Shown: piece after piece, positions 1 through 64,000 of the stretch
Numbering within the stretch: position 1 is the first letter of the stretch
Layout: every line of letters starts with the position of its first letter
Assembly: GCF_001642575.1 (NCBI RefSeq)
Contig: NZ_LXNG01000058.1
Coordinates: 62,001-126,000 of the forward strand
Reading direction: 5' to 3'
Origin: Xanthomonas floridensis
Lineage (GTDB): Bacteria; Pseudomonadota; Gammaproteobacteria; Xanthomonadales; Xanthomonadaceae
Length of the DNA: 64,000 bases
Position numbers and translations under genes: made by a program
Notes under the pieces: model-generated
The model's database searches: none
Told to the model about the DNA's origin: nothing
Seen by the model: only the letters and a program-made list of their open reading frames with translations

Positions 1-2
1 CC

Positions 3-419
3 AGCGCCTCGCGCGGCGTGGTCGAAGCGCTGCGTGGGCTGTACGCCAACTTCATCGTGCAGGAGTTCATCGGCGAGGCCGAGGGCGCCGACCTGCGATG
101 TTTCGTGGTCGGTGACCACGTCGTGGCGGCCATGCGCCGGCAGGCGGCCGAGGGCGATTTCCGTTCCAATCTGCATCTGGGGGGCAGCGCCGCGGTGGCC
201 GAGGCGACCAGGCAGGAACAGGAGGTCGCGGTGCGCTCGGCACGTGCGCTTGGTCTGGCGGTCGCCGGCGTCGACCTCATCCGCTCCAAGCGTGGGCCGC
301 TGGTGCTGGAGGTCAATTCCACCCCGGGCCTGGAAGGCGTTGAGGGGGTCTGTGGCGTCGATGTGGCCACCCACATCATCCAGCATCTGGAGCAGGCCGC
401 CCGCCGATCGGATGGCTGA
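3..419 (+). CDS. rimK: RimK-like ATP-grasp ligase, C-terminal part (5' end outside window)
   Basis: The reading frame is already open at the window edge, so the start lies upstream. The visible 138 residues are the C-terminal half of an ATP-grasp domain: an IVQEFI strand, the ADLRCFVVG segment, AAMRRQA, and the metal-binding end [13 protein letters not shown], where Glu and Asn would coordinate Mg-ATP. This pattern matches the RimK family, which adds glutamate to the C-terminus of ribosomal protein S6 (or makes related glutamate ligations). It ends at TGA and is followed after about 100 bp by a strong terminator. A different RimK-like ligase is possible because the N-terminal domain is not visible. 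Confidence 0.8.
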
Positions 420-520
420 ATGCCTTAGCGGAAAATTAACGAAAAAATAATCTCTAGCTCGCTAGCCTCTTCCGACCGTAGCTCCGCTCTCGGCAGTGAC
501 GGTGATCGGGATGAACTTTT

Positions 521-553
521 GGCCCGGATGCTTCGCGGCATCCGGGCCTTTTT
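521..553 (+). terminator. Rho-independent terminator downstream of rimK
   Basis: A perfect 11-bp stem (521-531 with 538-548) closes a six-base TTCGCG loop and is followed by five T residues. It would end rimK transcription, or a short transcript starting in the 420-520 leader. Confidence 0.85.
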
Positions 554-1069
554 ATGGCAGCTTGTTGGCGGCCTTGTTCAGGTCTACATTTCGGGCGTCA
601 GGGCGAAGGAACGAGCGCGGCACGTGGAAGGATCAGGAACACATAGCCTGCGGAGTGCTACCACTTACATGGCGGCAGCGGCCGCCAAGCGCGGCGTCGG
701 CGATCAGGGAGTGATCGGATCCACGACCGCCACGCCGGCACATGGGCCGGGCGGGCGGGCAGCTGTTGCCCACGCATTTGGACGCATCGATGTCCTGGTC
801 TGTATGGGACGATGCAGCCAACTCACGTCCGATTTCAACGCTGCGGTGTTCAATGGCGCTCGACCGATCCCGGATAGGCCGGGTAGAGCGATTAGACACT
901 TCAGCGGAACTGCCGACGTGCTTTGCGTGTCTACTGATGCCGGTCCAGCAAAACAACGTGCAGTGGCAGCCGTATGGCGCCAACACCAGTTTGATCAAAG
1001 CAACATCGCGCGGATGTGGTTGCCGTCTGGCAACGCCTCCGGGTACGTGACTCAACCATAGAGGTTCCA
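554..1069. other. Intergenic region upstream of colR, no supported gene
   Basis: About 515 bp between the terminator and colR. Open frames exist on both strands but none has a recognisable domain or a convincing ribosome binding site. The only clear signal is AGAGG at 1060-1064, the probable Shine-Dalgarno of colR. The colRS promoter presumably lies here, but I see no confident -35/-10 pair. Confidence 0.5.
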
Positions 1070-1747
1070 GTGCGCATCCTAGTAATTGAAGACAACAGCG
1101 ACATCGCCGCCAATCTCGGCGACTACCTCGAAGACCGCGGCCATACCGTGGATTTCGCCGCCGATGGCGTGACCGGCCTGCACCTGGCAGTGGTGCACGA
1201 GTTTGACGCCATCGTGCTCGACCTCAACCTGCCCGGCATGGACGGCATCGAAGTCTGCCGCAAGTTGCGCAACGAAGCGCGCAAGCAGACCCCGGTGCTG
1301 ATGCTGACCGCGCGCGACTCGCTGGACAACAAGCTGGCCGGCTTCGACTCCGGCGCCGACGACTACCTGATCAAGCCATTCGCCTTGCAGGAAGTGGAAG
1401 TACGCCTCAACGCACTGTCGCGTCGCGGCAAGGGCGTGCACACCCGCGTGCTGGAAACCGGTGACCTGGAATACAACCTGGACACGCTGGAAGTGCGTCG
1501 CCGCGGCAAGTTACTGCAGCTCAACCCCACCGCGCTGAAGATTCTGCAGGCGCTGATGGAGGCCTCGCCCGCCGTAGTGACGCGCCAGGAGCTGGAAACC
1601 CGCGTCTGGGGCGAAGAATTGCCGGATTCGGATTCGCTGCGCGTGCATATCCACGGCCTGCGCGCGGTGGTCGACAAGCCCTTCGATGTGCCGATGATCC
1701 AGACCCGTCACGGCATCGGCTACCGCATCGCCTCGCCCGATGCCTGA
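1070..1747 (+). CDS. colR: ColR/VgrR-type OmpR-family response regulator
   Basis: A 225-residue regulator with a receiver domain (about 1-115) and an OmpR/PhoB winged-helix DNA-binding domain (about 125-220). Visible receiver residues are the acidic pair E7-D8, the phosphoacceptor D51, T80 and K102. The start is GTG at 1070, chosen because AGAGG sits five bases upstream and the receiver fold begins at once with VRILVIED. The last eight bases overlap colS, so the two are translationally coupled. In Xanthomonas this position next to the pilus cluster holds ColR/ColS, also called VgrR/VgrS, linked to iron and metal response, stress and virulence. The general family is certain; the orthology rests on synteny. 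Confidence 0.85.
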   Translation: MRILVIEDNSDIAANLGDYLEDRGHTVDFAADGVTGLHLAVVHEFDAIVLDLNLPGMDGIEVCRKLRNEARKQTPVLMLTARDSLDNKLAGFDSGADDYLIKPFALQEVEVRLNALSRRGKGVHTRVLETGDLEYNLDTLEVRRRGKLLQLNPTALKILQALMEASPAVVTRQELETRVWGEELPDSDSLRVHIHGLRAVVDKPFDVPMIQTRHGIGYRIASPDA

Positions 1748-3074
1748 GAGTGCTGGCGGATCGCGGCCCGCCCGCAGGCGTGGCCGCTACCGGCGGCGCC
1801 TGCGTAGCCGCATCATTCTTTCGTTCGTGTTGTTGGGCTTCTGCCTGACGACATTGTTTGCCTTCGCCACCAACTGGGCGCGCGCGCGCGTGGAAAACCA
1901 ATTGGTCGAAGATGTGATGAATCGCAACATCGATGCCTTCGCGCAGCGATTTTATTCCGACCCGCTCCGCAATCCCGATCTGCCGGTGCAGCAGATGCGT
2001 GGGCGCGTGGTCAAGCGCGACAAGTTCGAAGCACTGCGCCTCGAACAACCGGAGTGGTACCAGTTCCCGGACGGCATCCACACCATCTCCGGCGTGGACG
2101 AAAGCGGCAATGCGTACTCGTACAAGCTGGCGGTGCGCAAGACGCCCAGCGAGTGGTTCTTCCTTGCCTACGACATGACCCAGACGCTCAAGGGCGAGAT
2201 CCAGCTCAAGCGCACCTTGATGTTGTCGGTGTTGGTGTTTAGCGGCTTCTCGCTGCTGATCGGCTGGTGGTCCGCCTCCAAGGTCATGCGCCCGGTCTCG
2301 GATCTGGCCGCGCGTCTGCGCGCCTACCGTGGCGGCACCAGCGAGCCCAAGCCCTTGGCCGCGCATTTCCCGGATGACGAAGTCGGCCAGCTGGCCGAAG
2401 CGCTGGACGATTACTCTGCGCGGCTCACCGAAGTGGTGCAGCGCGACCGCGAATTCAATGCCGACGTCAGCCATGAACTGCGAACTCCGTTGGCGGTGAT
2501 CCGCGGCGCCACCGAGCTGCTGCTGACCAAGCCCAATCTCGACGAAAAGGTGCTGCAACGCCTGCAGCGCATCCAGCGCGCCGAGCAGCAATGTAGTGAC
2601 TTGATCGGCTCGCTGCTGTTGCTCTCGCGCAACGAGCGCGGGCAGGGCAGTAGCAACGTGGCCAAGGTAGCCGAGCAACTGATCGACTCGCACCGCGCCC
2701 AGCTCGGCGGCAAACCGCTGGAGTTGCTGCTGGAGGGCGAGCGCGACCTGGTCATCGACGCGCCCGAATCTGCCTTGTCGGTGGCGCTGGGCAACCTGAT
2801 CGGCAACGCGGTCAAGTACACCCAGGACGGCCAGGTACGCGTGCGCGTGCTGGGCGATGCGGTGGAAGTGATCGACTCCGGCCCCGGCCTGAGCGAGGAA
2901 GACGCCGCCAAACTGTTCCAGCGCGGCTACCGCGGCACCCACGCCGGCCACTCGCAAGGCGGCGGCATCGGCCTGTCGATCGTCAGCCGGCTGTGCGATT
3001 TGTATGGCTGGCGGGTTAGCGTGCGGCCAGGGCAGGAGCGGGGCGTGATCGCAACATTGGCCTTCCATCGCTAG
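1740..3074 (+). CDS. colS: ColS/VgrS-type sensor histidine kinase
   Basis: A 444-residue inner-membrane kinase. A basic N-terminus leads into TM1 (about 24-45), a short periplasmic segment (about 46-158), TM2 (about 159-178) and a HAMP linker. The HisKA domain has the phosphorylated His in VSHELRTP (H245). The HATPase domain shows the N-box GNLIGNAVKYT, the G1 box DSGPGLS and the G2 box GGGIGLSIV. The periplasmic part contains an E-x-x-E motif (EQPE, about 102-105), the type of motif reported for ferric iron sensing by VgrS; I infer but cannot prove the same role here. It overlaps colR by eight bases. The 62 bp to the convergent coaE carry no obvious terminator. Confidence 0.85.
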   Translation: MPESAGGSRPARRRGRYRRRLRSRIILSFVLLGFCLTTLFAFATNWARARVENQLVEDVMNRNIDAFAQRFYSDPLRNPDLPVQQMRGRVVKRDKFEALRLEQPEWYQFPDGIHTISGVDESGNAYSYKLAVRKTPSEWFFLAYDMTQTLKGEIQLKRTLMLSVLVFSGFSLLIGWWSASKVMRPVSDLAARLRAYRGGTSEPKPLAAHFPDDEVGQLAEALDDYSARLTEVVQRDREFNADVSHELRTPLAVIRGATELLLTKPNLDEKVLQRLQRIQRAEQQCSDLIGSLLLLSRNERGQGSSNVAKVAEQLIDSHRAQLGGKPLELLLEGERDLVIDAPESALSVALGNLIGNAVKYTQDGQVRVRVLGDAVEVIDSGPGLSEEDAAKLFQRGYRGTHAGHSQGGGIGLSIVSRLCDLYGWRVSVRPGQERGVIATLAFHR

Positions 3075-3136
3075 TAGCGTTAGCGGTGGGCCGTGTGTTG
3101 GTATTCCTCAGCGCAGCGTGCAACAGACTGCGGAAA

Positions 3137-3748
3137 CTACGAACCAATCGCGTTGGAGCGATACCGCGCATCGAGATTGTGAGCCGCGCGGACCAGATGC
3201 GCCGGTTGGTCATCGTTGACCACGACATCATCTGCGAGCGCCAGACGCTGTTCGCGCGACGCCTGCGCGGCAATCATCTGATCCGCCAACTCCGGCGTGC
3301 TTCCATCGCGTCGCATCAGTCTGGCGTGCTGCAATTCAACCGGCGCATCGACGACTAGAATTCGATCCAGCCACGGATAGATCGCGCGGCCGCCGGCTTC
3401 GGTGAGTAAGGGGATCGCAACGATGACATACGAGCTTTCAGTCGCCTGTGCGGCGCGCTGCAGCTCTGCACGGATAGCGGGATGGGTAATCCCTTCTAGC
3501 GCTTTGCGTTGCTGTGGATCGGCGAAGACCACTTTGCGTAAGGCCTGCCTGTCCAGGGTGCCATCCGGCAACAAAATGCTTGGCCCAAAGCAATCCACGA
3601 TGGCATCAAGAATAGGGCCGGGCGCCACCACCTGCCTTGCAATGACGTCGGCATCGATGACCGGCACACCCAGCTTCTCGAACTCGGCGGCAAGGGCACT
3701 TTTGCCGGAAGCAATGCCGCCGGTGAGGCCGACGATGAAGTCGCTCAT
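3137..3748 (-). CDS. coaE: Dephospho-CoA kinase
   Basis: A 203-residue P-loop kinase for the last step of coenzyme A synthesis, phosphorylation of the 3'-hydroxyl of dephospho-CoA. The N-terminus has the Walker A loop GLTGGIASGKS, followed by VIDADVIAR, where the conserved Asp is expected to act in catalysis. THPAIR and IPLLTEAG are typical CoaE segments. I chose the ATG at 3748 (MSDFIVGLTGG), which puts the P-loop at residue 8 as usual. It is the distal gene of pilC-pilD-coaE, 13 bases after pilD. This linkage of coaE with pilD is common in Pseudomonas and Xanthomonas relatives and does not imply a role in pili. Confidence 0.95.
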   Translation of the reverse strand: MSDFIVGLTGGIASGKSALAAEFEKLGVPVIDADVIARQVVAPGPILDAIVDCFGPSILLPDGTLDRQALRKVVFADPQQRKALEGITHPAIRAELQRAAQATESSYVIVAIPLLTEAGGRAIYPWLDRILVVDAPVELQHARLMRRDGSTPELADQMIAAQASREQRLALADDVVVNDDQPAHLVRAAHNLDARYRSNAIGS

Positions 3749-3761
3749 CGCCGTGCCCCGG

Positions 3762-4625
3762 TCAACGCAGGCCTGCGAAGTGCAGGTAGCCGTCCACCAG
3801 GTCGTTGCCCCAGAAGAACACCACCCAGCCGGCGATGGCCAGGTAGGGGCCGAACGGGATCGGGGTGGCTCGGTCGCGACCCTTGGCCACCAGCCAGATC
3901 GAGCCCAGGATGGCACCGACCAGCGAGGAGATCAGGATGATCGGCAGGATGCCTTTCAGCCCGCACCAGGCACCGAGCGCGGCCAACAGCTTGAAGTCGC
4001 CGTGGCCCATGCCTTCCTTGCCGGTGAGCTGCTTGAACAGCCACCACACCGTCCACAGCGAGACATAGCCAACCGCCGCGCCCAGCAGGGCGGGCTTGGC
4101 CGGCATGTAGAGGTTGTCCATCGAGCCGACCAGGCCCAGCCACATCAGCGGCAGGGTCAGCTGGTCCGGCAGCAGCTTGTGGCGCAGGTCGATGCCCGAC
4201 ATCGCCACCAGGAAGCAGCTCAGCACGATGGCGCCGAAGCCCTGCCAGCCGAAGCCGAAGCGCCAGACGCTGGCCGCGCACAGTATCGAGGTCAGCAACT
4301 CGACTAATGGGTATTGGATGGAGATCGGCTTGCCGCTATAGCGCGACTTGCCGCGCAGCATCAGCCAGCTGAAGAGCGGAATGTTCTCCCACCACTTGAG
4401 CTTGTCGCCGGTGACTGGGTCGTGCGATGGCTCCACCACGATGCCCGGCGGCGGCGGTTCATAGATGTCCGGCAGCTCCAGGATCTCGCGCGCGTCGCGC
4501 CGCCACTGCCACTCCATGCGCTTGGGCAAGCGCAGGATCACCACGTTCAGGAAGCTGCCGATCAGCAGTCCCAGTCCGGCCGCGGCGGGAAAGCCGAGAC
4601 CGGGATGCTGGTCGAGAAATGCCAT
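3762..4625 (-). CDS. pilD: Type IV prepilin peptidase/N-methyltransferase without the zinc cysteines
   Basis: A 287-residue polytopic inner-membrane protease that cleaves class III signal peptides of prepilins and type II secretion pseudopilins and N-methylates the new Phe1. The two aspartates expected for this aspartic protease are visible: D146 in SGIDLRHKLLPD and D210 in the GHGDFK motif. Most PilD proteins carry two CxxC pairs in the cytoplasmic loop after TM1. Here that loop reads through SHDPVTGDKLKWW and RGKSRYSGK with no cysteine; the only cysteines are at about 116, 137 and 221. Loss of this motif is known for the Xanthomonas homologue XpsO. The gene starts six bases after pilC. Confidence 0.95.
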   Translation of the reverse strand: MAFLDQHPGLGFPAAAGLGLLIGSFLNVVILRLPKRMEWQWRRDAREILELPDIYEPPPPGIVVEPSHDPVTGDKLKWWENIPLFSWLMLRGKSRYSGKPISIQYPLVELLTSILCAASVWRFGFGWQGFGAIVLSCFLVAMSGIDLRHKLLPDQLTLPLMWLGLVGSMDNLYMPAKPALLGAAVGYVSLWTVWWLFKQLTGKEGMGHGDFKLLAALGAWCGLKGILPIILISSLVGAILGSIWLVAKGRDRATPIPFGPYLAIAGWVVFFWGNDLVDGYLHFAGLR

Positions 4626-4631
4626 TACGTC

Positions 4632-5891
4632 TTATCCAACTACTGCGCCGAGTTTGAAGATCGGAAGATACATGCCGATGACCATGCCGCCTACGATGGT
4701 GCCGATGAACACCATGATCATTGGTTCAAGCAAGCTGCTCAGCGCATCCACGGCATTGTTGACCTCCTGTTCGAAGTACTCGGCAACCTTGAATAGCATG
4801 GCATCCAGTGCGCCAGCCTCCTCGCCGATTGCCGTCATCTGGATGACCATGTGCGGGAATAGATTTGTCTGCTTCATCGCTGTGTTGACGGGATAGCCGA
4901 CTGATACGTCATCGCGCATCCGCAGAACTGATTTCTCGTAGACCGTGTTGCCTGTCGCACCCGCCACGATGTCAAGCGCCTCAACGAGCGGCACGCCAGC
5001 ACGGAAAGTCACCGCCAACGTGCGCGAAAAACGCGCGATCGAGCTGTTATGCATGATTTGGCCAATGACCGGGACCTTCAAGATCAGCCGGTCCATGGCA
5101 TGTTGCATCGAAGGAGATCGCTTGTAACTGAACACGAATCCCACCACGGCGCCAATTGCGGCCAGCAACATCAACCACCACCACGCCACCATGAAACGCG
5201 ACGCGTTGACGATCAATTGAGTGAATGCGGGCAATTCGGCGCCAAAGCTCTTAAACACATCTTCAAATTGTGGAACAACCCAGACCAGCAGAATCCCGCT
5301 GACAAGAATAGCTACAGCCATCACCATCGCCGGATAGAAAAGTGCCTTTTTGATCTTGCCTTTCAGGGCCTCTATGTTTTCTTTGTAGGTCGCCACTGTT
5401 TCGAGAACCGTCTCAAGAACACCGGCACCTTCACCTGCCTTGACCAAGTTGCGGTAAAGTTCGTCGAACTGCACTGGATGCTTACTGATCGACTCGTACA
5501 GCGAAGAGCCGCCCTCGATATCGTTGCGGATCTGTTCGACCATCTTGCGCATGCGCGGGTTCTTGTGTCCGCTGCCAATGATTTCCAGTGCCCCAACAAT
5601 GGGTACGCCGGACTTCATCATGGTTGCCATCTGGCGACTAAAGAACGCTATGTCCTTTGGTGTGATCTTGCTGCCTGCGGCTCCAAAGAGCGGCTTGGGC
5701 TTCACTTTCACCACTGATGGAGTGATGCCTTGGCGTCGCAACTCGGCTCGAAGCAGGTTTGCATTCTTGGCGGGCTGCTCACCCTTCATCTTGACGCCGC
5801 GCTTGTCCGTCCCCTCCCAAACAAACGCAACCGTTTGACTGATATTGCGGGCTGCCGGGCCCTTTTGAATTGTACTTCGCGTTGTGGACAT
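4632..5891 (-). CDS. pilC: Type IV pilus inner-membrane platform protein PilC
   Basis: A 419-residue protein with two repeated T2SSF/GspF domains (about 75-200 and 280-400), each followed by transmembrane helices, including one near VMAVAILVSGILLVWVVP and a C-terminal one ending in GMYLPIFKLGAVVG. It anchors the motor ATPase and passes pilins into the growing fibre. The ATG at 5891 (MSTTRSTIQKG) is preceded by GGGAG and gives the normal family length; the frame is open a further 324 bases upstream, but that part runs through the divergent promoter. Base composition is clearly poorer in G+C than in pilD next door, which fits the exchanged cassette described in the findings. Confidence 0.95.
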   Translation of the reverse strand: MSTTRSTIQKGPAARNISQTVAFVWEGTDKRGVKMKGEQPAKNANLLRAELRRQGITPSVVKVKPKPLFGAAGSKITPKDIAFFSRQMATMMKSGVPIVGALEIIGSGHKNPRMRKMVEQIRNDIEGGSSLYESISKHPVQFDELYRNLVKAGEGAGVLETVLETVATYKENIEALKGKIKKALFYPAMVMAVAILVSGILLVWVVPQFEDVFKSFGAELPAFTQLIVNASRFMVAWWWLMLLAAIGAVVGFVFSYKRSPSMQHAMDRLILKVPVIGQIMHNSSIARFSRTLAVTFRAGVPLVEALDIVAGATGNTVYEKSVLRMRDDVSVGYPVNTAMKQTNLFPHMVIQMTAIGEEAGALDAMLFKVAEYFEQEVNNAVDALSSLLEPMIMVFIGTIVGGMVIGMYLPIFKLGAVVG

Positions 5892-6018
5892 ATTGATCGC
5901 TCCCGTCCAGCCATCCCCAGGTGGACTGAACGCATTGTAGCGCTTTAGCGGGCACCGGACATCTATGGAATCGTGGCCATGGGTCGCAAGCGGGACAGCG
6001 GTACGGGAGATGCGAAGG

Positions 6019-6033
6019 TGACAGTTGTTGTCA
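6019..6033. promoter_or_regulatory. Palindromic candidate activator site upstream of pilA
   Basis: TGACA and TGTCA are separated by five bases, centred about 127 bp upstream of the sigma-54 core. PilR of Pseudomonas aeruginosa binds TGTC-containing sites upstream of pilA, so this is a plausible PilR enhancer. The assignment is inference from motif and position. Confidence 0.5.
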
Positions 6034-6151
6034 CTTTCTGACCCAGTTTGGCGGGACTGAAATTTCATCGCAAATTTGCATTTCCGCGCTTTCTTCCTGT
6101 CTGCGATGCGGCATGATGTCGATGGGGAGTATGGAGGCGCGTCGGGAGACT

Positions 6152-6167
6152 TGGCACGTATCCTGCT
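6152..6167 (+). promoter_or_regulatory. Sigma-54 (-24/-12) promoter of pilA
   Basis: TGGCACGTATCCTGCT has the invariant GG at 6153-6154 and GC at 6165-6166 with the required spacing, and a full TGGCACG -24 half. Transcription would begin about 12 bp downstream, leaving a leader of roughly 75 bases before the pilA ATG. A sigma-54 promoter fits the pilR/pilS genes in the same locus. Confidence 0.88.
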
Positions 6168-6253
6168 TGTACACCCATTACGCGGCAGTCGCCGCGCAAG
6201 CGTTGAAGATATCAACGTGATCCAATTTCTCTCTCGTCTCTAGGGGATTCACA

Positions 6254-6673
6254 ATGAAAAAGCAGCAGGGCTTCACTCTTATCGAATTGATGATTGTCAT
6301 CGCGATCATCGCGATTCTGGCGGCAATCGCTATTCCGCAGTACAACGACTATACGGCTCGCGCGCAGTTGGCCGAGGCTTTTACGCTGGCTAGCGGCCTG
6401 AAGACGCCCATTGCTGAGGCGTATTCGCAGGATAATACTGACGCTAATTCTTGCGTTAAGCCAGCCGGCACGATTAGCACTGGCAAGTATGTAGCCAGTC
6501 TTGAAGTGGCAACAAGTGGTACTGGTTGTACTATCACTGCCACGATGAAGGCTGCAGGTGTGAATGAGAAAGTCAACGGCAAAGCTGTTGCGCTCGCTTA
6601 TAACAAGACCACGGGCGCTTTTACCTGCAGTAGCACTGCTAACTCAGAGGTCACGCCAAAGGCTTGTAAGTAA
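6254..6673 (+). CDS. pilA: Type IV pilin PilA (first copy)
   Basis: A 139-residue type IVa major pilin. The prepilin leader MKKQQG ends in Gly6, followed by Phe7, the future N-methylated residue, and Glu at mature position 5; the hydrophobic alpha-1 helix continues through [23 protein letters not shown]. Four cysteines lie in the globular part (in NSCVKP, TGCTI, FTCSS and KACK), enough for a C-terminal disulfide loop. A GGGGAT-type ribosome binding site sits a few bases before the ATG. The gene is directly downstream of the sigma-54 promoter and ends 10 bases before a strong terminator, so it should be the most abundant transcript of the locus. GC content is well below the surroundings. Confidence 0.95.
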
Positions 6674-6682
6674 CTTCTCTTA

Positions 6683-6716
6683 AAGCAAGAGCCCCATCCG
6701 GGGCTCTTGCTTTTTT
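6683..6716 (+). terminator. Terminator between the two pilin genes
   Basis: A perfect 13-bp stem (6683-6695 with 6700-6712) with an ATCC loop runs into a tract of six T residues. It lies between the first and second pilin, so read-through would set how much second pilin and PilB is made from the pilA promoter. Confidence 0.92.
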
Positions 6717-6732
6717 GGGGCGGGTAGAGGCT

Positions 6733-7152
6733 ATGAACAGAAACTCAGGCTTCACGCTTGTAGAGTTGATGATCGTGATCGCTCTGATTGCGATTCTTGC
6801 AGCTATTGCAATCCCGCAATATAGCGACTACACGGCCCGTGCCCAATTGTCGGAGGCTGTTGTACTTTTAGGTGGCTTGAAAACGCCCATAGGTGAGCAA
6901 TTTGCTGACGACAACGCTGCTTCTTCGTGCTCGATTCCTGCGAATTCTGTAACCACTGGAAGGTATGTTTCCAGCGTCACCGCTACTCCTGCTACTCCCT
7001 GCGTTCTTGTGGCTCGTATCCCCTTCGATAATGTAAGTAAGCAAGTAGCGGGCGCCACTTTGACTGTTACGTATACTCCAGCAACCGGCGAATGGGCTTG
7101 CGTAACAAGTGCACCTGTGCAAGTTGCGCCGAAGGCTTGTCCTCACCGTTGA
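6733..7152 (+). CDS. pilA: Type IV pilin PilA-like (second copy)
   Basis: A second 139-residue pilin. Its leader MNRNSG is followed by [20 protein letters not shown], and Gly6, Phe7 and Glu5 of the mature protein are all present. The N-terminal 60 residues are close to the first copy, whereas the globular domain differs but keeps cysteines (SCSIP, TPCVL, WACVT, KACP). The ATG at 6733 is chosen because it places the leader correctly; the frame also has a TTG at 6715 inside the terminator T-tract, which is unlikely. There is no separate promoter I can recognise, so expression probably depends on read-through of the preceding terminator. It may be an alternative or minor pilin, or a reserve for antigenic change. 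Confidence 0.9.
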   Translation: MNRNSGFTLVELMIVIALIAILAAIAIPQYSDYTARAQLSEAVVLLGGLKTPIGEQFADDNAASSCSIPANSVTTGRYVSSVTATPATPCVLVARIPFDNVSKQVAGATLTVTYTPATGEWACVTSAPVQVAPKACPHR

Positions 7153-7192
7153 GTTGAGTGTCGCCTGAAGTATTTCAAGTAGGAGTTTTGCA

Positions 7193-8929
7193 ATGAGCTC
7201 AGTAATGACAGTCAACCTTGTCGGTATTACTGGCATTGCCCGTAGGTTGGTTCAGGATGGTGCGCTCGACGAACTAGCTGCGCGAAATGCGATGGAGCAG
7301 GCATCGTCAGCTAGAATTCCTTTACCGCAGTGGTTTGCCGACAAAAAGCTGGTTTCGGCGTCTCAACTCGCCGCCGCCAATGCGGTCGAGTTCGGTATGC
7401 CACTGATGGATGTGTCGGTATTCGACGCTAGCCAGAACGCCATCAAGCTGGTCAGCGAGGAGTTGCTCCAGAAGTACCAGGTGCTGCCGCTGTTCAAGCG
7501 CGGCAACCGGCTGTTTGTGGGGGTGAGCAATCCGACCCAGACCCGGGCGCTAGACGATATCAAATTCCATACGAACCTGGTGGTCGAGCCTATCCTCGTT
7601 GACGAGGACCAGATCCGGCGCACTCTGGAACAGTGGCAGGCAAGCAATGCGGCACTTGGTTCGTCGTTGGGGAGCGACGATGACGAGATGGGCGACCTGG
7701 ACGTCTCGGCCGGGGACGAGGACATGGGCGCCGGCGGGGATTCCGGGGTCGATGCCAAGGGCGACGACACGCCGGTGGTGAAGTTCGTCAACAAGGTGCT
7801 GGTGGATGCGATCCGGCGGGGAGCCTCCGACATCCATTTCGAGCCGTATGAAGACGACTACCGGGTGCGCCTGCGGATCGACGGCCTGCTGAAGAACGTG
7901 GCCAAGGCGCCGGTGAAGCTGAGCCAGCGCATCGCGGCGCGCCTGAAGGTGATGTCGCAGCTGGATATTGCCGAGAAGCGGGTGCCGCAGGACGGGCGCA
8001 TCAAGCTCAACCTGTCAAAGACCAAGCAGATCGACTTCCGCGTGAGCACCTTGCCGACCCTGTTCGGCGAGAAGGTGGTGCTGCGTATCCTGGACGGCAG
8101 CGCGGCCAAGCTGGGCATCGAGAAGCTGGGCTACGAGGCGGACCAGCAGAAGCTGTTCCTGGATGCGATCCACAAGCCTTATGGCATGGTGCTGGTGACC
8201 GGCCCGACAGGTTCGGGCAAGACGGTGTCGTTGTATACGGCGTTGGGCATCCTCAACGATGAGACGCGCAACATTTCAACCGCCGAGGATCCGGTCGAAA
8301 TCCGCCTGCCCGGCGTCAACCAGGTGCAGCAGAACAACAAGCGCGGCATGACCTTCGCAGCGGCCCTGCGCTCGTTCCTGCGCCAGGATCCGGACATCAT
8401 CATGGTCGGCGAAATCCGCGACCTGGAGACGGCCGAGATCGCGATCAAGGCGGCGCAGACCGGCCACATGGTGTTGTCGACGCTGCATACCAACGATGCG
8501 CCACAGACCATTGCACGTCTGATGAACATGGGCATCGCGCCGTACAACATCACTTCGTCGGTGACCCTGGTGATCGCGCAGCGTCTGGCACGTCGGTTGT
8601 GCAACAACTGCAAGCGCAAGGCGACCTTGCCCGAGCATGCGTTGCTGGCCGAAGGCTTCACACCGGCGCAGATTGCTGCCGGTATCGAGCTGTATGAGGC
8701 GGTCGGTTGCGACGAATGCACCGAAGGCTACAAGGGCCGTACCGGTATCTATCAGGTGATGCCGATGACCGACGAGATCGGTGCGATCGTTCTGGAAGGC
8801 GGTAATGCGATGCAGATCGCCGAGGCGGCGCAGAGTATCGGCATCCGCGATCTGCGTCAGTCGGCGTTGGTCAAGGCGGCGCATGGGGTGACCAGCCTGG
8901 CCGAGATCAATCGGGTGACCAAGGACTAG
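7193..8929 (+). CDS. pilB: Type IV pilus extension ATPase PilB
   Basis: A 578-residue hexameric secretion ATPase that powers pilus assembly from the cytoplasmic face. An N-terminal MshEN-type domain (about 1-150) precedes an acidic linker (about 160-190) and the GspE-type ATPase core. Walker A is GPTGSGKT (about 337-344), Walker B is in DPDIIMVGEIRD (about 399-410), and the His box is STLHTND. A tetracysteine zinc motif is formed by CNNC and CDEC (about 469-508). TAGGAG precedes the ATG. The first 80 codons share the low-GC usage of the pilin genes, after which the sequence returns to normal Xanthomonas composition. Confidence 0.95.
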   Translation: MSSVMTVNLVGITGIARRLVQDGALDELAARNAMEQASSARIPLPQWFADKKLVSASQLAAANAVEFGMPLMDVSVFDASQNAIKLVSEELLQKYQVLPLFKRGNRLFVGVSNPTQTRALDDIKFHTNLVVEPILVDEDQIRRTLEQWQASNAALGSSLGSDDDEMGDLDVSAGDEDMGAGGDSGVDAKGDDTPVVKFVNKVLVDAIRRGASDIHFEPYEDDYRVRLRIDGLLKNVAKAPVKLSQRIAARLKVMSQLDIAEKRVPQDGRIKLNLSKTKQIDFRVSTLPTLFGEKVVLRILDGSAAKLGIEKLGYEADQQKLFLDAIHKPYGMVLVTGPTGSGKTVSLYTALGILNDETRNISTAEDPVEIRLPGVNQVQQNNKRGMTFAAALRSFLRQDPDIIMVGEIRDLETAEIAIKAAQTGHMVLSTLHTNDAPQTIARLMNMGIAPYNITSSVTLVIAQRLARRLCNNCKRKATLPEHALLAEGFTPAQIAAGIELYEAVGCDECTEGYKGRTGIYQVMPMTDEIGAIVLEGGNAMQIAEAAQSIGIRDLRQSALVKAAHGVTSLAEINRVTKD

Positions 8930-8933
8930 GGGC

Positions 8934-9145
8934 CGGGAATCGGGAATCGGGAATCGGGATTGGGGAATCGGAACAGCTTGGGGCCCGTACGTTACAGGCT
9001 GTTTTGTTGGACAACGGCGTCAAGCATTGCGGCCGACTGCCGGAAACTGACGCATGAGCCAGTCCATCGCGGTGTCTCCCACGAAGGCCATCGAGCCCGC
9101 GACAGCGCTTTTTACAATTCCCGATTCCCCACTCCCGATTCCCGG
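8934..9145. repeat. Inverted pair of gggaatc heptad arrays between pilB and pilR
   Basis: An array of near-perfect gggaatc heptads (8934-8971) reappears in inverted orientation at 9116-9145, separated by about 145 bp of unrelated sequence. The arrays lie exactly between the convergent 3' ends of pilB and pilR, so the RNA from either side could fold into a hairpin that ends transcription or protects the 3' ends. The same arrangement recurs at 32697-32783. Confidence 0.8.
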
Positions 9146-9150
9146 CTCTT

Positions 9151-10545
9151 CTACTCCATCCCCAGCTTCTTCAACTTGTAACGCAACGCCCGAAACGTGA
9201 TGCCCAGCTGCGCGGCGGTCTTGGTCTTGTTCCAGCGGTTTTCTTCCAGCGCTTTCTGGATCGCGGCACGTTCCAGTTGTTCGATGTAGGAGGGCAGGGC
9301 GGCCGAGGCGGGGTCGATATCGACCACGGCTTCGCGCGGTTCAACGGCGGCGCTGCCGGGTGTGGCGGCCAAACGGTGGCCGCCGTGGGCGGGCAGGCGC
9401 AGGTCGCTGGCGCTGATCTGGTCGTCTTCGGCCAGGGCCAGGGCGCGTTCGAGGATGTTTTCCAGCTCGCGGACGTTGCCCGGAAACCCATAGGTATCGA
9501 GCGCGTCCAGGGCTGACTGGGTCAGCAGCGGAATCGGCCGGCCGTGGCTGCGCGCCAGCCGCGCGATGATGGCGGCCGCCAGTTGCGGCAGGTCGCCGCC
9601 GCGCTCGCGCAACGGCGGCACGCGCAGCTCGATCACGTTGATGCGGTAGTACAAGTCGTGCCGAAAGCGCCCATCGGAGACCAGGTCGCCCAGGTCCTTG
9701 TGGGTGGCCGACAGGATGCGCACATCCACCAGGGTTTCGCCGGAGGCGCCGACCGGGCGCACCGATTTTTCCTGGATCGCGCGCAACAGCTTGACCTGCA
9801 TCTGCAGCGGCAGTTCGGCGACCTCGTCCAGGAACAGGGTGCCGCCATGCGCAGCCTGGAACAGGCCAGGCTTGTCGGCATGCGCGCCGGTGAAGCTGCC
9901 TTTCTTGTGGCCGAAAAACTCGCTTTCCATCAATTCTGCAGGAATGGCGCCGCAGTTGACCGGCACGAAGGGGCCGGCAGCGCGGGCGCCCTGCTCGTGG
10001 ATGGTGCGCGCAACCAGCTCCTTGCCCACGCCAGATTCGCCCACGATGTAGACCGGTGCCTGGCTACGTGCGACCTTGCCGATGGTAGTGCGCAGGCCTT
10101 CCATCGCGATTGAATCGCCGAGCAGGCGGCTGGCCTGTTCCGGCGGAGGTGGCGGAGGGGCGGGGCGGTCGCGGTTGTTCAATTCCAGCGCATGCTTGAC
10201 CAGGCCACGCAGCACGCCGATGTCCACCGGCTTGCTGACGAAGTCGAAAGCGCCAGCCTTCAGGGCCTCTACCGCCAGGTCCATGCTGCCGAACGCGGTA
10301 ATCATCGCCACCGGGGTCTGCGGGTAGTGCCTGGCGATTTCGGTGACCAGTTCGATGCCGTTGCCATCGGGCAGGCGCATGTCGGTCAGGCACAGATCGT
10401 AGGGATTGTTGGCCAGCAGCTCGCGCGCTTCGGCCAGGTTGGCGGCAGTGCTGATGCGCAGGCCCATGCGGCCCAGGGTGAGAACAAGCAACTCGCGGAT
10501 ATCACGCTCGTCATCGACAACCAGGGCGCTTTTGGGTTCGTTCAT
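9151..10545 (-). CDS. pilR: Sigma-54-dependent response regulator PilR
   Basis: A 464-residue NtrC-type activator. The receiver domain has D11-D12 and the phosphoacceptor D55 in CLTDMRLPDG. The AAA+ domain has Walker A GESGVGKE, the sigma-54 contact loop GSFTGA, and Walker B in GGTLFLDEVAELP. The C-terminus is a Fis-type helix-turn-helix around WNKTKTAAQLGITFRALRYK. The ATG at 10545 gives a receiver starting at residue 6; the frame is open upstream but nothing supports an extension. With PilS it should drive the sigma-54 promoter of pilA. The gene is transcribed in the same direction as pilS, 323 bp downstream of it. Confidence 0.95.
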   Translation of the reverse strand: MNEPKSALVVDDERDIRELLVLTLGRMGLRISTAANLAEARELLANNPYDLCLTDMRLPDGNGIELVTEIARHYPQTPVAMITAFGSMDLAVEALKAGAFDFVSKPVDIGVLRGLVKHALELNNRDRPAPPPPPPEQASRLLGDSIAMEGLRTTIGKVARSQAPVYIVGESGVGKELVARTIHEQGARAAGPFVPVNCGAIPAELMESEFFGHKKGSFTGAHADKPGLFQAAHGGTLFLDEVAELPLQMQVKLLRAIQEKSVRPVGASGETLVDVRILSATHKDLGDLVSDGRFRHDLYYRINVIELRVPPLRERGGDLPQLAAAIIARLARSHGRPIPLLTQSALDALDTYGFPGNVRELENILERALALAEDDQISASDLRLPAHGGHRLAATPGSAAVEPREAVVDIDPASAALPSYIEQLERAAIQKALEENRWNKTKTAAQLGITFRALRYKLKKLGME

Positions 10546-10868
10546 GCTGCGCACGATAGCCCAGCGTGATGACACTCGACAATTACCGCTTGGGTCCAGG
10601 CCCAATGGTTCACCCGCGGCGCAGGCGCATCAACGCGGCTTTCCACCGGTCTGCAAGGGCGGTTGGTGGCGGGAAAAAAGGAAGTGCCGAGGTGCTGCGC
10701 ACACGCGTATTTGCCTAAGGCAGGCTGACATCTAGGTGTCCAGCGCACTGAGCAAACTGCGTGTCCTACGACAAGTATGCGTTCGGCTATCGCGACGTGC
10801 TGCGTTCGGCCCTGTCGTGTTGCTCACCTGATGGGCCGCATTCCCGATCCGCGCCAGCGGCCGCGCAC
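10546..10868. other. Spacer between pilS and pilR
   Basis: This spacer is unusually long for a pilS-pilR pair, which are often adjacent or overlapping. I see no coding frame with family features. The only small structure is an 11-base palindrome TGCCTAAGGCA at 10712-10722. A separate pilR promoter may lie here, but I cannot identify one. Confidence 0.5.
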
Positions 10869-12482
10869 TTATTTCCCGAGTAAGCCGTTTGGCCCCTGCA
10901 GCGAGATCCGGAAACACGCGCCGCCGCCGGGAACCGACACATATTCCAGTTGTGCCTGGTTGGCACGGCACAGCTCCTGGGCGATGTACAGGCCGAGCCC
11001 GGTGCCGTGTTCGGAGGTGGTGTAGAAGGGGCGGAACAGCTGCGCAGCAACGGTGTCGGGGATGCCGGGGCCGCGGTCGATCACATCGATGACGGCCATG
11101 CGGTGCTGCCGCTCGACCCGCAGCTTCACCCGCGCTGGCTCGTCCATGACCCGGCCGTACTTCAGGGCGTTGTGGACCAGCGCGGTGAGGATCTGGTGCA
11201 GGTGTTTCGGGTCGATCAGGGCATTGACGGCGCTGCCCTGGATGCTGGCCTCCAGGATGTCGGTCTCCATCGACAGGGTCTGCCGATACTCGACCACGAA
11301 GCGGCGCACGAAAGCGGCCAGATCCAGGTTTTCGGGGTTTGCGCGTTCGCGGCGGGCCAGGCCCAGCACGCTCTCGACGATGCCGTTGGTACGCTGGCAC
11401 TGTTGGTTGATGATCTGCAACAGGCGGCGGTCGGCATCGCCGATGTCCGGTGATTCTTCCAGCAACTGCGAGGCGTAGCTGATCGCGGCCAGTGGGTTAC
11501 GGATTTCATGCGCCAGGCTGGCCGAGAAACGGCCCATGGCCGACAGGGTCAGCGACTCGGCACGGCGCGACACCACCGTGGCATCGTCCAGAAAGACCAG
11601 CACCAGGTCGCTGTCGGCCAGCAGACGCACAAAACGCGGCTGCACTTCCGGGCGGTCCGCACCGAGTTGCAGCGGGGCTTCTTCCTGGCGCCATCCACTG
11701 CGCCAGCGCTGCAGCCGGCGCGCCAGTTCCGGGGTGAGCGCCACTAGCGAGAGGTCCACCGGCGCATTGCGCTGGTCGCCATCGCCCAGCAGGGCCAGGG
11801 CCGCTTCGTTGGCCAGCGAAATGCGGTTGTGCGCATCCACCACCAGTACGCCGGTGCGCATGCGCCGGATGATCAGCTCGTTGATCTCGTACAGATTGGC
11901 AACCTGCGCGCCACGCTCTTCCGCCAGCACCTGGTTGCGCCGCGCGCGCGAGGCGATCTGTTCGCAGATGAAGGCCACCGCGATATAGCTGGTGGCGAAC
12001 ATCGCCAGTTCCGCCACCGGCCGGGTAGCGCCGCCGCCTTCCAGCAGCGTCCACAGGTACTCCAGCACGATGGCGGCGCTGGCCAGCAGCGCGATGCTCA
12101 TGCCGTAGCGCAGCCGCAACAGGATCGAGGCGGCGGCGACGTTGAACAACAGCATCATCGCGATGCCGGCGCTGGCGCCGGGCAGGGCGTGCGTGGCCAG
12201 GGTTGCGGCCAGGATGTCGGCGACCACGGCGCACAGCACGGTGGCGGTGAGCCGGCGCTCGCTGCGTCCCCAGAACAGCAGCGGGATGGCCATGCACAGG
12301 TAGCCGATCGCCACTGCGGCAGCCAGCCGCGGGTAGCGCGGCTCGGGAATGGCATCGGACAAGGGGCTGAACACCAGGGCCGCGATCAGGCCTGCCACCA
12401 GCACCCGGTACAGCGAAAAAAAGTACAGCTCGCGCTGCGGCGCGGACTGGACCCGGGCAATGAGCGATGCGATGGATGTCAA
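10869..12482 (-). CDS. pilS: Pilus sensor histidine kinase PilS
   Basis: A 537-residue kinase with about six N-terminal transmembrane helices, a PAS domain (around MRTGVLVVDAHNRISLANEA), a HisKA domain with the phosphorylated His in ASLAHEIRNPLA, and an HATPase domain ending with RPFYTTSEHGTGLGLYIAQEL. PilS of P. aeruginosa senses pilin in the membrane and controls PilR. Start choice is uncertain. I use TTG at 12482, which has a GGCGGGA sequence upstream and leads straight into the membrane domain; an ATG at 12536 would add 18 residues but lacks a ribosome binding site. Longer versions would run across the sucC start on the other strand and are rejected. Confidence 0.88.
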   Translation of the reverse strand: MTSIASLIARVQSAPQRELYFFSLYRVLVAGLIAALVFSPLSDAIPEPRYPRLAAAVAIGYLCMAIPLLFWGRSERRLTATVLCAVVADILAATLATHALPGASAGIAMMLLFNVAAASILLRLRYGMSIALLASAAIVLEYLWTLLEGGGATRPVAELAMFATSYIAVAFICEQIASRARRNQVLAEERGAQVANLYEINELIIRRMRTGVLVVDAHNRISLANEAALALLGDGDQRNAPVDLSLVALTPELARRLQRWRSGWRQEEAPLQLGADRPEVQPRFVRLLADSDLVLVFLDDATVVSRRAESLTLSAMGRFSASLAHEIRNPLAAISYASQLLEESPDIGDADRRLLQIINQQCQRTNGIVESVLGLARRERANPENLDLAAFVRRFVVEYRQTLSMETDILEASIQGSAVNALIDPKHLHQILTALVHNALKYGRVMDEPARVKLRVERQHRMAVIDVIDRGPGIPDTVAAQLFRPFYTTSEHGTGLGLYIAQELCRANQAQLEYVSVPGGGACFRISLQGPNGLLGK

Positions 12483-12714
12483 GCCGATTTCCCGCCGGAA
12501 CAAGCCGCGAGTATAGGCAGGTGCGGTGCCGCGCATAGTGCGTGCGCACAGTGTCGGGCGGCGCGCAAGCCTGGCGACGGGGCGGCCAATCCCGGCCAAT
12601 TTTGCGCCGCGGGGCGTGGTCGGCCACAATAGGCGGCCCGTTCGCGTCCCATGACGTGCCGCCCCGGCGGTCTGCGTTGCACGCAGCGGTCGTTTCCTTT
12701 TCCCACGGTGACGC

Positions 12715-13884
12715 ATGAATTTCCACGAATACCAGTCAAAACAGCTGCTTGCCGAGTACGGCATCCCCGTTCCGGCCGGCAAGGTCGCGGCGACCCCGGA
12801 CGAAGCGGTTGAAGTCGCCAATTCCCTGGGCAAGGGCCCCTGGATGGTGAAAGCGCAGATCCACGCGGGCGGCCGCGGCAAGGCTGGCGGCGTCAAGTTC
12901 TGCAAGACCACCGACGACGTGAAGGCCGCAGCGGCCAAGATGCTCGGCACCAAGATGTCCACCTACCAGACCGCCGGCGTCGAGCTGCCGATCAACCTGG
13001 TGCTGGTGACCACGGCCGGTGAGATCGTCAAGGAACTGTACCTGTCGATCCTGGTCGACCGCGGCACCAAGACCATCACCTATATCGCCTCGTCCGAAGG
13101 CGGCGTGGAGATCGAGCAGGTTGCCGCCGAAACGCCGGAGCTGATCCACTCGCTCAACGTTGATTTCGTCGAAGGCGTGCAGGGCTACCACGGTCGCGAT
13201 TTCGGCTTCAAGCTCGGCCTCAATGCCAAGCAGGCCGGCCAGTTCGCCAGCATCATGGTGAACCTGTACCGCCTGTTCAACGAAAAGGACCTGGCGCTGG
13301 TTGAAATCAACCCGCTGGCGATCCTGGACGACGGCAACCTGTATGCGCTGGACGGCAAGTTCGACAGCGACGACAACGCCGCGTTCCGTCAGAAGCAGCT
13401 GGTCGCCATGCGCGACAAGACGCAGGAAGACGAGACCGAAGTGACCGCGTCGGAGCTGGACATCAACTACGTCACCATGGACGGCAACATCGGTTGCATG
13501 GTCAACGGCGCCGGCCTGGCCATGGCCACCATGGACGTCATCAAGCTCAATGGCGGCGAGCCGGCGAACTTCCTGGACGTGGGCGGCGGTGCGAACAAGC
13601 AGCGCGTCATCGAAGCGTTCAAGCTGATCCTGTCCTCGGACAAGGTCGAAGGCATCTTCGTCAACATCTTCGGCGGCATCGTTCGCTGCGACATGATCGC
13701 CGAGGGCATCATTGCCGCGGTCAAGGAAGTGGGCGTCAAGGTTCCGGTCGTGGTGCGCCTGGAAGGCACCAATGTGGAAGAAGGCAAGCAGCTGCTGCGC
13801 GACAGCGGCATGGCCATCATCCCGGCCGACAACATCAACGACGGTGCCAAGAAGGTCGTCGAAGCTGTCAAGAACGCCGCCTGA
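12715..13884 (+). CDS. sucC: Succinyl-CoA synthetase beta subunit (ADP-forming)
   Basis: A 389-residue subunit of the TCA-cycle enzyme that interconverts succinyl-CoA and succinate with ATP formation. It has an N-terminal ATP-grasp fold ([35 protein letters not shown]) and a C-terminal CoA-ligase domain ([22 protein letters not shown]). Length matches the family. It is followed by sucD after 24 bp, which includes an AAGGAA ribosome binding site. It is divergent from pilS. Confidence 0.97.
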
Positions 13885-13908
13885 TCCACGACACCGAAGG
13901 AACTATCC

Positions 13909-14784
13909 ATGTCCGTTTTGATTAACAAGAACACCAAGGTGATCGTGCAGGGCTTCACCGGCCAGCAGGGCACCTTCCACGCCACTCAGATGATCGAGTA
14001 CGGCACCCAGGTCGTCGGCGGCGTGACGCCGGGCAAGGGCGGCACCACGCATATCGATCTGCCGGTGTTCAACACCGTGGCCGATGCCGTGCAGAGCACC
14101 GGCGCCGATGCGTCGGTGATCTACGTGCCGCCGCCGTATGCGGCCGACGCGATCCTGGAAGCGGCTGCGGCCGGCATCAAGGTCATCGTCTGCATCACCG
14201 AAGGCATCCCGGTGCTGGACATGCTGCGCGTCAAGAACGTGCTGACCCGTTCGCATCCGGACACCGTGCTGATCGGGCCGAACTGCCCCGGCGTGATCAC
14301 CCCGGGCGAGTGCAAGATCGGCATCATGCCGGGCCACATCCACAAGCCGGGCAAGATCGGCATCGTGTCGCGTTCGGGCACCCTGACCTATGAAGCGGTC
14401 AAGCAGACCACCGAAGTGGGCCTGGGCCAGAGCACCTGCATCGGTATCGGTGGCGACCCGATCAACGGCCTGAACTTCGTCGACTGCCTCAAGCTGTTCA
14501 ACGAAGACCCGCAGACCGAAGGCATCATCATGGTCGGCGAAATCGGTGGCGACGCCGAGGAAGCCGGCGCCGAGTACATCAAGAACCACGTCAAGAAGCC
14601 GGTGGTCGGCTTCATCGCCGGTGCCTCGGCTCCGGCCGGCAAGCGCATGGGCCACGCCGGTGCGATCGCATCGGGCGGCAAGGGCACCGCCGAAGGCAAG
14701 TTCGCGGCGATGGAAGCTGCCGGCGTCAAGACCGTCCGTTCGCCGGGCGATCTGGGTGCGGCGATTGCTGCGCTGGTGAAGTAA
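13909..14784 (+). CDS. sucD: Succinyl-CoA synthetase alpha subunit
   Basis: A 291-residue subunit that binds CoA in a Rossmann fold and carries the transient phosphohistidine. Visible motifs are [11 protein letters not shown], the IGPNCPG loop, SRSGTLTYE, and the phosphorylated His in KRMGHAGAI. It completes the sucCD operon and is followed by a strong terminator. Confidence 0.97.
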
Positions 14785-14820
14785 GTACGCCGCGCGCGCA
14801 AGCGTGCAAGCGTCCAGAGA

Positions 14821-14844
14821 GGCCGCCTTCGGGCGGCCTTTTTT
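14821..14844 (+). terminator. Terminator of sucCD
   Basis: GGCCGCC and GGCGGCC form a 7-bp stem closed by a stable TTCG tetraloop and followed by six T residues. Confidence 0.93.
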
Positions 14845-14863
14845 GTTGGTGCTTGGGAGCTTG

Positions 14864-14910
14864 CCCTCATCCGCCCTTCGGGCACCTTCTCCCGCAGGCG
14901 GGAGAAGGGA
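14864..14910 (+). repeat. Palindromic intergenic repeat, left copy
   Basis: Two nested hairpins are visible, CGCCCTTCGGGC and a longer one CTTCTCCCGC/GCGGGAGAAG. A related copy in opposite orientation lies at 15299-15338, and a decayed one at 54113-54149. This looks like a REP-type element dispersed in Xanthomonas genomes. Confidence 0.75.
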
Positions 14911-14960
14911 GTGGTAAGTGGAGGTGTGAGTGTCGTAGTGATAGGAGCTGCAGCTGTGCA

Positions 14961-15219
<259 letters not shown>

Positions 15220-15298
15220 CAGGAGGGGCAACAGAAGCGGGAGCAGAAGCAGAGGATCAGACGCACACTGATCCACCGTCTGCCTTTCGCCTTGGATT

Positions 15299-15338
15299 CC
15301 CCCTCTCCCGCTTGCGGGAGAGGGGCAGGGGTGAGGGT
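15299..15338 (-). repeat. Palindromic intergenic repeat, right copy (inverted)
   Basis: The core hairpin CCTCTCCCGC/GCGGGAGAGG is followed by GCAGGGGTGAGGG. It is the reverse-oriented counterpart of the 14864-14910 repeat, so the two copies bracket the 9-bp tandem tract. Confidence 0.75.
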
Positions 15339-15403
15339 AGCTTTCCTTACACCCCGCAACGGCCGCAGCCGATAGCGGGCAGCGGCCCGCCACACCAAGC
15401 TGT

Positions 15404-15426
15404 GAGCTCCCCAGACCTGGGAGCTC
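15404..15426 (+). promoter_or_regulatory. Hairpin overlapping the ribosome binding site of the DUF559 gene
   Basis: GAGCTCCC (15404-15411) and GGGAGCTC (15419-15426) form a perfect 8-bp stem with a seven-base loop, ending three bases before the ATG. The only Shine-Dalgarno-like sequence, GGGAG, is inside the 3' arm, so the structure would limit translation. Confidence 0.5.
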
Positions 15427-15429
15427 CCG

Positions 15430-15801
15430 ATGCGCACCGGTGAAAAGATCCGTTTTGCAAAAATCCTGCGGCGCGAGATGACTGCCGCCGAGCGTTTGCT
15501 TTGGTCTCGCCTGCGTGATCGGCGCTTGCTGGGCTTCAAGTTCCGCAGGCAGTGTCCGGTCGGCCCGTATGTCGCCGATTTTGCTTGCCTGGAATGCACG
15601 CTGATCGTGGAACTAGACGGTAGCCAACATCTGGATGCGCCCTCCGATGCCACGCGCGAGGCTTTCCTGCACCGCAAGGGCTTCCAGTTGCTGCGCTTCT
15701 GGAATAATGAGGTGCTGGTGCGCACCGACGCTGTCTGCGACGCGATTGCGCAACGGCTGTGCGTTGCCCGCTTGTCTCTTCCTCCTTCCGGCGTTCGGTA
15801 G
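15430..15801 (+). CDS. DUF559 domain protein, VSR/restriction-endonuclease-like fold
   Basis: A 123-residue protein beginning MRTGEKIRFAKILRR. It has the typical DUF559 elements: TAAERLLWSRLRDRRL, GFKFRRQCPVGPYVADFAC, IVELDGSQH, and GFQLLRFWNNEVL. The Asp in VADF, the Glu in IVELDG and the Gln in GSQH form a pattern like the PD-(D/E)xK active site, so a nuclease activity is likely, but the biological role of the family is not established. It lies between the repeat tract and nadE and ends 22 bases before nadE. Its ribosome binding site is buried in a hairpin. Confidence 0.85.
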   Translation: MRTGEKIRFAKILRREMTAAERLLWSRLRDRRLLGFKFRRQCPVGPYVADFACLECTLIVELDGSQHLDAPSDATREAFLHRKGFQLLRFWNNEVLVRTDAVCDAIAQRLCVARLSLPPSGVR

Positions 15802-15823
15802 GAATCTGCAAAAGGTTGCCGAT

Positions 15824-17464
15824 ATGTCCCAGACCCTCCGCATCGCCATGGCCCAGTTCGACTTCCCGGTTGGGGCGGTGGCAAAAAATACCGATCGCAT
15901 CATCGCGTTCATTGCGGCTGCGCGCGACGAGTTCGATGCCGACATCGTGCTGTTTCCCGAGCTGACGATCAGCGGTTATCCGCCGGAAGACCTGTTGCTG
16001 CGGCCGGGTTTTCTGGCCCATTGCGAGCAGGCGCTGGCGCGGATCGCGGCGGCCACGCGCGGCATCGTGGCGGTGGTGGGTTGGCCACAGAGCGCCGGCA
16101 GCGTGGTGTACAACGCCGCCAGCGTGCTGCGTGATGGCCGGATCGAGGCCACCTACCGCAAGCGCGAGCTGCCCAATTACGCGGTCTTCGACGAGCGCCG
16201 CTATTTCGACGTGGATCCGGATGGCGACAACTGCGTGGTCACGGTCAAGGGCGTGCAGGTGGGCGTGGTGATCTGCGAGGACCTGTGGTTCGCCGAGCCG
16301 CTGGCCAAGACCGTGCAGGCCGGCGCCGCGCTGGTGCTGGTCCCCAATGCCTCGCCGTACGAGCGCGGCAAGCATGCGCAGCGCGATGCATTGCTGGCCG
16401 AGCGTACCCGCGAAAGCGGAGCGGCGATCGCCTATCTCAATGTGGTTGGGGGCCAGGACGCGCTGGTGTTCGACGGCGCCTCGGTGGTGGCCGACGGCAA
16501 TGGCACCGTGCATCCGGCTGCCGCCGCCTTCGTGGACCAGTGGCTGGTGGTGGACTATGCCGCTGACGAGCGCAGCTTCACCCCGGTGGTGTGGGTGGAC
16601 GATGGCGACGAAAGCATGGATGCGCTGGCCTGGCGTGCAGTCGTGCGCGGCCTGCAGGACTATTGCCGCAAGAATGGCTTCGGCAAGGTCTGGCTGGGGC
16701 TGTCGGGCGGGATCGACTCGGCGCTGGTGCTGGCGATGGCGGTAGACGCGCTGGGCGCGGAGAACGTCACTGCAGTGCGGCTGCCCTCGCGCTACACGGC
16801 GAACCTGTCCAACGATCTGGCCGATGAGCAGTGCCGCGCATTGGGAGTGAAGCTGGAAACGGTCGCGATCGCGCCGGTGTTCGAGGGGCTGCTCGCCGCG
16901 CTGGGGCCGATGTTCGAAGGAACCCAGCCGGACATCACCGAGGAAAACCTGCAGTCGCGCAGCCGCGGCGTAATTTTGATGGCGCTGTCCAACAAGTTCG
17001 GCGGGCTGTTGCTGACCACCGGCAACAAGAGCGAATACGCGGTGGGCTACGCCACCATTTACGGCGATATGTGCGGTGGCTACGCCCCGCTCAAGGATCT
17101 TTACAAGACCGAAGTGTTCGGCCTGGCGAAATGGCGCAACACCGTCGGCGGTGCGCCGGTGATTCCGCCGGCAGTGATTTCGCGCCCGCCGTCGGCCGAG
17201 CTGCGCGACAACCAGACCGACCAGGATTCGCTGCCGCCCTACGACGTGCTCGACGGCATCCTGTACCGCTATGTCGATCAGGAGCAGTCGCGCGACGACA
17301 TCGTCGCTGCCGGATACGCGGCCGACACGGTGGAGCACGTGCTGCGGCTGGTGCGGCTGAACGAATGGAAGCGTCACCAGGCTGCGCCGGGCCCCAAGGT
17401 GTCGCGGCGCGCGTTCGGGCGCGAGCGGCGCTACCCGATCACCAATGGCTATTCGGGCCAGTAA
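15824..17464 (+). CDS. nadE: Glutamine-dependent NAD+ synthase
   Basis: A 546-residue two-domain enzyme for the last step of NAD synthesis, amidation of deamido-NAD with ammonia taken from glutamine. The N-terminal nitrilase-type glutaminase has the triad E46 (FPELTISGYPP), K113 (YRKRELPNY) and C151 (VICEDLWF). The C-terminal synthetase has the pyrophosphate loop GLSGGIDSALV and the segment TTGNKSEYAVGY. The ATG at 15824 (MSQTLRIAMAQ) begins the nitrilase fold directly; the frame is open upstream but overlaps the DUF559 gene. Its 3' end overlaps by 16 bases the end of the convergent glycosidase pseudogene. Confidence 0.96.
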   Translation: MSQTLRIAMAQFDFPVGAVAKNTDRIIAFIAAARDEFDADIVLFPELTISGYPPEDLLLRPGFLAHCEQALARIAAATRGIVAVVGWPQSAGSVVYNAASVLRDGRIEATYRKRELPNYAVFDERRYFDVDPDGDNCVVTVKGVQVGVVICEDLWFAEPLAKTVQAGAALVLVPNASPYERGKHAQRDALLAERTRESGAAIAYLNVVGGQDALVFDGASVVADGNGTVHPAAAAFVDQWLVVDYAADERSFTPVVWVDDGDESMDALAWRAVVRGLQDYCRKNGFGKVWLGLSGGIDSALVLAMAVDALGAENVTAVRLPSRYTANLSNDLADEQCRALGVKLETVAIAPVFEGLLAALGPMFEGTQPDITEENLQSRSRGVILMALSNKFGGLLLTTGNKSEYAVGYATIYGDMCGGYAPLKDLYKTEVFGLAKWRNTVGGAPVIPPAVISRPPSAELRDNQTDQDSLPPYDVLDGILYRYVDQEQSRDDIVAAGYAADTVEHVLRLVRLNEWKRHQAAPGPKVSRRAFGRERRYPITNGYSGQ

Positions 17465-18433
17465 GCCGGCTGATCGTGCGGCATGCCGGCCGACGCCGGC
17501 GGCTGCGCAAAGCCGGTGAGCAGGTCCAGCGTCGGCTTGGGCCGTGTCAGGTCGTACATCAGGCCGAAGTGGCCTTCGACGCCGGGAATGGTGGTCTGGT
17601 CCAGCAGCTCGTAGACGTTCACCTCGGCCACCACGTCGGCATAGTGGTCGCGCACGGTGCGTAACAGCTGGGCCAGGCTGTCGTAACAGCCGCGGTCGCC
17701 TTCTGTGCCGCCGCTGACCGTGCCGGTGTAGACCTCGGCGCAATTGAGTTCGTTGAAGAACACCGGCGTGCGGTAGGTCTGCGCGGCTGCGCGCAGCTGG
17801 CCCAGATACAGGTCTGTCCAGTAGCCCGCATCGTGATGGAAGGCGTAGTAGTGGAAGCTGATGTGGTCGAAGGCGAAGCCGGCCGCCCGTGCCCTGGCCA
17901 GAAACCAGAGCGAGCCATTGCGATCGCCGGGGCAGCGCGCGGTGGCGCTGTGATCGTCGCTGTTGCAGGCGGTGATGTTGATGGTAAAGCGCAAGCCGGC
18001 GCCCAGCTCGTTGGATGCCTGCCGCATGCCCTGGTACATCGTGGTCATCGCCGCGATTCTGGCATCGGCGTCGGCACGCACCAGATCCTGCTCGTTGCCG
18101 ATCTCCCAGACCTTGATGTCGGCAGCATAACGGCGGGCCAACTGATAGCCGATCTCGCGCGACATCGGGTACACCATCGGGCGCAGGGTGATGCCATACC
18201 TGCGCGCGAGCGGAACCAGGGCGTCGAGGGTGGCGTTAATCGCGCGGGTCCACATCAAGGCGGTAGCTGGGCAGGTTGCGCGCGGCCAAGAGTTTGAAGC
18301 GGGCCTCGGCCTGCGTCATGGCGTAGGCGGGCCGGTTGTCGTGGGCATTGACGCCGTAGACGATGGGGGCGGCGTGGGTGGTCACCATCGCCACCAGCAG
18401 GCTGAGCGCAAACAGGACCCTATAAGCAGACAT
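17449..18433 (-). pseudogene. Secreted glycoside hydrolase-like gene broken by a frameshift
   Basis: The 5' part starts at ATG 18433 with a signal peptide (MSAYRVLFALSLLVAMVTTHA) and reads to YRLDVDPRD, where TAA stops it at 18236. The rest continues in another frame from about 18250 (INATLDALVPLARRYG) to 17449. One missing base near 18236-18245 would join the two parts into about 327 residues. The second part has WEIGNEQD and VFFNELN, whose glutamates fit the acid/base and nucleophile of clan A (TIM-barrel) glycosidases, but I cannot name the family or substrate. It may be a true pseudogene, a phase-variable gene or a sequencing error. Confidence 0.75.
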
Positions 18434-18710
18434 GCAGCCTCCTTGGCATACATCGGCAGGATGTCGAAGCGTCTTCGAGCCAGGAGTATAGGAAGCCTTG
18501 CCACACCGTTCGGTGACCTGGCGCCGGATACGGATACGCGCCATGAAGCCGGCCCGGTCCGGCCCGGACGACGCCGCGCCACTGCGCACCTGGTGCGCAC
18601 GAGGCTTTCCATTCCCGCGCATGGTGTGCACGGCGACTGCCATGCAGAGCGATCCCGGCCATGAGAGGCCGATCAGGCCCGCGCGTTGCGCCGCCTGCCG
18701 GCGCTGCGGC

Positions 18711-18737
18711 AATAAAAAGGGGCCTTGCGGCCCCTTT
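18711..18737 (-). terminator. Terminator of bamD
   Basis: Read on the minus strand, AAAGGGGCC and GGCCCCTTT form a 9-bp stem with a GCAA loop followed by TTATT. It lies 23 bp after the bamD stop codon. Confidence 0.88.
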
Positions 18738-18759
18738 CATGACATCGACGGCTGATGGC

Positions 18760-19641
18760 TCAATCGCGATTCATCTGCGCATTGCGCTGCCCGGTGGCGG
18801 CGGACTTTTCGCCGGCAAACGGGTTGAGCTTGCGGATGGCCCAGGGGTACTTCGGCCAGTTGCCGCTCAGCCACGGGTGCTGCGGGCTGTTGAGTTCGAG
18901 CACGCGGCGCGCGTCGGCGGCCAGGGTCTTGTTGCCCAGATGCGTGTAGGCCTCGGCCAGCACCGCTACCGCGTCGTACTGGTAGGCGCTCTGCGGATAG
19001 GTTTCCAGCAGGTAGTTGGCGCGGCCGGCAGCCGACACCCAGGCATTGCGGCGCAGGTAGTACAGCGCGTTGTCCAGCTCGTGCTGGGCGAAGATGTCGC
19101 GCAGCTCGATCATCCGCTTGCGCGCATCGGCGGCGTAGCGGCTGTTCGGGTAGCGGTCGGTGACGGTGTTGAAGTCGTTGTAGGCCTGCTGTGGCGACGA
19201 CAGGTCGCGACGGCTCGGGTCCAGCGACCACACCCGGCGCAGGAACACCGTGTCGCGGTTGCTGTTGGCCAGCCCACGCAGGTAGTACAGGTAGGCGATG
19301 TTGCGATGGGTCGGGTAGGTCCGGATGAAGCGGTCGACGCTGGACACGGTATCGTCGTGCTTGCCGGCCTTGTACTGCGCGTAGGCGCTTTCGATCATCG
19401 CCTGCTCGGTGTACGGCCCGTACGGGTACTGGGCCTGCAGGCGCTTGAAGCTGGCTTCGGCGCCAGCCCAGTTGCCTTTCTCCATCAGCTCATGGGCCTT
19501 GCCGTAGAGCTGCTCGACCGGCATGCCCTCGTCGGGATTCTTGTCCTTGGCGCCGCGGTGGCAGCCGGTGACGACGAACGCCATGACCAGCATGAGGGCA
19601 ATCAGGCGCGCAGGCGCGGAAAACGTGGACCGTCGGATCAT
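18760..19641 (-). CDS. bamD: Outer-membrane assembly lipoprotein BamD
   Basis: A 293-residue lipoprotein of the BAM complex, which folds beta-barrels into the outer membrane; BamD is its essential partner of BamA. The signal peptide ends in the lipobox VVTGC with the lipidated Cys at about 27. The mature part is a series of TPR-like helices ([65 protein letters not shown]), the hallmark of the ComL/YfiO family. It is divergent from rluD, an arrangement found in many gammaproteobacteria, and has its own terminator. Confidence 0.95.
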
Positions 19642-19761
19642 GGGTCTGGGCAGGACGCATCAGGAAAACGAAAGGGCGATGATAGCCTAGTGGCCTGTCC
19701 GGCGACTGACTCCTGCTGCCCGGACCCTCAAATTCCCGTTTTTGCCCGAGTACCTGTGTCC

Positions 19762-20757
<996 letters not shown>

Positions 20758-20758
20758 C

Positions 20759-21574
20759 ATGGCAGTGGCTGCACCGTTCGTGCTGCCGGCCGACTGGCCG
20801 GCGCCGCCGCGCATCCGGGCGCTGACCACGCTTCGGCATGGCCTGGGCGTGTCGCAGGCACCGTTCGACACACTCAATCTTGGCAACCGCAGCAGCCCGG
20901 AGGGCGATACGCCGGAACGGGTGCAGCGTAACCGCGCGTTGCTGGTGCAGGCGCTGGCCTTGCCCGGTCCGCCGCAGTGGCTGCGGCAGGTGCATGGGGT
21001 GGATGTCGTGCGGCTGGAGGCGCTGTCGGCAGCCGCCGGCGCACAGGTGGACACTGCGGGCGATGGTGTGCGGGGCTCGCATGAACCCACCGCTGATGCC
21101 GCCGTGACCGACGTGCCGGGGCGGGTCCTGGCGATCCTGACCGCCGATTGCCTGCCGGTCGTGCTCGCTGCGGTCGATGGCAGCGAGATCGCGGCCGCAC
21201 ATGCCGGTTGGCGCGGTCTGGCCGATGGCGTGCTGGAGCGCAGCGTGGCGGCGATGCAGACACCGGCGCCGCAGCTGATGGCCTGGCTTGGCCCGGCCGC
21301 GGGACCGCAGGCCTATGAAATCGGCCAGGACGTCTTCGATGCCTTCGTCGACGAGGACGTACAGGCGCAGCACGCATTCGTGGCCACGCGAGTGGGGCAC
21401 TGGCGCGTGGATCTTTACGCATTGGCGCGGCTGCGCCTGCAGCGTGCGGGTCTGCGGGCCGATGCGATCCACGGCGGTGGCCTGTGCACCATTTCCGACC
21501 CGGCGCGCTTTTTCTCGCATCGCCGCGACCGCCGTAGCGGACGCATGGCTACGCTGGCGTGGATCGCGCCCTGA
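20759..21574 (+). CDS. pgeF: PgeF/YfiH family (DUF152) metal-dependent protein
   Basis: A 271-residue protein of the CNF1/YfiH fold. The conserved metal-binding residues are visible: His in RQVHGVDVV, Cys in TADCLPVVL and His in AAHAGWRGL. Members have been reported as peptidoglycan editing factors, laccase-like polyphenol oxidases, or purine nucleoside phosphorylases/deaminases, so the reaction remains open. It follows rluD by one base, a pairing known from E. coli (rluD-yfiH), and its 3' end overlaps the DUF4166 gene by 16 bases. Confidence 0.9.
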   Translation: MAVAAPFVLPADWPAPPRIRALTTLRHGLGVSQAPFDTLNLGNRSSPEGDTPERVQRNRALLVQALALPGPPQWLRQVHGVDVVRLEALSAAAGAQVDTAGDGVRGSHEPTADAAVTDVPGRVLAILTADCLPVVLAAVDGSEIAAAHAGWRGLADGVLERSVAAMQTPAPQLMAWLGPAAGPQAYEIGQDVFDAFVDEDVQAQHAFVATRVGHWRVDLYALARLRLQRAGLRADAIHGGGLCTISDPARFFSHRRDRRSGRMATLAWIAP

Positions 21575-22101
21575 GCACGCCCTTGTTCGCGCAGGTGCTG
21601 GGGCAGCAGGCGTTTGCACAATTGCCGGCGCCGGTGCGCGCGCTGCATTCGGTACAGCAGCGGCAGACCTTTGCCGGGCAGGCGCAGATCCGGCGCGGCC
21701 GGCATGTGCTGGTGCCCTTGCTGGCGCTGCTGAGCCGGTTGCCGCGCAGTGGCACGGTGGCGGTAGAAGTGGAGTTCCTGGTCGATGCGCAGGGCGAGCG
21801 CTGGCACCGACGCTTTGCCGGTCTGCCGATGTATTCGCGGCTGTGGCGCGATGGAGCGGCCTTGCGCGAACACCTGGGCGCGGTACGGTTCGAGTTTGCG
21901 TTGCGTGCCGATGCCCGCTCCCTCTATTGGCAGGCCACACGCGTGTGGGCGTTCGGCTGGATTCCACTGCCTGCGCGCTGGTTCGAACAGGTGCGTTGCC
22001 GCGAGCATGCCGATGCCGGCCGCTACGGGTTTCTGGTCGACGTGCACCTGCCGCTGGTGGGGCCGTTCATTCGCTACGAGGGATGGCTTGAGCCACGCTG
22101 A
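21559..22101 (+). CDS. DUF4166 domain protein
   Basis: A 180-residue protein starting at GTG 21559 inside the end of pgeF. The C-terminal region has RRFAGLPMYSRLWRDG, VRFEFALRADARSLYWQ and RCREHADAGRYGFLVDVHLPLVGPFIRYEGWL, which match my recollection of DUF4166, a family of unknown function found alone or at the end of saccharopine dehydrogenase-like proteins. There is no signal peptide or membrane segment, so it is probably cytoplasmic. It belongs to the rluD-pgeF operon and overlaps the DCC protein that follows. Confidence 0.8.
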   Translation: MDRALSTPLFAQVLGQQAFAQLPAPVRALHSVQQRQTFAGQAQIRRGRHVLVPLLALLSRLPRSGTVAVEVEFLVDAQGERWHRRFAGLPMYSRLWRDGAALREHLGAVRFEFALRADARSLYWQATRVWAFGWIPLPARWFEQVRCREHADAGRYGFLVDVHLPLVGPFIRYEGWLEPR

Positions 22102-22522
22102 CAAATCCACTGCCGGGAGACGCACCGCGCCGGCCACCATCGTGTTCGATGGGGTGTGCCTGCTGTGCAATGGCTGGGTCAAGTTCCTGCTGCGCCACGA
22201 TCGACGCGGGCGTTATCGCTTTGCCGCGATGCAGGGCCGGGCCGGGCGCGCGCTGTTGCAGCAGCATGGGCTGGACCCGGACGACCCGTTGTCGTTCCTG
22301 CTGGTGGACCACAGCGGCGCATGGACCGACAGCGATGCCATCGTGCGCGTACTGGCGGGCCTGGGCGGCCTGTGGCGGCTGGCGGCGGTATTGCGCGTGA
22401 TACCGCGTGGTTTGCGCGATATCGGATATCGCCTGATCGCACGCAATCGCTATCGCTGGTTCGGCCGCAGCGACCACTGCATGCTGCCCACACCCGAGCA
22501 GCACGCGCGGTTTCTGGACTGA
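22088..22522 (+). CDS. DCC-family thiol-disulfide oxidoreductase (DUF393)
   Basis: A 144-residue protein with the family hallmark VFDGVCLLCNGWVKFLL, in which DGVC and the second Cys give the DxxCxxC pattern behind the DCC name. KFLLRHDRRGRYRFAAMQG and the C-terminal YRWFGRSDHCMLPTPE also fit. The start is TTG 22088, chosen for the GAGG six bases upstream; there is no in-frame ATG near the motif. The start lies within the DUF4166 gene, so translation is coupled. The family has a thioredoxin-like fold, but its substrate is unknown. Confidence 0.85.
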   Translation: MSHADKSTAGRRTAPATIVFDGVCLLCNGWVKFLLRHDRRGRYRFAAMQGRAGRALLQQHGLDPDDPLSFLLVDHSGAWTDSDAIVRVLAGLGGLWRLAAVLRVIPRGLRDIGYRLIARNRYRWFGRSDHCMLPTPEQHARFLD

Positions 22523-22572
22523 CGCACGGCGGCGTGGATGGGGGGAGTTTCCGTCTTGATGTGCGGACGGCG

Positions 22573-22665
22573 CGATCGGGCACGCCGATGCGCTGTTCGC
22601 AGGAGCGCGCCCGAGCGCGATGGGCGTAACCGGAAAGCCTCATCGCGCCCGTGGGTGCTCCTGAC
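22573..22665. repeat. Intergenic direct repeat, copy 1
   Basis: About 93 bp beginning CGATCGGGCACGCCGATGCG; most of it recurs at 22779-22870 in the same orientation with scattered substitutions. Inner parts (GGAGCGCGCC, GATGGGCG/TCGCGCCC) can fold into hairpins. Confidence 0.75.
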
Positions 22666-22778
22666 ACGGGTGCGGGTATTGCGATGGCTGCGTCGGTATC
22701 GCTGGCGCATGTAGCGAATTCGAAACGCGTTCACCACGCCGTGCGTTGCCGGCCGTGCAAGGTGGCGATTGCCCAGCG

Positions 22779-22870
22779 CGATCGGGCGCACCGATGCGCT
22801 GTTCATAGGAGCGCGCCTGAGCTAGACGGGCATTACCGGGAAAGCCCGTCGCGCCCTGGTGCGCCCCTAC
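22779..22870. repeat. Intergenic direct repeat, copy 2
   Basis: The second copy of the 22573-22665 element, beginning CGATCGGGCGCACCGATGCG. The two copies are 113 bp apart and fill most of the gap between the DCC gene and the chemoreceptor gene. No coding frame is supported in this gap. Confidence 0.75.
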
Positions 22871-22891
22871 AAGTCGCGCAATTTCCCGGGC

Positions 22892-24754
22892 CTACGCTGC
22901 GTTGTGGAAGCTGGCGCGCACGACGGTGGAGGGGCGGGCGTCGGATTGCAGGCGGAAGATCGACACCGCATCGGCCAATTCCACCGCCTGTTCTTCCAGG
23001 CTGCGTGCGGCGGCGGTGGCTTCTTCCACCAGCGCGGCATTGCGCTGGGTGACTTCGTCAAGCTGCGCCACGGTACGGTTGACCTGCTCGATGCCGCTGG
23101 ATTGCTCGGCGCTGGCGGAGGTGATCTCGCTCATGATGTCGGTGACATGCTTCACCGAGCCAACGATCTCGCGCATGGTCGCGCCGGCGCGGTGCACCAG
23201 GCCCGAGCCCAGTTCGACCTTGTCGGTGGAGTCGGCGATCAGCGTCTTGATCTCCTTGGCGGCGTCGGCCGAGCGGCGCGCCAGTGCGCGCACTTCCGAG
23301 GCCACCACCGCAAAGCCGCGGCCCTGTTCGCCGGCGCGCGCCGCTTCCACCGCGGCGTTGAGCGCCAGGATGTTGGTCTGGAACGCGATGCCATCGATGA
23401 CGCCGATGATCTCGCCGATCTTGCGCGAGGCGGTGCTGATCTGGCCCATGGTGGCAACCACATCGTCCATCACCTGGCCGCCGTTCTGGGCGACTTCGCC
23501 GGTGCCCACCACCAGGCGGTTGGCCTGCAATGCGCTATCGGCATTCTGCTTCACGGTGGATGTCAGTTCCTCCATGGAACTGGCGGTTTCTTCCAGGTTG
23601 GCGGCCTGCTGTTCGGTGCGCTCGGACAGGTCGGTGTTGCCGGCGGCGATTTCCACCGCGGCCTGGCGAATGGTGTCGGAGGCGGTCTGGATGCCGCCGA
23701 TGATTTCGGTCAGACGCGCGACGGTCTGGTTGGTGTCATCGCGCAGACGCGCAAAGATGCCGTGCGCATCGCCGTCCACGCGCTGGGTGAGGTCGCCCTC
23801 GGCCATCGCGGCGATCACGCGCGCCAACGCGGCCAGATGCGTTTCCACCGAGTCGTAGATGCGGTTGATGCCTTGCGCCAACGACAGCAGTACGCCGTCC
23901 ATGCCGTCGACCTGCATGCGGCGGCTGAAGTCGCCGGCCGATGCGGCGTCGATGATCTGGATCAGCGCCTGCTCGGCGTTGACCTGCGCGGTGACATCCA
24001 TCCACTGTGCGATGGTGCCCAGCTTGGTGCCGTCGGCGGCGATGATCGGGCTGTAGACGAAGTCGATCTGGCGGCCGAAGAACGGCGCACGTACCGCCTT
24101 GGACGCGTTCAACGCGCGCATGCGGTCGATCGCGGCCTGGCTGTCGGGATAGATGTCGCCGATGCTGCCACCGACGAAGCCTTCGGCATGGAAGCTGGGG
24201 CGGAAGCTCTGCACATCCGGCTCAATCAGCTTGAGCATCGCGAGCAGCTTGCGGTTGGCGAACAGCACCTGGCCGTCGTCGTCGGCGATGCGGATCATGG
24301 TGTCCAGATCGTCGAGCGCCTTGATCACGAATTGCCCGTGGCGCAGACCCTGTTCCATCACATCGATACGGATGGCCAGCTTGTCCTGGGTGTCCTGCAA
24401 GGCACGCAGCAGTGGCGCAAGTTCGCCGGCCGCGGTGCGCAGGTCCAGGCGCTGGAAGCGACCTTCGCCGATCGCGGTGACGGCAGTCACCGCCTGCTGC
24501 AGCTGTGTGCTGTGACGGCGGCGCATCCACCACCAGAGGCCGGCGCTCGCTGCGGCCAGCACCAGCAGCGCGGGAAACAAGCTGGCGAAAGCGCCGGCAA
24601 CTCCGCCGGGCACCAGCGTGGCGGCATAGACCGTCAGCAAGGCCAGCAGCCCGATCTGGCCGGCGGCGGGCAGCCATGCGGTCCAGGCGCTACGCGCAAC
24701 GTTTGCGCCCGGCGGCGGGCGGGAAACAGGGGCGGCATCGTGTGAAGGCAACAT
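22892..24754 (-). CDS. Methyl-accepting chemotaxis protein with PAS domain
   Basis: A 620-residue chemoreceptor. Two closely spaced transmembrane helices (around [15 protein letters not shown] and [18 protein letters not shown]) leave almost no periplasmic domain. A cytoplasmic PAS domain follows ([22 protein letters not shown] to [12 protein letters not shown]), then HAMP-like segments and the signalling domain with the hairpin tip [37 protein letters not shown]. It probably senses an internal or redox cue and signals to CheA. I chose ATG 24754; an in-frame GTG at 24859 would add 35 residues but lies just after a sigma-28-like -10 element and has no ribosome binding site. Confidence 0.88.
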
Positions 24755-24860
24755 AGGCTGAGTCCAACTGGTGTTCTGGAGGGGAGATCGCTGCGCCGTA
24801 GGGGTGGGCTGCAATGGGGTATCGGCGGCTGAGGCCGAATCATGATGGTGTGAATGCACC

Positions 24861-24869
24861 GTTTATCGG
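24861..24869 (-). promoter_or_regulatory. Candidate flagellar (sigma-28) -10 element of the chemoreceptor gene
   Basis: On the minus strand CCGATAAAC matches most of the sigma-28 -10 consensus GCCGATAA. No convincing TAAA -35 box lies at the right distance, so this is tentative. The position would give a leader of about 95 bases before ATG 24754. Confidence 0.3.
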
Positions 24870-25486
24870 AACGTGGCAGGCGGGCTGGCAAAAAAGCGGA
24901 TGTAGTTGATTTGGAAGCGGTTTCAGTGCGCGCGCCGGCGTGTTCGCCATGCATGCCATTCATCAAACAGTGGCGATAAATGTAAATTCCATGTGATGAA
25001 AGGCGGGCGCGCGACCACTGTGCAGGTCGAGCCGCATCGGCGTCCCTTTGCTCCAGGCAGCACGGCCATGGTCATCCGGGCAGCGGCCATGACGGTGCGT
25101 GTGAATCCAGGAAAGGGTGTCGTTGCGCCATCTGTGCCAGCTCGCATCGAGGCTGGCCGCTGCACGACGAGCGCGGCTCTGAACGGGGCAGCCAGAAACC
25201 GGCGGGTGCAGTCAGGTATTGCGGCCGCGCTCGCTGTGCGCGGCATGGAGGTGATTCGGTTTAACCAGCGCAAGCGAAGATAGCGTGCGTTAGGGAGAGG
25301 TCTTTCGACGGAGCGGGGGAACTGCAACTGCTCCCGGTAGGTCATTGCCGCGCGCATCAATGTGTGGTGCCGCCGGCATCGGCCTGCTGTCAGCAGCGCG
25401 CCGTATGGCTGCGGCTCCGCGGACGCTGGGGCAGCGCTGTCAGGTGGCCAGGCGTCGCCCAGTACTTACCCCCTTGCTGCAGCCAC
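24870..25486. other. Intergenic region, no supported gene
   Basis: Over 600 bp between the chemoreceptor promoter region and the gcd terminator. Short open frames exist on both strands, with no recognisable domains or ribosome binding sites. The part around 24970-25010 is AT-richer than its surroundings and could hold promoter elements. Confidence 0.5.
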
Positions 25487-25519
25487 AAAAAAAACCGGCC
25501 GTCTCGCGACGACCGGTTT
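25487..25519 (-). terminator. Terminator of gcd
   Basis: On the minus strand AAACCGG and CCGGTTT, extended inward by CGTC/GACG with one mismatch, enclose a GCGA loop and are followed by a run of T residues. It lies about 30 bp after the gcd stop codon. Confidence 0.9.
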
Positions 25520-25547
25520 GATCGGTTACTTCACTGGCCGGGCAGCA

Positions 25548-28022
25548 TTATTTCGCCGGCGTCGCCTGTGCGTCATCCGGCAACGTCCATGCGATCACGC
25601 TGTCGCCCGACTTGGTTTCCATGCGGTCATGCCCACCGACGGCAGCCACGATGTACTGCTTGCCATCGATGGTGTAGCTCATCGGCGCGGCCTGCGGGCC
25701 TGCGGGGACGCGGGTCTCCCAGACCTGCTTGCCGGTGCGGGTGTCGAAGCCGCGCATGAAGTCGTCCAGGCTCGCGCCGATGAAGGTCACGCCGCCGGCG
25801 GTGGCCAGCGAGCCGCTATTGTTGGGCGTGCCGATCTCGAACTTGGTCTTGGACGGGATGCCCATCGGACCCTGGTCGTAGCCGGTGCCCAGCGGACGGC
25901 GCCACAGCACCTGCTGGGTGCGCAGATCCACGCCGGAGATGTAGCCCCACGGCGGTGCCACGCACGGCGTATTGAGCGGCGACATCCACGGCTCCTTGCG
26001 GGCGCCGTAGGCCAGGCCCTTCTGCGCCATGTAGCCGGGGGTCTTGCTCTTGCCGTCGAATACCGAGACCACGCCCAGCTCGTTCATTTTCTCGCGGGTA
26101 TAGACCTGCAAGGTGTAGGGCAGGCGATTGCTGTTCATCACCATGATGCCGCGTTGCAGGTCGACCGACACGCCGCCCCAGTTGATGCCGCCATGGTTGC
26201 CGGTGAAGGCCAGCGAGCCCTGCAGCGTCGGCGGGGTGAACATGCCTTCGTAGCGCAGCTGCTTGAACTGGATGCGGCAGGCCAGCTGGTCGAACGGGGT
26301 CATGCCCCAGGCATCGGATTCGATGATGGTCTCCACTTCGCGGCTCGGCGCGCCCACGGTATTTGGCATGCCCGGCGAGACCGGCTGGGTGGCCGCAGTC
26401 CAGTCGCCATGATCGGTGCCCTGCGGCACCGGGATCTGCTTGACCGGCATCAAGGGTGCGCCGGTGGCGCGATCCAGCACGAATACCTGGCCGGACTTGG
26501 TGGCCTGGATCACGGCAGGGCGGGTGCCGCCACCGGCCACCGGCCAATCGACCAGGTTCGGCTGCGGACCGATGTCGTAATCCCACAGGTCGTGGTTGAC
26601 GGTGCGGAAGTGCCAACGCTCCTTGCCGGTGGCCGCATCCACGGCAACGAGCGATGCGGTGTATTCCTCGTCCTGCGGGGTACGGCCCTTGCCGAAGAAA
26701 TCGCCGGAGGCATTGCCGGTGGGCAGATAGACCAGGCCCAGCTCATCGTCGGCGGCCATCAGCGACCACACGTTCGGGGTGGAGCGGGTATAGGTCTGGC
26801 CGGCCGGCGGCTCGGCGGTGATCGCCGGGTTGCCCAGGTCCCAGGCCCAGCGCAGCTGGCCGGTGAGCGCATCGAAGCCGCGCACTACGCCCGACGGCGC
26901 ATCGCCTTCCTGACCATCGCGCACCTGGCCGGTCGGCTGGATCACCACACCACGCATCACCACCGGCGGCGAGGTCGGGCCGACGAAGCCCGGCTTGGTA
27001 TTGCCGGTGCCGGCATTGAGGTCCACATAGCCGTTGTTGCCGAAGCTGGTGCACAGCTTGCCGGTCTGCGCGTCCAGCGCGCCGAGGCGGCCATCGACCA
27101 TCGGCCAGAAGATCCGCGTCGGGCACTCGGCGGTGCCTTCCGGCGCCTGGTAGTACGACACGCCACGGCAGGTGGTGGCGGCCACACCGGCCATTGCCTT
27201 GGGGTTGGTCTGCGGGTCGAAGCGCCAGCGCTCCTTGCCGTTGGCCGCTTCCACCGCGATCACTTTCTGGGTGGGCGTGCAGATGTAGAGCAGGTCGCCG
27301 ACCTTGAGCGGGGTGTTCTGGAAGGCGTAGCCCAGCTTGGAGCCAGCCGGCTTCAAGTCACCGGTGTGGAATTCCCAGGCGATCTTCAGGTTCTTCACGT
27401 TCTCCGGGGTGATCTGCGCGCCCGGGGTGTAGTGGTTGGACAGGTTGGAGCCGGCATACGCAGTCCAGTTACTGGCATCGTGGTTGGCCGCCATGTTGCC
27501 GTCCGGGCTGGGCACGATGGCGCGGCTGAAGGCGGCGGGAGTGACGGCCTGCTTGGACGCATCCGCCAGTTCGACATTGCGTGGCACGAACAACGGCCAC
27601 AGGATCAAGGCTGCGCCCAGCACCGGCAGCACGCCGGCGACCACCACATAGCCGGCACCGGACAGGGGCTGCATGCGGCGACGCGCCACGCCCCAGAACG
27701 GCAGCAGCACCAGGCCCAGTACCGAGATCCAGGCCAGACGCGGGACCAGACCCCAGCCATCCAGGCCTACTTCCCACAGTGCCCAGGCAATGGTGGCGGC
27801 CAGGGTGGCGCCGAACAGCCACAGGCCCGCGCGCTTGCCCGCCGCGAGCAGCACGCCCGCCAGCAGCAACGCGATACCGGCCAGCAGGTAGTACCAGGAA
27901 CCACCGACGGCCACCAGGCGCCCACCTTCGTAGGCGAGCACCGCACCGAGCACGGCGATCACCACTGCATAGGCCACCAGCAACCAGGTGCCTAGCCCAC
28001 GTTTTGAGGATTGATCAGTCAT
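25548..28022 (-). CDS. gcd: Membrane-bound PQQ-dependent glucose dehydrogenase
   Basis: An 824-residue quinoprotein that oxidises glucose to gluconolactone in the periplasm and passes electrons to ubiquinone. The N-terminus has five hydrophobic helices (about 10-150), as in mGDH. The periplasmic domain is an eight-bladed PQQ propeller with tryptophan-docking-type motifs (TGKERWHFRTVNHDLWDYDIG, TGQLRWAWDLGNP). NWTAYAGSNLSNHYTPGAQI marks its entry. The end TYTRSTP...MAADDELGLVYLPTGNASGDF is typical of the family. Length fits the roughly 800-residue norm. The gene stands alone with its own terminator and depends on PQQ made elsewhere. Confidence 0.95.
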   Translation of the reverse strand: MTDQSSKRGLGTWLLVAYAVVIAVLGAVLAYEGGRLVAVGGSWYYLLAGIALLLAGVLLAAGKRAGLWLFGATLAATIAWALWEVGLDGWGLVPRLAWISVLGLVLLPFWGVARRRMQPLSGAGYVVVAGVLPVLGAALILWPLFVPRNVELADASKQAVTPAAFSRAIVPSPDGNMAANHDASNWTAYAGSNLSNHYTPGAQITPENVKNLKIAWEFHTGDLKPAGSKLGYAFQNTPLKVGDLLYICTPTQKVIAVEAANGKERWRFDPQTNPKAMAGVAATTCRGVSYYQAPEGTAECPTRIFWPMVDGRLGALDAQTGKLCTSFGNNGYVDLNAGTGNTKPGFVGPTSPPVVMRGVVIQPTGQVRDGQEGDAPSGVVRGFDALTGQLRWAWDLGNPAITAEPPAGQTYTRSTPNVWSLMAADDELGLVYLPTGNASGDFFGKGRTPQDEEYTASLVAVDAATGKERWHFRTVNHDLWDYDIGPQPNLVDWPVAGGGTRPAVIQATKSGQVFVLDRATGAPLMPVKQIPVPQGTDHGDWTAATQPVSPGMPNTVGAPSREVETIIESDAWGMTPFDQLACRIQFKQLRYEGMFTPPTLQGSLAFTGNHGGINWGGVSVDLQRGIMVMNSNRLPYTLQVYTREKMNELGVVSVFDGKSKTPGYMAQKGLAYGARKEPWMSPLNTPCVAPPWGYISGVDLRTQQVLWRRPLGTGYDQGPMGIPSKTKFEIGTPNNSGSLATAGGVTFIGASLDDFMRGFDTRTGKQVWETRVPAGPQAAPMSYTIDGKQYIVAAVGGHDRMETKSGDSVIAWTLPDDAQATPAK

Positions 28023-28477
28023 TTTGAGATGTCAGGAAGGACTTGGGGCCGCAGCGGGCGACAAGTCGTGGAGGGAGAAAGGTCGTTCGGTGGCAAAGAC
28101 TGCCGGCGACCTGGATATGAACGCGCAGCCCCTCCCAGGGTCCTCAGCGCTAATCATGGCGATATTTTAGACCCTTCCTCCTGTCGCGTCCGTGATGGAG
28201 TAGGAACCACCGTTCCAGGCGGCTCGTTCCGGGCACGCAAAACACGCAGGACTGAACGGCTAACAGCGCACGCCAGCGGTTAAGCGTCACTGCGCCCAGG
28301 ACGGGGCGGGGCTCAAGGCGCAGTCTTTCAGCCAGGGCAGGGGGCTGTGGCGCTGTTACAAGCCCTTGAAATGTCGTTCCAAGGTGATCTGCGAGCCGGC
28401 TGCTCTCTTTTATCCCGCAACATCGTCTTCAAACGAACACGGGGAAGGGCTGCTGCAAGCGTGACTTGCACTTTGGC
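28023..28477. other. Intergenic region between otsA and gcd
   Basis: About 455 bp without a supported gene. It should contain the gcd promoter (minus strand) and the 3' end of the trehalose operon. I see no clear terminator hairpin with a T-tract after otsA and no recognisable repeat. Confidence 0.5.
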
Positions 28478-29845
28478 TCAGAGATCGGCGAGTGCCTGCA
28501 GATACCGCTGGCGCCAGTGACCGATCGTGTTCTTGCGCAGGTGGTCCATCATGGCGTGCCAGCGTTCGATGCGGCTGGCCAATGGCATGCTGGCTGCGGT
28601 TGCGATTGCATCGGCCACGCCGTCCAGATCGTGCGGATTGACCAGCAGTGCTTCCTTCATTTCGTCGGCCGCGCCGGCCAGCAACGACAGCACCAGCACG
28701 CCGGGATTTTCCGGGTCCTGCGCAGCCACGAATTCCTTGGCCACCAGATTCATGCCATCGCGCAGTGGCGTCACCAGGCCCACCGATGCGGCACGATAGA
28801 AACCGGTCAACGTTGCGTGGCTGAAGTTCTGGTTGACGTAGCGCAGCGGGGTCCAGTCCGGCCCCGCATGCCCGCCATTGATATGGCCGGCGATCTGTTC
28901 CAGCTGGCCGCGCAATTGCCGATATTCGGTGACATCGCCGCGCGACACCGGCGCGATCTGCAGATAGGTCAGGCTGCCGGATTGATCCGGATAGCGCTCC
29001 AGATAGCGCTCGAAGCCCTGGAAGCGTTCCGGCAGGCCCTTGGAATAATCCAGCCGATCAACACCGATGGCGAGCTGCCGTCCGCGCAGACTCTCGCGCA
29101 AGTCGCGCACCGCCTGCTTGCTGACGGCGGCCTTTGCCTGGTTGGCAATCAGATCGGTGTCGATACCGATGGGGAACGATGCCGCAGTAAACCGCCGCCC
29201 GCCCGGCCCTTCAACCTGATCGCCTTCCAGAATGCGGCCGCCGCCGAACAGGCGCACATAGGCCTTGAAGCGTTCGGCATCGCGCTGGGTCTGGAAGCCC
29301 ACCAGGTCATACGCATAGAACGTGCTGAACAAGCGCGCGTGATCGGGCATTGCCTGCACCAGATCGGCCGAAGGCATCGGCACGTGCAGGAAGAAACCCA
29401 TCTTGCAGCCCACGCCCAACTCGCGCAGCATCGCGCCCAGTGGAATCATGTGGTAGTCGTGGATCCACAAGGTATCGCTGTCTTTCAGCAGCGGCGCGAG
29501 TTTTTCTGCGAACAGGCGATTGACGCGCAGATAGCCTTCGCGCTTGGCGCGGTCGTAATCGACCAGATCCAGTCGGAAGTGCAGCAGTGGCCACAACGTG
29601 CGGTTGGCAAAACCGTTGTAGTACGAATCGATGTCGCGCTTGTTGAGGTCCATGGTGACGAAGGTGATGTCGCCTTCGGTTTGTTCGTGCATGCTGCCGC
29701 TGTCGCCGCGTGCGGTCTTGCCGCTCCAGCCGAACCACATGCCGCCGCGCTCCTTGAGCGCGGCCAGCAACCCCACCGCCAGGCCGCCGGCCCGGGTTTC
29801 GCCCGGCACTGCGACGCGATTGGATACCACCACCAAACGACTCAT
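28478..29845 (-). CDS. otsA: Trehalose-6-phosphate synthase
   Basis: A 455-residue GT20 glycosyltransferase that joins UDP-glucose and glucose-6-phosphate to trehalose-6-phosphate. Family elements seen are the N-terminal [23 protein letters not shown], which contains the glucose-6-phosphate loop, [36 protein letters not shown], and [14 protein letters not shown] near the C-terminus. The ATG at 29845 overlaps the end of the GH15 gene by four bases (ATGA), so it is translated by coupling. Trehalose serves as an osmoprotectant and, in Xanthomonas, as a factor in fitness on plants. Confidence 0.96.
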
Positions 29846-31620
29846 GATGCCTCCTGCCAGCTCCGCGACAAGCGCATCGCTGCGATGATCAAACCGACGT
29901 GCGAATAGGTCTGCGGGAAATTGCCCCAGGCTTCGCCGTCCTCGAACGATAGGTCTTCGGACAGCAAGCCCAGGTGATTGCGGCGCGAGAGAATGCGCTC
30001 GAACAATTCACGCGCCTCGTCCTTGCGGCCGATGGACGCCAGCGCATCGATGTACCAGAACGTGCAGATGGTGAAGCTGGTCTCCGGCTCGCCGAAGTCG
30101 TCTGGCGCGATGTAGCGGTAGAGCGCATCGCCATGCTTGAGTACGCGGCCCACCGCTTCGACCGTGCGCACGAAGCGGCTGTCGTCGGCATCCACGATGC
30201 CGATATCGGCCAGCAGCAACAGCGAGGCATCCAGGCGGTGACCGCCCAGCGTGTCGGTGAAGTGGCCGTGTTGTTCGCTCCAGGCCTCGTTCAACACGCG
30301 CTCGCGGATGCTGTCGGCACGCTCGCGCCAGTAGCTGCTGCGCTCGGGCAACACCAGCCGCTCGGCGATCTTTGACAGGCGGTCGCAGGCCGCCCAGCAC
30401 ATCGCCGCGGTATAGGTATGCACCTCGGCGCGGCCGCGGAATTCCCACAGGCCGGCATCGGGCACGTTGTGCAGCGCGTAGGCGCGTTCGCCCAGCGGCT
30501 CCAGGCGACGGAAGGTGTCTGCGTCACCCTGATCCTTCAGGCGCAGGTCGAAGAACAGCTGTGTGGATGCCAGCACCACGCTGCCGTAGACATCGTGCTG
30601 TTGCTGGATCCAGGCCAGGTTGCCGCGCCGCACCGGACCCATGCCGCGGTAGCCGGCCATGGTGTCGACTTCGTGTTCTTCCAGCTGCGATTCGAAACCG
30701 ATGCCGTACAGCGGCTGCATGGTGCCGTCGGTGGTGGCGATGTTGAAGATGTAGCCGATGAACTGCTCCATCGTGCGCGTGGCGCCCAGGCGATTGAGCG
30801 CGCGCACCACGAAGGCCGCATCGCGCAGCCAGCAATAGCGGTAATCCCAGTTGCGCGGGGTGTTGGGCGCTTCCGGAATCGAGGTGGTCATCGCGGCAAT
30901 AATCGCGCCACTGTCTTCGTACTGGCACAGCTTGAGCGTGATCGCGCTGCGGATCACCGCTTCCTGCCAGTCCAGCGGGATCGACAGATACCGCACCCAC
31001 TCGCGCCAGTATTCTTCGGTGCGCTCCTGCGCTTCCTGCACATAGCCGGTGAGCGAGCGGGTCAGCGATTCGTCCACGCCCAGCACCAGGCTGACCGGGT
31101 GGCTGAGCACGAACGGCAGACCGTCGCGCACGAAGCGCACCGGCACGTCGGTGGTCAGGCGCAGGGTGAATTCCGGCAACACCCAGCGGATGTGGTTGCT
31201 GCCCCAGGTAGTCTCAGGTGTGCGGCCACCCCAGTCGGCCAGCGGGCGCGCACGCACGATGATGCGCGGGTTGCCGGCCAACGGGCGGATCTGGCGGATG
31301 ATGCTCACCGGCCGGTAGAAGCGGCCGTTATTGCGCCAGCGCGGTGCGAAATCGATCACCTCGACTTCGCCGCCCTTGCTGTCGCGCAGGACCGTGCGCA
31401 GCACCGCGGTATTGGGCAGGTAGTGCTGCTCGCTGCTGACGAAATCCTCCAGTTCCACGGCGAAGTCGCCGCCCTCGGTCTTGGGCGACAGCAGCGAACA
31501 AAAGGCGGGGTCGCCATCGAAGGCGGGCAGGCAGCTCCACACCACGCGTGCCTGCCGATCCACCAATGCGCCGAAGCTGCAGTTGCCGATGACGCCCAGA
31601 TCCAGGTTTGGCTCGGTCAT
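29842..31620 (-). CDS. Glycoside hydrolase family 15 protein (glucoamylase/trehalase-like)
   Basis: A 592-residue protein of the bacterial GH15 group. The N-terminus LDLGVIGNCSFGALVDRQARVVWSCLP is typical, and the (alpha/alpha)6 core has WDYRYCWLRDAAFVV. Catalytic glutamates are expected in the FEDGEAWGNFPQTYSHVGLI region and earlier in the barrel. No signal peptide is present, so it acts in the cytoplasm. Some GH15 enzymes are trehalases, and its place between otsB and otsA suggests it acts on trehalose or a related glucan, perhaps to adjust the pool. Enzyme specificity cannot be read from the sequence. It lies 47 bp after otsB. Confidence 0.9.
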   Translation of the reverse strand: MTEPNLDLGVIGNCSFGALVDRQARVVWSCLPAFDGDPAFCSLLSPKTEGGDFAVELEDFVSSEQHYLPNTAVLRTVLRDSKGGEVEVIDFAPRWRNNGRFYRPVSIIRQIRPLAGNPRIIVRARPLADWGGRTPETTWGSNHIRWVLPEFTLRLTTDVPVRFVRDGLPFVLSHPVSLVLGVDESLTRSLTGYVQEAQERTEEYWREWVRYLSIPLDWQEAVIRSAITLKLCQYEDSGAIIAAMTTSIPEAPNTPRNWDYRYCWLRDAAFVVRALNRLGATRTMEQFIGYIFNIATTDGTMQPLYGIGFESQLEEHEVDTMAGYRGMGPVRRGNLAWIQQQHDVYGSVVLASTQLFFDLRLKDQGDADTFRRLEPLGERAYALHNVPDAGLWEFRGRAEVHTYTAAMCWAACDRLSKIAERLVLPERSSYWRERADSIRERVLNEAWSEQHGHFTDTLGGHRLDASLLLLADIGIVDADDSRFVRTVEAVGRVLKHGDALYRYIAPDDFGEPETSFTICTFWYIDALASIGRKDEARELFERILSRRNHLGLLSEDLSFEDGEAWGNFPQTYSHVGLIIAAMRLSRSWQEAS

Positions 31621-31667
31621 GAAGTACCAACAATCCTATGCGATGACAAAAAGGGGAGGGAGGGCGC

Positions 31668-32426
31668 TCAGGCGCCGCGCGCGTTCTGTTGCAGCCACGC
31701 ATGCACGGCGGCCGTGCCTGGTACGCGATAGCGCGCGCTGGTCTGGGCACGGTCGCCCACCAGCACGCTCCAGCCGCCGAGCCGGTTGGCAGCCTCGAAA
31801 CCGAATTCGTCTGTGAGATCGTCGCCCACGAACACCGGGGTACGGCCGGCGAAGGCGCCGTGCTGCATCAGCTGTTCTACCGCCAGGCCCTTGTTGCTGC
31901 CTTCGGGCACGAACTCCACGACATGATCGCCCGGCTGCAGGCGGTAACCGGAGAGCTGGGCGATTTCGTCCTGCGCGAAGGCCAGCACGTCGGGGCCCGC
32001 CAGCGGCTGCGCGCGCCAATGCAGCGCCACGCTGACGCCCTTGTCTTCGACCAGCACGCCGGGATGCCGATGAGTGAGCGCGGCAGCGCGTTGATGCAGG
32101 CCATGCAGCCACTCGGACGTGTCCTGCGGCATCGCTGTGCGCGCCGCGGTGTCGCTGCGCAGCTCGTGGCCGTGCAGGCCGGCGGCCGGGAGGATCAGCG
32201 GAGCGAACAGGGCGTCCAGCTGTGCCAGCGGCCGCCCGCTGACCAGGGCGATGGCGCCATCGAGGCGCACGCTGAGGCGGCCGATGGCCGCACGCACCTC
32301 AGGCAGTAGCCGCACCGCCTCGGGGCTGTCGGCAAAGTCGATCAGGGTGCCGTCCACGTCCAGGAACAATGCGCAGGCATCGTCCAGCAATGGCGGCGAC
32401 GGAAGGGGGGAGTGCACGTCTGCCAT
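31668..32426 (-). CDS. otsB: Trehalose-6-phosphate phosphatase
   Basis: A 252-residue HAD-family phosphatase that releases trehalose from trehalose-6-phosphate. HAD motif I is FLDVDGTLIDF with both catalytic aspartates; motif II lies in IALVSGRPLAQ; motifs III/IV are in KGLAVEQLM and VFVGDDLTDEFGFEAAN. It is the first gene of the leftward operon otsB-GH15-otsA. Upstream, a block of heptad repeats separates it from the TonB receptor gene. Confidence 0.95.
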   Translation of the reverse strand: MADVHSPLPSPPLLDDACALFLDVDGTLIDFADSPEAVRLLPEVRAAIGRLSVRLDGAIALVSGRPLAQLDALFAPLILPAAGLHGHELRSDTAARTAMPQDTSEWLHGLHQRAAALTHRHPGVLVEDKGVSVALHWRAQPLAGPDVLAFAQDEIAQLSGYRLQPGDHVVEFVPEGSNKGLAVEQLMQHGAFAGRTPVFVGDDLTDEFGFEAANRLGGWSVLVGDRAQTSARYRVPGTAAVHAWLQQNARGA

Positions 32427-32464
32427 CAGGGCAGTGTGCGCAAAGCGGTGTGAGATTCAGGTTA

Positions 32465-32541
32465 TGGAACGGCGGGGACTGGGAAGCCGGGATTGGGGAT
32501 TGGTGGCAACGCAGGGCGTGCTATCCCCAACCCCGAACCCT
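32465..32541. repeat. Degenerate inverted heptad repeats
   Basis: GGGACTGGGAAGCCGGGATTGGGGATTGG-type sequence (about 32473-32502) faces a looser inverse TATCCCCAACCCCGAACCC (32522-32540). It is a weaker relative of the 32697-32783 pair. No gene is supported between otsB and these repeats. Confidence 0.55.
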
Positions 32542-32696
32542 TTGCTGGCATGCGCCATGGCCCTGGCAGTCAGTTCCACTACTGCCTTGGGCACCGGGTA
32601 TGCATGGCAGGGCCACACCTGCCAATCTCGAATCTCCAATCCCGACAACTGTCGATTGCCTGGACGATGTCGTCGTGCCGGCAAGGCGAATCTAGT

Positions 32697-32783
32697 ATTC
32701 GGGATTCGGGATTCGGGATTGGGGGTGGTGGGTCGGGGATTCGCAGTAATGCTGCTCTGCCAATCCCGAATCCCGAATCCCGG
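32697..32783. repeat. Inverted pair of attcggg heptad arrays downstream of a TonB receptor
   Basis: Three attcggg heptads plus one attgggg (32697-32724) face the inverted array ccaatcccgaatcccgaatcccgg (32760-32783) across about 35 bp. The right array ends one base before the receptor stop codon, so the pair can form a long hairpin in the 3' end of that transcript. It is the same family as 8934-9145. Confidence 0.85.
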
Positions 32784-32784
32784 C

Positions 32785-35220
32785 TCAAAACGTATACCGC
32801 ACCCGCCCATACCAGTAAGCGCCGTTGCTGCCGATCGGCGACAGCACGTCGTAGGGCAGGTTGCCGAAGTAGGCAATGTCGTCGATGGAGCGGTCCGAGT
32901 AGTTGTCCAGGATGTTCTGCCCGCCGATGGCCAGCGTCCACTGCGTGCCCAGGTGGTATTCGGCTTCCAGGTCCAGCTGCCATTCGGCGCTGTAGGTCTG
33001 GCGCGGCACGAAGCCGCCGCCGAAGTCGAACACGCGGGTAGCGCTGCCATAGCGGTTCACGCGGGTCTGCAGATTCCAGCGTTGGTTGCTCCAGTTGGCC
33101 GCCAGCGCGGCGCGCGTGCGCGGTGCGGCATCGGTGAGCGTATTGCTCTCTTCCACGCCGAACAGCACGTAGTCGGGGTTCAGTGCGAGCACCTGCGCCG
33201 GCGTTGCGATGATGTTTTCCAGCTCGGTCTTGGCGTAGCTGTAAGTGCCGGTCAGCAGCAGGTCGCCGCCGAAGGCGTACTGGCGCCAGTTGGCCACCAG
33301 CTCGGCGCCGCGGGTACGGGTGTCGGCAGCGTTGAGGAAGTAGCTGGCGCTCTGCACGCCGGCCACGCCGAAGTTCTGCTGCACGAAACTGGTCAATGCA
33401 TCGCCGGTGATGTCTTCGGACAACGCAATGCGGTCGTCGATGTCGATCTGGAAGAAATCCAGCGACAGGTCGAAGTGGTCGCCCAACTGGCTGGTGAAGC
33501 CCAGGCTGTAATTGACCGACTTTTCCGGCTTCAGGTCGGTGGCGCCAAGCGCGCGTGCGATCGCGTTGTTGACCGACAGCAGGCGGCCCTGGGTCAGCCG
33601 GCCGGCGGCGTCGTAACCGGTGGAGGTGGCTTCGTAGCCGATCTGGCTGAGCGAGGGCGCGCGTACGTTGTTGGAGATGGCGCCACGCAGTGCGAACGCC
33701 GGGGCGAACGCGTAGCGCGCGGCCAGCTTGCCGGTCCATTGGCTGCCGAAGTCCTGGTAATGCTCGTAGCGGCCGGCCAGGTCGGTGGAGAATTTGTCGC
33801 CGAACTGGCTGGAAACGTTGGCGTAGGCGCTGGCGACATTGCGCGACAGGTCGGCCTCGTCCTGCGGGGTGAGCCCGCCGCCGGCCTGCGAGCCGGTGGG
33901 GCGGTCGGTGAACGGGCCGGCCGCGTAGCTGGCCGGGTCGCCGGCGTGGGTGCGGTACTGCTCGCGGCGGAATTCGGCACCGGTGCCAAAGGTGTGGCTG
34001 GCACCGGCGGCAGCGAAGACGCGGGTCAGATCAATGTTGCCCACGGTCTGCGCGAAGGCAAAATCGCCGGTCTTGAAGCGCGTGGTGCTGGTCGGCCCCA
34101 GCGAGGCGTTGAGCGAATTGCGCAGCCGATAGGTGAAGTCGTTGCGGCCATAGTTGACGCTGGCGTCGTAATCCCAATTACCCCATTGCCCGCGTGCGCC
34201 GGCCACTGCCTGCAGGTCACGGTTCTCGCCTTCGGAAATCGGCCGGTAGCCGTTGGGGTAGAGCTCGCGCCAGTTGGCGCTGCTGTCCGGGTAACGGAAG
34301 TAGTTGGCGCCCTCGGTATCGCGCTGGTTGTAGGTGGCGAAGGCGTAGAACTCGCCGGTGGCGCTGAAAGGAATCTTGGTGTTGAGCCAGGCGTTCAAGC
34401 CCTTGGTGGCGCCATCGCCGAGCACGTAGTTGCGCCGGCCGGCCAAGGCGAGGTTGGCCGGGGTCTGCTCTTCGAATGGCGGAATCTGGTCGAAGCCGGC
34501 GCGGTTGGTCGCTTCGCGGTTCTTCAGCTCCAGGCCCACCTTGAAGAAGCCGCCGTCGTCGCCGAGCAGCGTGCCGACCTTGGCGCTGGCGTAGCTGGTC
34601 TGGCCATCGGTGACGCGGCGATTGATCGGCTCTACATCGGTGTTGTAGGCGCCGAAGCTGGCTTCCAGCTCGCCGCGCTCGGGGTTGTCGTCCAGGATCA
34701 CGTTGATGACGCCGGCAATGGCATCGGAGCCGTATTGCGCGCCCGCGCCGTCGCGCAGCACTTCGATGCGCTTGATCGCGTTGATCGGGATGGAATTGAA
34801 GTCCACCGGCGTGGTGCCCTTGCCGATCTTGCTGTCGGTATTGACCAGCGCCGAGGTGTGGCGGCGCTTGCCGTTGACCAGCACCAGCACCTGGTCGGGC
34901 GAGAGCCCGCGCAGCTGCGCGGCGCGGATATGGTCGGCGCCGCCGGAGTTGGATTGGCGCGGGAAATTGAACGAGGGCAGCAGCGCCTGCAGCGCGCTGC
35001 CCAGCTCACCATTGACCACCCCGGCCTTGCGGATGTCTTCAGCGGTGAGCACGTCCACCGGCACGGTCGATTCCAGCACGGTACGGTCGCTGGCACGGGT
35101 GCCGGTGACGATGACGGTGTCCAGGGTGGTGGCGCCGGCATCGGCTTGCTGGGCCTGTGCGCCGGCGCTCAACACCGTGGCCACGGCCAGGCCGATCACC
35201 GAAAGGGTGGGGCGGGTCAT
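32785..35220 (-). CDS. TonB-dependent outer-membrane receptor
   Basis: An 811-residue receptor. The signal peptide MTRPTLSVIGLAVATVLSAGAQA is followed by a TonB-box region (LDTVIVTGTR), a plug domain (LESTVPVDVLTAEDIRKAG, RIEVLRDGAGAQYGSDAIAGVIN) and a beta-barrel ending in an aromatic residue (GRVRYTF), as required for BAM insertion. AGGAG lies before ATG 35220. The RDGAGAQYGSDAIAGVIN segment is typical of the large family of Xanthomonas receptors for carbohydrates and other substrates. There is no adjacent transporter or enzyme that hints at the ligand. Confidence 0.9.
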   Translation of the reverse strand: MTRPTLSVIGLAVATVLSAGAQAQQADAGATTLDTVIVTGTRASDRTVLESTVPVDVLTAEDIRKAGVVNGELGSALQALLPSFNFPRQSNSGGADHIRAAQLRGLSPDQVLVLVNGKRRHTSALVNTDSKIGKGTTPVDFNSIPINAIKRIEVLRDGAGAQYGSDAIAGVINVILDDNPERGELEASFGAYNTDVEPINRRVTDGQTSYASAKVGTLLGDDGGFFKVGLELKNREATNRAGFDQIPPFEEQTPANLALAGRRNYVLGDGATKGLNAWLNTKIPFSATGEFYAFATYNQRDTEGANYFRYPDSSANWRELYPNGYRPISEGENRDLQAVAGARGQWGNWDYDASVNYGRNDFTYRLRNSLNASLGPTSTTRFKTGDFAFAQTVGNIDLTRVFAAAGASHTFGTGAEFRREQYRTHAGDPASYAAGPFTDRPTGSQAGGGLTPQDEADLSRNVASAYANVSSQFGDKFSTDLAGRYEHYQDFGSQWTGKLAARYAFAPAFALRGAISNNVRAPSLSQIGYEATSTGYDAAGRLTQGRLLSVNNAIARALGATDLKPEKSVNYSLGFTSQLGDHFDLSLDFFQIDIDDRIALSEDITGDALTSFVQQNFGVAGVQSASYFLNAADTRTRGAELVANWRQYAFGGDLLLTGTYSYAKTELENIIATPAQVLALNPDYVLFGVEESNTLTDAAPRTRAALAANWSNQRWNLQTRVNRYGSATRVFDFGGGFVPRQTYSAEWQLDLEAEYHLGTQWTLAIGGQNILDNYSDRSIDDIAYFGNLPYDVLSPIGSNGAYWYGRVRYTF

Positions 35221-35429
35221 GCTGTTTCTCCTGCACTGCAACTGCGAGGCGCCACTTGCCCGGGATCCGGCCGGGCTAGGCGCTGGGGGCGGATTGTCCA
35301 CATTCATCCGGATGGAGAGATATTATCGCGTTGTTCAGGCCTGTGCGAGATGGCACAGTGCGCGCACACCGGCATCAGCTGATGTCCGGAACGCATGAGC
35401 CTGCCCCCGAACCTGTTGTGGAGAAGTCG

Positions 35430-35903
35430 ATGAAGTTGCTGCCGTCCTGCCTGTTTGCCGCCATGCTGGCCCTGAGCGCCTGCGCGACCACGCCTGCCAG
35501 TGCACCGGCCTCGACCACCGCCAGTCTGCAGGGCGATGCGGCGCGGCCGGCGGCGGCGCACGGCTGGGTGCGTAGCGAACTGTACTTCGGCGTAGGCGAG
35601 GAAACCGGCCCGGCGGATCGCCCGCAGACCCGCACCATCGGCGAAGCGCAGTGGCGCGCGTTCCTTGACAAGGAGGTGACCCCGCGCTTCCCCGATGGGC
35701 TGACCGTGTTCGATGCCTACGGCCAGTGGCTGTTTCGCGGCGCCAAGGAGCCGAACCGGCTGGGCACCAAGGTGTTGGTGATCCTGCATGAAGACACTCC
35801 GCAGCGGCGCAACGATATCGAGGCGATCCGGCTGGCCTGGAAGCAGGCCACCGGGCACCAGTCGGTCCTGTGGTCGCGGCAGCCGGTGGAAGTGTCGTTC
35901 TGA
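35430..35903 (+). CDS. DUF3574 lipoprotein
   Basis: A 157-residue predicted lipoprotein. The signal peptide ends in the lipobox LSAC (Cys at about 20). The mature part has WVRSELYFGVGEE, FLDKEVTPRFPDGLTVFDAYGQW and KVLVILHEDTPQRRNDIEAIRLAWKQ, which match the DUF3574 family of unknown function. The ATG at 35430 gives a normal signal peptide. It is transcribed away from the TonB receptor. Confidence 0.85.
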   Translation: MKLLPSCLFAAMLALSACATTPASAPASTTASLQGDAARPAAAHGWVRSELYFGVGEETGPADRPQTRTIGEAQWRAFLDKEVTPRFPDGLTVFDAYGQWLFRGAKEPNRLGTKVLVILHEDTPQRRNDIEAIRLAWKQATGHQSVLWSRQPVEVSF

Positions 35904-35962
35904 GCACGGTTCCGGCAGGCCGCGCCGTCCGTACCGTGTTGCGCCGCCGGCAGGCTTGGCGC

Positions 35963-36805
35963 ATGCGCACGATGGCGTTCGGCCTTGCGATGGCAGCGGG
36001 ATTGCTGCCAGGTGCGGCAGCGGCGGCTGCAGTTGGCGAGGACGTGATGCTGGACGCACACACCCGGGCGCGCGCCACACTGGAGGGCACTCGCCTGCAT
36101 GTGGTGGTGCAGCCCGGCAGCCAGGAGCAATGGCTGGATGCGGACCTGGACGACGGCAATGCCACCGGCAGCGTGCACAGCGACGATTACAACTTCGACG
36201 GCTATCCGGATCTGGCGGTGACCGCGATGCTCGGACAGGTCAACGAGGCCACGCGTGTGTTTCTGTACGACTCGGCGCAGCGACGGTTTCGCCTGCTGAC
36301 GGCGCCCGCGCGGCCTGCAGTGCAGTGTGAGGGGTTCTGGAACCTGACTCCGGACCTGCAGCAGCGCAGCCTGAGCAGTTCCTGTCGTAGCGGCCCGATG
36401 TGGTACAGCGATGTCTATCGCTATGCCCCCGATGGGCGCTTGTACGTGTATACGACCCAGCAGCGCATCGAGTCGCCTGCCATCCAGGAAGTGCTGGGCC
36501 CAGGCACCGAGGACGGCATGCCGTTCTCGGTGTGGCCGCGCTTCGATGCGCACGGTGCGGTGATCGACAAGGCGATCGGGCAGAGTCTGGATGCGCCCAG
36601 GCCGGCCACGTTCCAGGTGCAGGTGCCGCGGCTGCCGTTGTATGCCACAGCCACTGCGGCGGCCACGCGGCGGTATCTGATCAAGGGCGATCGCCTGCAG
36701 GCACTGGACGTGAGCGCGGACCAATCACGGGTGCTGGTGCGTTATCGCAGTGCCAGCCACGGCGTGATCGAGGGCTGGATCCGCGCCGACGAGGCGATGC
36801 CATGA
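35963..36805 (+). CDS. Periplasmic XAC2610-like protein
   Basis: A 280-residue protein with a signal peptide (MRTMAFGLAMAAGLLPGAAAA). In the middle is DDYNFDGYPDLAV, a D-x-N-x-D-G-x-x-D calcium-loop pattern like that in XAC2610-related proteins, which in X. citri include a periplasmic inhibitor of a type IV secreted lysozyme effector. The function here is unknown. The C-terminal region (KGDRLQALDVSADQSRVLVRYRSASHGVIEGWI) resembles a small beta-rich SH3-like domain. It could be a self-protection protein or simply a periplasmic binding protein. Confidence 0.65.
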   Translation: MRTMAFGLAMAAGLLPGAAAAAAVGEDVMLDAHTRARATLEGTRLHVVVQPGSQEQWLDADLDDGNATGSVHSDDYNFDGYPDLAVTAMLGQVNEATRVFLYDSAQRRFRLLTAPARPAVQCEGFWNLTPDLQQRSLSSSCRSGPMWYSDVYRYAPDGRLYVYTTQQRIESPAIQEVLGPGTEDGMPFSVWPRFDAHGAVIDKAIGQSLDAPRPATFQVQVPRLPLYATATAAATRRYLIKGDRLQALDVSADQSRVLVRYRSASHGVIEGWIRADEAMP

Positions 36806-36940
36806 CGCAGTGCTGGTCCGTCGCCGCGGCAAGCGCCCGGCGCCAGCGTGGCCACTGCGGCATGCTCTGATCCACCGCAGCGCTGTCGCGCCCGGGAGGC
36901 AGCGGCTACCATCGCTCGACCCCCACGCTCCCTGGTTCTC

Positions 36941-38542
36941 ATGTCGGTTCCCTCTTCGCGTCCTGCGGCATCGCCGCGCTGGTTCGTCGCCGGCGACCTC
37001 AATGGCTTCTTCGGCCTGGTGGTCGACAACCTTTCCATCCTGGGCTTCATTGCGATGGCGCTGGTGGGCATCTTCCAGTTTCCCGCCGAGGTGGTGTTCG
37101 GGCGGATGTTCCCCGGCACTGCGTTCGGGGTGCTGGTGGGCAACCTGCTCTACACCTTGATGGCGCGGCGGCTGGCTGCACGCACCGGGCGCGACGATGT
37201 CACCGCGATGCCCCTGGGCCTGGATGCGCCCACCAGCATCGGCATGGCGCTGCTGGTGCTGGGCCCGGCGTTTGCGGGCTTCAAGGCACAGGGGCTGGAC
37301 CCGCAGGCCGCCGCACTGGCCACCTGGAAACTCGGCATGGCCGCACTGGTGGTGATGGGCCTGCTCAAGCTGGTGCTGTCGTTCGTGGGCGAGGCGGTGA
37401 CGCGCGCGCTGCCGCGTGCGGCCTTGCTCGGCTCCATCGCCGGCATTGCGCTGGTACTGATGGGTCTGCTGCCGTTGCTGGAAACCCTGCGCTCGCCGGT
37501 GGCCGGCTTCGTTACGTTGGGCCTGCTGCTGTACGTGTTGCTGGCCAAGGGCCGCCTGCCGACCAAATTGCCGGGCGTGCTGGTGGCGTTCGTGATCGGC
37601 ACTGCGTTGTACTACGGGCTCGGCCTGGCCGGGCTGGGCGCGCCGGGCTTCGCCGTGCCGGCCTGGACGCCGCCGCAGATCGTGCTGCCGCTGCCGAACC
37701 TGGGATTCATCGATGGATTGCCGGCCACGGTGGCGTATCTGCCATTGCTGCTGCCATTCGGCCTGTTGATGGTGGTGGGCGGCATCAACGTCAGCGAGAG
37801 CGCACGCGCAGCCGGCGACGATTACCGCACCCGCGACATCCTGCTGGTGGAAGCCTTCGCCACATTGGTGGCCGGTGTCTGCGGCGGCGTGGCGCAGACC
37901 ACGCCCTACATCGGCCAGCCCGCGTACAAGCACATGGGCGCGCGCACCGGCTATACGTTGCTGACAGGGTTGTTTGTCGGCCTCGGCGGCATGTTGGGCG
38001 TGATCAGCGGGTTGGTGCAGTGGCTGCCGCTGGCGGTGCTGGCACCGATCATCGTGTACGTGTCGATCGACATCACCACGCAGGCGTTCCAGGCCACGCC
38101 CAAACAGCATGCCGGCGCCATGGTGCTGGGGTTCCTGCCATCGGTGGCTTACCTGCTGACCATCAAGGCGCCGGGCTGGATCGCGCAGGATCAACTGGTG
38201 GCGCTGACCACGCAGGTGGATGGACATGGCCTGCCGGAACTGGCAGTGATCTTTGCGCTGGGCAACGGCTTCATCATCACTGCGATGCTGTGGATCGCCA
38301 CGGTGGCGGCGATGATCGATGGCAGGTTGCGGCGCGGCGCAGTGTTTTTGTTGGTCGCCGCGGGGCTGACCCTGTTCGGGTTGATCCACTCGGTAGACCC
38401 GCGTGGCGGCATCTATCTGCCCTGGTCGCTGCAGGGGCTGGCGCGGGTGATCAGCTGGCAGTTCGTCGGCGCCTATGTCGCGCTGGCAGTGACCTTGTTA
38501 TTGCTGTCGCTGCTGCCGGCGCGCAAGCAGGCTGTGCAATGA
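36941..38542 (+). CDS. NCS2-type (xanthine/uracil family) permease
   Basis: A 533-residue inner-membrane protein with about 12-14 hydrophobic helices. The N-terminus FVAGDLNGFFGLVVDNLSILGF and the segment MPLGLDAPTSIGMALL suit the nucleobase:cation symporter-2 superfamily, as does GINVSESARAAGDDYRTRDILLVEA. Its substrate is not evident; purines, pyrimidines or related anions are possible. The last bases overlap the next gene by ATGA (38539), so the two are translationally coupled. Confidence 0.8.
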   Translation: MSVPSSRPAASPRWFVAGDLNGFFGLVVDNLSILGFIAMALVGIFQFPAEVVFGRMFPGTAFGVLVGNLLYTLMARRLAARTGRDDVTAMPLGLDAPTSIGMALLVLGPAFAGFKAQGLDPQAAALATWKLGMAALVVMGLLKLVLSFVGEAVTRALPRAALLGSIAGIALVLMGLLPLLETLRSPVAGFVTLGLLLYVLLAKGRLPTKLPGVLVAFVIGTALYYGLGLAGLGAPGFAVPAWTPPQIVLPLPNLGFIDGLPATVAYLPLLLPFGLLMVVGGINVSESARAAGDDYRTRDILLVEAFATLVAGVCGGVAQTTPYIGQPAYKHMGARTGYTLLTGLFVGLGGMLGVISGLVQWLPLAVLAPIIVYVSIDITTQAFQATPKQHAGAMVLGFLPSVAYLLTIKAPGWIAQDQLVALTTQVDGHGLPELAVIFALGNGFIITAMLWIATVAAMIDGRLRRGAVFLLVAAGLTLFGLIHSVDPRGGIYLPWSLQGLARVISWQFVGAYVALAVTLLLLSLLPARKQAVQ

Positions 38543-39708
38543 CACGCCGATCATGCGCGCTGCAGTGGTTGCTTGGCGCTGCGTTGGTACTGGGTGCCAG
38601 CCATGCGTGGGCAGCCTCGTTCGACTGCAAGCGGGCGAGCACACCGGTAGAAAAACGCCTGTGCGCGGTGCCGGCGCTTGACCTGCTGGACGAGCAGCTG
38701 GACGAGAGCTACCAGGAGCTGGTGCAGACCACGCCGCGCACCGCAGTGGCCGGCGTGCGTGATCAGCAACGCGCCTGGCTGCGGCAGCGCAATGCCTGCG
38801 CGCAGGATGCCAAGCCGGACGACTGTCTGCAGCGCAGCCTCACCACCAGGGCCGATGTGCTGACCAAGGCCCTCACCGCCCAGCAACAGGTGTTGGACCG
38901 CAGCATTGCCGGCATTCCCGCCAAGCCTGCCGAGGCGGCGCGCCAGTTGCAGGCTTACGACGCTCCGCTGGCGTCGGCGTGGCTGGCGTATTTGCATCAG
39001 TTCGTGCCGGCTGCCGGCGTGGATGACGCACTGGCGACGGCGCGCTTCGATAGCGCGCGTAAGGCCTTGCGCAAGGTCGACGATTTTGCTGTTTCGCTGC
39101 TGGACGATGCCGCGGCAGGCCCTGATGCGCAGGATCCCAACAAGGTGCTCCTGCTGCTGCGCATGTGGATCGAGCGCGATGGCAGCGGCAACCGCCCCTA
39201 CGTGCATTGCTTCATCTTCGCGGCGTTGGGCGAGCCGGCGTACGAGGCATTCGGGCCGTTGTACGGATCCACGCGCGACTCGTTCGCCCCGGTCTGCGAG
39301 GCGCCGGGCGGGCTGTTTGCGCTGCCCAGCTGGAAGCAGCTGGACGATGGTTTCGATTCCTTGATCGAAGCCTTGAGCAAGGACGCCGGCACCATCCGCT
39401 ATGCCAGTTACGCCGAGTGGCGGGTAATTGCGCTGCGTGCATCGGTGTCGCCGCTGCTGTATCTGCAACCGGCCTTGCGCAAGCGCTACGGAGATGACCC
39501 CGACAAGGCGATTGCCGCCTGGAGGGGCGATGACGGTGATTGGCCCGCCGCAGATCGCAAGGCGGTGCGCGCGCTGCTGCCGAACGTGCGCGCAGATACC
39601 GCCGCATGGCTGGTGCGCGAAAAGCGCTTGCCGGAAAAACAGGCCCATGAGGCGGCTGCTGCGATCGTCGCGGCCTGGGTGAATGCGCGGCTGAACTTCG
39701 CCGGTTGA
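38539..39708 (+). CDS. Secreted protein with N-terminal LprI-like domain
   Basis: A 389-residue exported protein. The signal peptide MTRRSCALQWLLGAALVLGASHAWA is followed by an LprI/DUF1311-type module: SFDCKRASTPVEKRLC with two cysteines, a helix LDLLDEQLDESYQEL, and RDQQRAWLRQRNACA. LprI of mycobacteria inhibits lysozyme, but many homologues have no known role. The rest (about 120-389) has no domain I recognise. It is coupled to the upstream permease gene by an ATGA overlap, so the pair may act together, but I cannot say how. Confidence 0.7.
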   Translation: MTRRSCALQWLLGAALVLGASHAWAASFDCKRASTPVEKRLCAVPALDLLDEQLDESYQELVQTTPRTAVAGVRDQQRAWLRQRNACAQDAKPDDCLQRSLTTRADVLTKALTAQQQVLDRSIAGIPAKPAEAARQLQAYDAPLASAWLAYLHQFVPAAGVDDALATARFDSARKALRKVDDFAVSLLDDAAAGPDAQDPNKVLLLLRMWIERDGSGNRPYVHCFIFAALGEPAYEAFGPLYGSTRDSFAPVCEAPGGLFALPSWKQLDDGFDSLIEALSKDAGTIRYASYAEWRVIALRASVSPLLYLQPALRKRYGDDPDKAIAAWRGDDGDWPAADRKAVRALLPNVRADTAAWLVREKRLPEKQAHEAAAAIVAAWVNARLNFAG

Positions 39709-39971
39709 AGGCAGGGCGAATGGCCTGGTGCTTCGCCTCGTGCGCCATTGCTTCGGATTGCACGGTAGAGCATGTGTTGGGATGCCTGCCTAAGAGCGGG
39801 CGTTCCGCGCGTTCGGATGGAGCGCCCCTGCGGAATTGGCGAGACGTTTACGGCGCTCATGCGCGCCGCGTTGCCATGCTCGCGACGATGAATGCGCTGC
39901 GGCGGCAGATCGATGGAACCCTTGCAACATCCGATGGTCATACCCTGGATGTTGTCGATGCAAGGAGTTCC

Positions 39972-40790
39972 ATGATGCAAACCAATCCGTCGCGCTGGCC
40001 GTGGCTATTGGCCGTGCCATTGATTGCCGGCGCCGCCTGGTGGCTGTTCAGCGGGCCACGCGAGACATCGGGCGCGCTGCCTGCACCCATCAGCCAAACT
40101 GCCAACGCCGTGGCTGCTGCGGTCGCTCCATCGCCTCCCACCCCCGCCGCGCCGCGACATCCGGTGCAGGCGCCATCGGCCGATGCCGCCGACGCTGCAA
40201 TTCCCGCATTGGCGCAGAGCGATGACGCCGCATGGCAGGCACTGCAGGATCTGGTATCCGACGACGCAGCACTGTCGCTCGTGTTGCGGCCGCACCTGAT
40301 CGAACGCGTGGTTGTCATGATCGACAACCTCACCCAGCCCAGCATCAGCCGCCGCGCCTTGGTGCTGCAGCCGGTCCCGGGTGAGCTGCAGGTGACCCCT
40401 GCTGCCGATCGCAGCGTCATCGATCACGCCAATGCCAGCCGCTACGCACCGTATGTCGCTGCATTCACCAGCGTGGATGCGCAGGCGATGGTGCGCAGCT
40501 ATGTGCGCTTCTACCCACTGTTTCAGCAGGCCTACGCCAACCTGGGCGCACCGGACCGTTATTTCAACGACCGCGTGATCGACGTGATCGACCACCTGTT
40601 GCGCACGCCGGACCCAACGCAGCCGGTTGCGGTGGTGCGCGATGAACGTGGCCGCTATCGCTTCGTGGACCCGGCGTTGGAAGGATTGTCGGTCGGGCAG
40701 AAGGCCATCGTGCGGCTGGGGCCACAGCAGGCGTCGGCAGTGAAGGCGCAACTGCAGCGCATTCGTGCGGCCTTGTTGCGGACGCGCTGA
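39972..40790 (+). CDS. DUF3014 membrane-anchored protein
   Basis: A 272-residue protein with one N-terminal transmembrane helix (WPWLLAVPLIAGAAWWLF), a Pro/Ala-rich linker (about 35-80) and a DUF3014-type domain (DDAALSLVLRPHLIERVVVMIDNL, YVRFYPLFQQAYANLG, YFNDRVIDVIDHLL). AAGGAG at 39962-39967 supports a start at 39972 or at the adjacent in-frame ATG at 39975. Function is unknown. The 260 bp to the upstream gene holds nothing I can identify except likely promoter sequence. Confidence 0.8.
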   Translation: MMQTNPSRWPWLLAVPLIAGAAWWLFSGPRETSGALPAPISQTANAVAAAVAPSPPTPAAPRHPVQAPSADAADAAIPALAQSDDAAWQALQDLVSDDAALSLVLRPHLIERVVVMIDNLTQPSISRRALVLQPVPGELQVTPAADRSVIDHANASRYAPYVAAFTSVDAQAMVRSYVRFYPLFQQAYANLGAPDRYFNDRVIDVIDHLLRTPDPTQPVAVVRDERGRYRFVDPALEGLSVGQKAIVRLGPQQASAVKAQLQRIRAALLRTR

Positions 40791-41009
40791 TCCAGCGTCC
40801 GGCCGTGGGTTCGATCTGCGCGCCTGCGGTCATGCAGGCGCGTCTGTGGCCGCACGTGACATCGGCCGCATCGCTACAGGCAGGCGACGCCCGATGGATC
40901 AGCTGGGCACGCGATTCGCAGGAGCGCAGCCTTTCAGGCGCGTCGCGCAAGCCGCTGCTTGGCCGGTGACGCTGCGGCCGAACGCTGCCGCATGTTCCCA
41001 TGCCAGTGC

Positions 41010-41717
41010 CTACGCAGCATCAAGCTCCGGATAGTGGCGGAAGATGCCGTTGGTGTTGAACGCCACGCGCCGTTCGGAGGCGAGGTAGGCGGTGATCCGT
41101 GGGCGTGCTGCCACACGCTGTTGTACTCCACGCAGACCCGGGATGTCTGTCGCCAACGTCGCCATCCGCTTCGGGAACATGTAGCCCAGCCCGCTGAGCA
41201 GCTGAAACAGCGACAGATCCACGTACGAGTGCACGCCCAACGCAGAGGTCCCGCCAGCCTGCTGCACCACCTGCTCGAAATAGCCGAGAAACTTTGGCAG
41301 ACGCTTGTTGCGCAGATCTTCGGCACGTTTGGCGGCTTCGGCTTTCTGGTCCTCGTAGTACAGGCCGGTGGCGATCGGATGATGGGTGTCGTGTACCTCT
41401 GCCACCAGATCGGCGATGGTCATTTGCAGTTGCAGCGCCTGCAGGCGCTGCGCGTCGCCATCGGGGACCAGCTGCAGCGACGGACCCAGAAAATGCAGGA
41501 TCGCTGCCACCTGCGCCACCACGACATCGCCTGCCTGCAGGAAGGGCGGGGCAAACGGCTGCGCGCCGGGCTGCTTGCCCTCCATGAAGGGAGTCATGAC
41601 GTCGTCGCCCTCGACACGCGCCACATCGGTGTAGGCAGCACCGGCATCTTCCAGGGCCAGGCGCACGAATTCGCCGCGGCCCTGCAGGCCGGTCCAGTAA
41701 TAGAGCTGATAGTGCAT
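41010..41717 (-). CDS. Glutathione S-transferase
   Basis: A 235-residue cytosolic GST. The N-terminal thioredoxin-like domain begins MHYQLYYWTGLQGRGEFVRLALEDAG, with the catalytic Tyr probably in LYYW, and has the SNAIL-type site replaced by VVAQVAAILHFL. The C-terminal helical domain contains VHSYVDLSLFQLLSGLGYMFP. This resembles the sigma-like or eukaryotic-type GST group. Substrate unknown. The 220 bp between DUF3014 and this convergent gene has no recognised terminator. Confidence 0.85.
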   Translation of the reverse strand: MHYQLYYWTGLQGRGEFVRLALEDAGAAYTDVARVEGDDVMTPFMEGKQPGAQPFAPPFLQAGDVVVAQVAAILHFLGPSLQLVPDGDAQRLQALQLQMTIADLVAEVHDTHHPIATGLYYEDQKAEAAKRAEDLRNKRLPKFLGYFEQVVQQAGGTSALGVHSYVDLSLFQLLSGLGYMFPKRMATLATDIPGLRGVQQRVAARPRITAYLASERRVAFNTNGIFRHYPELDAA

Positions 41718-41762
41718 GCGCGACTCCGCGGTGGGGGTCGCTGCAGCGTAGGGAAGACGTGG

Positions 41763-42071
41763 CTAGGCGGGCGTGATCGAGGTGTCAGCAGCCTGTGACC
41801 CAGCGATGGCGTGCGGCTGCGTCAACAGCCAATCCAGCTTGCGCGCGCGCGGCTGCCGCTTGAGTGTGCACTCGGCGCGCGAGGCGCTGGCACGGTCCGG
41901 ATACGGGTGGCTGGCCAGCAATTGCAATGGCGGGTTGGCGCGTGTGTAACGCGCACCGGTGCCACGCAGATGCGCCTGAAAGCGCCGCTCCAGGTCATTG
42001 GTGATTCCGGCGTAATAGCTGCCATTGCGACACAGCAGCAGATAGAGATACCAGGGCTTGGGTGCATCCAT
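41763..42071 (-). CDS. GIY-YIG nuclease family protein
   Basis: A 102-residue protein with the GIY-YIG fold. The motif appears as [20 protein letters not shown], with YLY and YAG in place of GIY and [22 protein letters not shown] supplies the catalytic-type Arg, and [15 protein letters not shown] the expected Glu. This is the short YhbQ-like group of presumed endonucleases of unknown role. I chose ATG 42071 (MDAPKPW); longer frames upstream enter the divergent promoter region. Confidence 0.87.
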
Positions 42072-42330
42072 CCGCGCATTATCGCCCTTCGGTGAAGCAT
42101 GCGCTGGGTTCGCGGCGGTGACTGCCCGGCGGCGCCTGCGGTCAACTCCGCACTGCCGGGGTGAATAAGCACCCAAACATTGGTTATTTGACGCTTGCAG
42201 CGTGTGCAAACAGCATGCCGTAGCACCACGCACGCTTGAGATGGCTTCGCCGTTGCCGGCCATCTCAGGGTGCTGGATCGGCCTGCAGCTTCGCCTCCCA
42301 TACCGGCCACCGCCAGACAAAAGGACCTAC

Positions 42331-44586
42331 ATGCCCGTGCACCACCGGCTTCCTGCAAGGAGCGCCTCTGCATCGATGGTGTTTGGAAAGCCGCAGGTGC
42401 TGGCGTGGAGCCTGGCCCTGGCATGTGCACCGGCCTTCGCCGATGACGTAGGCGAGGCCGCTGCTGCACCGAAGGGAGCCGCACAGACCTTGGGTGCGGT
42501 GAAGGTCACCGCCACGCGCCGCGAAACCACCTTGCAGCAGGTGCCGGTGGCGGTTTCGGTCGTGCAGGGCCAGAGTCTGGAGCGCGAGAATCGCAACAGC
42601 GTGGCCGATCTGCCGGCCCTGGTGCCCAGCCTGACGTTCCGCACCGGTGCCTCCAACAAGGACACCTCGCTGTTCCTGCGTGGCGTGGGCACCATCTCCA
42701 CCTCCCCGGGCGTGGAGCCCAGCGTGGCCACGGTGATCGATGGCGTGGTGCTGGGCCGTCCCGGCCAGGCCACCCTGGATCTGCTGGATGTCGAACGCAT
42801 CGAAGTCCTGCGCGGGCCGCAGGGCACCCTGTTCGGCAAGAACGCATCGGCCGGCGTGCTCAATATCGTCAGCAAGCCGGCCCCGGACGTGGTTGGTGGC
42901 TACGTCGACTACGCGCACTTCGGTGGCGGCGGCGAGGACCGCGTCCGCGCCAGCGTCGGTGGCGCCCTGGTGCCGGAAATGCTGAAGGCGAACGTTTCCG
43001 CGTTGTGGGCCGACTACGGCGGCAACGTGCGTAACGTGGCCGATGGCCAGGCCGTCAACGGCTACCGGCGTGCCGGTGCGCGGCTGCGCCTGGACCTGAC
43101 CCCGACGCCGGACGTCAGCGCCACCTTGCTTGCCGACTACCTGCGCTCTCACGGCGATGCGCCCAGCGGCGTGGTGGTGGCCAGCACGCGCGCCGATTTT
43201 GCCGCCGCGCTCGCGCCGGTGCGTGCCAGTGCAGACAACCGGCAGATCAACAGTGATTACCGCACATTCCTGGACGACACCAACAAGGGCGCCTCGCTGC
43301 AGCTGGACCAGCACATTGGCGAGGTGCTGCTGACCTCGATCAGCGCGTGGCGGCAATGGGACAACACCCAGTTCCAGGATGGCGACCGCACTGCCCAGCG
43401 CAGCGCCGCGTTTCCGTCTTCGCATGACCGTGGCGACCTCGGATACACGCAGTATTCGCAGGAGCTGCGTGTGCAGACCCCGCGCGACCGTGCGGTGGAA
43501 GCCGTGGCCGGCCTGTACTACCTGCACGCGCGCAACGACGAAACCTATCGCCGCACCGTGACGACGCCAACCGCCAGCAACGTGGGCGTGGCCGATTACG
43601 CCACGCGGGCAGCCACCTATGCGGCATTCGGCGAGGCGACCTGGCATTGGCGGCCGGACCTGCGCGCCTTGCTGGGCGCGCGTGTCACCCGCGATACGCT
43701 GGAGTACCGGCACCAGCGCGTATCCAGCTCCGCCACGGCGGTCACCGGGATCCAGCCGGCGACCGCCAGCGCCGGCAGTACTACCGAAGATGGCGTGTCC
43801 GGGCGTGCCGGCCTGCAGTACGACATCGATGCGCACACCACTGGGTATCTCACCTATTCGCGCGGCTACAAGGGCCCGGCCTACAACGTATTCTTCAACA
43901 TGCAGCCGCGCGATACGCCGGCGTTGAAGCCGGAAACCTCCAACGCCTGGGAGCTGGGCCTGAAGGCGCGTGCGCTGGACGACCGGCTTAGCGCGAACGT
44001 GGCGCTGTTCCATACCGACTACGCCAATTACCAGGCCAATTTCTTCGACACCGTGGCGGGGCAGGTGGTGACCCGGCTGATCAACGCCGGGCAGGTCCGC
44101 ACGCAGGGCCTGGAGCTGGATCTGGAGTATCGGCCCACCGAGCGGCTGAGCCTGGCGTCGTCACTGGCCTATACGCAGGCCCGCATCCAGCGCTTTGCGT
44201 GCCCGGCAGCGGCGGCGGCCAACTGCAACGTCGACGGCCGGCCGCTGCCGTTTTCGCCGGACTGGAAGGGCAACCTGCGCGCGGCGTATCGCGTGCCGCT
44301 GCGTGGCAGCCTGGCGCTGGAGTTGAACGGCGATGTGAGCTGGCAGGACAGCGTGCAGTACGACCTCAGCCAGACTCCCCAGACCGTCCAGGGGCCGTAC
44401 GCGATCTGGAACGCCAGCATCGCGCTGGCCGACGACGCACATGGCTGGCGGGTGGCGGTACTGGGCCGCAATTTGGGCGACCGGGCGTATGCGCCGCTTC
44501 TGGCCAATGCCACCGGCAATGTCTACCGGCTGGTGCCGCGCGATGACCGGCGCTATGTCGGCCTGCAAGTGCACAAGGATTTCTGA
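42331..44586 (+). CDS. TonB-dependent receptor, first gene of the organosulfur cluster
   Basis: A 751-residue receptor with a signal region ending in ALACAPAFA, a TonB-box segment (LGAVKVTATRRETTLQQVPVAVSVV), a plug (VERIEVLRGPQGTLFGKNASAGVLNIVSK) and a beta-barrel ending in QVHKDF, with Phe as last residue. This type resembles siderophore-like receptors. It is followed within 70 bp by genes for a flavin monooxygenase, an aldo/keto reductase and an SsuACB importer. The order suggests it carries an organosulfur compound, such as a sulfonate or sulfate ester, across the outer membrane; this is inference. AAGGA precedes ATG 42331. Confidence 0.88.
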   Translation: MPVHHRLPARSASASMVFGKPQVLAWSLALACAPAFADDVGEAAAAPKGAAQTLGAVKVTATRRETTLQQVPVAVSVVQGQSLERENRNSVADLPALVPSLTFRTGASNKDTSLFLRGVGTISTSPGVEPSVATVIDGVVLGRPGQATLDLLDVERIEVLRGPQGTLFGKNASAGVLNIVSKPAPDVVGGYVDYAHFGGGGEDRVRASVGGALVPEMLKANVSALWADYGGNVRNVADGQAVNGYRRAGARLRLDLTPTPDVSATLLADYLRSHGDAPSGVVVASTRADFAAALAPVRASADNRQINSDYRTFLDDTNKGASLQLDQHIGEVLLTSISAWRQWDNTQFQDGDRTAQRSAAFPSSHDRGDLGYTQYSQELRVQTPRDRAVEAVAGLYYLHARNDETYRRTVTTPTASNVGVADYATRAATYAAFGEATWHWRPDLRALLGARVTRDTLEYRHQRVSSSATAVTGIQPATASAGSTTEDGVSGRAGLQYDIDAHTTGYLTYSRGYKGPAYNVFFNMQPRDTPALKPETSNAWELGLKARALDDRLSANVALFHTDYANYQANFFDTVAGQVVTRLINAGQVRTQGLELDLEYRPTERLSLASSLAYTQARIQRFACPAAAAANCNVDGRPLPFSPDWKGNLRAAYRVPLRGSLALELNGDVSWQDSVQYDLSQTPQTVQGPYAIWNASIALADDAHGWRVAVLGRNLGDRAYAPLLANATGNVYRLVPRDDRRYVGLQVHKDF

Positions 44587-44653
44587 GGATGCAGTGGATG
44601 GAGTGGCAAGACGTGTTCGATCACAGTACTTACGTGGCCTGCGGTGAGTGGCG

Positions 44654-45982
44654 ATGAGCGGGCAGCGTCAGTTGTCGCTGGGGGCCTTTCTGATGGCCAC
44701 TGGCCATCACGTGGCGGCGTGGCGTCACCCGCAGGTGAGCGCAGACACGCTGGATTTTGCGCAGTACCGCGAGATGGTGCGCATCGCCGAAGCCGCGAAG
44801 TTCGATGCGGTGTTCGTCGCCGACAGCCTGGCCGCCGCTGGCGGGCCGATCGCGCCACGCATGGCGCGTTCCAGCCTGTTCGAGCCGCTGACGCTGCTCA
44901 GCGCGCTGGCCGCGGTGACCGAGCGTATCGGGCTGATCGCCACCATGACCACCAGCTACAACGAGCCATATCACGTGGCGCGCAAGTTCGCCTCGCTGGA
45001 TCATCTGTCCGGCGGGCGCGCAGGCTGGAATCTGGTCACCTCCGATGCCGCCGACGAAGCGCTCAACTTCAATCGCGATGCGCATTACGTGCATGCCGAG
45101 CGCTATGCGCGGGCGCGCGAATTCCAGCACGTGGTGGCCGGCCTGTGGGACAGTTGGGATGACGACGCGTTCATCGCCGACAAGGCGGCCGGCCGGCATC
45201 ACGACCCGGCGCGTGCGCACGTGCTCGACCACCGCGGCGCGCATTTCCAGGTGCGTGGGCCACTCAATATCGCGCGCGCTCCGCAGGGCCATCCGGTGCT
45301 GGTGCAGGCCGGCTCGTCCGAGCCGGGGCGCGCATTGGCGGCAGAGACTGCCGAGGTGGTGTTCACCGCGCAATCGTCGCTGGCCAAGGCACAGGCGTTC
45401 TATGCCGACATCAAGGGGCGGCTGGAGCAGTTCGGCCGGCCGCGCGACGCGTTGAAGGTGCTGCCCGGCGTGTTCATCGTGGTGGGACAGAGCCAGGCCG
45501 AAGCGCAGGAAAAGTTCGAGCAGTTTCAGCAGTTGGTGGAGCCGGAGGTGGGCATCGCCCTGCTGTCGCGCATGTTGGGCAACTTCGATCTATCCGGCTA
45601 TCCGCCCGATGGCCCGCTGCCGGAATTGCCGCTGACCGAAACCGGCCAGCGCAGCCGCCAGCAGCTGTTCACCGAGCTGGCCGGACAGGAGCAATTGAGC
45701 ATTGCCCAGCTCGGTCGGCGTATCGCCGGCGGGCGCGGGCACTACAGCCTGATCGGCACACCCACGCAGATTGCCGACGAGCTGCAGGCCTGGTTCGAAG
45801 GCGAGGCCGCGGATGGCTTCAACGTGCTGGTGCCGCATCTGCCTGCAGGCCTGGCCGATGTGGCTGCGCACGTGGTACCGGAGCTGCAGCGGCGCGGCCT
45901 GTTCCGGCGTGACTATGCAGGGCGTACCTTGCGCGATCATCTGGGGCTGGCACGCCCCGCCAATCGCTTCAGCGCACGCTGA
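44654..45982 (+). CDS. FMNH2-dependent monooxygenase, NtaA/SnaA/DszA type
   Basis: A 442-residue luciferase-like TIM-barrel oxygenase. It has the family features LSLGAFLMATGHHVAAWRHP, FDAVFVADS, LAAVTERIGLIATMTTSYNEPYHVARKFASLDHLSGGRAGWNLVTS, and VLVQAGSSEPGRALAAETAEVVFTAQ. Relatives use FMNH2 from a separate reductase to cleave nitrilotriacetate (NtaA) or dibenzothiophene sulfone (DszA). Here it probably desulfonates or degrades an imported sulfur compound, as its neighbours include SsuACB. It differs from SsuD in being longer. No flavin reductase gene is in the cluster. ATG 44654 is preferred over GTG 44648. Confidence 0.85.
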   Translation: MSGQRQLSLGAFLMATGHHVAAWRHPQVSADTLDFAQYREMVRIAEAAKFDAVFVADSLAAAGGPIAPRMARSSLFEPLTLLSALAAVTERIGLIATMTTSYNEPYHVARKFASLDHLSGGRAGWNLVTSDAADEALNFNRDAHYVHAERYARAREFQHVVAGLWDSWDDDAFIADKAAGRHHDPARAHVLDHRGAHFQVRGPLNIARAPQGHPVLVQAGSSEPGRALAAETAEVVFTAQSSLAKAQAFYADIKGRLEQFGRPRDALKVLPGVFIVVGQSQAEAQEKFEQFQQLVEPEVGIALLSRMLGNFDLSGYPPDGPLPELPLTETGQRSRQQLFTELAGQEQLSIAQLGRRIAGGRGHYSLIGTPTQIADELQAWFEGEAADGFNVLVPHLPAGLADVAAHVVPELQRRGLFRRDYAGRTLRDHLGLARPANRFSAR

Positions 45983-45998
45983 TCTACCGGACACTCTG

Positions 45999-47039
45999 AT
46001 GACCTATCTCGCACATCCCGATCGTTACGACCGCATCGCCTACCGCCGTGTCGGCCGCAGCGGTCTTGTCCTGCCTGCGCTGTCGCTGGGCCTGTGGCAC
46101 AACTTCGGCGACAGCACACCGATCGACACCCAGCGTGCGTTGCTGCGCACGGCATTCGATCTGGGCATCACCCATTTCGACCTGGCCAACAACTACGGCC
46201 CGCCGTATGGCAGCGCGGAAATCAACTTCGGCCGCCTGCTGCGCGAGGATTTCAGGCCGTATCGCGATGAATTGATCATTTCCACCAAGGCCGGCTGGGA
46301 CATGTGGCCGGGCCCGTACGGGCAGGGCGGCGGTTCGCGCAAATACCTGCTGTCCAGCCTGGACCAGAGCCTGCAACGGCTGGGCGTGGACTATGTGGAC
46401 ATTTTCTATTCGCACCGTTTCGATGCGGATACGCCGCTGGAAGAAACCGCAGGTGCACTGGCCAGTGCGGTGCAACAGGGCAAGGCACTGTATGTGGGCG
46501 TGTCGTCGTATTCGTCGGCGCGCACGCGCGACATTGCAGCGTTGCTGCGCGAGTGGAAGGTGCCGCTGCTGATCCATCAACCGGCCTACAACCTGTTCAA
46601 CCGTTGGCCGGAGCAGGACCTGCTGGACACCACCGCCGACCTCGGCGCCGGCGTGATCGCCTTTACGCCGCTGGCGCAGGGCCTGCTCACCGGCAAGTAC
46701 CTGCAGGGCGTGCCGGCCGATGCGCGGGTCAACCGCCCGGGCGGTCAGTCGCTGCGCCCGGAGCACCTGTCCGACGACAATCTGCGGCGTGCGCGTGGCC
46801 TGGACGGCATCGCGCGCCAGCGCGGGCAGAGCCTTGCCCAGCTGGCGCTGGCCTGGGTGTTGCGCGATGCGCGCGTGAGCTCGGCGCTGCTGGGTGCCAG
46901 CCGCCCGGAGCAACTGGTGGAGAACGTGGCGGCGCTGCAGAACCTGCATTTCAGCCCGGAAGAGTTGGCCGAGATCGACCGCTACGCGGTCGAGGGCGGT
47001 ATCAACCTCTGGGAAAAACCGTCCACCGATTGGCAATGA
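45999..47039 (+). CDS. Aldo/keto reductase, YghZ (L-glyceraldehyde-3-phosphate reductase) type
   Basis: A 346-residue NADPH-dependent AKR. The catalytic tetrad is visible: Asp and Tyr in FDLANNYG, Lys in IISTKAGWDMWPGPYG and His in FYSHRFD. The NADPH-binding end is SSALLGASRPEQLVENVAAL. It starts 16 bases after the monooxygenase stop and is followed by ssuA after 11 bases, so it belongs to the same operon. Sulfonate oxygenation releases an aldehyde, so a role in reducing that aldehyde to an alcohol is plausible but unproved. Confidence 0.9.
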   Translation: MTYLAHPDRYDRIAYRRVGRSGLVLPALSLGLWHNFGDSTPIDTQRALLRTAFDLGITHFDLANNYGPPYGSAEINFGRLLREDFRPYRDELIISTKAGWDMWPGPYGQGGGSRKYLLSSLDQSLQRLGVDYVDIFYSHRFDADTPLEETAGALASAVQQGKALYVGVSSYSSARTRDIAALLREWKVPLLIHQPAYNLFNRWPEQDLLDTTADLGAGVIAFTPLAQGLLTGKYLQGVPADARVNRPGGQSLRPEHLSDDNLRRARGLDGIARQRGQSLAQLALAWVLRDARVSSALLGASRPEQLVENVAALQNLHFSPEELAEIDRYAVEGGINLWEKPSTDWQ

Positions 47040-47050
47040 GGAGGGTATCG

Positions 47051-48139
47051 ATGCGCCATGAGGTTGCAGCAATGCGTAGACACGCGATGGCAAGGCCGCC
47101 GGTCGATGCGGCAAGGCCCTCGGGAGCGGTCAGTGCTGCAGTTGACGCCGGGCTGGCGCGCAGGGGTGCGGCGGCGTTTGCCAGGCGCATCGCCGCGCTG
47201 GTGTTGCTGAGCCTTGTGTGGATGCAGGTGGCTGCGGCGGCAGAACCGGCGCAATTGCGCATTGGCTACCAGAAGGCGGTCTCCAGCCTGGTGCTGGCCA
47301 GACAGCATCGGCTGCTGGAGCAGCGTTTTCCGCGCACCAGGATCACCTGGGTGGAATTTCCGGCCGGCCCGCAGTTGCTGGAGGCGTTGAACGTGGGCAG
47401 CATCGATCTGGGCGGTGCCGGCGATATCCCGCCGCTGTTCGCACAGGCGGCCGGCGCGGATCTGCTGTACGTGGGCTGGGTGCCGCCCACGCCGAAAGCC
47501 GAGACCATTCTGGTGCCGGCCAAGAGCACGCTGCGGCGTGTGGCCGACCTGAAGGGCAAGCGCGTTGCCTTCCAGAAGGGCTCCAGTGCGCACAACCTGC
47601 TGCTGCGGCTGTTGGCCAGGTCCGGGCTGAGCATGCGCGACATCACGCCGCTGTACCTGTCGCCGGCCAACGCGCGCGCCGCATTCGCGGCCGGGCAGGT
47701 GGATGCCTGGGCGATCTGGGACCCGTGGTATTCGGCCTTGACGCTGGACGGCAGCGCGCGTCTGCTCGCCAATGGCGAGGGGCTGGGACTGACCGGCGGG
47801 TTCTTCCTGTCCTCGCGCCGCTATGCCACGGCATGGGGCCCGTTCGTGCAGCAGGTGCTGGGCACGCTCAACCAGGCCGATGGGTTGCTGGAACGCGACC
47901 GCGCCGGCAGCATCAAGGTGCTGGCACAGGTGAGCGGGCTGTCGCCTGCGGTGGTGGAGCGCACCTTGGCGCATCGCCCGCCGGCCAGCGTGCAGCCGCT
48001 GAGCGAGCAGGTGATCAAGGCGCAGCAGGCCACCGCCGATCTGTTCTTCGCACAGCGCCTGTTGCCCAAACGCGTGCTGGTGGCACCGGCGGTCTGGCGT
48101 GCGCCCGCCAGCGTTACCGCACAGGCTGCACGAAAGTGA
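47051..48139 (+). CDS. ssuA: SsuA-type sulfonate-binding periplasmic protein
   Basis: A 362-residue substrate-binding protein. An AGGAGG ribosome binding site (47039-47044) fixes the ATG at 47051, which gives a long basic N-region (about 50 residues) before the signal helix IAALVLLSLVWMQVAAAA. The mature protein begins with EPAQLRIGYQKAVSSLVLARQHRLLEQRFP, then WVEFPAGPQLLEALNVGSIDLGGAGDIPPLFAQ and VDAWAIWDPWYS, all typical of aliphatic sulfonate binders. Substrate preference may differ from E. coli SsuA. It belongs to the ssuA-ssuC-ssuB importer. Confidence 0.88.
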   Translation: MRHEVAAMRRHAMARPPVDAARPSGAVSAAVDAGLARRGAAAFARRIAALVLLSLVWMQVAAAAEPAQLRIGYQKAVSSLVLARQHRLLEQRFPRTRITWVEFPAGPQLLEALNVGSIDLGGAGDIPPLFAQAAGADLLYVGWVPPTPKAETILVPAKSTLRRVADLKGKRVAFQKGSSAHNLLLRLLARSGLSMRDITPLYLSPANARAAFAAGQVDAWAIWDPWYSALTLDGSARLLANGEGLGLTGGFFLSSRRYATAWGPFVQQVLGTLNQADGLLERDRAGSIKVLAQVSGLSPAVVERTLAHRPPASVQPLSEQVIKAQQATADLFFAQRLLPKRVLVAPAVWRAPASVTAQAARK

Positions 48140-48185
48140 TGCGCACACCGACCTCGATCCAGCGCTGCAGCCGGCCGGTGCGCGC

Positions 48186-48980
48186 ATGAGTACGCCGCTG
48201 CGCCAGTGGAGCAGCCGGCTGGTGCCATGGCTGCTGCCGTTGGCGGTGGTGACGGCCTGGCAGATCGCCGCGTCCACCGGGTGGCTGCCCGAGCGCATCC
48301 TGCCGGCGCCGGATGCGGTACTGCGCGCAGCGGCCACGCTGGTGCAAAGCGGGGAGCTGTGGCAGCACCTGGCCATCAGCAGTTGGCGTGCGGCGCTGGG
48401 GCTGGCCATCGGCGGCAGTATCGGGCTGGCGCTGGGCCTGCTGACCGGCGTGTCGCGGGTGGCTGAGCGGCTGCTCGACAGCAGCCTGCAGATGCTGCGC
48501 AACGTGCCGCATCTGGCGCTGATTCCGCTGGTGATCCTGTGGTTCGGCATCGATGAAGGCGCCAAGCTGTTTCTGGTGGCGCTGGGCACGTTCTTCCCGA
48601 TCTATCTCAATACCTATCACGGCATCCGCAGCGTGGACCCGGCACTGATCGAGATGGCACGCAACTACGGCCTGCGCGGGCCACAGTTGTTCGTCGACGT
48701 GCTGTTACCCGGCGCGCTGCCGTCGATTCTGGTCGGGCTGCGCTTCGCATTGGGGCTGATGTGGCTGACCTTGATCGTGGCCGAAACCATCTCGGCCAGC
48801 TCCGGCATCGGTTACCTGGCAATGAACGCACGCGAATTCCTGCAGACCGATATCGTGGTGGTGGCGATCGTGTTGTACGCGCTGCTCGGCAAGCTGGCCG
48901 ACCTGGCCGCGCGCGGACTGGAAGCCTGGTGGCTGGGCTGGCATCCAGCGCAGCAACAGCGCACCCAGGTGCAGCGATGA
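48186..48980 (+). CDS. ssuC: Sulfonate ABC transporter permease SsuC
   Basis: A 264-residue inner-membrane permease with about six transmembrane helices and the cytoplasmic EAA-type loop [35 protein letters not shown], which docks to the ATPase. [40 protein letters not shown] is characteristic of SsuC/TauC. The ATG at 48186 ([10 protein letters not shown]) is used; a longer in-frame version from 48099 would overlap ssuA. The stop overlaps the ssuB start by ATGA. Confidence 0.92.
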
Positions 48981-49810
48981 CCACCCACCAGAACGGCCTG
49001 CCGCTGCGCCTGCGCGGGATCGGCAAGCGCTATGGTCAGGCCGATGTGTTGCGCGGGATCGATCTGGACATCGCGCCTGGCGCCTGCCTGGCGGTGGTCG
49101 GGCGCAGTGGCTGCGGCAAGAGCACCTTGCTGCGGGTGATCGCCGGACTTGAGGCGGCCGATACCGGTAGCGTCGACAGCGCTGATGCACCGCTGGCGGC
49201 GCAGCGCGATGCGGTGCGGCTGATGTTCCAGGATGCGCGCCTGCTGCCGTGGAAGCGCGTGATCGACAACGTGGCGCTCGGGCTGGGCCGCGCCGGGCGC
49301 ACACAGGCACAGGCCGCACTGAATGCGGTGGGACTGGGCGCGCGTGCAGGCGATTGGCCGGCGGCGCTGTCGGGCGGCCAGCGGCAGCGGGTGGCACTGG
49401 CACGTGCGCTGGTGCATCGGCCGCGGCTGTTGCTGCTGGACGAGCCGCTGGGCGCACTGGATGCGCTCACCCGCATCGAGATGCAGCAGCTGATCGTGCA
49501 GCTGTGGCGTCAGTACGGTTTCACCCTGGTACTGGTCACCCATGACGTGGCCGAGGCCTGTGCACTGGCCGATCGCATCGTGGTGATCGAGCACGGCCAG
49601 GTCGGCCTGGAGGTGGACGTGCCGGTGGCGCACCCGCGCACGCCAGGCATGCCGGCGCTGGCGGCGACCCAGGCCCAGGTGCTCTCGCGCCTGCTGGGAG
49701 GTGGGCCGGTGGAGGCATCGGTGGCTGCCGGAGAGGTCGATGCCGGTCGGGGTGGCGCCGTGCGTACCGCTCCGGCGCGGCCAGGAGGGACACTGCGTCG
49801 GATCGTCTAG
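48977..49810 (+). CDS. ssuB: Sulfonate ABC transporter ATPase SsuB
   Basis: A 277-residue ATP-binding subunit. Walker A is GRSGCGKST (42-50), the Q-loop is in [11 protein letters not shown], the signature is [14 protein letters not shown], Walker B is [13 protein letters not shown], and the switch His is in [19 protein letters not shown] is typical of the nitrate/sulfonate/taurine importer group. It is translationally coupled to ssuC and is the last gene of the cluster. The final 40 residues ([15 protein letters not shown]...) are low-complexity and beyond the usual fold. Confidence 0.94.
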
Positions 49811-49922
49811 GGCGCCCGGCCGCCGGTCGCCACGGCACGGGCGTCGGGCGCCGCATGCCTGGTGCCGCTGGGCGCCTAGGTAGGCTGATTGGCGTCCGCC
49901 ACGCTTTCGTGTCGCAGCGCAT

Positions 49923-49950
49923 CTTGAAACGCCGCCTGGAAACCGCATCT
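49923..49950 (+). promoter_or_regulatory. Heat-shock (sigma-32) promoter of clpB
   Basis: CTTGAAA at 49923-49929 is an exact -35 element, and CCGCATCT at 49943-49950 matches the CCCCATNT -10 with one change, at a 13-bp spacing. It lies about 47 bp upstream of the clpB ATG, as expected for a heat-shock chaperone gene. Confidence 0.82.
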
Positions 49951-49996
49951 GCTCGGTATCGCCGGACTTGCCGGCCACCCGTTCAGAGGAATCCCC

Positions 49997-52582
49997 ATGC
50001 GGATGGACAAACTCACCTCGCGGTTCCAGCAGGCACTGGCCGACGCACAGTCGCTGGCCGTGGGACGCGACCACAACATCATCGAACCGGTGCACGTGCT
50101 GGCCGCGCTGCTCGACCAGAGCGGCGGCAGCACGCGCCCCTTGCTGTCGCAGGCCGGCGTCAATGTGCCGCTGCTGCGCGAGCGCCTCGGCGAGGCGCTG
50201 GATACGCTGCCCAAGGTGTCCGGCCAGGAAGGCAATCTGTCGATCGGCAACGATCTCAATCGCCTGCTCAACCAGACCGACAAACTCGCCCAGCAGCATG
50301 GCGATGCCTTCATCGCCAGTGAGTGGTTCGTGCTGGCCGCTGCCGACGATGCCAGCCCGCTGGGCGTGGCCTTGCGCGCGGCCGGTGGCGACAAGAAGAA
50401 GATCGAAGCGGCCATCGACAAGCTGCGCGGCGGCGAGACCGTGCAGTCGGAAAACGCCGAAGAACAGCGCCAGGCGCTGGAGAAGTACACCATCGACCTG
50501 ACCGCGCGTGCCGAAAGCGGCAAGCTCGATCCGGTGATCGGCCGCGACGAGGAAATCCGCCGCACCATCCAGGTGTTGCAGCGGCGTACCAAGAACAACC
50601 CGGTGCTGATCGGCGAGCCCGGCGTGGGCAAGACCGCCATTGTCGAAGGCCTGGCCCAGCGCATCATCAACGGCGAAGTCCCCGAAGGCCTCCGCGGCAA
50701 GCGCGTGCTGTCGCTGGACATGGGCGCGCTGATCGCAGGCGCCAAATTCCGCGGCGAATTTGAAGAACGCCTCAAGGCGGTGCTCAGCGACCTGTCCAAG
50801 AACGAAGGCCAGATCATCCTGTTCATCGACGAGCTGCACACCATGGTGGGTGCGGGCAAGGCCGATGGCGCGATGGACGCCGGCAACATGCTCAAGCCGG
50901 CGCTGGCGCGCGGCGAGCTGCATTGCATCGGCGCCACCACGCTGGACGAATATCGCAAGTACATCGAAAAGGATGCCGCGCTGGAGCGCCGCTTCCAGAA
51001 GGTGTTCGTGGGCGAGCCGACGGTGGAGGACACCATCGCGATCCTGCGTGGGTTGAAGGAACGCTATGCCGTGCATCACGGCGTGGAGATCACCGACCCG
51101 GCGATCGTTGCGGCGGCTACGCTATCCAACCGCTACATCACCGACCGCCAGCTGCCGGACAAGGCCATCGACCTGATGGACGAAGCCGCATCGCGCATCC
51201 GCATGGAGATCGACTCCAAGCCGGAGGAACTCGATCGCCTGGAGCGCCGCCTGATCCAGCTCAAGATCCAGCGCGAGATGCTGAAGAAGGAAAAGGACGA
51301 GGCCTCGCGCCAGCGCCTGGCCGACCTGGAAAGCGACATCGACAAGCTCGAACGCGAGTTCTCCGATCTCAACGAGGTGTGGAAGTCCGAGAAGGCCGCG
51401 CTGCAGGGCACCACCAAGATCAAGGAGCAGATCGAGCACGCCAAGCTGGAGCTGGAAGCGGCGCAGCGCCGGCAGGACTACGCCAAGATGAGCGAGATCC
51501 AGTACGGCGTATTGCCGCAGCTAGAAAAGCAGATGCTGCTGGCCAACGAAGTGGAGCACCACGACTTCAAGCTGGTGCAGGACCGCGTGACCGCCGAGGA
51601 AATCGCCGAGGTGGTGTCGCGCTGGACCGGCATTCCGGTCAACAAGATGCTCGAGGGCGAGCGCGACAAACTGCTGCGCATGGAAGACGAGCTGCATCAG
51701 CGCGTGGTCGGCCAGAACGAGGCGATCAAGGTGGTGTCCGATGCCGTGCGGCGTTCGCGCGCCGGCCTGTCCGATCCCAATCGCCCGAGTGGTTCGTTCC
51801 TGTTCTTAGGTCCCACCGGCGTGGGCAAGACCGAGTTGTGCAAGGCGCTGGCGGACTTCCTGTTCGACAGCACCGAAGCGATGATCCGCATCGACATGAG
51901 CGAGTTCATGGAGAAGCATTCGGTGTCGCGCCTGATCGGTGCGCCTCCGGGCTACGTGGGCTATGAAGAGGGCGGTTATCTCACCGAGGCGGTGCGTCGT
52001 CGTCCGTATTCGTTGATCCTGCTGGACGAGGTCGAAAAGGCGCATGCCGATGTCTTCAATATCCTGTTGCAGGTGCTCGACGATGGCCGTTTGACCGATG
52101 GCCAGGGACGCACGGTGGATTTCCGCAATACCGTCATTGTGATGACCTCCAACCTGGGCTCGCACCAGATCCAGGAACTGTCCGGCGACGGCAGTGCCGA
52201 GGCCTATACGCAGATGAAGGCAGCAGTGATGGGCGTGGTGCAGGCGCACTTCCGCCCCGAGTTCATCAACCGGCTGGACGACATCGTGGTGTTCCATCCG
52301 CTGGACAAGGCGCAGATCAAATCGATCGCGCGCATCCAACTGCAGGGGTTGGAGAAACGACTGGGCGAGCGCGGGCTCAAGCTGGACCTGGACGATGCGG
52401 CGCTGGAGCTGCTTGGCAATGTCGGCTTCGACCCGGTGTATGGCGCGCGCCCGCTCAAGCGCGCCATCCAGTCGCAGGTGGAAAACCCGTTGGCCCAGCA
52501 AATATTGTCTGGCCATTATCTCAGCGGCGACACCGTGCGTGTGCGCAGCGACGGCGGGCGGCTGGCGTTTATGAAAGGCTGA
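49997..52582 (+). CDS. clpB: Protein disaggregase chaperone ClpB
   Basis: An 861-residue hexameric AAA+ protein that pulls polypeptides out of aggregates with DnaK. It has an N domain (about 1-145), the first ATPase domain with Walker [11 protein letters not shown] (about 205) and Walker [13 protein letters not shown], the coiled-coil M domain (about 400-530), and a second ATPase domain with [10 protein letters not shown] (about 605) and [11 protein letters not shown]. The M domain separates it from ClpA/ClpC. An ATG at 50003 is also possible; the first ATG at 49997 ([10 protein letters not shown]) is used. A sigma-32-like promoter and a downstream hairpin frame the gene. Confidence 0.97.
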
Positions 52583-52630
52583 GAATTGGTCATGGGCGCG
52601 CGTCGCATCGGCGCAGATGGTTGATGTATC

Positions 52631-52660
52631 AAACGGGCACTGCGCAGGTAGTGCCCGTTT
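52631..52660 (+). terminator. Hairpin downstream of clpB
   Basis: AAACGGGCACT and AGTGCCCGTTT form a perfect 11-bp stem with an eight-base loop. Only three T residues follow within the stem end, so it may act with Rho or mainly as a 3' stabilising structure. Confidence 0.7.
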
Positions 52661-52790
52661 GCGTTATGCGGACTGGCGCGGCGCATCAGTTGTGCTTACA
52701 ACGCGGTGGCATGAGGTCATCACCACTGATTTGGGAAGGAATCAGGGGTCGCGGCTATCGTCGGCGTTCTTTCCGAGAGCGAGCCGTGCC

Positions 52791-54077
52791 ATGACCGATC
52801 CGCAGTGGAAACCCGAAACCATCGCCGTGCATGGGGGCTATCGCCCCGACCCGACTACGCGCGCGGTGGCGGTGCCGATCTACCAGACCGTGGCGTATGC
52901 CTTCGACGACACCCAGCATGGTGCGGACCTGTTCGACCTGAAGGTGCAGGGCAATATCTACAGCCGCATCATGAACCCCACCAACGACGTGCTGGAGCAG
53001 CGTGTCGCTGCGCTGGAAGGCGGCATCGGGGCGCTGGCGCTGGCATCGGGGCAGGCGGCGGTGACCTATGCGATCCAGACCATCGCCGAGGCGGGCGACA
53101 ATATCGTCTCGTCCAGTGCGCTATATGGCGGCACCTACAATCTGTTCGCGCATACGCTGCCGCAGTTCGGCATCAGTACGCGGTTTGCCGACTACCGCGA
53201 TCCGCAGGCGTTCGCCGGCCTGATCGACGACCGCACCAAGGCGGTGTTCGTCGAGTCGATCGGCAACCCGCGCGGCAATATTACCGACATCGAAGCCGTT
53301 GCCGCGGTAGCGCATGCGCACGGCGTGCCGCTGATCGTGGACAACACTGTGGCCACGCCGTCGCTACTGCGGCCGATCGACTTCGGTGCCGACATCGTGG
53401 TGCATTCGTTGACCAAATACCTGGGCGGACACGGCAACAGCATCGGTGGTGCGATCGTGGACAGCGGGCGCTTTCCGTGGGCCGCACACAAGGCGCGCTT
53501 CCCGCGCCTCAACGAGCCGGATGTGAGCTACCACGGCGTAGTGTATACCGAGGCGCTGGGCGAGGCCGCCTACATCGGCCGTGCGCGGGTGGTGCCGCTG
53601 CGCAATACCGGTGCGGCGTTGTCGCCGTTCAATGCGTTCCTGATCCTGCAAGGGATTGAAACCTTGCCGCTGCGCATGGAGCGCATCAATGCCAATACGT
53701 TGGCGATTGCCCGCTACCTGCAGCAGCATGCGCGCGTTGCCTGGGTCAATTACGCGGCGCTGCCCGATCACCCCGAGCACGCGCTGGCGCAGAAGTACCT
53801 GGGCGGGCACGGCTCGGGCGTGCTGACCTTCGGGTTGCCCGGTGGGCGCGCGGCTGGTGCACGGTTTCTGGATGCGCTGCAGCTGTTTACCCGGCTGGTG
53901 AATATCGGCGATGCCAAGTCGCTGGCGACGCACCCGGCATCCACTACCCATCGCCAGCTCGGGCCGGCCGAACTGGAACATGCCGGCGTCAGCGAAGACA
54001 CCGTGCGGTTGTCGGTTGGGATCGAGCATATCGATGACCTGCTGGCGGATCTGGAGCAGGCGCTGCAGAGAGCGTGA
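52791..54077 (+). CDS. metY: O-acetylhomoserine sulfhydrylase (MetY-type PLP enzyme)
   Basis: A 428-residue enzyme of the Cys/Met PLP family. MetY enzymes make homocysteine directly from O-acetylhomoserine and sulfide. Visible are TIAVHGGYRPDPTTRAVAVPIYQTVAYAFDD, the YSRIMNPTNDVLEQRVAALEGG segment, the PLP-binding Lys in VVHSLTKYLGG (about K209), and the SLATHPASTTH motif near the C-terminus. The length (about 430) fits MetY rather than the shorter MetB/MetZ. I chose ATG 52791; longer frames have no ribosome binding site. It may complement the organosulfur cluster by using the sulfite-derived sulfide, though the genes are not adjacent. Confidence 0.9.
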   Translation: MTDPQWKPETIAVHGGYRPDPTTRAVAVPIYQTVAYAFDDTQHGADLFDLKVQGNIYSRIMNPTNDVLEQRVAALEGGIGALALASGQAAVTYAIQTIAEAGDNIVSSSALYGGTYNLFAHTLPQFGISTRFADYRDPQAFAGLIDDRTKAVFVESIGNPRGNITDIEAVAAVAHAHGVPLIVDNTVATPSLLRPIDFGADIVVHSLTKYLGGHGNSIGGAIVDSGRFPWAAHKARFPRLNEPDVSYHGVVYTEALGEAAYIGRARVVPLRNTGAALSPFNAFLILQGIETLPLRMERINANTLAIARYLQQHARVAWVNYAALPDHPEHALAQKYLGGHGSGVLTFGLPGGRAAGARFLDALQLFTRLVNIGDAKSLATHPASTTHRQLGPAELEHAGVSEDTVRLSVGIEHIDDLLADLEQALQRA

Positions 54078-54112
54078 GGTTTTCAGCCATCTTCATAAGC
54101 AAGAACGGGGAG

Positions 54113-54149
54113 CCCCTCTCCCTGCGGCAGTGGGATTGGGGTGAGGGTA
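54113..54149. repeat. Decayed palindromic intergenic repeat
   Basis: CCCCTCTCCCTGCGGCAGTG followed by GGATTGGGGTGAGGGTA resembles the 15299-15338 repeat, but its inner stem is disrupted. It lies just after metY. Confidence 0.6.
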
Positions 54150-54624
54150 CGGCGAAGCACGATGCCTGTCGGTAGCGGCTTCGGTAGGGGCGGCAGCGCG
54201 GCCGGGGACTGGCTCCTCGGCTCGGTCAGACATTCTGTCTGACTCGCCGCCGCGGCACATCCTTGTGCCGCTCTCCGCCAATCCCCAGCCACGCTGCCGC
54301 CTCGGCACGTTGCTTCCATGACCTGGAACCGTGAACACGCCGTTGAAGCGCGGCATGAAGCTCTTCTCGGGTCGGGGCATTACGGCACCGCTTGCGGCTA
54401 CCGGTACGTGTGTCTCGGCTCGTGCGTGCTGCTGGCACGAGCCGGGGGCATGGAGAGTAGGCGGTACTTCACCTTTGAAGGCGCGTGGCGACGCGTGTGT
54501 CATTGCAGCCACTGACAGCTCCATGCGTCTCCGCTCATCCGGCGCTGCGCCTGGCCGGTTGCCGCGCACCTCCGAGGCGCCGCCGCCAATCCTGCTACCA
54601 TGCGCGCCCCTGAGGTGACTGCCG
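54150..54624. other. Intergenic region before the cobalamin riboswitch
   Basis: About 475 bp without a supported gene. It contains a perfect 8-bp inverted repeat, GTCAGACA (54225-54232) and TGTCTGAC (54236-54243), with a TTC loop and no T-tract. The btuB promoter should lie in the last 100 bp, but I cannot place it. Confidence 0.5.
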
Positions 54625-54808
54625 GCTGGCCGGTGGTTTAAACGGGAATCCGGTGCGCGCATCGCCTTGGCGAGGCGCAAGTCCGGAGCTGCCCCCGCAA
54701 CGGTGGGCGAGGCAAGGGTCCGCAGGTAAAGCCACTGTGCTGTGCATGGGAAGGCGCGGATCCGGGAAGCAACCAAGCTTCCGCTCGCAAGCCCGGAGAC
54801 CGGCCTGA
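54625..54808 (+). promoter_or_regulatory. Cobalamin (adenosylcobalamin) riboswitch
   Basis: Conserved blocks appear in the right order: TTTAAACGGGAATCCGGTG, AAGTCCGGAGCTGCCCCCGC followed by AACGGTG, AAAGCCACTG, GGGAAGG, and the B12 box AGCCCGGAGACCGGCC at the 3' end. GGCCGGT (54628-54634) pairs with ACCGGCC (54799-54805) as the P1 helix. In this class B12 binding usually blocks expression. The aptamer ends about 130 bp before the btuB ATG. Confidence 0.95.
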
Positions 54809-54939
54809 AGGGATTGACCCGGCACGCGGTGGGCGTGGCCTTGTGCATCTGGTGCGCGCGCGCCGGACGCCTGGCCCGTTGCTGCCTGCCGACCCCATTG
54901 CCCCCGCGCGGGTAGGCGCGGTTCCAGGAGCAGCAGTCG

Positions 54940-56817
54940 ATGTCCGTTTCTTCCGTTTTGCCGTCTCGCGCCATGCTGGCCGTGGGGTTGTCGCTGTGCG
55001 TGGCCAATCTGGCCCAGGCCGAGGCCGCCATCGATCTCGACGAAGTGGTGGTGACCGCCTCGCGCACCGCACAGACCCAGGACCAGACGCTGGCGCCGGT
55101 CACCGTGATCGACCGCGCGCAGATCGAGCGCCGCCAGGTCACCGCGTTGCAGGACCTGCTGCGTGGCGAAGCCGGTGTGTCGCTGGCCAATAACGGTGGC
55201 CCGGGCAAGGCGACCTCGTTGTTCCTGCGCGGCACCGAGTCGGATCATCTGGTGGTACTGATCGACGGCGTGCGCATCGGCTCGGCCACGTCCGGTGGCG
55301 CGGCGCTGCAGGACCTGCCGATCGAGCAGATCGAGCGCATCGAAATCGTGCGTGGGCCGTTTTCCAGCCTGTACGGCTCCGAGGCATTGGGTGGGGTGAT
55401 CCAGATCTTTACCCGTCGCCCGCAAGGCAGCTTCGTGCCCACGCTCAGCGTGGCGGCCGGCAGCGACAATGCGCGCCGTTATGGCGCCGGTGTCGCCGGG
55501 CGCAGCCAGGGCGATCTGAGCGAGGCCGGCGGCTGGTATTCGGTGAACGCCGTGCATGACGAAACCGATGGCATCAATGCGTATCTGGATACCAGCTCCA
55601 GTGCCTACGATCCGGACCGCGATGGCTATCGCAACGATTCGTTGAGCATGCAGGGCGGCTGGCGCTTCAACCGACAGTGGGATGCCGATGTGCATGCGTT
55701 GCGCGCGCAGAGCCGCAACGAATACGACGGCTCGGCCTTTGGCGGCAACCTGGGTAAAGGCGTGCAGCAGGCCGTGGGCGGGCGCGTGCGCTATGCGCCC
55801 AGCGACGCGCTCAAATTCACCGCCAGCCTGGGTAGCAGCGCCGATCTGAGCGATAGCTATTACGACGGCGCGTACCTGTCCACCTACGACACGCGCCGCA
55901 AGCAGGGCTCGCTGCAGGCCGACATCACCACCGCGCCCGGCCTGCTCACGGTTGGCTTCGACTGGCAGCGCGATGCCATCGCCAGCAGCGACACTTACGA
56001 TGCCGACAGCCGGATCGACCGCGCCGCGTTTGCGCAGTGGCAGCAGAGCTTCGGTCGCCAGTCGCTGCAGGCCAGCCTGCGGCGCAACGACAACAGCCAG
56101 TTCGGCGGCAAAACCACCGGCAGCCTGCTGTGGGGCTGGGATGTTGCCGAGCATCTGCGCCTGACCGCCAGCTATGGCACTGCGTTCAAGGCACCCACCT
56201 TCAACGAGCTGTACTACCCCGATTACGGCAATCCGCTGCTGGGGCCGGAAACCTCCAAAAGTGCCGAGCTGGGCCTGCGTGGCAGCTACGACTGGGGCGT
56301 GTGGACGCTCAATGCCTTCCAGACCCGTATCGACGATCTGATTGCCTACGATGCGGGGCTGGTGGATGCCACCCATCCGTTTGGGCAGCCGAACAACATC
56401 GACCAGGCGCGCATCCGCGGTGTGGAAGCCGGCTACGACACCGAGCTGGCCGGCTGGACCCTGCGCAGCGCGCTGACCTGGCTGCAGCCGCAGGCCGATG
56501 GCGAGGTCAATCATGGCAACTGGTTGCCGCGCCGCGCACGGCAGAGCGGGCGGATCGATGCCGACCGCAACTTTGGCGCGTTCGGCGTGGGCGCGAGCCT
56601 GTTCGGGTCGGGCAAGCGCTACGACGACCTGGCCAATACCGAGCAACTGGCCGGCTACGGCTTGCTGGATCTGCGCGTGAGCTATGCAGTGAACGCAGAC
56701 TGGAAGGTGCAGTTCACCGCCAACAATGTGTTCGACCGCCAGTACGAAACCGCACGCTGGTACGCACAGCCGGGACGCAACTACCTGCTGACCTTCCGCT
56801 ACCAGCCGGCGCAGTGA
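54940..56817 (+). CDS. btuB: Vitamin B12 TonB-dependent receptor BtuB
   Basis: A 625-residue outer-membrane receptor that imports cobalamin with TonB. The signal peptide ends at about residue 27 (LCVANLAQA), then comes the TonB box DEVVVTASR, the plug (SLFLRGTESDHLVVLIDGVRIGSATSGG, RIEIVRGPFSSLYGSEALGGVIQIFTRR) and a 22-strand barrel (NVFDRQYETARWYAQPGRNYLLTFRYQPAQ at the end). Length and plug motifs match BtuB. The cobalamin riboswitch directly upstream settles the ligand. Confidence 0.96.
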   Translation: MSVSSVLPSRAMLAVGLSLCVANLAQAEAAIDLDEVVVTASRTAQTQDQTLAPVTVIDRAQIERRQVTALQDLLRGEAGVSLANNGGPGKATSLFLRGTESDHLVVLIDGVRIGSATSGGAALQDLPIEQIERIEIVRGPFSSLYGSEALGGVIQIFTRRPQGSFVPTLSVAAGSDNARRYGAGVAGRSQGDLSEAGGWYSVNAVHDETDGINAYLDTSSSAYDPDRDGYRNDSLSMQGGWRFNRQWDADVHALRAQSRNEYDGSAFGGNLGKGVQQAVGGRVRYAPSDALKFTASLGSSADLSDSYYDGAYLSTYDTRRKQGSLQADITTAPGLLTVGFDWQRDAIASSDTYDADSRIDRAAFAQWQQSFGRQSLQASLRRNDNSQFGGKTTGSLLWGWDVAEHLRLTASYGTAFKAPTFNELYYPDYGNPLLGPETSKSAELGLRGSYDWGVWTLNAFQTRIDDLIAYDAGLVDATHPFGQPNNIDQARIRGVEAGYDTELAGWTLRSALTWLQPQADGEVNHGNWLPRRARQSGRIDADRNFGAFGVGASLFGSGKRYDDLANTEQLAGYGLLDLRVSYAVNADWKVQFTANNVFDRQYETARWYAQPGRNYLLTFRYQPAQ

Positions 56818-57215
56818 GACGCGGCAAACACTGCGCGGTTCCTTGAGGTAGACAGGCGGCCGGTGTCGACGGGTCGCCATAAGGGCCATTCCCGTGCGCA
56901 AGATCGTTGTTGAGGCAGGCACTACCCCGCAGCGGATGAAACGGGCAATGCAGCCAGCGGGGCGGGTGGCCCGGCAAGACGGGGCCGCTACACTGCGGCC
57001 CTGGCCGGCTGCGTCGCTCCCTGTGTTGCCCCACCTGCGGTTGCGTTTTTGAAGCGCCGTGGAATCCCGCAGCGCCGCCGCGCCTGCAGCGCACCAGGGC
57101 ATCTGCAGGCGGCATCGCGCATGCGTACCCGGCCATTGCCTCGCATCGCGCGGATGGATGGACCGATCTTCAGACCGACCGCTGCCTGCTGTTTGCCACT
57201 CTTCGAGGAACACCG
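56818..57215. other. Intergenic region between btuB and the BtuM-like genes
   Basis: About 400 bp. I looked for a second cobalamin riboswitch here and found no B12 box or GCCCCCGCAAC block. No coding frame is supported; it ends with CGAGGAA, the ribosome binding site of the next gene. Confidence 0.5.
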
Positions 57216-57809
57216 ATGACCCCGCTCTCCCGGCCCGCCCAGCGCAACCTGCTCATCGCCCTGATGCTGGCGATGACGGCCACCCGCTTCCATCACGTGG
57301 GCGATTGGCTGCATCTGCCCGATGCCTCGATGGCGGTGTTCTTCCTTGGCGGCTTGGCGCTGCGCCGGCATACGGCGTTTGCGCTGTTGCTGGCACTGGC
57401 GGTGCTGATCGACTGGGCCGCGGTATCGTTGGCCGGCGTCAGCGACTTCTGCATCACCGCCGCCTACGCCGCGCTGCCGCTGGCCTATGCCGTGCTGTGG
57501 TATGCCGGCCGTGCGTTGCAGGCGCGGCTTGCACCTGCGGCGATGCCGCTGTGCGCGGTCTGGGCGCTGGGGGTCGCGGCTGCAGCGGTATCGTTCCTGA
57601 TCTCCAATGGCGCGTTCTATTGGCTGGGCGGGCGCTACACCGACCCGCACTGGGCGCAGTACCTGCAGCGTGCGTGGCAGTGGGGCCCGGTGTTCGTGCG
57701 TAGCACAGCGCTGTATCTGGCGGTGGCTCTGGTCGCTGCAGGGTGTGTGCTGCGCTGGCGCGCCACCCGCGCTGCCGCCGACTCGACCACCGCGCTGGAG
57801 CTGTCATGA
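57216..57809 (+). CDS. BtuM-like vitamin B12 membrane transporter, copy 1
   Basis: A 197-residue polytopic membrane protein with about six hydrophobic helices and no signal peptide. Distinctive parts are RFHHVGDWLHLPDASMAVFFLGG, VLIDWAAVSLAGVSDFC (Cys79), ITAAYAALPLAYAVLWYAGR and ISNGAFYWLGGRYTDP. BtuM of Thiobacillus denitrificans, a solitary ECF-type S component of about 200 residues, takes up B12 and uses Cys80 to ligate and decyanate it. The size, a Cys at position 79 and a place right after btuB in a B12 cluster support the same role. The family call is inference from memory. CGAGGAA precedes the ATG, and the stop overlaps the next gene. Confidence 0.7.
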   Translation: MTPLSRPAQRNLLIALMLAMTATRFHHVGDWLHLPDASMAVFFLGGLALRRHTAFALLLALAVLIDWAAVSLAGVSDFCITAAYAALPLAYAVLWYAGRALQARLAPAAMPLCAVWALGVAAAAVSFLISNGAFYWLGGRYTDPHWAQYLQRAWQWGPVFVRSTALYLAVALVAAGCVLRWRATRAAADSTTALELS

Positions 57810-58417
57810 GCGTAGCTTCGCATCAGGCCGCGCCTGCCCGAACGGCCCTGCACGGCGGGGCCGCATGGGCCTGTGGCATCGCGCTGGCGCTGCTGATGGT
57901 CTGCACCCGCGGCCAGCATTTTGCCAGCGTGGACGTGTTGCCCAGCGCCTCGTGGGCGGTGTTCTTTCTGGCCGGTGCATTGCTGCGCCCGGTGTGGATG
58001 CTGCCGCTGCTGTTCGGGCTGGCATCGGCATTGGATCTGATCGGCCTGGCCTCCGGCAGCATCAGCGACTGGTGCCTGTCCCCGGCGTACTGGGCCTTGG
58101 CGCTGGCCTATGCCACGTTGTGGCTGGGCGGGCGGTGGTCTGCCATGCGGCTGGAACGCGATGCCTGGTCGGAGCTGCCACGGGTGCTTGGCGCGCTGTT
58201 GTTCAGTGGTAGCGCGGCCTATCTGCTGTCCAAGGGGGGCTTTTACTTCCTTTCCGGCCGCTACCCACAGGCCACGCTTGGCGGCTTCCTGGCCCGCGTG
58301 CCGGTGTACTACCCGCGCGCGCTCGGCACCCTGGCCGGCTACGTGGGCATCACTTTCGCATTGCTTGCCGCAGGGCGCAGCCTTGCCGCACGTCCACTGA
58401 TGGGAGAACGCGCATGA
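57806..58417 (+). CDS. BtuM-like vitamin B12 membrane transporter, copy 2
   Basis: A 203-residue paralogue of the preceding protein. Aligned features are LPSASWAVFFLAGALLR, LDLIGLASGSISDWC (Cys90), LSPAYWALALAYATLWLGGR and LLSKGGFYFLSGRYPQ. The SD-x-C plus AY-x-AL-x-LAYA-x-LW-x-x-GR pattern is shared with copy 1, but overall identity looks low, so the duplication is old. It overlaps copy 1 by ATGA and cobO by ATGA. It may have its own specificity or form a pair with copy 1. Confidence 0.68.
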   Translation: MSVASHQAAPARTALHGGAAWACGIALALLMVCTRGQHFASVDVLPSASWAVFFLAGALLRPVWMLPLLFGLASALDLIGLASGSISDWCLSPAYWALALAYATLWLGGRWSAMRLERDAWSELPRVLGALLFSGSAAYLLSKGGFYFLSGRYPQATLGGFLARVPVYYPRALGTLAGYVGITFALLAAGRSLAARPLMGERA

Positions 58418-59025
58418 CGCCCCCCGAGCACGACGACGCACATTATCGCGAACGCGCGCAACGCAAGAAGGAATTGGTGGACCGGCGCATCGCGCGCGCC
58501 GTGATCGACCGCGGCGTGCTGCTGGTCAATACCGGCAACGGCAAGGGCAAGAGTTCGTCCGGCTTCGGCATGCTGGCGCGCTCGCTCGGGCATGGCCTGT
58601 CCTGCGGCGTGGTGCAGTTCATCAAGGGCACGTTCTCTACTGGTGAAGAGGCGTTCTTTCGCCGTTTTCCCGATCTGCTCGACTACCACGTGATGGGCGA
58701 AGGCTTCACCTGGGAAACCCAGGACCGCAACGTGGACATCGCCGCCGCGCAGGCGGCCTGGCAGCTGGCGCGCGGCATGCTGGCCGATGCACGCTACGAC
58801 TTCGTGCTGCTGGACGAACTCAATATCGCCCTGGTGAAGGACTACGTTGCGTTGGACGAGGTGCTGGCCGCAGTGGCTGCGCGTCCGCCGGGCCAGCACG
58901 TGGTGATCACCGGACGCGCAGCGCCCGCCGGCTTGATCGAGGTGGCAGACACGGTCACCGAGATGCGGCTGGTCAAACATGCCTTCAACGCCGGCATCAA
59001 GGCGCAGCTAGGCATCGAGCTGTAG
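58414..59025 (+). CDS. cobO: Corrinoid adenosyltransferase (CobO/BtuR)
   Basis: A 203-residue ATP:cob(I)alamin adenosyltransferase that attaches the 5'-deoxyadenosyl group to reduced corrinoid. The P-loop variant is [36 protein letters not shown], and [16 protein letters not shown] are typical for CobO/CobA, as is [22 protein letters not shown]. It is coupled by ATGA to the BtuM-like gene upstream. Confidence 0.96.
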
Positions 59026-59089
59026 GCATGCGTGCGCGTGCGTTGCCCGGCGGTGGGCTGGCGTGTGGCATGCGGTTGGGCCGCGCACG

Positions 59090-60004
59090 ATGCTGCTGCT
59101 GATGGCCACCGCAGCAGTGCTGCTGGATCTGCTGTTGGGCGAGCCGCGGCGTGCACATCCGCTGGTGCTGTTTGGCCGCTGGGCGCAGCGCATCGAGCAA
59201 CGCCTGCACCGTGACCACCGCAGCGCCGGCGTGCTGGCGTGGTGTGTGACGGTGCTGCCGTGCACGGTACTGGCCGCAGGGCTGCAGGCGCTGTTGTGGT
59301 GGTGGTCGGCCTGGGCAGCGGCCGGATTTGCCGCCGTGGTGCTGTATCTGGCGCTGGGATTGCGCAGCCTGGGCGAACACGCGCAACCGGTGATCGCTGG
59401 GTTGCAGGCCGACGACCTGCCGGCAGCCCGCGCAGCAGTGGGCCGCATCGTCAGCCGCGATACCGCCGCACTGGATGCCACGCAGGTGGCCGCGGCCGCC
59501 ACCGAATCGGTGCTGGAGAACGGCAGCGACGCCGTATTTGCTGCGTTGTTCTGGGGCGTGATGCTGGGTGCGCCGGGCGCGGTGCTGTACCGGCTGTCCA
59601 ATACGCTGGATGCGATGTGGGGCTATCGCACGCCGCGCTACGCCAGCTTCGGCTGGGCGGCGGCACGGATCGACGATGTGCTCAACTGGTTGCCGGCACG
59701 CCTGACCGCAGTGACCTACGCCGCGCTCGGCACGACGCATGCGGGCCTGCGCTGCGCCTGGCGCCAGGGCCGCGGCTGGAAAAGCCCGAATGCCGGGCCG
59801 GTGATGGCCGCTGGTGCCGGCGCGCTGCGTGTGCGCCTGGGTGGCCCAGCGCCGTATCACGGCCAGTGGCAGACACGTCCCGCCTTGGGCGAGGGCGCTC
59901 CGGCCAGCGCCGACAGCGTGCGCCGCGCGCTGCTGCTGGTGCGCGCAGGCGTGCTGCTCTGGTTGCTGCTCGGCGCCTTGTCGATGGCAATGGTGATGCA
60001 ATGA
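59090..60004 (+). CDS. cbiB: Adenosylcobinamide-phosphate synthase CbiB (CobD)
   Basis: A 304-residue membrane protein that joins aminopropanol (phosphate) to adenosylcobyric acid. Family segments are [81 protein letters not shown], and [28 protein letters not shown] use ATG 59090 ([12 protein letters not shown]); a GTG at 59063 would add nine residues. Neither has a strong ribosome binding site. Confidence 0.93.
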
Positions 60005-60091
60005 TCGCAGCCGGTGCCGACCGCCGCGCTGGCTGTGCAGTGCGCGGTTGCGACCGGGCGCGGCCGCATGTCTTTCCCTTTGGAGCACCGC

Positions 60092-61071
60092 ATGCTTGAA
60101 CATGGAGGCCGGTTGCGCCGCGCCGCGCAAACCTATGCGATCCCGCTGGCGCACTGGCTGGACCTGTCCACCGGCGTGAGCCCGTTTGCCTGGCCGGTGC
60201 CGTCGATTCCGGAGCCGGTGTGGCAGCGCCTGCCCGAAGACGACGACGGCCTGGCCGCAACCGCGGCGGCGTACTACGGCGCGCCGCAGGTGCTGCCGGT
60301 GGCAGGCTCGCAGGCGGCGATCCAGGCGCTGCCGCTGTTGCGTGGTCGCGGCCGTGTGGGCGTGCTTGCGCCGGGCTATGCCGAACATGCGCATGCCTGG
60401 CGACGCGCCGGCCACACCGTGGTGCCGCTGCCGGCAACGGCTTTGCTGCAGGCGGCGGATACCTTCGATGTGGTGGTGCTGATCCATCCCAATAATCCCT
60501 GCGCGGACAGCTTCGATCGTGAACTACTGTTGCAGCTGCATGCGCGGATGGCGGCGCGTGGCGGCTGGCTGGTGATCGACGAAGCCTTCATGGATGCGAC
60601 CCCGCATGCGAGCGTGTGCGCGCAGACGCAGCAGCCGGGCCTGGTGGTGCTGCGCTCGGTCGGCAAGTTCTTCGGCATGGCCGGCGCGCGGGCCGGCTTC
60701 GTGTGCGCGCAGGCGCCGCTGCTGGACGCCTTGCGCGAACAGCTGGGGCCATGGTCCGTGAGCGGGCCCACCCGCTGGGCCGTGCAGCAGGCCCTGGCCG
60801 ATACCGGCTGGCACGTGCAGGCACGCGCGCAACTGCACGCCGCATCGCAGCGGCTGGCGCAGTTGCTGCGTCGCCACGGCATCGTGCCATCGGCCGGTAC
60901 CGCGTTTTTTCAGTGGTGCGAACGCGCCGATGCGCAGGCCCTGCACGTGGCGCTGGCAAGGCGCGGCATTCTGACCCGGCTGTTCGATACCCCGGCCAGC
61001 CTGCGCTTCGGCCTGCCGCCCGATGCGGCCGGCGAGGCACGCCTGGACGCGGCACTGCGCGAGCTGCTGGC

Positions 61072-61075
<4 letters not shown>
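60092..61075 (+). CDS. cobD: L-threonine-O-3-phosphate decarboxylase (CobD/CobC)
   Basis: A 327-residue PLP enzyme of the aspartate aminotransferase fold that makes aminopropanol phosphate for the nucleotide loop. The N-terminus [34 protein letters not shown] is typical; [12 protein letters not shown] and [12 protein letters not shown] follow; the PLP Lys is expected in [19 protein letters not shown] 60092 has GGAG six bases upstream; ATG 60068 is in frame but lacks a site. It overlaps cobQ by ATGA. Confidence 0.93.
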
Positions 61076-62534
<1,459 letters not shown>

Positions 62535-62547
<13 letters not shown>

Positions 62548-63068
62548 TCCTGGGAGGCGCGCGCTCCGGCAAGAGCGCACTGGCCGAACGCCTCGCCGCC
62601 AGCGCGCTCGCCGCCGGCACGGCTGCCGAGGTGGCCTACGTCGCCACCGCGCAGGCCTTCGATGCGGAAATGCAGCAGCGCATCGCACATCACCGCAGCC
62701 GGCGCCCGCCGCAGTGGCAGTGCGTGGAAGAACCCGTTGCGCTGGCGGCCACCCTGCAGGCACTGGCGGCGCCGCAGCGCTGCGTACTGGTGGATTGCCT
62801 GACCCTGTGGCTGAGCAACCTGCTGGGTCACCCGGATGCGGATGCCTTCGCGCGCGAGCGCGCGGCACTGCTGGCCACGCTGCCGCAGCTGCCGGGGCAG
62901 ATCCTGCTGGTCAGTAACGAGGTGGGACAAGGCATCGTGCCGCTGGGCGAACTCACACGGCGTTTTGTCGACGAAGCCGGCTGGCTGCACCAGGCATTGG
63001 CGCTACAGTGCGAGCGGGTGGTGTTCGTGGTGGCGGGCTTGCCGATGGTGCTGAAGGGAGAGGGATGA
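62535..63068 (+). CDS. cobU: Adenosylcobinamide kinase/guanylyltransferase
   Basis: A 177-residue bifunctional enzyme (CobU/CobP) that phosphorylates adenosylcobinamide and transfers GMP. The P-loop is [18 protein letters not shown], and [13 protein letters not shown] contains the guanylated His. [26 protein letters not shown] and [12 protein letters not shown] are all family segments. It begins inside cobQ and overlaps the cobT start. Confidence 0.95.
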
Positions 63069-64000
63069 TGAGCAGCGACTGGATCTTTGCCGCATGCGCG
63101 GTGCCGGACGCACGCGTGCGTGCAGCTGCGCTGGCACGGCAGGAGCAACTGACCAAGCCGCACGGTGCGCTGGGCCGGCTCGAGCAGCTGGCGGTGCAGC
63201 TGGCGGCCTGGCAGCGCAACGAGCAGCCAGTGGTGCAGCGGATCTGGATCGCGGTGTATGCCGCCGACCACGGCGTCGCTGCCGAAGGCGTGTCTGCGTT
63301 TCCACAGGCGGTAACTGGCGAGATGGTGCGCAACTTCGCCCGTGGCGGTGCGGCGATTTCGGTGCTTGCGCGTGAACTCGGTGCGCGGCTGGAGGTAGTG
63401 AACCTGGGGGTGGTCAACGACCCGGGCGAGCTGCCGCGTGTGCGCCGCGCCTGGATCGCGCCTTCCAGCGCCAATATCTGCGAGCAACCGGCGATGACGC
63501 CCAGCCAGCTGCGCGACGCGCTCGCTGCAGGCGCGGAGAGCATTGCGCAGGCACGCAGCTGCGATACGCAGCTGTTTGTGGGCGGCGAGATGGGCATCGG
63601 CAACACCACCGCGGCCGCCGCGCTGGGCTGCGCGCTGTTGTCGCAGTTTCCGCAGGCGATGGCCGGCGCCGGTACCGGGCTGGATGCCGAAGGCATCGCA
63701 CACAAGGCCACCGTGATCACCCGCGCGCTCGCGCTGCACGCCGATGCCGCCACCCCGCTGGAGCGCCTGCGCCGGCTCGGCGGTTTCGAGATTGCCGCCC
63801 TGGTGGGCGCCTACATCGCTGCCGCGCAGGCCGGCATCCCGGTGCTGGTGGATGGCTTCATCACCACCGCCGCGGCGCTGGTGGCCACCCATCTCAACCC
63901 CGGCGTGCGGCAGTGGCTGCTGTTCGGGCACCGCTCGCACGAACGTGGCCACACCGCCTTGCTGCGCGCCCTGGATGCCGATCCGCTGCTGCAGCTGGAC
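63068..64000 (+). CDS. cobT: Nicotinate-nucleotide:dimethylbenzimidazole phosphoribosyltransferase (3' end outside window)
   Basis: About 311 residues are visible and the frame is open to the window end. It activates the lower ligand as alpha-ribazole phosphate. Typical segments are [66 protein letters not shown], and [11 protein letters not shown], with a catalytic-type Glu expected in [11 protein letters not shown] 63068 is five bases after GAGG; an adjacent ATG at 63065 is possible. The family length is about 350, so about 40 residues lie beyond the edge. cobS may follow, but cannot be seen. Confidence 0.94.

What the first reader, a model, noticed from the sequence alone, without database searches (positions are those of the whole stretch)
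57216..58417. Tandem BtuM-like transporters in a riboswitch-headed B12 operon
Two adjacent, overlapping genes encode short membrane proteins that share an SD-x-C, AY-x-AL-x-LAYA-x-LW pattern and lie between btuB and cobO. Their size (about 200 residues), cysteine position (79 and 90) and context resemble BtuM, a solitary ECF S component that imports and decyanates B12. Xanthomonas would then use a duplicated ECF-type protein instead of, or besides, BtuCDF. Two copies suggest division of labour (for example cobalamin versus cobinamide) or a heterodimer.
Basis: partly seen in the sequence, partly recalled or inferred. Interest (0 to 1): 0.78.

Follow-up and report, generated by a model that had tools for sequence, protein, structure and literature searches.

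The report
Two different BtuM vitamin-B12 importers side-by-side
A B12-salvage operon of a Xanthomonas-like bacterium carries two neighbouring genes for relatives of the known one-protein vitamin B12 importer BtuM; they look like two old lineages placed side by side rather than a fresh duplication, and a third copy lies elsewhere in the genome.

Summary
ORFs 57216-57809 (BtuM1, 197 aa) and 57806-58417 (BtuM2, 203 aa) lie between btuB and cobO behind a cobalamin riboswitch. Both match the solved BtuM chain 8c7p (E 7e-22, 2e-36). Cys79 and Cys90 align with its Cys80, cysteine in 204 of 204 distinct BtuM proteins. No FecCD/BtuC, EcfT, SbmA/BacA or CbiC match was found in the genome, so corrinoid import probably rests on BtuM.

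'Duplicated' is not supported: BtuM2 falls within the pseudomonad BtuM clade, BtuM1 in a separate clade, and a duplication within the order is rejected. The same slot holds BtuM1 alone (15 of 24 order loci), BtuM2 alone (33 of 80 named loci) or both. Three genomes of the genus lost BtuM2 while the rest of the operon stayed nearly full-length. Each probably works alone; an obligate heterodimer is unlikely. Thirteen lineage-typical differences, some beside His28 and Cys80, leave specialisation open. Transport, decyanation and fold are untested; the structure server stayed busy. Known family, apparently undescribed two-lineage arrangement.

The parts
54596..54822 (+). Cobalamin riboswitch aptamer (RF00174), 5' leader of the operon
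   Evidence: cmscan 100.5 bits, E 6e-24; the one match reported in the genome, 150 of 314 candidates scored
54940..56817 (+). btuB, TonB-dependent B12 outer-membrane receptor (625 aa)
   Evidence: TIGR01779, 926 bits, cut-off 600
57216..57809 (+). btuM1: BtuM of the lineage typical of this order (197 aa, Cys79)
   Evidence: phmmer to PDB 8c7p E 7e-22; clade 99/96
57806..58417 (+). btuM2: BtuM of the pseudomonad-type lineage (203 aa, Cys90); ATGA overlap with btuM1
   Evidence: phmmer to PDB 8c7p E 2e-36; groups with pseudomonad BtuM 100/99
58414..59025 (+). cobO/btuR, cob(I)yrinic acid a,c-diamide adenosyltransferase; ATGA overlap with btuM2
   Evidence: NF004637 262 bits, TIGR00708 213 bits
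59063..60004 (+). cbiB, adenosylcobinamide-phosphate synthase
   Evidence: TIGR00380 191 bits, cut-off 166
60068..61075 (+). cobD-type threonine-phosphate decarboxylase (start codon uncertain)
   Evidence: TIGR01140 362 bits
61072..62547 (+). cobQ, cobyric acid synthase
   Evidence: NF001989 660 bits
62535..63068 (+). cobP/cobU-like (177 aa)
   Evidence: own reading of the ORF; present in three relatives; no HMM run
63068..64000 (+). cobT-like, runs off the window (L096 shows it continue, followed by an alpha-ribazole-phosphatase-like and a cobS-like gene)
   Evidence: own reading of ORFs of L096; no HMM run

Best explanation
The pair encodes two BtuM-family proteins, each able on its own to carry corrinoids across the inner membrane. 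BtuB brings the corrinoid across the outer membrane. BtuM binds it base-off with the conserved cysteine on cobalt, removes a beta-ligand such as cyanide, and carries it in without an ATPase. CobO, whose gene overlaps btuM2, adenosylates it and so traps it, and the rest of the operon finishes incomplete corrinoids to adenosylcobalamin. BtuM1 is the older resident of this slot in the order. BtuM2 comes from the pseudomonad-type lineage and was most likely inserted between btuM1 and cobO in an ancestor of the order, then lost again in several lines. BtuM1 is the core copy and BtuM2 an accessory one, plausibly with different corrinoid preference or kinetics. Shown here: family, conserved residues, operon, no match for the other transporter families sought, two lineages, losses. 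Inferred: transport, decyanation, trapping, direction of transfer, specialisation.
For: Homology to the solved chain 8c7p, whose numbering fits H28, D67, C80, Y85 and R153 of BtuM of Thiobacillus denitrificans. Both window proteins carry all five residues, and Cys is in 204 of 204 distinct proteins. Operon with btuB, cobO and a riboswitch. No FecCD, CbiQ/EcfT, CbiC or SbmA_BacA match. MetH present as a B12 user. BtuM1 clade 99/96; BtuM2 with pseudomonads 100/99; in-order duplication rejected (dlnL 68 and 81). The order's cobO forms one clade with pair-bearing and BtuM1-only genomes interspersed. BtuM1 alone and BtuM2 alone in the slot (recounted). Three BtuM2 losses in otherwise nearly full-length operons. 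Median dN/dS 0.21 and 0.24. Experiments on the T. denitrificans protein: PMC6072759 (parts 1-3 of 5 read).
Against: No transport, binding or decyanation test of these two proteins. No fold model. Hydropathy found only 5 (BtuM1) and 3 (BtuM2) strong segments, but also only 4 in the fragment of the known six-helix protein. Repeated loss of BtuM2 in the genus may mean redundancy rather than specialisation. The direction of transfer rests on a nested position with 96/94 support; a two-copy ancestor with losses is less likely but not excluded. The SbmA_BacA control rings in only 2 of 14 genomes, so that absence says little.
Confidence: 0.82

Rival explanations
1. The two genes are a tandem duplication within this order, giving dosage or later specialisation.
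For: They are adjacent, of similar size and 39% identical over 166 residues; in X. cucurbitae (L109) one gene with a BtuM1-like start and a BtuM2-like rest stands alone.
Against: BtuM2 groups with pseudomonad BtuM at 100/99, and one clade of BtuM1+BtuM2 from the order is rejected in two overlapping data sets.
Confidence: 0.05
2. BtuM1 and BtuM2 form an obligate hetero-oligomeric importer.
For: Overlapping genes; in all 25 family genomes with a close BtuM2, BtuM1 stands next to it (in one, G092, BtuM1 is in two pieces).
Against: BtuM1 alone precedes cobO in 15 of the 24 loci L180-L203; BtuM2-type alone in 33 of 80 named loci; three genomes of the genus lost BtuM2 only; BtuM of T. denitrificans supported growth without a partner gene (PMC6072759).
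Confidence: 0.06
3. The pair is plain redundancy: BtuM2 is an extra copy with the same substrate range.
For: BtuM2 is missing or incomplete in 5 of the 20 genus genomes that have the operon, and a mixed gene in one more.
Against: BtuM2 is kept across many genera of two families under purifying selection, with 13 lineage-typical differences, several beside pocket residues.
Confidence: 0.3
4. One or both are membrane-bound decyanating or corrinoid-binding proteins that do not transport.
For: Cysteine-dependent decyanation is known for BtuM (PMC6072759); the mechanism of solitary S components is unclear (PMC11109136, passage).
Against: No other inner-membrane B12 importer family among those sought was found, and BtuM of T. 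denitrificans supports uptake of hydroxocobalamin too.
Confidence: 0.08

Closest known systems
BtuM of Thiobacillus denitrificans (PMC6072759; the PDB copy searched holds 8c7p/8ovv, the paper cites 6FFV)
   Same: Length (chain 199 aa), H28/D67/C80/Y85/R153 equivalents, btuR (cobO) beside it, no ECF module found.
   Different: Here two BtuM lineages share one operon and a third copy sits beside PduO; no biochemistry of these proteins.
Single BtuM in the riboswitch-led salvage cluster of Azotobacter (PMC4465626, passages read) and other pseudomonads
   Same: btuB-btuM-cobO...cbiB-cobD order in most of the loci; BtuM2 belongs to this clade.
   Different: No BtuM1 in front of it.
ECF S components (BioY, CbrT)
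   Same: BtuM has this fold according to PMC6072759 (parts 1-3 read) and is listed with them in PMC11109136 (passages).
   Different: No EcfT match in this genome.
BtuCDF
   Same: Would serve the same step.
   Different: No FecCD permease match in this genome.

Membership tests
BtuM (solitary S-component-like B12 importer) | Sequence homology to characterised BtuM | tested here: met
   phmmer to 8c7p: E 7e-22 over residues 5-173 and E 2e-36 over 22-188; that 8c7p is the T. denitrificans protein is inferred from five matching residue numbers
BtuM (solitary S-component-like B12 importer) | Invariant cysteine that ligates cobalt (Cys80) | tested here: met
   Cys79 and Cys90 align with C80; Cys in 204 of 204 distinct proteins of at least 170 aa, the window's own included
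BtuM (solitary S-component-like B12 importer) | Pocket residues H28, D67, Y85, R153 | tested here: met
   H27/D66/Y84/R152 in BtuM1; H38/D77/Y95/R164 in BtuM2
BtuM (solitary S-component-like B12 importer) | Gene context with btuB and btuR/cobO | tested here: met
BtuM (solitary S-component-like B12 importer) | No ECF module in the genome | tested here: met
   PF02361: no match in own genome; rings in 10 of 14 control genomes
BtuM (solitary S-component-like B12 importer) | Six helices, S-component fold | tested here: inconclusive
   Structure server busy at every try; hydropathy too weak to decide, also on the known protein
BtuM (solitary S-component-like B12 importer) | Supports B12 uptake; decyanates cyanocobalamin | not testable with these tools
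   needs the bench
BtuCDF | FecCD-type permease BtuC | tested here: not met
   PF01032: no match in own genome; rings in 13 of 14 control genomes
ECF transporter with a module | EcfT/CbiQ subunit | tested here: not met
Tandem duplication within the order | Both copies of the order form one clade | tested here: not met
   AU tests: dlnL 68.4, p 0.001; dlnL 81.2, p 2e-68

The most novel reading that the evidence does not exclude
Two anciently separate BtuM lineages were assembled in one operon because they handle different corrinoids (for example complete cobalamins versus cobinamide or cobyric acid, or cyano- versus other upper ligands), giving a bacterium with no known ATP-driven B12 importer a two-specificity, ATPase-free uptake system; a third BtuM beside PduO serves a separate route without a riboswitch.
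Probability: 0.35. Interest if true: 0.65.

Novelty: new variant of a known kind. Interest (0 to 1): 0.45.

Why it matters
How a lone S-component-like protein moves its substrate without an ECF module is still unclear (PMC11109136, passage read). Here nature supplies a comparison: operons with BtuM1 alone, BtuM2 alone and both, in front of the same adenosyltransferase, and genomes that dropped one copy. That makes substrate preference of the two lineages directly testable. It also bears on genome reading: no Pfam or NCBIfam model hit these proteins, so model-based annotation may pass them over.

Tried and rejected
Tandem duplication: rejected by AU tests. Obligate heterodimer: unlikely from solo operons and losses. 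A second riboswitch or other Rfam RNA between btuB and btuM1: none up to E 1. Internal promoters: none found by the scan, and three terminator-like sites against 2.7 expected in shuffles, so nothing above chance. Domain models: none in Pfam or NCBIfam for either protein at E 1; for the 20 proteins of A1 only four single weak Pfam matches, best E 0.013. Hydropathy count of helices: not informative. Paper searches for BtuM with cobalamin, with Xanthomonas, with vitamin B12 and transporter, with Stenotrophomonas, and for 'BtuM2', plus two on Xanthomonas and B12 (of the 122 papers only 12 were listed): in the titles, abstract starts and passages that I saw, no report of paired BtuM genes. I opened only PMC6072759 (parts 1-3 of 5 and passages), PMC11109136, PMC4465626 and PMC8123684 (passages). 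Only the held open-access library was searched, and the supplementary homologue list of PMC6072759 was not seen.

Rows dropped: the 120-row tree used distinct proteins of at least 170 aa thinned at 80% identity (204 to 119, plus the PDB fragment). One search left out 6 rows (long branches, the mixed gene, one piece of a split gene), one search left out 7 and thinned the rest to 61. The cobO tree thinned 118 distinct proteins to 43. The dN/dS run used 15 of the 20 genus genomes with the operon for BtuM1 and 12 for BtuM2.

Full report
What is there. The window holds a riboswitch-headed operon (RF00174, 54596-54822): btuB, btuM1 (57216-57809), btuM2 (57806-58417), cobO, cbiB, cobD, cobQ, then cobP-, cobT-, phosphatase- and cobS-like genes named by my own reading. 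btuM1/btuM2 and btuM2/cobO each overlap by ATGA. The organism is taken to be a Xanthomonas because its BtuM2 is 94% identical to that of X. codiaei.

Family. Neither protein hits a Pfam or NCBIfam model at E 1. Both match one solved sequence, 8c7p/8ovv, 'Cobalamin ABC transporter' (E 7e-22; E 2e-36); the first protein has one other, weak match, lactose permease at E 0.22. Counting along that chain gives H28, D67, C80, Y85 and R153, the very residues named for BtuM of T. denitrificans, so I take it to be that protein; the paper itself cites 6FFV. Over 204 distinct proteins of at least 170 aa, the window's own included, the cysteine is present in 204; both window proteins keep all five residues.

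Genome. Its assembly (completeness 100 by the tool's estimate) shows no FecCD match (13 of 14 controls ring), no CbiQ/EcfT (10 of 14), no SbmA_BacA (only 2 of 14, a weak control) and no CbiC (7 of 14). MetH is present; the second, below-cut-off B12-binding match is a B12-binding radical-SAM-like protein. So the cell uses and can finish corrinoids, shows no CbiC for making the ring, and shows no importer among those sought other than BtuM. btuD and btuF were not searched for by themselves.

A third copy. G000:C12:106744-107238 encodes another BtuM (192 aa, P0004), 5 nt before a PduO-type adenosyltransferase (TIGR00636, 191 bits). In 14 of 14 distinct BtuM3 loci held, PduO follows. Position 153 is Asn in 13 of 13 distinct BtuM3 proteins; R153A did not stop decyanation in the paper.

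Distribution. Family: 88 of 149 genomes have a BtuM; 25 have a close BtuM2, and in all 25 BtuM1 stands before it (in one, G092, in two pieces). Order: 136 of 299 match the BtuM1 query with some BtuM. Of the 24 loci L180-L203 fetched there, which are among the best matches to BtuM1 and so a biased sample, 9 have the pair and 15 have BtuM1 alone before cobO, all 15 in family f2; L030 and L033 (family f1) and L062 (f2) also have BtuM1 alone. Class: 40 of 369. Named genomes: 547 relatives were found and the best 80 kept, ranked by likeness to BtuM2, again a biased sample. Of these 80, 46 have both genes (Xanthomonas, Pseudoxanthomonas, Stenotrophomonas, Lysobacter and close genera, Luteimonas, Frateuria, Rhodanobacter, Dyella, and MAGs; in L107 BtuM1 and in L142 BtuM2 is in two pieces), 33 have the BtuM2 type alone (Pseudomonas and close genera, Stutzerimonas, Azotobacter, Marinobacterium, one MAG) and one, X. 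cucurbitae (L109), has a single gene with a BtuM1-like start and a BtuM2-like rest.

Not a duplication. In the 120-row tree BtuM1 of the order is one clade (44 rows, SH-aLRT 95) and BtuM2 of the order (31 rows, 99, the mixed gene included) lies inside a clade with pseudomonads (46 rows, 97). In the careful 61-row tree: BtuM1 99/96, BtuM2 100/99, BtuM2 plus pseudomonads 100/99, nested at 96/94. There the nearest rows to BtuM1 are three proteins from other families of the class (99/93); the first tree places those three elsewhere. Holding the order's BtuM1 and BtuM2 together costs 68.4 log units (p-AU 0.001) and 81.2 (p-AU 2e-68). The cobO tree keeps the order's pair-bearing and BtuM1-only genomes in one clade (22 rows, 99; with L062 23 rows, 84) apart from pseudomonads. 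The simplest reading is that BtuM2 entered the slot between btuM1 and cobO; the direction is an inference.

Natural knock-outs. In the genus, 35 of 35 genomes match BtuM1 with some BtuM. cobO matches in 20 of 35, and BtuM1 (in G523 the mixed gene) in the same 20. All 35 also have a match away from the operon that by its identity (37-41%) is of the BtuM3 kind; the window's own and 10 others were checked for PduO. Of the 20, 14 have a BtuM2 of 198-203 aa. G140, G520 and G539 lack most or all of it, with different parts left (about 54 codons at the start, 34 at the end, none), while btuB, btuM1 and the eight later genes are full-length or nearly so. G535 and G541 have it in pieces, with cobO in pieces too. 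G523 has the mixed gene, and its cobO holds stops. G092 has BtuM1 in two pieces; its cobO lacks about 20 residues and its cobD and cobQ are in pieces, so it is no clean case of an operon that lost only BtuM1. Some split genes may be assembly errors. Median dN/dS is 0.21 (BtuM1, 105 pairs) and 0.24 (BtuM2, 66 pairs), so both look to be under purifying selection.

Mechanism. From PMC6072759 (parts 1-3 of 5 read): BtuM of T. denitrificans supports B12-dependent growth of E. coli without btuC and btuF, binds base-off through Cys80, decyanates slowly, and may rely on trapping by BtuR. The parts needed for that scheme are in this operon. Whether the two lineages differ in substrate is open: 13 positions differ with at least 85% agreement in each lineage (75 and 89 proteins), among them 26 (two before H28), 79 and 82 (on both sides of C80), 134, 139, 157 and 158. 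Against specialisation stands the repeated loss of BtuM2.

Verdict. The identification was a good read; the duplication idea fails, the heterodimer idea weakens, and a third copy was missed. A known family, in a two-lineage arrangement that I did not find described in the searches.

Noticed in passing
L004 8685-9263 (-), G000:C12:106744-107238: A third BtuM directly before a PduO-type adenosyltransferase, with no Rfam family found in that 18-kb stretch; BtuM3 carries Asn where most other BtuM have Arg153.
   Followed up: partly
window 59025-59063 compared with loci: In many relatives about 1.2 kb lies between cobO and cbiB, in several loci (L111, L113, L115, L134, L138) with a weakly CobQ-like ORF of some 410 aa, perhaps cobB/cbiA; it is missing here and in the Stenotrophomonas loci.
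   Followed up: no
window 56818-57215: The gap between btuB and btuM1 is 399 nt here but 87 nt in the close relative X. codiaei and 21-297 nt in other loci of the genus; no RNA family match.
   Followed up: partly
   Followed up: partly
G520:C6:3770820-3770918: A 33-residue stretch 79% identical to BtuM1 residues 102-134 lies far from the operon in this genus member; perhaps a displaced fragment.
   Followed up: no
Genus-wide: 15 of 35 genomes of the genus lack a cobO match and BtuM1/BtuM2 but keep a BtuM3-type match, so the salvage operon is an accessory there.
   Followed up: partly
A1 (20 BtuM proteins): Pfam gave only four single weak matches for these 20 proteins, and NCBIfam none for the two window proteins; there seems to be no model for BtuM in either.
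   Followed up: no
L095 1432-2925 (+): A B12-binding radical-SAM-like protein (498 aa, below the curated cut-offs shown) is a possible second corrinoid user besides MetH.
   Followed up: no
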